This document shows, piece by piece, positions 1 through 22,876 of a stretch of 22,876 nt of DNA. How positions within the stretch are numbered: position 1 is the stretch's first letter; the number at the start of each line of letters is the position of its first letter. This DNA comes from a virus. The stretch covers positions 1 to 22,876 of the IMG/VR virus record IMGVR_UViG_3300044815_000038; one strand, written 5' to 3'. Both the position numbers and the translations under genes were made by a program. Below the pieces are notes generated by a model that saw nothing but the letters and a program-made list of their open reading frames with translations, did not search any database and was not told the DNA's origin.

Positions 1-1
1 C

Positions 2-277
2 CGGCTGATCTTCGCCTATGGCGCGCCGCAATGGTGGACGGACTCCGAGTCGTTCGTGAGCGGCCAGCGGGCCTATCTGTCGCGGCTCTTCCGGACGCGG
101 GTCGGCCTCATGACCAGGATGGCGCGCGCCAGCGGGATCGAGCCGTTCGCGCTCGGTTTCTCAAAGGACGGCTGGCCGCGCCATCCCTCGCGGTTCGGCT
201 ACACCAGGTCGGACGACGGGGGTTCGGACAACCTGGCCAGCGCAGCGAAGCACCTGGCCCTCTTAACCGGGTCTTAA
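2..277 (+). CDS. DUF1643-like protein, C-terminal part (cut by window edge)
   Basis: This reading frame enters from the left edge already open and ends with TAA at 275-277, leaving 91 residues. It contains AYGAP near the edge, then an Arg-rich helix, then the string ALGFSKDGWPRHPSRFGY. That resembles the C-terminal signature of the DUF1643 family (an AWG motif followed by LG-x-TK-x-G-x-PRHPL), a family of small phage and bacterial proteins with no established biochemical role. The family match is from memory of the motif, not a search. It heads the visible part of a plus-strand operon of small genes. Its start lies outside the window. The match is fairly specific but the function is unknown. 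Confidence 0.6.
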   Translation, partial: RLIFAYGAPQWWTDSESFVSGQRAYLSRLFRTRVGLMTRMARASGIEPFALGFSKDGWPRHPSRFGYTRSDDGGSDNLASAAKHLALLTGS

Positions 278-335
278 CCCCATGGCCTGCTATTCAATCC
301 GCACGCCCGACCGTTGGGCGATCGAGGATGCGACC

Positions 336-560
336 ATGTATCAAATCACCGCGTGGGAAGAGGTCGACGGCCGCCAGGTCCCCACCCCCGTCCTAGCCAC
401 CGATAGCGCCGAGATTGCCAAGCGCGTCTATTGCGACTTGGGCGCGAAACTACTTGACGGCGGATTGCACACGCCGATATCTCTCAACGTATTCGATCCC
501 CGCCAGCCCACCGGCTGGCGGGAGGTCTTATCAACCCGCCGGCTTCTCGCCGAGGGATAA
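336..560 (+). CDS. small hypothetical phage protein
   Basis: A 74-residue protein beginning MYQITAWEEV. An in-frame ATG exists at 282, but the ATG at 336 is preceded by GAGGA (324-328) at 7 bases spacing, while the one at 282 has no Shine-Dalgarno sequence, so 336 is preferred. The product looks soluble, with a mixed alpha/beta composition, no signal peptide, no membrane segment and no recognisable motif. It lies 58 bases after the DUF1643-like gene and 14 before the XRE gene, in an apparent operon. The function is not recognised. Confidence 0.6.
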   Translation: MYQITAWEEVDGRQVPTPVLATDSAEIAKRVYCDLGAKLLDGGLHTPISLNVFDPRQPTGWREVLSTRRLLAEG

Positions 561-574
561 CCCGAGGAAAACCA

Positions 575-1081
575 ATGACTTCTCAACAAGTCTACGACAT
601 TCTGGCGCGCGACCAAATTGAGGGCGCCCTTATGCGCGCGCCAAAGCCCCGTGCGCCCGGCAAGGAACGCGCCCGGCAAGCGGCGATCGACTCCAGGGTC
701 GAAGGGCCGGACCCTGTCGATATCGAGGTCGGCGCGCGGGTTCGGATGCGCCGCCGGGAAATGGGACTGTCTCAAACCGACCTGGCCGTGAAGTGCGGCA
801 AGGGAATCACCTTCCAGCAAATCCAGAAATACGAACGCGGCGCGAACCGCATCTCGGCCTCGCGCCTTGTCCAAATCGCGGGCGTGCTGGAATGTCGCGC
901 CGCCGACCTGTTGCCCGACACCACCACCGACGCCGTGACGACGCCCCTGGCGGCAATCGTCAACCGCCTGGCGGTCATGCCCGGCGCGGTCTCAATGCTC
1001 ACCAAGCTCGCCGCCGCGCCGATCCACGTCCGCAGGGGGATCAACGATCTCCTCGCGGCGCTCGCCAGGGAGGAGGCCTAA
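575..1081 (+). CDS. XRE-family helix-turn-helix regulator
   Basis: A 168-residue protein with an HTH_XRE domain at about residues 52-113: the first helix VRMRRREMGLSQ, then LAVKCG, a recognition helix FQQIQKYERGANRIS, and RLVQIAGVL. The ITFQQIQKYERGANRIS string is characteristic of the SinR/Cro-CI-like regulators common in alphaproteobacterial genomes and their prophages. An N-terminal extension of about 50 basic and Pro-rich residues precedes the domain, and a C-terminal helical region (residues 125-168) may be for dimerisation. There is no LexA-type peptidase domain, so it would not be RecA-cleavable by that route. The start at 575 has GAGGA at 564-568. It probably controls phage or neighbouring genes; the targets are unknown. 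Confidence 0.85.
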   Translation: MTSQQVYDILARDQIEGALMRAPKPRAPGKERARQAAIDSRVEGPDPVDIEVGARVRMRRREMGLSQTDLAVKCGKGITFQQIQKYERGANRISASRLVQIAGVLECRAADLLPDTTTDAVTTPLAAIVNRLAVMPGAVSMLTKLAAAPIHVRRGINDLLAALAREEA

Positions 1082-1082
1082 G

Positions 1083-1379
1083 GACGCCTTCGCCTGGCTC
1101 CCGCACACGTCGCCGCAATGGATTCGCGCCGCCTGGACTGTAGGCGGTTGGCTGTTCGTCTTATTGGCCATTCAGGGCGTTCGCCACTTCGGGCGCAATG
1201 TCGGGCGCGGCGTCGTGGCCCTCGAACGGATCGCCGAGGAGCTGGAGGCCGAGCGGGCGGAATGGAAGGGCGTCGACCTCGATCCCCTGCGGGATCGCCA
1301 GATCGTCACCACCGGCCGGGCTCCGTCGTTTGAGGAGCTGGACCGATCCCACCGGGCCGGCCCATCGCCGCCGCGATGA
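1083..1379 (+). CDS. small single-pass membrane protein, start codon unresolved
   Basis: This frame is open from 939 to the TGA at 1377-1379 and has GC-rich third positions from the end of the XRE gene onward. The protein contains a membrane segment (AAWTVGGWLFVLLAIQGV), then an amphipathic charged helix RIAEELEAERAEW and a polar C-terminus. The only ordinary start codon is TTG at 1164, which has no Shine-Dalgarno sequence and would cut away most of the membrane segment. A strong AGGAGG (1071-1076) ends 6 bases before codon 1083, but no ATG, GTG or TTG lies at a useful distance in this frame. The coordinates mark the likely coding extent, not a proven start. ATT at 1119 or CTG at 1152 are alternatives. 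The gene overlaps the next one by ATGA. Confidence 0.5.
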   Translation, partial: DAFAWLPHTSPQWIRAAWTVGGWLFVLLAIQGVRHFGRNVGRGVVALERIAEELEAERAEWKGVDLDPLRDRQIVTTGRAPSFEELDRSHRAGPSPPR

Positions 1380-1567
1380 TCACGATCCATCTCTTCGCGT
1401 TCGTCGAGAACGGGATCACGGTCGCCCATTGCGGGCGCCGTGGTTCCGGCCTCACGGCGACGAAGCACCTCCCCAACGTCACGTGCGCCGACTGTCGGCG
1501 GCGCGACCATGCAAACCCAAGGGTCCGCCGGCCAGCGCCGGCCGCGCCCGAACCTGTAGAGGACTGA
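1376..1567 (+). CDS. small Cys-pair (possible zinc-binding) phage protein
   Basis: A 63-residue protein whose ATG overlaps the preceding TGA (ATGA at 1376-1379), showing translational coupling. It contains AHCG (His18, Cys19) and VTCADC (Cys37, Cys40). This H-C...C-x2-C spacing is common in tiny phage proteins annotated as zinc-ribbon-like hypotheticals. The C-terminus (residues 42-63) is Pro/Ala/Arg-rich and probably disordered. Zinc binding is inferred from the Cys/His spacing alone. No function is known. Confidence 0.6.
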   Translation: MITIHLFAFVENGITVAHCGRRGSGLTATKHLPNVTCADCRRRDHANPRVRRPAPAAPEPVED

Positions 1568-1570
1568 CCT

Positions 1571-1819
1571 ATGACCGAAGCCACCCGCCACGAGATCACC
1601 GCCAACGTCCGGAAAATCCGCGAACTGATCGGAGCGCCCCCGCAAGTCGACGGGACGCAAGCCGCCTCGACGCAGGCCCAAGGCGTCGCCGCCCTCGATC
1701 TCGTTCAAACCGCGCTCATCGATCTCAACCGGATCGCCGATGCGATCACCTTCCTCGCCAACCACGCCGCCGCGACCGCTTTGAAGCTTTCACCGGACGC
1801 ATCGGCCGACAAAGGCTAA
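1571..1819 (+). CDS. small helical hypothetical protein, last gene of the plus-strand operon
   Basis: An 82-residue protein beginning MTEATRHEIT. GAGGAC lies just upstream of the ATG, and the gene starts 3 bases after the previous stop. The composition is Ala-rich and helical (for example ALDLVQTALIDLNRIADAITFLANHA), suggesting a small helical bundle. No Cys or membrane segment is seen. It is followed about 50 bases later by a strong intrinsic terminator, so it closes the operon. The function is not recognised. Confidence 0.6.
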   Translation: MTEATRHEITANVRKIRELIGAPPQVDGTQAASTQAQGVAALDLVQTALIDLNRIADAITFLANHAAATALKLSPDASADKG

Positions 1820-1866
1820 ACAGCCGTCGCGACGGCTCCCCATATCTCGCCACATACGGACGAAAC

Positions 1867-1900
1867 GAAGGCCCGGCGCACATATGCGGCCGGGCCTTCT
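1867..1900 (+). terminator. intrinsic terminator of the plus-strand operon
   Basis: A perfect 11-bp inverted repeat, GAAGGCCCGGC (1867-1877) and GCCGGGCCTTC (1889-1899), with a short CGCA/TGCG extension inside the loop. It is followed by TCTTT on the plus strand. It lies 47 bases after the last plus-strand stop codon. Confidence 0.75.
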
Positions 1901-1951
1901 CTTTGGCGTATGGCGCTGGGAAACCGGGGCTGGCGTTGATGTGGGCGGAAA

Positions 1952-1996
1952 GCGCGGATCGGGTCCGGATTACGATGGCCATCGCCCGATCCGCGC
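1952..1996. repeat. nested inverted repeat in the convergent intergenic region
   Basis: GCGCGGATCGGG (1952-1963) and CCCGATCCGCGC (1985-1996) form a perfect 12-bp inverted repeat. A second perfect palindrome, CGATGGCCATCG (1973-1984), directly abuts the right arm. It sits between the two terminators in the 307-bp gap 1820-2126. No convincing coding sequence is seen elsewhere in that gap. It could be a protein-binding site, a third terminator (a TCTTTT run follows at 2011-2016) or part of a structured RNA. Confidence 0.55.
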
Positions 1997-2074
1997 CCGC
2001 GAAGCGGCCGACCCGTGAGAGTCTTTTACCACCGCTCGGCCGAAACGTCGCGTGCGCCTGCACTGAAACGACAA

Positions 2075-2102
2075 AGCCCCCGCGTCGTGGGACGCGGGGG
2101 CT
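2075..2102 (-). terminator. intrinsic terminator of the minus-strand late operon
   Basis: A perfect 12-bp stem, AGCCCCCGCGTC (2075-2086) and GACGCGGGGGCT (2091-2102), with a 4-base loop. Read on the minus strand it is followed by TTTG. It begins 25 bases beyond the stop codon of the last late gene, so it probably ends late transcription. Confidence 0.75.
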
Positions 2103-2126
2103 CCAGGCCGACCGTGCGCGGCGTGA

Positions 2127-2393
2127 TTAGCTCGCGGCGATCTGCGCGGCGAGTTTGGCGTTCTCGGCCTGCAACTGCGCCTGGAGCGCCTTGATCTTCG
2201 TCACGTCGCCCGTGGCGATGATCGCCGCGTCGGACTCGACGGCGACGAGCAGGCCGTCCGCCGTGCCCGCGACGTTGGCGACCACCGCGCCCCATGCGCC
2301 GGCCGCCGGGCCGCCGAGGGCCGCCAGCGGCGCGACTTGCTGGACCAGCTTGAGGCCCTGATCCAGGTACTTTTCGATGTCGGCGAGGGTCAT
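2127..2393 (-). CDS. small Ala-rich phage protein, last late gene
   Basis: An 88-residue protein beginning MTLADIEKYL. It has a central Gly/Ala-rich, weakly hydrophobic part (about residues 20-60) and a C-terminal amphipathic helix, IKALQAQLQAENAKLAAQI, with coiled-coil character. It starts 3 bases after the lipoprotein stop. The segment GDVTKIKALQAQL is of a type often seen in short proteins near phage lysis genes. No catalytic motif is visible. It may be an accessory lysis or virion protein, but the role is not known. Confidence 0.6.
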   Translation of the reverse strand: MTLADIEKYLDQGLKLVQQVAPLAALGGPAAGAWGAVVANVAGTADGLLVAVESDAAIIATGDVTKIKALQAQLQAENAKLAAQIAAS

Positions 2394-2396
2394 GAT

Positions 2397-2792
2397 CTAT
2401 TTCATCCCGAGCAAGGGTTTGAGCTGGCCGTAAAGGTCCATGAAGGCGGCTACCTGAGTCGCCGCGTTGGTTGCGTTGCCGAGCTGTTCGGCCGTGTCAG
2501 CCGCCTGGACGATCCCCGTGCATTTGCCATCGGCGTCACAGGTGAGCAGCTTCGCGAAAATCGCCTTCGCTTGCGCCTTTTTCACGGGGTCCAAGGTCGA
2601 CGCGGCGGCGAGGTAGGCCTTGGCGCTCTTGTTGTAGAGCGAATCGATCGTCGTATCGCCCTGGAGCACGACGAGGCCGATCGAAGGCGGGACGAGCGGC
2701 GTGGTCGCACACCCGCCGAGCGGCGCGGTCATGGCGGCGGCGCCCAGACAAATCGCCAGGGTCGCCAGGGGGATCAGAAGCTTGCGGATCAT
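2397..2792 (-). CDS. phage lipoprotein next to the endolysin
   Basis: A 131-residue protein. The open frame extends upstream to 2927, but the ATG at 2792 is chosen because it gives a lipoprotein signal peptide: MIRK, a hydrophobic core LLIPLATLAICLGAAAM, then a lipobox-like LGGC with Cys near residue 28. It also lies just after the endolysin stop at 2801. AGGA precedes the ATG. The mature part is helical, with one further pair of Cys (TCDADGKCTG). In phage lysis regions an outer-membrane lipoprotein can serve as an o-spanin, but this one is longer and less Pro-rich than usual, so that role is only possible. Confidence 0.65.
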   Translation of the reverse strand: MIRKLLIPLATLAICLGAAAMTAPLGGCATTPLVPPSIGLVVLQGDTTIDSLYNKSAKAYLAAASTLDPVKKAQAKAIFAKLLTCDADGKCTGIVQAADTAEQLGNATNAATQVAAFMDLYGQLKPLLGMK

Positions 2793-2800
2793 GGGGGGTC

Positions 2801-3280
2801 CTATCGAGCGGGCTTGATGAAGACGGGCGGCATGAAGATGCCGGGCGAGTAGCGGTTGGGGTTGATCCCCGAGAGTGTGAGGAGCTGGCCGCGCCGCCGG
2901 GGATTGAACGACAGGTGAACCCACCACTCGCCCGGCCGGCGCTCATGGATGAGCTGATCAAACCACAGGGCCGACGCCTCGATCGACTTGGCGACCGTGA
3001 AGGGATCGCCGAAGGCCGGAATCCCGAAGTCGGCCGCCCACCCGAGGGCGTGGTCGCTATCGGGGACGCCGCCGATCGCCTTGTTGAGGGTCGGATTGCG
3101 GTAGCCGCTGGAGATCACCAGGGGATGATTTCCGAAGCGGGTCCGGACGGCCTCAAGGCAACTGGCCGTAACCTTCAGGTTCGCCAGGTGCTCGGGTGTT
3201 GGGGTGTTGTCGATCTTCAGCTCGTCGGCCTTGGCCGAGCGCGTGAATTCCGCGAGCGCGAAATGTTCTGAAAGCTGCAT
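2801..3280 (-). CDS. endolysin, peptidase M15 family (zinc D-Ala-D-Ala-type carboxypeptidase)
   Basis: A 159-residue protein of the M15_3/VanY-like superfamily, which cleaves peptide cross-links in peptidoglycan and releases progeny phage. Visible motifs are an N-terminal SEHFALAEFTRS, SGYR (58-61), SDHALGWAAD (75-84) and EWWVHLS (118-124). By family knowledge the zinc ligands should be His77, Asp84 and His122, with Glu118 as the likely catalytic base. The length fits a single-domain phage lysin. No signal peptide is present, so export should need a holin, and the two membrane proteins just upstream are candidates. A hairpin covers its ribosome binding site. Confidence 0.9.
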   Translation of the reverse strand: MQLSEHFALAEFTRSAKADELKIDNTPTPEHLANLKVTASCLEAVRTRFGNHPLVISSGYRNPTLNKAIGGVPDSDHALGWAADFGIPAFGDPFTVAKSIEASALWFDQLIHERRPGEWWVHLSFNPRRRGQLLTLSGINPNRYSPGIFMPPVFIKPAR

Positions 3281-3307
3281 GGTCCGTTCCTCGGTCGAGG
3301 TCGGACC
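3281..3307 (-). promoter_or_regulatory. hairpin over the endolysin ribosome binding site
   Basis: On the minus strand GGTCCG (3307-3302) pairs with CGGACC (3286-3281), and inside it CCTC pairs with GAGG. That GAGG is part of the GAGGAA Shine-Dalgarno sequence, 6 bases before the endolysin ATG. Folding would therefore hide the ribosome binding site. The effect on translation is inferred. Confidence 0.45.
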
Positions 3308-3319
3308 CTCTCACGAATC

Positions 3320-3613
3320 CTAGCCTTCGCCAACCGGCGGCGTCGTGGGCGGCGGGGCCTTCCCGACCAGGTCCGACACCTGTTCGTGCGCCAGGGCCGC
3401 GCCGCTGGAATTGCCGAGGTAATAGCCCCACGCCGCCCCGAAGGCGATCAACAGCGCGCCCTGGAAGAGGTTGTTGGAGTCGTGGTTCTCGGCCGGGACC
3501 GTGACGAACAACGTCGCGGCGTAGCCGGCGGCGAACATGGTCATGAGGAGGAGGACGACGACGGCGCGCATGAAGGGCTTGGGTTGGCCGATCTTGATCT
3601 TCGGGAGGGTCAT
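3320..3613 (-). CDS. putative holin-like protein with two membrane segments
   Basis: A 97-residue protein with two predicted membrane helices, about residues 15-37 (RAVVVLLLMTMFAAGYAATLF) and 47-66 (FQGALLIAFGAAWGYYLGNSS), and a Pro-rich polar C-terminus. The motif WGYYLGNSSGAA resembles the YWFGSSxGS motif after the last helix of several phage holin-like proteins. A GTG at 3616 is possible, but the ATG at 3613 has the better spacing from AAGGA. It overlaps the stop of the preceding gene and lies 39 bases before the endolysin, so it is the best holin candidate in the window. Confidence 0.65.
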   Translation of the reverse strand: MTLPKIKIGQPKPFMRAVVVLLLMTMFAAGYAATLFVTVPAENHDSNNLFQGALLIAFGAAWGYYLGNSSGAALAHEQVSDLVGKAPPPTTPPVGEG

Positions 3614-4035
3614 CACTTCGTCCTTTCGAGCCGCATAAGGGCGCCGCCCTCGGCTCCCATGAGAACTTGAATTTGCCGCTGCACGCCCGAAAGGTCGAGG
3701 CGGATTCCTTCCTGAAACATCGAGCGGGCTTTCTCGGCCGCCTCGAACAGGACGCCGAATTTTGCGACGTCCATCGCAATCGCGGCCACGCCGGACGTGT
3801 TGCGCTCGACTTGGGTGAGCCGGGCCTCAAGGCCGCCGCGCTCCTCGGCGTTGGCCAGGGCGGCGGCGTCGTTCACGGCCATGCGGGCGAGGAGCGTTGA
3901 GACCACCGCCGCCGTGGCGTCGCTGTTGGCTTTCATCTTGCCCAGAAAGTAGGCCAGGGCGAGCCCCTGGACGGCCGAGCCGGCGAGGAAAATCACCACC
4001 GACACCAGCACGGGAATCCAGGGGGAGAAGGGCAC
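3613..4035 (-). CDS. lysis-region membrane protein with coiled coil
   Basis: A 140-residue protein starting at GTG 4035, with GAGG about 7 bases upstream inside a hairpin arm. It has one N-terminal membrane helix (WIPVLVSVVIFLAGSAVQGLALAYFL), then a long charged helical region (about residues 34-140) with coiled-coil character. An inner-membrane anchor plus periplasmic coiled coil is the layout of an i-spanin, and also of DUF2730-like phage proteins. No sequence motif decides between them. Its stop overlaps the start of the holin-like gene. Confidence 0.6.
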   Translation of the reverse strand: MPFSPWIPVLVSVVIFLAGSAVQGLALAYFLGKMKANSDATAAVVSTLLARMAVNDAAALANAEERGGLEARLTQVERNTSGVAAIAMDVAKFGVLFEAAEKARSMFQEGIRLDLSGVQRQIQVLMGAEGGALMRLERTK

Positions 4036-4070
4036 GGGCCGGCCTCACGTAAAAGCAACTAGGCCGGCCC
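4036..4070 (-). promoter_or_regulatory. hairpin between tailspike gene and lysis region
   Basis: A perfect 10-bp inverted repeat, GGGCCGGCCT (4036-4045) and AGGCCGGCCC (4061-4070), with a 15-base loop. On the minus strand the second arm ends directly at the GTG start of the first lysis-region gene and includes its likely Shine-Dalgarno GAGG. There is no T-run after it, so it looks more like an attenuator or translational control element than an intrinsic terminator. Confidence 0.5.
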
Positions 4071-4107
4071 TGGATATCGCGACTCGCGGCGTGCGACAGA
4101 GTGTCTT

Positions 4108-6438
4108 TTAGGCGGCCGACACGAGCACCGGCGTCGCGGGCGCAACGGCGCGGATATATTCCGACGCCGCCGCGAACGTCCTGGGAAGCGCCAGGCGCGC
4201 GTTCACCGCATCCTGATCAATCCCCATGGTCATCATCGGGAAGGCCGGCGAGCGCGTGTTGAGGCGCACGTCGACCGTGTTCACGTCGGGGAGGACACCC
4301 GAGAGCCAGGTCGAGCCGTCTTCCGCCCCTCGGCCGCTGTTCGCGTCAAAGCCGGTCCCCACTTGCCACGCCGAAAGGCTCCCGTAGGCGGTTCCCTTCC
4401 ACGTCCCGAGACTTGAGCCGGACCCGCCGTTGAGGGCGAAGTCGTACCAGTTGCGATCAATGACGGCGTGGGCCGGATCGGTGTTCACCGTGAAGTCGTG
4501 GCCTAGATACATGCCCGAAAAGATGTTGTTCGTGATGTCGATCACGGCCCCGGCGGAGAGCGGCCAGGTGATCATGTTGATCGCGGCGTGAGCATTGTTG
4601 ACGAAGAGGTTGTTTTTCGCGCGCAACCTGGCGCCAACGCCGCCGCTGTAGAGGTACGACGTCCCGCCGGAATTGTCGGTAACGACGATCGAATTTTCGA
4701 TGTCGATCGTACCGCCGGCCCCACAATCGATCATGCGGGTGAAATGGGAGAGCGCCAGAAGGCCGCGAATTATCAGTGTCGACGCGCCGAAGGCTTCCCA
4801 TGCGCTCGTTTGGCCGGCGAGCTGCGACGATCCGAAGAACGTGAAATTGTTGAGGTTCGTTGTGCCTTGCTCGCCCGACGAATTGGCGGCGATCCCGGAT
4901 TGCCAGCAGTCGTTGACTGTCGCGGTATCGATGAAGCCCGCCGAACAGTGAGCATAGAACCATGAGCTGATCGGCCCACCCGCGTCGGCGCCCGAATAGG
5001 TGTAAACGCTGGCGTCGATCAGGCCGGCGCATCGCGTGATCGTCCCCGACAGGCCCGACACCAGGGCCGAGAACATCACGAATTGGTTGCCGGACGCATC
5101 GCTGAAGTAGTTGCGTGAGTCCTGGCTGTTGATCGAGATCACGTCGAAAGCCTCGCCGCCCGGCCCCATGAGCCAGTTATGCTTGGTCCCCTCGACGCAG
5201 AGGCAACGCCGGACCTCGCCGAAATTATAGAGGCTGATCGAGCCGTTGTTGTTGCCGTTGCGGGTCGCGATAATCCCCTCGACCGAACAGCCGTCGTGAC
5301 CACCGAACGCGAAATCGCGCATCGTCACTTCGTAGACGTGGCCGTCTGTGATCGGGTTACTGTCGGCGTAGGGATGGAAGGTGATTGTCGTCGTCCCGCC
5401 GGCCACGGGCGCGGCGGAATACCAATAGGTCCCGGCCGCCGAGCAGTCGGACTCATTCTGCTTGCGCAAGAGCGACGGTTGATCGTCGACCCACATGCGG
5501 AATTGCGACGTCCCCGACGAGTGCATGTCGTGGGTGACGGCGATTCGATAGGCGTTCGTGATCGTCGGATGCGCGGTGATGTTGGCTTTGACGATGATAT
5601 CCGTGCAGCGGATTTCCCGCGTCGATCCCCCGTAGACGCAGAGGTTCACATAGCTGCGCGCCAGGTTGCCGTTGCGGCTGTTGGCCTCGTAATAGTCGAA
5701 GCCGTCGCGCCATGGGACAGTTGCCGCGATGATCCCGATCGTTACGCCAGCGCCAGAGGCATTCGCGACGAACGCCGCGTGCGCCTCGACGCCAGCGCGG
5801 GTCTTCTTTGGTCCGGACGTTGAGGTTCCCTGACGATAGCCATAGTTGCCGTCCCACGAGTCGTTGCCGTTCTCCGGATCGAGGAAGATTTGCGGCGCGG
5901 CGGCCAGCACGGCGACGCCGTCGAGCGACGTGAACTGGAACCGCTTTTTCGTGCGCGGATGGAACAGATAACCGCCGGACGTCCCCGCCAGCATGGCGGC
6001 GATCGACTGAGCCTCGGCGGCCGACGCGGCGGCGGCGGCGGCCGAGTCCGCGGCGGCTAGCGAGGCCGCCGCCGTGGCTTGCGCGACGATCCCGTCAAGG
6101 GCGGCCGTCGAGGCGAGAGTCGTGATGTAGGTTGCCGTTGCGGGCGACGTGGCGCTCTTTTCATAATAGTCGAATGCGCCATCGGGATTGGTCGAGGGGA
6201 TCGCGAAGAACGCCCCAAGCGGCAAGGCGTGGTCGGCCAGGGCCGCCGCGACGTTGGGATAAATCCGGTTCGCACCGCCGAGCACAATGGCCGTTTCGAG
6301 ATCCCCGATCGCGCCGCCGATCTCGGTAAATAGAGCGCGAATGTCGGACTTGGCGGGGTCGTTGGGGCCGCTGGACGGAACGCCGTCGACGACGAAGTCG
6401 CGATAGGTTTCGTTGGCGTCGGTGATGATATCGCTCAT
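4108..6438 (-). CDS. tailspike / tail fibre protein with right-handed beta-helix
   Basis: A 776-residue receptor-binding protein candidate. Residues 1-100 form an N-terminal virion-attachment-like part: TYRDFVVDGVPSSGPNDPAK and DIRALFTEIGGAI match a common tail fibre start in alphaproteobacterial phages. Residues 119-151 are Ala-rich and probably a trimeric coiled coil. From about residue 185 (IFLDPENGNDSWDG) the sequence has the Asn/Gly/Ser-rich, short-strand pattern of a pectate-lyase-like parallel beta-helix, to about residue 700. Such spikes bind, and often cleave, surface polysaccharide. No catalytic pair can be assigned by eye. The ATG at 6438 has GAGGAAT upstream. It follows the J-like gene, as expected for an adsorption module. 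Confidence 0.8.
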   Translation of the reverse strand: MSDIITDANETYRDFVVDGVPSSGPNDPAKSDIRALFTEIGGAIGDLETAIVLGGANRIYPNVAAALADHALPLGAFFAIPSTNPDGAFDYYEKSATSPATATYITTLASTAALDGIVAQATAAASLAAADSAAAAAASAAEAQSIAAMLAGTSGGYLFHPRTKKRFQFTSLDGVAVLAAAPQIFLDPENGNDSWDGNYGYRQGTSTSGPKKTRAGVEAHAAFVANASGAGVTIGIIAATVPWRDGFDYYEANSRNGNLARSYVNLCVYGGSTREIRCTDIIVKANITAHPTITNAYRIAVTHDMHSSGTSQFRMWVDDQPSLLRKQNESDCSAAGTYWYSAAPVAGGTTTITFHPYADSNPITDGHVYEVTMRDFAFGGHDGCSVEGIIATRNGNNNGSISLYNFGEVRRCLCVEGTKHNWLMGPGGEAFDVISINSQDSRNYFSDASGNQFVMFSALVSGLSGTITRCAGLIDASVYTYSGADAGGPISSWFYAHCSAGFIDTATVNDCWQSGIAANSSGEQGTTNLNNFTFFGSSQLAGQTSAWEAFGASTLIIRGLLALSHFTRMIDCGAGGTIDIENSIVVTDNSGGTSYLYSGGVGARLRAKNNLFVNNAHAAINMITWPLSAGAVIDITNNIFSGMYLGHDFTVNTDPAHAVIDRNWYDFALNGGSGSSLGTWKGTAYGSLSAWQVGTGFDANSGRGAEDGSTWLSGVLPDVNTVDVRLNTRSPAFPMMTMGIDQDAVNARLALPRTFAAASEYIRAVAPATPVLVSAA

Positions 6439-6457
6439 GGGTATTCCTCGGTTTGAA

Positions 6458-6475
6458 GGGCCTTTTGAAAGGCCC
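6458..6475 (-). terminator. short hairpin between J-like gene and tailspike gene
   Basis: GGGCCTTT (6458-6465) and AAAGGCCC (6468-6475) form a compact stem in the 42-base gap after the J-like stop codon. On the minus strand TTCAAA follows. It may be a partial terminator or a processing site that lowers or separates tailspike expression. Confidence 0.45.
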
Positions 6476-6480
6476 GGAAA

Positions 6481-8631
6481 TCAGGTGACGACGATGCTTT
6501 GCGACGGGGTCGGCGCGCTTTGATTGCCCGTCGCGCTTTCGCCCGTGGCCCAATAGAACCACGTCCCCGCGCCCGGATGAACATCGGTGTAAAGGAACGG
6601 CTGATTGGCCGGCCCATATAGCGGGCCGCTGATGTCGACCGCCGTCCCGAAGGTGTTCGTCGCGCTGCGCCAGAACCGGCCGGCGGCCCACGCAAGCGAA
6701 TTGCTGGCCGTGGCCTGGAGTCCGACGTTGTGGGTCGGCGAGCCCACATGTGACGTCGCGAGGCCTGTCGGCGCGGCCGGGGCCGGCGTCGTGACTTGGG
6801 TGTTCACGGTGTGCGTCGAGGTCCACAGGCTTTGGCCGGCCGAGCCCAGCGCCGCGACCCGCACGTCGAGCGACACAACCGAGGGGACGAAGCCCGAGGG
6901 GAACGACACGGTCGGCGGCGAGTCGCCGTCGCTGGCCGGGAACCGCGAGGTTTCGTCGCTCCATAGGTCCGTGCCCGTGACCCGCCACGAAACGATGTCG
7001 GAAAGGTCGAGGCGGTTGATATCCTCCAGCGTGATCATGAGGCGCGGGCCGGCCGTGCCGTTGCCACTGTCATCCGAGAACGAGGTGATCGACACCACCA
7101 GCGGGACGGGGACCGTCGCGGGCGTGGCGCTGGCCGGCGCGTCGGGGGCGTTGCCTTCCTCGGTCGCGGCGTCCCACTCGTCGATGTCCTGATCGGCCAG
7201 GACGATATCAAAGTGAACCTGGCGCTTCACCAGGTCGAGCGACGCGCCGACGATCTCTACCACCGTGTCATACATGGACGAGGGGCCGCGCCGGTTCTTG
7301 AGCCGCAAATAGCGTTGCTCCAGCTCGGCCCCGTCGTCCGACAGGTCGATCACGACATATCCTTGATAGGGAGCCTTGATGCGCGCCATCGCCCGCTTGG
7401 CCAGGCGGCGCGTCTGGCCGTTGTTCGTGACCCACGGCCGTTCTTGGCTGAGCGAATTGTCCGGCGCGCCAGCATCGATCGCCGCCTGGTCATACCAGGG
7501 GTCGGCCTCGACCATCGTGTAGCCGAGGTCCGGCGAGTTGAACGAAAGGACCAGGCGGTTAGCCGTCTCGTCCAGGCGGCGGGAGTGATGCCACGCGAAT
7601 TCTAGGATGCGGTCTTCGTCGAGGACGACGGTCGGCTCTTCGTATTTTCCGGCCTTGAGCACGAAAGCGCCGTCGCCGCGCTCGATCATGTAGCCATCAT
7701 AACAGTCGAGGAAATTGGTCCGGATATCCTTGTTGGCGTTGTTCCGCTGATACCAGCCAAAGAGGGTATATTTGGCCTGGTCGCCGCCGGCCTTCAGGGG
7801 GACGCGCTCGTCGCAGACGTCGGCGGCCGTGGTCAGAAAGTCCAGCGTCGGCGCGAACCTGAAATCCCAATCCTGGCCGCGCGCGAACCATTCGTCATGG
7901 ATATGACAGACCACCGCGTTTTCAGACCATTCCCAGGTGTCGGGATCATCGCGCCGCTGCGCGCCACCTGGTGAGAAGCCGAGACTCGAGTCCTTCCGCC
8001 AGTCATAGACCTTCGACCACTTCGCCACCGCCGACAGGGCCGGTTCGGTGTTGGGGAAAACCTTCTGTTGATCTTCTTGTTTCACGGCCGAGCAGATCAG
8101 CGCGATCGTGGCCACGCCGTCGCCGCGATGGCTGGACGTCCACTGGCCTTGGCTAAGCCGGACAACGTCGGCGAAGGCCGTCGCGGGGTTGTCGCCCACC
8201 TGCCAATAGATATGCACTGGCGACAGATCGAAGTTGAAAAGGTTCGCGCCGCTATAGCGGCCGTCCGCGCCGCCCGTCACGCCGTGGGACGTGGGATCGA
8301 CGCGAAGGCCCGAGCCGCTTGAGGCAATCGGCACATAGTCGTCGTTCAGATAGAAACCGATGTAGCTGTCGATCGGGCCGTTCACCACCGCGATCACGTC
8401 GAGGGTATACTTCGGAACCGTCACCCAAAAGATATACGGACCGCTCACCCGGCCTTGGCCATAGGCGTACTGTTGCGGCGGGACGGGTTGCTTGATCGGG
8501 GCCTTCGCCTGTTCCGGCTTGGGCGGCCCACCCGTCAACACCTTGGCGATCAGGCTCAAGACGGCGTTGATCGCCACCGTGATCGCGATCTTCACGGCCG
8601 CCGCAATGAGGAAGGGGATGGCGAAGGGCAT
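6481..8631 (-). CDS. J-like tail tip / host specificity protein
   Basis: A 716-residue protein with a hydrophobic N-terminus (residues 4-33) followed by QPVPPQQYAYGQGRVSGPYIFW (about 48-69). This resembles the Pro-rich RQxVxPRRxxYGxVRVGG start of lambda gpJ-like tail-tip proteins, which form the baseplate hub and initiate receptor contact. The middle (about 200-480) is rich in Trp, Asp and Tyr, typical of tail hub domains. From about residue 510 the sequence turns into beta-sandwich, fibronectin-III-like modules (PAAPTGLATS and following). It starts directly after the stop of the DUF6950-like gene. It is shorter than lambda gpJ, and much of the receptor binding may be delegated to the downstream tailspike. 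Confidence 0.8.
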   Translation of the reverse strand: MPFAIPFLIAAAVKIAITVAINAVLSLIAKVLTGGPPKPEQAKAPIKQPVPPQQYAYGQGRVSGPYIFWVTVPKYTLDVIAVVNGPIDSYIGFYLNDDYVPIASSGSGLRVDPTSHGVTGGADGRYSGANLFNFDLSPVHIYWQVGDNPATAFADVVRLSQGQWTSSHRGDGVATIALICSAVKQEDQQKVFPNTEPALSAVAKWSKVYDWRKDSSLGFSPGGAQRRDDPDTWEWSENAVVCHIHDEWFARGQDWDFRFAPTLDFLTTAADVCDERVPLKAGGDQAKYTLFGWYQRNNANKDIRTNFLDCYDGYMIERGDGAFVLKAGKYEEPTVVLDEDRILEFAWHHSRRLDETANRLVLSFNSPDLGYTMVEADPWYDQAAIDAGAPDNSLSQERPWVTNNGQTRRLAKRAMARIKAPYQGYVVIDLSDDGAELEQRYLRLKNRRGPSSMYDTVVEIVGASLDLVKRQVHFDIVLADQDIDEWDAATEEGNAPDAPASATPATVPVPLVVSITSFSDDSGNGTAGPRLMITLEDINRLDLSDIVSWRVTGTDLWSDETSRFPASDGDSPPTVSFPSGFVPSVVSLDVRVAALGSAGQSLWTSTHTVNTQVTTPAPAAPTGLATSHVGSPTHNVGLQATASNSLAWAAGRFWRSATNTFGTAVDISGPLYGPANQPFLYTDVHPGAGTWFYWATGESATGNQSAPTPSQSIVVT

Positions 8632-9039
8632 TTAGGCGCGCTCTTCCCACGCCGCCAGCGCCGTCGCCTTGAGCCCCCACAATCCGCCGGTGTGTGACAC
8701 GGCCACCCATTGACGGTAGCCGACGCACACCGCGCCGATCAGCTCCCCACGCACCGCGCGGTGTCGCACGATGCCCACCGCGCCTTGCCTCGGCCGTCGC
8801 GTGCGGATCAGATCAATGGACCTCGCCCCGTGCTCCCAAGTCTTGATCAGACCACCGCACGCGGCGACGAAGCCATAGGCCCCGTCTTCGGAGTCGTAGC
8901 GACCGCGCCACTCGGCGGCCGGATCGCGGCCCGTAAGCTCCCGCATCCAATTGGCCGGCCACAGACTGCAATCGCTTTGGCCCCAAACCGGAGTCAGGTC
9001 TTCGGATCGGTCGAGGAAGGCCCTTAGCGCGGGGGATAC
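8632..9039 (-). CDS. DUF6950-like tail protein, start codon non-canonical
   Basis: A protein of about 135 residues with FLDRSEDLTPVWGQSDCSLW, then RGRYDSEDGAYGF and ACGGL, and later VRHRAVRGELIGAVC and WVAVSHTGGLWG. The W-G-x-x-D-C motif is the hallmark of DUF6950-like proteins, related in place and layout to the NlpC/P60-like proteins found before gpJ in tail clusters. The Cys of SDC could be catalytic if it is a peptidase, but the full triad is not certain. No ATG, GTG or TTG is present near the expected start: the best-placed codon is GTA at 9039. The only upstream ATG, at 9189, would add about 50 residues that are a shadow of the upstream gene. It overlaps that gene's end. Confidence 0.7.
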   Translation of the reverse strand, partial: VSPALRAFLDRSEDLTPVWGQSDCSLWPANWMRELTGRDPAAEWRGRYDSEDGAYGFVAACGGLIKTWEHGARSIDLIRTRRPRQGAVGIVRHRAVRGELIGAVCVGYRQWVAVSHTGGLWGLKATALAAWEERA

Positions 9040-11636
9040 AGGCGGGTCGAGCCGGCGTTGTAGCTCGGGACGTAGTCGAACGCCCGATCGGTCGGCGAGA
9101 CGATGCTCTGATCCTTGGGCGTCCAGTAGAGGAGCTGAGCCCGATTTCGGTTCACCAGCGCCGAGGACATTGAGACGGTTAGGCTCCATTGGTGCGATCC
9201 TGTTTCGGCGTCTTGCGTGGCCTCGATCCCGATATCGTCTAGCAGACCATCCCAGGCCCAGAGGATATCGGACGTCGGCCGCCAGTTGCGGTCATAGCGG
9301 ATTGTGCCGATCCGCGCGCGGCAACCCTGCAAGCCGATCATGTCCTGATCGACGAGATTGGCGATGTTCTGATCCAGGCCCGACAGGGTGATATCGATGC
9401 GGCGCGCGTCGCCGTTGAGGAGCCGGTCGATCTCCGGAAGGTTCGTGAGCTGGCCGATCCCCTGATAGATTTCGGGGTCGGGATCGAGATCGTTCGGCCC
9501 CACCCTGATCTTGCCGTTGCCGGCCCAAATCCGGATGACGGGGTCCGTCGCCAGGCGGCAGAAAATCCCCCGGTTGGCGCGGTCGCCCAGCGTCGGCCGG
9601 CCCACCAGCGAGTGCGGCGGCTGGATGATCCCCACCGAACCCGATGCCGAGACGCCCGTGAGCGCCACCACCGCCGAGGGCTTCAGCGTGCCCAGCGCCG
9701 ACGCGGCCGTCACGCCGGCCAGGACGATTCCGCGCGAGACGTGGCCCACCGCGCCCGTGGCGGCGACACCCGTGAGCGCCAGGCTCGCCGAGGGCTTCAG
9801 CGTGCCGAGGAACGCCGCCGCGCTGACGCCGGCCAGGGGCTGCGCTCGGCCGCCCTTCAGTGTGCCCACCGCGCCAGTACCGGCCACGCCCGACAGGGCG
9901 ATCGCCACCGACACGCCGACGAACCCGAGGTCGGCGTCGGCCTCGACGCCCTCCAACGCCTCGCCCGTGCCTGGCGTGACGTCGCCCACGTCGGCGGCGG
10001 CCGACACGCCCGTCAGGGGGACAGAGACCGAAACCGCGAGGTGTCCCACGGCCCCCGTGGCGGCGACGCCGGCCAGGGTCGTCGCGCCGATGTAGCCCAG
10101 CGCGCCGAGGGCGACCGTCGCGGCTACGCCGGTTAGCGGAATGCTGGCGCTGGCCACCACCGAGCCCAGGCCCATCGTGGCGGCGACGCCCGTGAGCGCC
10201 AGACTTGCCGAGGGCTTCAGCGTGCCCAGCGCCGCCGTGGCGGCCACGCCGGTCAGCGCGCCACCACCCGCAAGGCCGAGGCTTCCGAGGGCTCCAGCGC
10301 CAGCCACGCCCGTCAAGGGCACGCTGAAGGAAGGCTTGAGCGTCCCGGTCGCAGAGGTCCCCGCGACGCCCGTCGTCGGGACGCTGAAGGCCGCATGAAG
10401 CGTGCCACCGGCGGCCGTGGCCGCCACGCCGGTCAGGGCGACGCTCGTCCCCGAGGACGGGGCGACGAGGAGCGCGCCGAAACCGCTGACAGTCGTCGTC
10501 GTGGTGAAGCCGGAGCCGGTCGTATAGGCGACCTTGTCGCCAGCGCTCAGAGTGTCGGTATGGGTGTTGTCGGTGAATACGCCCGTCGTGTTGGCCGTGA
10601 CGGTAATCGAGCAATTGCCGGTGACGCCGTTGATCCGCGACGCGACGGTCTGATTCGTGCCCGTGGTGTTCGTCGAGATCGCGACGGCGAAATTCTGGAG
10701 CGTCCCGGCCGTGGGGACGATGATCTGAGCGCCGTTCTCCGTCGTGCCCCTGGTGAGCGTCCCGGCCGGGCTCCAGAAGTTGGTTGCCGCCGTGCCCGCC
10801 ACGCCAGCGGCGGCCGTATAGAGATATCCGCCGTTCGCGGTCGCGCCGACGTATTTGATCGCGCACGATCGGACGAGCGTCGCATTCGAGCCCGCGACGC
10901 CCACGATCGCGACGGCCACCAGGTCGCCCGCGTTGAATGTGTCGGTGTGCGTGGTGTCTTCGAAGAAACCCGTCGTCGAGGCCGGGATCGAGAGCGTGTT
11001 GTTCCCGGTGACGCCGTTGATCCGAATCGAAAGAGAGCTGGCCGAGGTCCGCGTGTTCGTGGGGACTTGGGCCTGCAAATGGCTGAAGGTCCCCGACTCC
11101 ACCATCGGGATTTGACAGACGTTCTCGGTCGACGAGGTGACGTTGGCCGAACCGAAAGACCCGAACCGCGTCGCGTTGACGCCGATCGTCGAGTTTGTGA
11201 ACCACGACAGGTAGTTGATCGAGGCCGAGGCCGGGGTGTCGAGCTGCGCGGTGAGGGCGTTTAGGCTGATGGTTTCGGAGGACGCGCCGAAGGTCACGGC
11301 GTAGCCGAACGTGTCCCCGTCGGCCAAGGTGTCGCTGTTCGTGGTGTCGCTGATAACGCCCGTCGTCCCGGCCGGGATAGTGACGGACAAAGCCCCGGCC
11401 GAGCCGTTGAGGCGGCTCGTGACTGTGACCGCCGTGGTTCGGCTGTTGCCGGCGACGAACACCCGAAGGTTCTTGATCGTCCCGCCGGAGCCGCGAAACT
11501 TGGTTTCGCCGTCGTCCGTGCTGATCTGGAGCGCGCGGATCGAGGACGCGCCCCACGGGGCATAAAGCGTCGTCGCGGTGACGCCAGTGAGCGAACCGCT
11601 AGAGCCGAAGGAATAGAGACCAGCGGTTTGCGTCAC
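9024..11636 (-). CDS. 870-residue tail-tip fusion: three beta modules, 14 short repeats, C-terminal tail domain
   Basis: The GTG start at 11636 has GAGGGG upstream. Residues 1-397 contain three modules of about 130 residues, each with a segment of the form RINGVTGN...TTGxFxDxTHTDTLSAGD ending at Asp108, Asp238 and Asp367, probably carbohydrate-binding-like beta sandwiches. Residues 398-675 are 14 tandem repeats of about 20 residues (consensus SxxLTGVAATxAxGTLKPSx). Residues 676-870 form a tail domain (IYQGIGQLTNL, ITLSGLDQNI, LWAWDGLLDDIGI, FDYVPSYN) resembling the usually separate protein of about 200 residues that precedes the NlpC/P60-like gene in GTA-like tail clusters. The likely role is a tail-tip component that also displays long N-terminal appendages. 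The domain names are inferred from pattern and position. Confidence 0.75.
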   Translation of the reverse strand: MTQTAGLYSFGSSGSLTGVTATTLYAPWGASSIRALQISTDDGETKFRGSGGTIKNLRVFVAGNSRTTAVTVTSRLNGSAGALSVTIPAGTTGVISDTTNSDTLADGDTFGYAVTFGASSETISLNALTAQLDTPASASINYLSWFTNSTIGVNATRFGSFGSANVTSSTENVCQIPMVESGTFSHLQAQVPTNTRTSASSLSIRINGVTGNNTLSIPASTTGFFEDTTHTDTFNAGDLVAVAIVGVAGSNATLVRSCAIKYVGATANGGYLYTAAAGVAGTAATNFWSPAGTLTRGTTENGAQIIVPTAGTLQNFAVAISTNTTGTNQTVASRINGVTGNCSITVTANTTGVFTDNTHTDTLSAGDKVAYTTGSGFTTTTTVSGFGALLVAPSSGTSVALTGVAATAAGGTLHAAFSVPTTGVAGTSATGTLKPSFSVPLTGVAGAGALGSLGLAGGGALTGVAATAALGTLKPSASLALTGVAATMGLGSVVASASIPLTGVAATVALGALGYIGATTLAGVAATGAVGHLAVSVSVPLTGVSAAADVGDVTPGTGEALEGVEADADLGFVGVSVAIALSGVAGTGAVGTLKGGRAQPLAGVSAAAFLGTLKPSASLALTGVAATGAVGHVSRGIVLAGVTAASALGTLKPSAVVALTGVSASGSVGIIQPPHSLVGRPTLGDRANRGIFCRLATDPVIRIWAGNGKIRVGPNDLDPDPEIYQGIGQLTNLPEIDRLLNGDARRIDITLSGLDQNIANLVDQDMIGLQGCRARIGTIRYDRNWRPTSDILWAWDGLLDDIGIEATQDAETGSHQWSLTVSMSSALVNRNRAQLLYWTPKDQSIVSPTDRAFDYVPSYNAGSTRLYPPR
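9612..10445 (-). repeat. 14 tandem repeats of about 60 bp (20 residues) inside the tail-tip gene
   Basis: The repeat units run from residue 398 to 675 of the fusion protein. Twelve units are 20 residues and two are 19. Invariant or near-invariant positions are G-V in the centre (LTGVAAT) and a Gly six residues after Val. Several units end in LGTLKPSA. At DNA level the units are clearly related but diverged, so they are old or under protein-level selection. Similar GVSATG-type repeats occur in other phage structural proteins, but their role is not established. Confidence 0.85.
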
Positions 11637-11639
11637 GTC

Positions 11640-12044
11640 CTACCCCTCGTGAGGGACCGCTTGCGCTCCGTCAACCGCGCCGGCCACCGCCTCGTGAATT
11701 TCGGCCGTCAGGTCCGCGTCGGCGCCCGGAACGCTGATAGTCACCGCGCCAGTCTCGTCCATGCGCCAGGCCGGATCGAAAGCATCGAGCGGGACCAGGT
11801 CGCCCGTGGGATTGCCGTCGCTGTCCAGCACCGGCTTAAGCATCCGCTCGGGAAGAACCGAGATCGCCGCCGCGATGGCGATGTTCTTGGCCTTGTTCTG
11901 CGCCCACACCTGATCGAAACAGGCCTGCGCGTCGGCCTGTTCAACGCCGTCGAGCCAGGCATGGGAACACACCGGCGGATCGGCGTCGAAATCAACGAGC
12001 AGATCGGCCGCGTGCGTGTCGGGTTGCCACCGCCGGAACGCCAT
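11640..12044 (-). CDS. hypothetical tail-region protein
   Basis: A 134-residue acidic protein beginning MAFRRWQPDT, with the ATG 3 bases after the previous stop. It has a helical centre (ADAQACFDQVWAQNKAKNIAIAAAISVL) and a polar C-terminal part rich in Asp, Ala and Val. It starts immediately after one small tail-region gene and ends 3 bases before the fusion protein, so it is probably co-expressed with the tail tip. No domain is recognised; it could be a minor tail protein or a chaperone for the neighbouring fibre-like protein. Confidence 0.6.
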   Translation of the reverse strand: MAFRRWQPDTHAADLLVDFDADPPVCSHAWLDGVEQADAQACFDQVWAQNKAKNIAIAAAISVLPERMLKPVLDSDGNPTGDLVPLDAFDPAWRMDETGAVTISVPGADADLTAEIHEAVAGAVDGAQAVPHEG

Positions 12045-12047
12045 CGG

Positions 12048-12518
12048 TTAGCCGAGACGGATCATGGCGTTCGAGGCGTCGTTCGTCGGCATGGTCAGGG
12101 TAAAGTCCCCGGCCGTGATCGACTGCGCGCTGAAGGTCAGCACGGCGATAGCCAACTTGCCGGTAGAGGTGGCGTTGTAGACGAGGGCGCAGTCGAACGA
12201 GCCCGACGAGGTGAGCGCGGTCCAGGTCACGGACGCCGAGGGCGTCCAAATGCCCGTGGTCCCCGATACCGAGGGGGCATTCGCGTTCGTGAGCGCCTTG
12301 CCGCCTTGGGTGTAGTTGCCCGAGGCCGCCAGCTCCGACGTGGTCGAATAAGCCGACGTCGCCGCGCCGAGCGAACCGCTCGCCAGGAACAGGGCGATGT
12401 TGAAGACGTCTTTCGTGGTCACGGTCCGGACCGCGTTCGCGTCCTGCGCGCCGAGCGCGTGGCTTCCGCACATGAACGCCCGCTTGGCGTCCGAAGGCAT
12501 GGCTTGGGTGTTGGACAA
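12048..12518 (-). CDS. small tail structural protein, beta-rich
   Basis: A 156-residue protein. Its start is read as TTG at 12518, because GGAGG precedes it at 8 bases and the upstream stop lies one base away. The open frame reaches 12557, but that part overlaps the previous gene. The N-terminus MSNTQAMPSDAKRAFMCG is helical. Then follows a Ser/Thr/Gly/Ala-rich beta region with YTQGGKALTN and TGIWTPSASVTW. This low-complexity beta pattern is common in small tail or decoration proteins of alphaproteobacterial phages. The role in the virion is inferred from composition and place. Confidence 0.65.
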   Translation of the reverse strand: MSNTQAMPSDAKRAFMCGSHALGAQDANAVRTVTTKDVFNIALFLASGSLGAATSAYSTTSELAASGNYTQGGKALTNANAPSVSGTTGIWTPSASVTWTALTSSGSFDCALVYNATSTGKLAIAVLTFSAQSITAGDFTLTMPTNDASNAMIRLG

Positions 12519-12519
12519 T

Positions 12520-12798
12520 TCAATTCCCTCCGAAGTCGGCGGCAATGCCTTCAGCAAAAAGGCCGCGTTTGATGTGCATGTTTACCGAGCGGTGAATCAG
12601 CTCGCCGTCGAGCCAGTATTCCACGAACGACACCGTTTCGTCGTCGGTGTCGTGGCCACCCTCAACCTTCGTCACGCCTGGCCGATCGGTATCGACCTGA
12701 CAGAAGACGCCGCCGATCTTGTAGGGCACGCGGTAGGGGACCAGGTCGGTTGCTGGCTTATAGGCGGTCTGGCCGCCGACAATGGCATTGATCAGCAT
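12520..12798 (-). CDS. small hypothetical tail-region protein
   Basis: A 92-residue protein beginning MLINAIVGGQTAYKPATDL. The ATG at 12798 has GAGGAG 7 bases upstream and begins just after the distal-tail-like gene, so it is preferred over the earlier in-frame start at 12870. It contains Asp/Glu-rich strand-forming segments (VEGGHDTDDETVSFVEYWLDG) and looks like a small beta protein. It is probably a minor tail component. No family is recognised. Confidence 0.6.
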   Translation of the reverse strand: MLINAIVGGQTAYKPATDLVPYRVPYKIGGVFCQVDTDRPGVTKVEGGHDTDDETVSFVEYWLDGELIHRSVNMHIKRGLFAEGIAADFGGN

Positions 12799-12826
12799 CG
12801 GTTCGCTCCTCGAAAACACGATCCTA

Positions 12827-13519
12827 TCACGCGAAAAACGCCTCGATAAAGGGGACGTCGACATAGCCATATTTGTTGAAATTGAGCGCCGTGTTGAAGG
12901 CCTCGGAGTCCGCCAGGCGCATCATGCAACGCGGGTTGTCCCACTCCAGCGCGGTTCCGGCGGCGACGTCGTCGCGCAGCGGCGGACCGATATCGACGGC
13001 GTAACGGTTCCCACTTTGGGACCGAACACGCATGATCCGATACATGCGCCAGCCGACGTCCGGATGGTTGATCGAGAACTCCTCGCCGCCCATGAGCGGC
13101 TTGCCGCCCACCAGGTCGAGCGTGATCTGATAGTCGCGAAGGTCCGCGTCGTTCACGAGGGTCGAGGTGACGCTATCGCCCGAATAGAGGCTGTCGTCGT
13201 TGAACGGCGTCCCGTCCGAGTGTGGGACGAGCGGCGAGGGGTTGGCAGAGGGAACGCGGGTCGCTGGCATACGCGGGACAATGATCGGTGTCGCCCCGCC
13301 GCCCAGGATCATTTGGAGCGCCTGAAAGGCCAGGATCGACGTGTCGTCCTTCAGCGGGATTTGCACCATTTGACACCGCCAGAGGGGGCCGCCGTCGATG
13401 CGGTCGATCTGTTGCAGGCCCGACAGGGATGCGCCGCCGCTGTCCACGCCGCCGGACGGCCACCAGTTGAGGTCGCGCGGGACGAGGACGTTGATCGGCC
13501 AGTTGTCGTAAGTCGTCAT
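12827..13519 (-). CDS. distal-tail-like protein
   Basis: A 230-residue protein directly downstream of the tape measure gene, the usual place of the distal tail protein (Dit) or its gpM/gpL analogues that join tail tube and tip. It has an N-terminal WPINVLVPRDLNWWP, an ordered mixture of strands, RIDGGPLWRCQMVQIPL, a Pro-rich central loop, and MGGEEFSINHPDVGWRMYRI towards the C-terminus. The N-terminal pattern (WP-x-NV-x-x-P, W, then GLQQIDRIDGG) recurs in alphaproteobacterial siphophage proteins at this position. The assignment rests on gene order plus this pattern, not on a catalytic motif. Confidence 0.65.
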   Translation of the reverse strand: MTTYDNWPINVLVPRDLNWWPSGGVDSGGASLSGLQQIDRIDGGPLWRCQMVQIPLKDDTSILAFQALQMILGGGATPIIVPRMPATRVPSANPSPLVPHSDGTPFNDDSLYSGDSVTSTLVNDADLRDYQITLDLVGGKPLMGGEEFSINHPDVGWRMYRIMRVRSQSGNRYAVDIGPPLRDDVAAGTALEWDNPRCMMRLADSEAFNTALNFNKYGYVDVPFIEAFFA

Positions 13520-13525
13520 GTGCCC

Positions 13526-16500
13526 TCACAGATACGGCGGCGGCTGCACCTTGCCCCGCGCAATGCCTTCGTTGACCGCCGACCAGGTGTTTTGCTTGAA
13601 GCCGCTTTTCAGCCCGTTGACCATACCGCGCAGCTCGTCGATCTCGCGCGGGCCGGCCCCGCGCGCGTCGATGTAGACTGAGCCGCCGGAGCCGCCGCCG
13701 CCCATGGCGCTATGAGGGACGATCTGAAGGTTTGAATTGGCGGCATAGATAGGCTCGATCCCCTTCTCGCCCGCGATCCCCCATTGCCCCTTTTTCAGCG
13801 TCCCGCCGCCCGCGAACGCGCCGCCGAACGAGTCGAGGAGATCGCCGATCGGGTCCGTCCCGTTGGCGACGTCGTTTCCGTTGCCGCCGATCCCGAAGAG
13901 TTGCTTGAGGCCGTTGCCGAGCGACTGGCCGATGCCGCCCAGGCCGCCGCTTCCACCACCGCCTAGCAGGTTGCCGATATCGTTGGCCGGCGAGACGAAC
14001 AGCGGGTCGGACCGCGTCCCCGTGGGCTTCTTGCCGGTCCCGATCCCGAACAGTCCCTTGACCACCGAGCCGATGTCGTCGGCGGCCGATTGGGCGAGCG
14101 GCTTGACCAGCGTGTCGGATAGCAGCTTGAGGAAGGCGTTCTTGATGTCCGTCGCCGCGTTGGCGCCCGATTTGCCGATGTCCTCGAACGCCGCCTCAAG
14201 GCTATCGGTGAACGACGAGATCGCCTGATTGAGCTGTTCCTGATTCTGGATTTGCTGCGCCGAGGTCGAGTTGACCAGGTCGCCATATTGCTTTTCCAGG
14301 TCGATCGACGTTTTGATGCGGTCGGCGTTGGCGAAGTCGCCCACCGAGATCGCCTTATCCTCTTGCTCTTGAAGCTGGATCAGCCGTTGAGCCGAGGCGA
14401 TGCGGTCCGCGTCTAGCTGATCCTGAATCTTCTGAAGATCGGCCTGGTGGCTGGAGATCGGCGCGCCGGCTCCGGTCGAGTTGGCCTTGAAGTCGCGGAT
14501 TTGCTGCGCGGTCTGAAGGTTCTGCGCCTTGGTTTGCAGGTCCGCGATCTGTTGCTCGGCGGCATATTGCGCCTTCGCGGCGGCCGTGGCCGTGGCGTGC
14601 GCCACCTCCAACCGGGCGAGCTGGTGTTCGAGCGCGATCATGGTCAGGCGCGCCGCGTCGTTCTCGTTCGCGAGCGCCTTGTTGGTGTCGATATGCTCGA
14701 TGATCGAGTCTTTGAGGGTCTGATATTTATCGTCGACCGCCTGAAGCGCTTCCTCCAGGGGGTTCAAGCCGCCCTTGGCGAATTCGTTCACCGCGATCTG
14801 ATCCTTCGCCACCTCCTGGCCGAACTTGATCGCCTCTTTCGCGAGGCCCTCTTGTTCGAGCTGGCCGATCCGCGCGCGCAGCGAGTCGATCGTTCCGGCA
14901 TAGGCCGAGACGTTCACGCCCGAGGCTTTCGCCGAGGCGGTCAGCTCGTCGATCTTGGCGCGCAGCGCATTGGCTTCCGTCGTGGCCTTGGGAAGCACCT
15001 GCGCGTCGAGGCCCTTGCTCACCGAATCGTTGAGGGAGCGCAGACCGTCCGCGAGCTTCTTGTTCGCCTCCTTGATCTTATCCGCGCCCTTGTCCTTGCC
15101 CATGTTGAACGTGGGCGGAACAAGCGGCGGGGTCTTTTTCTTGACGTCTCCGACGATCTGCACCGACGAGTCGAGCGGATCGGAATCAGGGATCGGCGCG
15201 CCACCCGTTTTCTTGCCTCCCGTGATCAGGCCGAGAAGCCCGGCCAGCACCGCCAGGATCGGCGTGAGCCGCGAGGCGAAGCTGATCGCCTGGTTGATCG
15301 CCTTCTGAACCCCCGCCGGCAGGGCGTCCCAATCCTTGATGAAGCCGTTCAACGCATCGTCGGCCTTACCGATCGCCCAATTTACCCCCTGCATGACGAG
15401 CGCAACTTGTTGCAGGAAATTCGCCAGCTCGCGGATAGCCTCTTGGCCGACCACCTTGAGCAGCGTCGCGGCGAAGTCGGCAAGGTTCGAGGCGGCTTGC
15501 GCAAGCATCGCGCCGAGCGGCCCGGTCATGAGTTTGTCGACGATCTCGCCGAACGACTTGATGATCGATTGAATGGGCGGCCCGAAGGCAACTTGCGCCT
15601 GATCGTACAGGTCTTGGAAGACGGCGATGAACTTGTCGCGGAAGACGTACAGGAACGCCCCCACGGCCGCCAGGACGGCCACCAGCGGCAGGAACGAGGT
15701 TCCCAGGGCCGCCATCCCCGCCTCAAGCACACCGCCGGCCCCGGCGACGCCCTTGATGATCCCGGCGAACCCTTCGAACGCATCCATGAGCACGACGACG
15801 GCCTCAAGCACGGCGCCCACATAGACCAGCAGGGGGCCGAGCACGGCCACCAGCGCGGCGACCACGACGACGGCCTTCAAAACCGCCGGGTCCATGTTCT
15901 GCATGATCCCGACGAGTTTGGTCAGCAACGCGGTCAGCGGCGGCAGGAATTCCAGAACGATCTTGCCGATCGTCTCGGAAAACTCTTTCCATGCCTGGTG
16001 AAGGTCGCCCGTTGGCGAGGCCTCGCGCATGGCCTTCGCCGAGCCGTCGAATTCCTTCTCCAGCTCGGCGAGGATGATCCCTTGCGCCTTGTAGCCCTGG
16101 CCGCTCTTCACGAGCTGCGCGATCTGTTCCTTTTGATGTTGGGTGAACGACACGCCAAGTTTTTGAAGCGCCGTGACGCCCCGGATCGGATCGTTCAAGG
16201 CCTTCCCGACCTTGACCGCCGCGTCCTGCAAATCGCCGCCCATCGCGGCGGCCAGGTTCACAGACGCCTTTTCAGCCCGATCGAAAATCGTCCCTTGGAC
16301 ATTGCCAAAGGTCAGCATCGCGGCCGTGACCTTGCGAAGGATTTCGTCGTCGTCGAACGTCGAGATTTTCGCCAGGCTCTTCGCGGATTCGTCGAGCTGT
16401 TCGGACGTGCGGCCGGACGTGTTGCCCATGGACGTCAAGCGGGCCTGGACCTGGGCGAACGCCTGGTTCGCCTCGGTCGCCTGTTTCGTCGCCTCACGCC

Positions 16501-16687
16501 CGAACTCGATGATCGGGAGCGAGATCGCGATCGACATAGTCTCGCCGAGTTTCTTGACGTCGGACGCGACCGATCGGAACCGCGTCGCGAACTTCTCGAC
16601 GACGTCGCCCGCCTTGCCCATGTCGTCGGCGAACTGGCCGACAGAGGCGGAGAGGTCCGCGCGCAGCGCGCCAACAACGGCCGACAT
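13526..16687 (-). CDS. tail tape measure protein
   Basis: A 1053-residue protein, the longest gene in the window, that sets tail length and is ejected during infection. Coiled-coil helices run through residues 1-250, with NDPIRGVTALQKLGVSFTQ (165-183) and the AELEKEFDGSAKAM segment (207-220), both typical of phage tape measure proteins. Hydrophobic stretches lie at about 268-303 and 331-349 and may cross the host membrane. A long heptad-rich middle follows. The C-terminus has FAGGGTLKKGQWGIAGEKG, a common tape measure ending. By the usual relation of about 0.15 nm per residue the tail would be about 150-160 nm. AAGGA lies upstream of the ATG. Confidence 0.92.
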   Translation of the reverse strand: MSAVVGALRADLSASVGQFADDMGKAGDVVEKFATRFRSVASDVKKLGETMSIAISLPIIEFGREATKQATEANQAFAQVQARLTSMGNTSGRTSEQLDESAKSLAKISTFDDDEILRKVTAAMLTFGNVQGTIFDRAEKASVNLAAAMGGDLQDAAVKVGKALNDPIRGVTALQKLGVSFTQHQKEQIAQLVKSGQGYKAQGIILAELEKEFDGSAKAMREASPTGDLHQAWKEFSETIGKIVLEFLPPLTALLTKLVGIMQNMDPAVLKAVVVVAALVAVLGPLLVYVGAVLEAVVVLMDAFEGFAGIIKGVAGAGGVLEAGMAALGTSFLPLVAVLAAVGAFLYVFRDKFIAVFQDLYDQAQVAFGPPIQSIIKSFGEIVDKLMTGPLGAMLAQAASNLADFAATLLKVVGQEAIRELANFLQQVALVMQGVNWAIGKADDALNGFIKDWDALPAGVQKAINQAISFASRLTPILAVLAGLLGLITGGKKTGGAPIPDSDPLDSSVQIVGDVKKKTPPLVPPTFNMGKDKGADKIKEANKKLADGLRSLNDSVSKGLDAQVLPKATTEANALRAKIDELTASAKASGVNVSAYAGTIDSLRARIGQLEQEGLAKEAIKFGQEVAKDQIAVNEFAKGGLNPLEEALQAVDDKYQTLKDSIIEHIDTNKALANENDAARLTMIALEHQLARLEVAHATATAAAKAQYAAEQQIADLQTKAQNLQTAQQIRDFKANSTGAGAPISSHQADLQKIQDQLDADRIASAQRLIQLQEQEDKAISVGDFANADRIKTSIDLEKQYGDLVNSTSAQQIQNQEQLNQAISSFTDSLEAAFEDIGKSGANAATDIKNAFLKLLSDTLVKPLAQSAADDIGSVVKGLFGIGTGKKPTGTRSDPLFVSPANDIGNLLGGGGSGGLGGIGQSLGNGLKQLFGIGGNGNDVANGTDPIGDLLDSFGGAFAGGGTLKKGQWGIAGEKGIEPIYAANSNLQIVPHSAMGGGGSGGSVYIDARGAGPREIDELRGMVNGLKSGFKQNTWSAVNEGIARGKVQPPPYL

Positions 16688-16690
16688 GGC

Positions 16691-17026
16691 TTATTTTCCT
16701 TTCGCGGCGCGGCGATCGACGCCGCCGAACACCTTGTTCAGACGCTCGACGACTCGCAACAAGTCCTCGGGACTCTGGCGCTTGGCCTTGCCCGCGACAA
16801 TCTTGTCGACGATCGGCTGTAGCTCGGGGAGGCGCTTGGTCCTGTCGAAAGCCACGACGTGCCACGCCTGCGCGATCATATGCGAGAAACGATCCTTATC
16901 GCCGAGCGCCGTCCCGCGAAGGAAGCGGTCAAACTCCCGTGGAGTCAGGTCCCAGAATTCTCGGGGTTTGAGCCCCCTGCGCGTGGCCAGCTCCAGCAGG
17001 TCCCACAGACCAGGCGGCTTTAGGCC
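16691..17026 (-). CDS. tail assembly chaperone, frameshift-encoded C-terminal part (TAC, gpT-like)
   Basis: This frame runs from the slippery site to TAA at 16691 and has no start codon before ATG 16879, yet the codons above it clearly encode protein: GLKPREFWDLTPREFDRFLRG. That string matches the FWxLTPxE signature of the rcc01693/TAC family of GTA and phage chaperones. Translation is therefore expected by -1 frameshifting from the upstream gene, giving a fusion of about 248 residues over 17436-16691 (137 residues before and 111 after the slip). The shorter 62-residue ORF from 16879 alone would lose the signature. As in lambda gpG/gpGT, the fusion should recruit tail tube protein to the tape measure protein. 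Confidence 0.8.
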   Translation of the reverse strand, partial: GLKPPGLWDLLELATRRGLKPREFWDLTPREFDRFLRGTALGDKDRFSHMIAQAWHVVAFDRTKRLPELQPIVDKIVAGKAKRQSPEDLLRVVERLNKVFGGVDRRAAKGK

Positions 17027-17436
17027 GGGGGGCGCTCTTCGTCCCCCGCCTTGTCGTCCTCGTTCTTGTCGGGCTGAGCATTGTTCATGGCGCTGAAGGT
17101 ATCGGTCATGATCTCGTTCATCGAGACGCCCGCGTCGATCGCCTCGTTCAACAGCATCGCGACACCTTCATAGGTGATTTCCGCGTGATTATCGCGCAAA
17201 CCGGCATAAAGGATGCGCTGGACGTCGCGAAGACGCGGTTTGCGCTTCGACAACAGGTCCCCGACCTCCTGAATACTCATGTCGTAAAGGTCTTCAAGCG
17301 ACGCGAGCGCATCGTAATTGAATTTGAGCTGAAAAGTGACGCCGTTAATCTGGATCGACGAGCTGCGCGAAGACGGCTTTCGCGCGTCCATTACTTCACG
17401 CACATTGCTGGCCGGCTTGCCGGATTCTTTCGCCAT
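17020..17436 (-). CDS. tail assembly chaperone, zero-frame product (GTA gp10-like, gpG-like)
   Basis: A 138-residue protein beginning MAKESGKPAS, with GAGGAAAG 6 bases before the ATG. The core (about 27-112) holds INGVTFQLKFNYDALASLEDLYDMS, then QEVGDLL, RDVQRILYAGL and a MLLNEAIDAGVS helix. This matches the layout of the GTA gp10/TAC-11 family. The C-terminus is acidic and disordered (DKNEDDKAGDEE). It lies between the major tail protein and the tape measure, the invariant place of tail assembly chaperones. Most ribosomes should make this short form; a minority should slip to make the fusion. Confidence 0.85.
   Translation of the reverse strand: MAKESGKPASNVREVMDARKPSSRSSSIQINGVTFQLKFNYDALASLEDLYDMSIQEVGDLLSKRKPRLRDVQRILYAGLRDNHAEITYEGVAMLLNEAIDAGVSMNEIMTDTFSAMNNAQPDKNEDDKAGDEERPPA
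17026..17032 (-). promoter_or_regulatory. -1 ribosomal frameshift site, C CCC CCG
   Basis: Minus-strand bases 17032-17026 read C CCC CCG, an X XXY YYZ heptamer in the correct phase, two codons before the zero-frame TAA. A -1 slip changes RPPA-stop into RPP-GLKPPGLWDLL and joins the downstream chaperone frame exactly. A G-run 11-15 bases upstream (17047-17043) could pair with the C-run, and short stems are possible downstream. Confidence 0.75.
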
Positions 17437-17466
17437 GGTGATCTTTCCTCGGGGTTATTACGAAAT

Positions 17467-17508
17467 GGGCCGCGCGATACCGGCCTGCCCCGGACTATCG
17501 CGCGGCCC
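17467..17508 (-). terminator. hairpin between major tail protein and chaperone genes
   Basis: A perfect 12-bp inverted repeat, GGGCCGCGCGAT (17467-17478) and ATCGCGCGGCCC (17497-17508), with an 18-base loop, in the 94-base gap after the major tail gene. On the minus strand ATTTCG follows. It is likely a partial terminator or mRNA-stabilising stem that lets the major tail protein be made in excess of downstream proteins. Confidence 0.6.
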
Positions 17509-17530
17509 TCTCTTCGCGGGGGTTATCGTC

Positions 17531-17974
17531 TCAAGCCAGGGTCGGCTTGCCGCTGACCTTGAGGGTCGCGGTGAAAGTCATCTTGTCGTCGACGGGCATG
17601 TTCGAATCGAACCCACTCATGACGGCGTCGAATGACCACTGGACGGGCGGCGAGCCCGTACCGGGAAATTCGATAATGAAGTTGGTCCGCTCGTCGCTGA
17701 AGAACTCGCCGAGCAAGCCGGTCGAGACGTTTTGCGTGGCGTCCTCGACGACGAGGTTCCCCTCAACCGTGACCTCGCCGCCGTCCTTCAGGCCGGGGAT
17801 GAATTCATGAAAGCCCTCGGGGCTGAGCATGTGGGTCACGTCGGGCGTGTCCCGCTTCATGGTCGGGCCGCCGATGTGGTTGACCTCCATGATCGTCTGA
17901 TAGGTCAGCGGGGAGGTCGAGATACGGCGCTTCAGGATCGTGCCGTACCCGATGCGGGCGTTCGAGGTAGACAT
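17531..17974 (-). CDS. major tail (tube) protein
   Basis: A 147-residue protein beginning MSTSNARIGYGT, with AAGGAAT 8 bases upstream. It is mainly beta: VNHIGGPTMKRDTPDVTHM, GGEVTVEGNLVVED, FIIEFPGTGSPPVQWSFDAVMSGFDSNMPVDDKMTFTATLKVSGKPTL. The last part is the characteristic ending of lambda gpV/TP901-1-type tail tube proteins. It assembles into the hexameric tail tube. It lies exactly between the tail completion protein and the chaperones, and a hairpin downstream fits high expression. Confidence 0.9.
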   Translation of the reverse strand: MSTSNARIGYGTILKRRISTSPLTYQTIMEVNHIGGPTMKRDTPDVTHMLSPEGFHEFIPGLKDGGEVTVEGNLVVEDATQNVSTGLLGEFFSDERTNFIIEFPGTGSPPVQWSFDAVMSGFDSNMPVDDKMTFTATLKVSGKPTLA

Positions 17975-17980
17975 TCGCGC

Positions 17981-18412
17981 CTATTCCTTTGTCCAGATCA
18001 TGAAGTCCATGGACTTCGTTGCCACGCGCGGGCCGGGAGCCTCTAGCTCCCCTTCCGCCGAATCGGTCTCATTGTCCGCGAAAATACCCTGAATGCGAAC
18101 CGGCGGGCTCACGGGAACGATTCCCTTGAAACCCGACAGGTCCGCCAGCATCGCCGCTTGAAGCGCCCACAGCTCCGCCGCCGTGGCCGCCATCAAGTCG
18201 AATTGGAAGCGGAAAGGCGTCGCGCCATCCTGGCCCTGCATGGTGTAGCCGCGCGGCGCGCTCACCAGTCGATAGACGATGCACGGATAAGGCGGATTGC
18301 GCGGCAGATCGTTCGGAAAGAGATTGAGGTCGATCAGCGCGCCCGTGGCGCTTTCCCAATTGACCGACGTGAGCAGCCACAGGATCGCGCGTGGAAGTGT
18401 CGCCAGCGACAT
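17981..18412 (-). CDS. tail completion protein, DUF3168 family
   Basis: A 143-residue protein of the DUF3168 (GTA gp8-like) tail terminator or completion family, which caps the tail tube so it can join the head. Visible are LNLFPNDLPRNPPYPCIVYRLVSAPRGY, then FRFQFDLMAATAAELWALQAAM (the beta-strand and helix pair of the family) and a C-terminal strand. The length is normal. GAGG precedes the ATG at 18412, which lies 4 bases after the HK97 gp10-like gene. Confidence 0.85.
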   Translation of the reverse strand: MSLATLPRAILWLLTSVNWESATGALIDLNLFPNDLPRNPPYPCIVYRLVSAPRGYTMQGQDGATPFRFQFDLMAATAAELWALQAAMLADLSGFKGIVPVSPPVRIQGIFADNETDSAEGELEAPGPRVATKSMDFMIWTKE

Positions 18413-18416
18413 CGCC

Positions 18417-18962
18417 TTACCTCTTCTTCGCCAAGCGCTTCGCGTACCGCGCGGCCGTCTTCTCCAAGTCCTTGCCTAGCATGACTCCGAAGTCGTTGAG
18501 GGCCTTCATCTTGCCGCCATCCCACGCCGGACGCATGTAGGGCGCCGGCGTCATGCGGCCCGTGGACTTTGCGGCTTTCTGCATCGCGCGCGCCAGGCGG
18601 CCGGCGCGCCGCCGGGCGTCACCACCGCCCGTCCAGTGCCGCAAGACTGTCCCAAATTCGATTAGGTGAGCCACGGTCGAGGGCGCGACGCCGACATAGA
18701 CGACGCGGACCCATTTCGAGTCCTTCGGTCCCGCCTGTTTGGCCTGGCGGCGGCTCAATTTCTTGGAAACGAGGATTTTCGCCTTCGTCTTCCCGGTGTG
18801 GACCTCGATGCGGACCCGCGCAGCCTCGGCGATTGGCTTGGCGACGGCGATAAGGCCACGATCCAGGGATGATTGCGCCAGGCGCGGCGGGAGGGCGTTG
18901 AGCTGCGCGATCAGATCGGCGACGCCTACCAGCTCCATTTTCGGCGAGATTCCGCGCGCCAT
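18417..18962 (-). CDS. HK97 gp10-like head-tail joining protein
   Basis: A 181-residue basic protein. It has an N-terminal helix (LVGVADLIAQLNALPPRLAQ), the RVRIEVHTGKTKAKI strand, VYVGVAPSTVAHLIEFGT, and the family ending APYMRPAWDGGKMKALNDF. The IEFGT and PYMRPAWD motifs are diagnostic of the HK97 gp10 family. It is slightly longer than usual because of a Lys/Arg-rich insert around residues 110-135. It acts at the head-tail interface. Confidence 0.88.
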   Translation of the reverse strand: MARGISPKMELVGVADLIAQLNALPPRLAQSSLDRGLIAVAKPIAEAARVRIEVHTGKTKAKILVSKKLSRRQAKQAGPKDSKWVRVVYVGVAPSTVAHLIEFGTVLRHWTGGGDARRRAGRLARAMQKAAKSTGRMTPAPYMRPAWDGGKMKALNDFGVMLGKDLEKTAARYAKRLAKKR

Positions 18963-18963
18963 A

Positions 18964-19335
18964 TCAGGCCTGCGGCGGCCGGCCTTGCGCGGTCAGCCCT
19001 TCGTTGCGGGCGATGCAGAGGATCGCCACCTCTTCGCGCTCAACCTCGCGCGCCTCCAATGGCATGAACTTTAGGGCGCCGTGGGTGATCATGTGCCTGT
19101 CAGGCGTGAGGGTGAGCATCGTCGGCCGAGCCCTCACCCGCCAGATCGTTTCGGTCTGTCCCACCTGTTGATGGGCGAAGTAGCGGGCGCGGGCGTTGGA
19201 ACTGATAATCTCCTCCGCATAGACGTCGCCCAGCTTGCGCCACGAATAGACGATCTGGCCGGTGTCATCGTCGCGAGTGTCCACCCGCTCCCAAATGCCG
19301 AGGCGTCTGTCGAGTTTGGCGGCCCGAACACTCAT
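18964..19335 (-). CDS. phage head-tail adaptor (SPP1 gp16 / HK97 gp9-like)
   Basis: A 123-residue protein starting at ATG 19335, which overlaps the previous stop by ATGA; the longer open frame to 19515 is a shadow of that gene. It contains LDRRLGIWERVDTRDDDTGQIVYSW, ARYFAHQQVGQTETIWRVR and a C-terminal strand with MPLEAREVEREEVAI. These match the phage head-tail joining family (Phage_H_T_join): the D-x-G-x-x-x-x-W pattern and the Q-T-x-x-x-W-R-V strand. It forms a ring below the portal. Confidence 0.85.
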   Translation of the reverse strand: MSVRAAKLDRRLGIWERVDTRDDDTGQIVYSWRKLGDVYAEEIISSNARARYFAHQQVGQTETIWRVRARPTMLTLTPDRHMITHGALKFMPLEAREVEREEVAILCIARNEGLTAQGRPPQA

Positions 19336-20063
19336 GACGTTCTGAACACCCCCCGCACGCGCAGATTTTCGAGGATCGAGGCATAGCCAGGGACCTCGAC
19401 CGCCTGGCCGCCCGTGATGATCATTTCGGGGTTGGCGTAGTAGTGGCCGAGCCGCGCCTTGGCGTACTGGCGGATCAGCGCCGGAACGTCCGATCCATCG
19501 TCGCCGTAGCCGCATCGATAGCGGATCACGACACTCCCGCCCTCGCGGCGCACGGCCGTCGGCCAGTTGGCGTTGTAGGGCGGCGCGACATAGGCGACGA
19601 CGCCCTCGGTCCCGACGCGGAACCCGTCGCCAGGCGGTGAGCTGGCCACGTCTGTCAACTGCTGGCGCACGCCGTCGTTATCCAGGTAGGACACGGACAA
19701 GACCGCCTGGAGCGGCGGAAGGGGGAGCGCGATCGGCGCGCGGCCGGGGAACGTCATCATCGACAATTCCCAGGTTTGGGTGATCAGGGCCCGGCCGAGC
19801 CACGCCTCGAACCCGTCGATCTCGCCGTTCGCCGCCGCGACGGCGTCCATAATCATTTCATCGTCCGTCCGCGACGGCGGGCTCGTCCCGAAATCCGGGT
19901 CGAGGCGGAGCTGTTGATAGGCCTGGCTCAAGGTCAAAAGCGGATTGATCGGGGCCTCGACCTGGCGGAGCTGCATAAGCGGCGGCCGGGCCGGCGCCCG
20001 GCCGTCGTCCGGCCACCGCATCGGATAGAAGTAGAACGGACCGAGGAGAGAAATCGAAGTCAT
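19332..20063 (-). CDS. head-tail connector, phiE125 gp8 / HK97 gp6-like
   Basis: A 243-residue protein starting at ATG 20063, overlapping the glycosyltransferase stop by ATGA. It holds an N-terminal VEAPINPLLTLSQAYQQLRLD segment, the helix DEMIMDAVAAANGEIDGFEAWLGRALITQTWEL, then LPLPPLQAVLSVSYLDNDGVRQQL, and a C-terminal helix ALIRQYAKARLGHYYANPE. The E-x-x-x-G-R-x-L-x-x-Q-T-W and PPLQxVxSVxYxD motifs are typical of the phiE125 gp8 family of connectors. An N-terminal extension of about 35 residues precedes the conserved part. It is the first virion gene after the modification cassette. Confidence 0.88.
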   Translation of the reverse strand: MTSISLLGPFYFYPMRWPDDGRAPARPPLMQLRQVEAPINPLLTLSQAYQQLRLDPDFGTSPPSRTDDEMIMDAVAAANGEIDGFEAWLGRALITQTWELSMMTFPGRAPIALPLPPLQAVLSVSYLDNDGVRQQLTDVASSPPGDGFRVGTEGVVAYVAPPYNANWPTAVRREGGSVVIRYRCGYGDDGSDVPALIRQYAKARLGHYYANPEMIITGGQAVEVPGYASILENLRVRGVFRTS

Positions 20064-20794
20064 CGCCAGTTGTCCCGCACCCATTCAAGCCGTTGCGCCT
20101 GATCGTCCCACGGATCGGTTTCGCCGTGAAAGAACACGATTCTAGCGTTGGCCGGGAGCGCCCGAGCGTAGTCACCACCGGTCGGCCTGATGTCGTTGCG
20201 GTAGCTGAAGACGCCGCTCGCGGGGCCGAACCTGGCCTGATGGGGGCCGAGGCGGTGACTAATCCAGCCCTGGTCCGAACCCCATTGCCGGCTTTTCTGC
20301 GCGGCGCGGACGCTTCCCAGCGGGTCGGCTTTGAACTCGTCCCACAGAAAGGCGTGTTCCCCCGCCGTGTGCAGGATCATGCCGCCGTTGTAATAGGTCG
20401 TCGGGTTCGTATCGCCCCACAAGACAATGGGTTCGGGCCGATCGAACACCGGCTCAAGGTTGCCGAGGATCACGACGTCAAGGTCGAGGCTCATGATCCG
20501 GTTGCCGATCGCGGCCCCCGTTTGCGCGTCGAATTGCTTCAGACGGCGATAGCAGGCCGGATTGATCCGGCCGCCGATGTCGTGAGGGCTCTTCATGGCC
20601 GCGAAATCGTCCCACAGGGGGAGGACGCGATCCATTTCCGTGATCCCGGCCGGATCGTCGGTGATACAGGTCAGCCGGAGCGGCCCGGCGTAGTGGCGGC
20701 GAACCATCCGGCCGAACACGTTGACAGAATCCGCGGTGAATTGGCTCCTGTATCCCGGCGCGGCTTTCCACTTCCAACAGACCACGTCGATCAT
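20060..20794 (-). CDS. GT-A-like glycosyltransferase (GT8-like)
   Basis: A 244-residue protein starting at ATG 20794, overlapping the previous stop by ATGA. It contains SLDLDVVILGNLEP with the DLD metal-binding motif (104-106), YYNGGMIL (134-141), QWGSDQGWISH and the C-terminal FFHGETDPWD. The DxD, the N-G-G-hydrophobic motif and the late His of FHG are the features of GT8-like retaining glycosyltransferases. The donor and acceptor are unknown. Four bases of overlap with the connector gene couple its translation to virion assembly genes. Confidence 0.8.
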   Translation of the reverse strand: MIDVVCWKWKAAPGYRSQFTADSVNVFGRMVRRHYAGPLRLTCITDDPAGITEMDRVLPLWDDFAAMKSPHDIGGRINPACYRRLKQFDAQTGAAIGNRIMSLDLDVVILGNLEPVFDRPEPIVLWGDTNPTTYYNGGMILHTAGEHAFLWDEFKADPLGSVRAAQKSRQWGSDQGWISHRLGPHQARFGPASGVFSYRNDIRPTGGDYARALPANARIVFFHGETDPWDDQAQRLEWVRDNWR

Positions 20795-21519
20795 AGGACG
20801 CGCTCCCACTTCGTGAGGCCATGGCGCGGCGTCGGGTCGAGTTTGACCAGGCGCTTCATGGCGTCGCGCTTTTCGGTGTTTTCGTTGCCCTTGCGCTGCA
20901 ATGTCGTCGTCGAGGCGTCGGCGATCACTTCGCGCGGATAGCGGATCAGCGGCTCTTTCAGCTCGACGATTCTCGCCGCCGCGCCGACGCGGCCCTTGAA
21001 CATGCCGTCTGTCCCATAGATGCCCCGGAACCGCTCGTCATAGCCGCCGGCCGCCTTGAAGGTCGCCTTGGTCATCGCGTAGCTGTTGGGGTGCGCGTGG
21101 TAGCGCGTGCGCTCCGGCATGGACAGGCGCGCGGGAATATAGGCGCACCGGGTGTCTAGCTTGGACTTTAGCAAGTGCTCCCACAGCTCCGGCGACGGGA
21201 CATGGTCCATGTCAGTCATGAGACACCAGCCGCCGGTTTCGGCTTGCATGACGGCCAGGTTGCGACAGGCGTCTTGATTCCAGGGAATGTCCTCGTCCAT
21301 GCGCCACGCGCGCAGCTTGGACGGCAACAACTCCATTCCACGGCTACAGCACCACTCCGCAACGGCCTGCGCTGCTGGCCAACGTGGGGAACCGTCATCG
21401 ACCACGTGAAGCGTGATCAGATCACGCCAACGGGGGTCGAGCATCGAAAGCCGATCGAACTGTTCATGCAGCATCATCGGGTTGTCGTAATACGCCAGGC
21501 ACAACGTGAACCTATTCAA
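20791..21519 (-). CDS. GT2-family glycosyltransferase
   Basis: A 242-residue inverting GT-A glycosyltransferase. The start is read as TTG 21519, which overlaps the previous TGA and has GAGGAG 8 bases upstream; a longer frame to 21687 is a shadow. Motifs: VVDDGS (39-44), NQDACRNLAV (81-90) where family members have the G-A-R-N-x-G loop, TDMDHV with DMD (103-105) for metal and nucleotide-sugar binding, and GGYDERFRGIYGTDG near the acceptor site. It should transfer one sugar from a nucleotide sugar; neither substrate can be read from sequence. It is shorter than most GT2 proteins and lacks membrane segments. Confidence 0.85.
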   Translation of the reverse strand: MNRFTLCLAYYDNPMMLHEQFDRLSMLDPRWRDLITLHVVDDGSPRWPAAQAVAEWCCSRGMELLPSKLRAWRMDEDIPWNQDACRNLAVMQAETGGWCLMTDMDHVPSPELWEHLLKSKLDTRCAYIPARLSMPERTRYHAHPNSYAMTKATFKAAGGYDERFRGIYGTDGMFKGRVGAAARIVELKEPLIRYPREVIADASTTTLQRKGNENTEKRDAMKRLVKLDPTPRHGLTKWERVL

Positions 21520-22124
21520 GTCAGTAGCTCCTCGGGTTTGATCTTTTCGAACGCGGTGATCGCCGACGTGGGGGAGGCGTTGACCACCTCCATCCCGGCG
21601 GCGGCGAACTGGCGGGCGGCGATAGCGAATTCGGCGGCCCATGCGGCATATTTGCCGCCGCTCGTCGCGCCGCCCGGCTTGGCCCACTCATAGTCGGGAA
21701 AGAAATAGGCGCGGCCCTTGGGCGAGCGGTTCATGTCGAACCCCCACATGATCACCTTGCGCGGGCGTAGCTGATAGGCGCGGTTGAGCGCGCAGAGGCC
21801 CGAATTCGTCCCGTTGAGCATCGCCGCGCCGGCCGGCTCTTCGCAGAAATCGGCGGCCAGGTGATCATTTGCGAATGGGATCAGCCACTCGGGCCGATCG
21901 GGAATGTTCTTGAGGGTCGAGGCGCGCAGCCACACCTTGGTCGGCGCGTGCGCCTTGAGCCACGTCCAGCGGTTTTCCGCCCACAAGCGGTCCATGCTCA
22001 CGATCTCGTCGGACGGAGCCCATACGCCCGCGTCATTGACCGCCAGGACATGGCCCGGAAGGCGAGTCAGCCAGGCGTGTTGCACGCTCCAGCCCCCCGC
22101 GACGACACTCACGATATCAGCCAC
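21516..22124 (-). CDS. Rossmann-like phage protein of the modification cassette
   Basis: A 202-residue protein starting at GTG 22124, overlapping the methyltransferase stop. It begins with SVVAGGWSVQHAW, a glycine loop after a strand, then LPGHVLAVNDA, VSMDRLWAEN, a central LNGTNSGLCALNRAYQL, and VIMWGFDMNRSPKG. The early GxG-S loop and the late NSG-helix and GFDM strand recall DUF115/MptE-like and GT42 sialyltransferase-like folds, both of which bind nucleotides. This is pattern recognition only. Its place between a methyltransferase and two glycosyltransferases suggests a role in making or attaching a sugar. Confidence 0.6.
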   Translation of the reverse strand: MADIVSVVAGGWSVQHAWLTRLPGHVLAVNDAGVWAPSDEIVSMDRLWAENRWTWLKAHAPTKVWLRASTLKNIPDRPEWLIPFANDHLAADFCEEPAGAAMLNGTNSGLCALNRAYQLRPRKVIMWGFDMNRSPKGRAYFFPDYEWAKPGGATSGGKYAAWAAEFAIAARQFAAAGMEVVNASPTSAITAFEKIKPEELLT

Positions 22125-22794
22125 CGAAAGCGACGCGGCGATATTTGGGCGCCGCCCTCAAGAGACGCGGCTCACCAAAGGCCTTGGTTAGCTTGTGGAT
22201 CGCCGCCCCGTCGCCCGCGCGAACATCGCAGATCAGGACGCCATGGGGCGCAAGGCGGCGCTCGGCGAACTTGAGATATTCGTCGTGGCGGATATGGAAC
22301 GGCCACGCCTGAAACGAGATGATCACGTCGAACAGCGGGGCTTGATCGTGCGACACGGGGTCTAGGCAGAACGCCGGCTTGAGAGCGGTGATCGCGCCGC
22401 GCACATGGTTCACGCGCAAGAATTCAGTCATCGCGAATGACGAGCTGAAAGGCTGATCGTGCTTCACCACCGTCGCGGGCGCGTCGAAACTGTCGACCAC
22501 CGTCACCGTGGGCCAACGGCCGCCGGGCGGCTCGACGGCGAGCGGGTCCGCGTATCGGGCCGACAGATAGATCGAAATCCCCGACATTCCGCCGCCGATA
22601 TCGCAGATATGCGCCACGTCCGCCGGCAGGGCGGGTGCGATCGAGCGCCAGTCGGCCAATAGATCGGCCTCATAGGCGACTTTCCAGGCCTTGGGATCGC
22701 CGATCTTGTCACTGATCGCGCCCCTTTGGACCTGGAGATATGGCCATGCTGGCGCGGTGATCTCCACGTCGAGCCGCGTTACTTCCGAAGCCAT
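22117..22794 (-). CDS. class I SAM-dependent methyltransferase
   Basis: A 225-residue protein starting at ATG 22794, chosen because GGGAGG lies 7 bases upstream and the longer frame to 22872 is a shadow. Motif I is ICDIGGGMSGIS (about 64-75), which binds S-adenosylmethionine. A second strand VTVVDSFD (about 98-104) ends in the acidic residue expected to hold the ribose. FDVIISFQAWPFHI is motif IV, and LAPHGVLICDV the late strand. The layout is like small-molecule or sugar methyltransferases. No DNA-methyltransferase motif (DPPY/NPPY) is seen. It overlaps both neighbours. Confidence 0.82.
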   Translation of the reverse strand: MASEVTRLDVEITAPAWPYLQVQRGAISDKIGDPKAWKVAYEADLLADWRSIAPALPADVAHICDIGGGMSGISIYLSARYADPLAVEPPGGRWPTVTVVDSFDAPATVVKHDQPFSSSFAMTEFLRVNHVRGAITALKPAFCLDPVSHDQAPLFDVIISFQAWPFHIRHDEYLKFAERRLAPHGVLICDVRAGDGAAIHKLTKAFGEPRLLRAAPKYRRVAFGG

Positions 22795-22876
22795 AGCCGA
22801 ACCTCCCGCCCTTCCTTGATTTCCTGGCGCTCGATCTTCCATCCGCTGGCCGCGACACGGCCGATCCACCATTCGG
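22779..22876 (-). CDS. C-terminal end of a further gene, possibly methyltransferase (cut by window edge)
   Basis: This frame enters from the right edge and ends with TAA at 22779-22781, giving 31 residues: EWWIGRVAASGWKIERQEIKEG and a short basic tail. The pattern W-W-hydrophobic, then A-x-GW-K-hydrophobic, then a final strand, is typical of the last strands of class I methyltransferases. It overlaps the next gene's start by 16 bases. The assignment is tentative because only the end is visible. Confidence 0.5.
   Translation of the reverse strand, partial: EWWIGRVAASGWKIERQEIKEGREVRLWLRK

Follow-up and report, generated by a model that had tools for sequence, protein, structure and literature searches.

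The window analysed here is the whole of a 22,876-bp linear IMG/VR virus fragment (IMGVR_UViG_3300044815_000038), and by its gene content the minus strand encodes a lambda-type siphophage tail operon. On that strand the head-tail joining genes and the tail tube are followed by the tape measure protein (13526..16687; PF06791 8.6e-9, phrog_27166 1.5e-39), the distal tail protein (Dit, or gpM-like; 12827..13519; phrog_12948 5.6e-45, phrog_1302 distal tail protein), a long fusion ORF, a DUF6950 gene that takes the place of gpK (8632..9189; PF22262 2.3e-16) and a gpJ-like central hub/fibre protein (6481..8631; phrog_5616 9.5e-93, phrog_31 central tail fiber J 9.5e-9). Directly after J lies a large separate fibre/spike candidate (4108..6438, minus strand), which is assigned from its position and from a weak tblastn match to an Ochrobactrum phage tail spike (3e-4). 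Our searches found no close relatives of this phage, the relatives of its J being at most about 31-33% identical. Upstream of the tail operon there is also a glycosyltransferase-like gene (20060-20809; phrog_1962, 2.3e-17). The DUF6950 ORF has no ATG, GTG or TTG near where its homologues start, and its sole start codon lies 165 bp within the L coding region. Starting there would give an overlap with L of about 55 codons and a non-homologous N-terminus, and a non-standard start is possibly used.

Organization of the fusion ORF

The fusion ORF (9024..11636, minus strand; GTG start at 11636, stop at 9024) encodes 870 aa, made up of three beta modules, a stalk of fourteen repeats and a gpL-like hub domain. 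Its GTG start is preceded by a strong Shine-Dalgarno site (-8.1 kcal/mol), and GC3 stays between 0.76 and 0.95 throughout.

The modules are each about 90 residues long at a spacing of ~130, and are found on the minus strand at residues 45-134 (module 1; 11235..11504), 171-262 (module 2; 10851..11126) and 304-395 (module 3; 10452..10727). A sequence-only reading of this DNA had described them as three repeats with a near-identical core. That they are three related modules holds, with pairwise identities of 41-46% over 67-73 aa (40.6% between modules 1 and 2, 41.1% between 1 and 3, 46% between 2 and 3). The near-identical core was overstated, since the RINGVTGN...AGD core has its RINGVTGN exactly only in modules 2 and 3 while module 1 has RLNGSAGA. 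AlphaFold2 (AF2) predicts beta strands in module 1, with a pLDDT of about 60. Module 2 matches a 759-aa ORF of another viral contig (IMGVR_UViG_3300050821_002255, here L003; 3e-20) and the protein UTC29890 of Brevundimonas phage Bajun (2e-7 to 1e-5). Both are tail-region genes with homologous tandem beta modules, but they have neither the repeat stalk nor the hub fusion. UTC29890 (L004:7872-10514) is an 880-aa hypothetical protein in which the window's beta module is repeated in tandem, and its gene has tail genes on one side and a baseplate spike gene on the other.

The repeats cover residues 401-678 (9603..10436, minus strand; consensus LTGVAATAALGTLKPSASVA). Counting confirmed the fourteen tandem LTGVAAT-type units proposed earlier, of which thirteen have 20 residues and the other 18. 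They are of the form LTGVAATxALGTLKPSASxA and start at residues 401, 421 ... 621, 639 and 659. Self-identity at a lag of 20 is 0.40, whereas 2000 shuffles gave 0.13 on average and never more than 0.20. The units are on average 44% identical in amino acids and 54% in nucleotides, and Tandem Repeats Finder reported no DNA tandem array over them, thus the regularity is kept at the protein level. The stalk is rich in Ser/Thr. In line with the earlier expectation of regular beta structure rather than disorder, AF2 predicts for the repeats a beta structure with a 20-residue period at moderate confidence (mean pLDDT 64.7, best blocks 79). The model of the full-length protein is poor (pLDDT 47.5). Structure predictions were confined to sequences from the window and the fetched loci. 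Comparison of the repeat model to PDB structures gave only insignificant matches (E of at least 0.58), and PDB sequence searches found no relatives. Pfam and PHROG searches with the repeats and modules returned nothing significant, and no sugar-binding or adhesin family was recognized in the three modules. In tblastn searches with the repeats, low-complexity filtering probably masks them.

The C-terminal domain (residues 680-870; 9027..9599, minus strand) matches PHROG 2048, annotated 'tail protein', at 6.6e-26 over residues 687-858. The domain also matches our L HMM at 5e-72, but the HMM was built with the fusion sequence included. Foldseek places the predicted domain with T5 pb3 (7zqp_b, probability 1.00, E 2.7e-3), the JBD30 hub (8rk3_O, 1.00) and 9cuy_X (0.99), these high probabilities going with E-values of just 1e-3 to 1e-1, and its matches in BFVD include many stand-alone phage proteins of ~200 aa. 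As modelled, the domain has the tail-tube-like beta-sandwich fold of phage hubs (the hub, or HDI, domain), and its identity is established at the level of sequence. The C-terminal domain of lambda gpL carries a [4Fe-4S] cluster on four cysteines (PMC10721106). No such domain is present here, as the hub domain has two cysteines in total (IFCRL, LQGCRAR) and none near the C-terminus. Given that gpL homologues without the cluster are on record (PMC13243795), we file the domain as gpL-like rather than as gpL proper.

L in related phages and the Dit-L slot

The order Dit - L - K-type - J is present in the window, but a 3.2-kb insert interrupts it between Dit and L, a distance that is usually near zero in relatives. 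The uninterrupted order Dit-L-DUF6950-J is found in phiLM21, RHph_N28_2, CRP-831, CRP-406, phiPSA1 and ctGfd272, and L lies between Dit and the DUF6950 gene wherever both were seen. In all of the roughly 110 loci examined, a number that is partly redundant because the sets overlap in part, the gpL homologue stands alone at 160-245 aa and none carries the repeats. These loci comprise the six phages just named and RHph_TM3_3_3, 14 viral contigs found via J (21 loci together with the named phages), 11 Rhizobiales prophages, all matches from a scan of 385 genomes of the class, and 69 further viral contigs (160-236 aa). The domain is thus normally its own gene, as had been proposed from the sequence, and the repeat-L fusion was seen in one contig only. 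Open frames of 382-393 aa at two loci (L174 and L177) looked like longer L proteins and were rejected as fusions, as their translation indicates that the upstream Dit region is being read out of frame. Other longer frames in the class scan were likewise upstream read-through.

In another phage, whose J is related, Dit and L have between them a separate 247-aa tail-fibre-like gene (L253:6849-7592; phrog_6320, 1.9e-5). This is a fibre-type gene inserted independently in the same position, and the Dit-L junction is thus used as an insertion slot elsewhere too.

The cassette

The insert in the window is a widespread, apparently undescribed phage cassette whose three genes are one of ~64 aa, one of phrog_644 and one of GVxATG repeats. 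To the sequence-only reading we can add that the stalk is, by homology, the third gene of this cassette, and that the other two lie just upstream. The homologue of the ~64-aa gene (12520..12798, minus strand) matches 67 ORFs by phmmer (best 1e-15) over its C-terminal half; its likely start is ATG 12798 (Shine-Dalgarno -8.1 kcal/mol), although the ORF reaches 12870. The phrog_644 gene (12048..12518, minus strand; 1.7e-8, relatives up to 65-77% identical) has a TTG at 12518 that fits the M(A/S)NTQAM start of its relatives, in an ORF reaching 12557. Between it and the fusion gene is a 134-aa ORF (11640..12044, minus strand) to which no function is assigned. This ORF has no relatives in phage records or the fetched loci and is absent from other cassettes.

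A search with a DNA pattern of three GVxA units at 60-base spacing matched at least 120 viral contigs. Among the matches listed, the repeat proteins have the form ALTGVxATGxVGTV, stand alone and are roughly 115-830 aa long. Counting, among these same matches, the 71 repeat genes with at least 800 bp of upstream sequence, a phrog_644 homologue lies within 1.5 kb upstream in 70 and a homologue of the 64-aa gene is also upstream in 57. Examples of the complete trio among the matches listed (L026-L145) are L101:5136-9937, L083:7453-11327 and L112:1850-5740, and across phages the phrog_644 and 64-aa genes occur in varied genomic settings. Literature searches on the repeat motif and on phrog_644 found no paper.

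From the occurrence of both genes upstream of repeat genes elsewhere, the window insert is this trio plus the 134-aa ORF, with the end of the repeat gene replaced by L. If the cassette is defined by at least four ~20-aa LTGVxATGxVG units with phrog_644 and ~64-aa genes just upstream, the window has 14 units and both genes, with the 134-aa ORF between. The usual stand-alone ends of the repeat gene are both replaced: three beta modules stand in for the N-terminal MFGxSAF or WGxGxWG start, and the hub domain for the W..IDDSQTANW end. The window gene also differs from the other GVxATG-repeat genes of environmental phages in sitting in a siphophage tail-tip operon. These ends do not define the whole set, since some other members differ as well, and we thus file the window protein as a variant. 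In one such member (L055) the N-terminus is a tail-fibre domain (phrog_693, 1.7e-17), and four more (L045, L178, L182, L184) have other N- or C-terminal flanks.

The junction and alternative explanations

In the window the last cassette gene runs in frame into gpL. The join is at a domain boundary, with a stalk-hub linker of about 10 residues. Neither the W..IDDSQTANW cap, the usual C-terminus of the repeat proteins, nor the VPxxVIExxR stretch with which most L proteins begin is present at the junction, though a relative (L008) also has a short L N-terminus. With both missing, the loss of one stop between two intact genes would not yield the sequence of the window. We weighed such a stop-loss artefact and judged it unlikely on these grounds. 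The wider possibility that a sequencing error or a chimeric join merged two ordinary neighbours draws on the fact that every other L homologue is a separate gene and that our source is one metagenomic contig. That homologues would always be separate, with a stop or assembly error at this locus, had been named in advance as a finding that would refute the reading. The first part turned out to be true, but there is no sign of the second: the neighbouring genes are the expected ones (Dit on the upstream side, DUF6950 and J on the downstream side) and GC3 is even over the junction. We consider an artefact improbable, and the fusion and the cassette are established in the window as sequenced.

A real fusion could still deliver two products, with a ~21-kDa L made from an internal start or by proteolysis at the short linker, and a stalk protein that acts separately as in other phages. 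The junction has a single start codon, GTG V678, which sits where a stand-alone L would begin but has no Shine-Dalgarno pairing (+1.2 kcal/mol) in comparison to the -8.1 kcal/mol of the full-length GTG. GTG V657, in the last repeats, has fair upstream pairing (-6.3 kcal/mol). Other internal GTG and TTG codons score like it, so that this score is not specific, and we think it rather unlikely that two products are made. We give about as little weight to a third possibility, that the extension is a spacer or an assembly aid (capping L until Dit docks, for example, or thickening the tip) with no part in host binding. The low-complexity Ala/Gly/Val/Thr repeats and the failure of the modules to match any known binding family would suit a spacer, and the phage has other genes for host contact (J and the 4108-6438 gene). 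However, repeat arrays elsewhere are beside or inside fibre genes, and other phages have the modules in proteins of their tail regions. The leading hypothesis is a fusion protein with a beta-repeat stalk and terminal modules, the stalk probably being attached to the tail tip as an aid to host contact.

Proposed architecture and comparison with known systems

Our full explanation, to which we give a probability of roughly 60%, is that the cassette was taken up between Dit and L and its repeat gene fused to L, giving hub stalks anchored by their C-termini. A lambda-type tail operon (TMP - Dit - L - K - J) would have acquired the cassette in the Dit-L slot, and the repeat gene would then have become joined in frame to L. 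In lambda, the gpL HDI domain and gpJ form a three-fold ring beneath the gpM/Dit hexamer (PMC10721106), and in T1 the counterpart of gpL, gp36, has an N-terminal helix that extends as far up as Dit (PMC11945409). By analogy, three copies of the C-terminal domain would sit in a ring under the Dit hexamer, and in each a predicted fourteen-repeat beta stalk would lead N-terminally to three beta-sandwich-like modules. Provided that L is used uncleaved, the tube is very unlikely to have room for the 675 residues of each copy, which would instead point outward. The result would be three extra appendages, one on each of three sides of the tail hub, C-terminus in and N-terminus out, with the stalk perhaps a 20-residue beta-solenoid and the appendages possibly acting in receptor binding. 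The neighbouring genes and the architecture point to a role in host contact, most likely the addition of weak contacts to the surface (glycan or envelope) beside those of J and the spike. The earlier proposal that such fibres would make a separate fibre gene unnecessary is not supported; with a fibre/spike candidate directly after J, the stalk is no substitute for a fibre gene.

Hub proteins of the gpL type are known, and what is new here is one bearing an appendage. The window protein belongs by profile and fold to the same family as lambda gpL, T1 gp36 and RcGTA gp13 (the PHROG 2048 hub HDI), and shares with them the slot between Dit and the K-type gene, before J. It differs from them in its 675-residue N-terminal extension and in having neither the usual N-terminal helix stretch nor the four-cysteine iron-sulfur domain. 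Phage hubs are reported to vary by translational fusion (PMC13243795).

Evolved Dit proteins and side-fibre attachments in siphophages are cases in which adhesion parts were added to a tail-tip ring protein. The window protein is similar in this respect, but the addition is at the N-terminus of a gpL-type protein and gives a stalk anchored by its C-terminus. Should the hub display the stalk, then a gpL-type ring subunit can accept 675 added residues at its N-terminus, and the appendage is held in the opposite direction to ordinary tail fibres.

The trio of phrog_644, 64-aa and GVxATG-repeat genes is a more general lead than the fusion itself. At least one phage now connects a very common but apparently undescribed repeat protein and its companions with the tail tip, and this link gives a testable handle on the function of the trio. 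More tentatively, the trio could be a widespread plug-in adhesion module with exchangeable stalk ends, wired here covalently to the hub with reversed polarity, giving every virion three stalks on its hub. The number of consecutive repeats in the GVxATG family varies from 4 to 25 (L112:2999-4795; L119:11214-12593; L087:1706-2599), and given this wide spread across phages the length of the stalk may evolve quickly.
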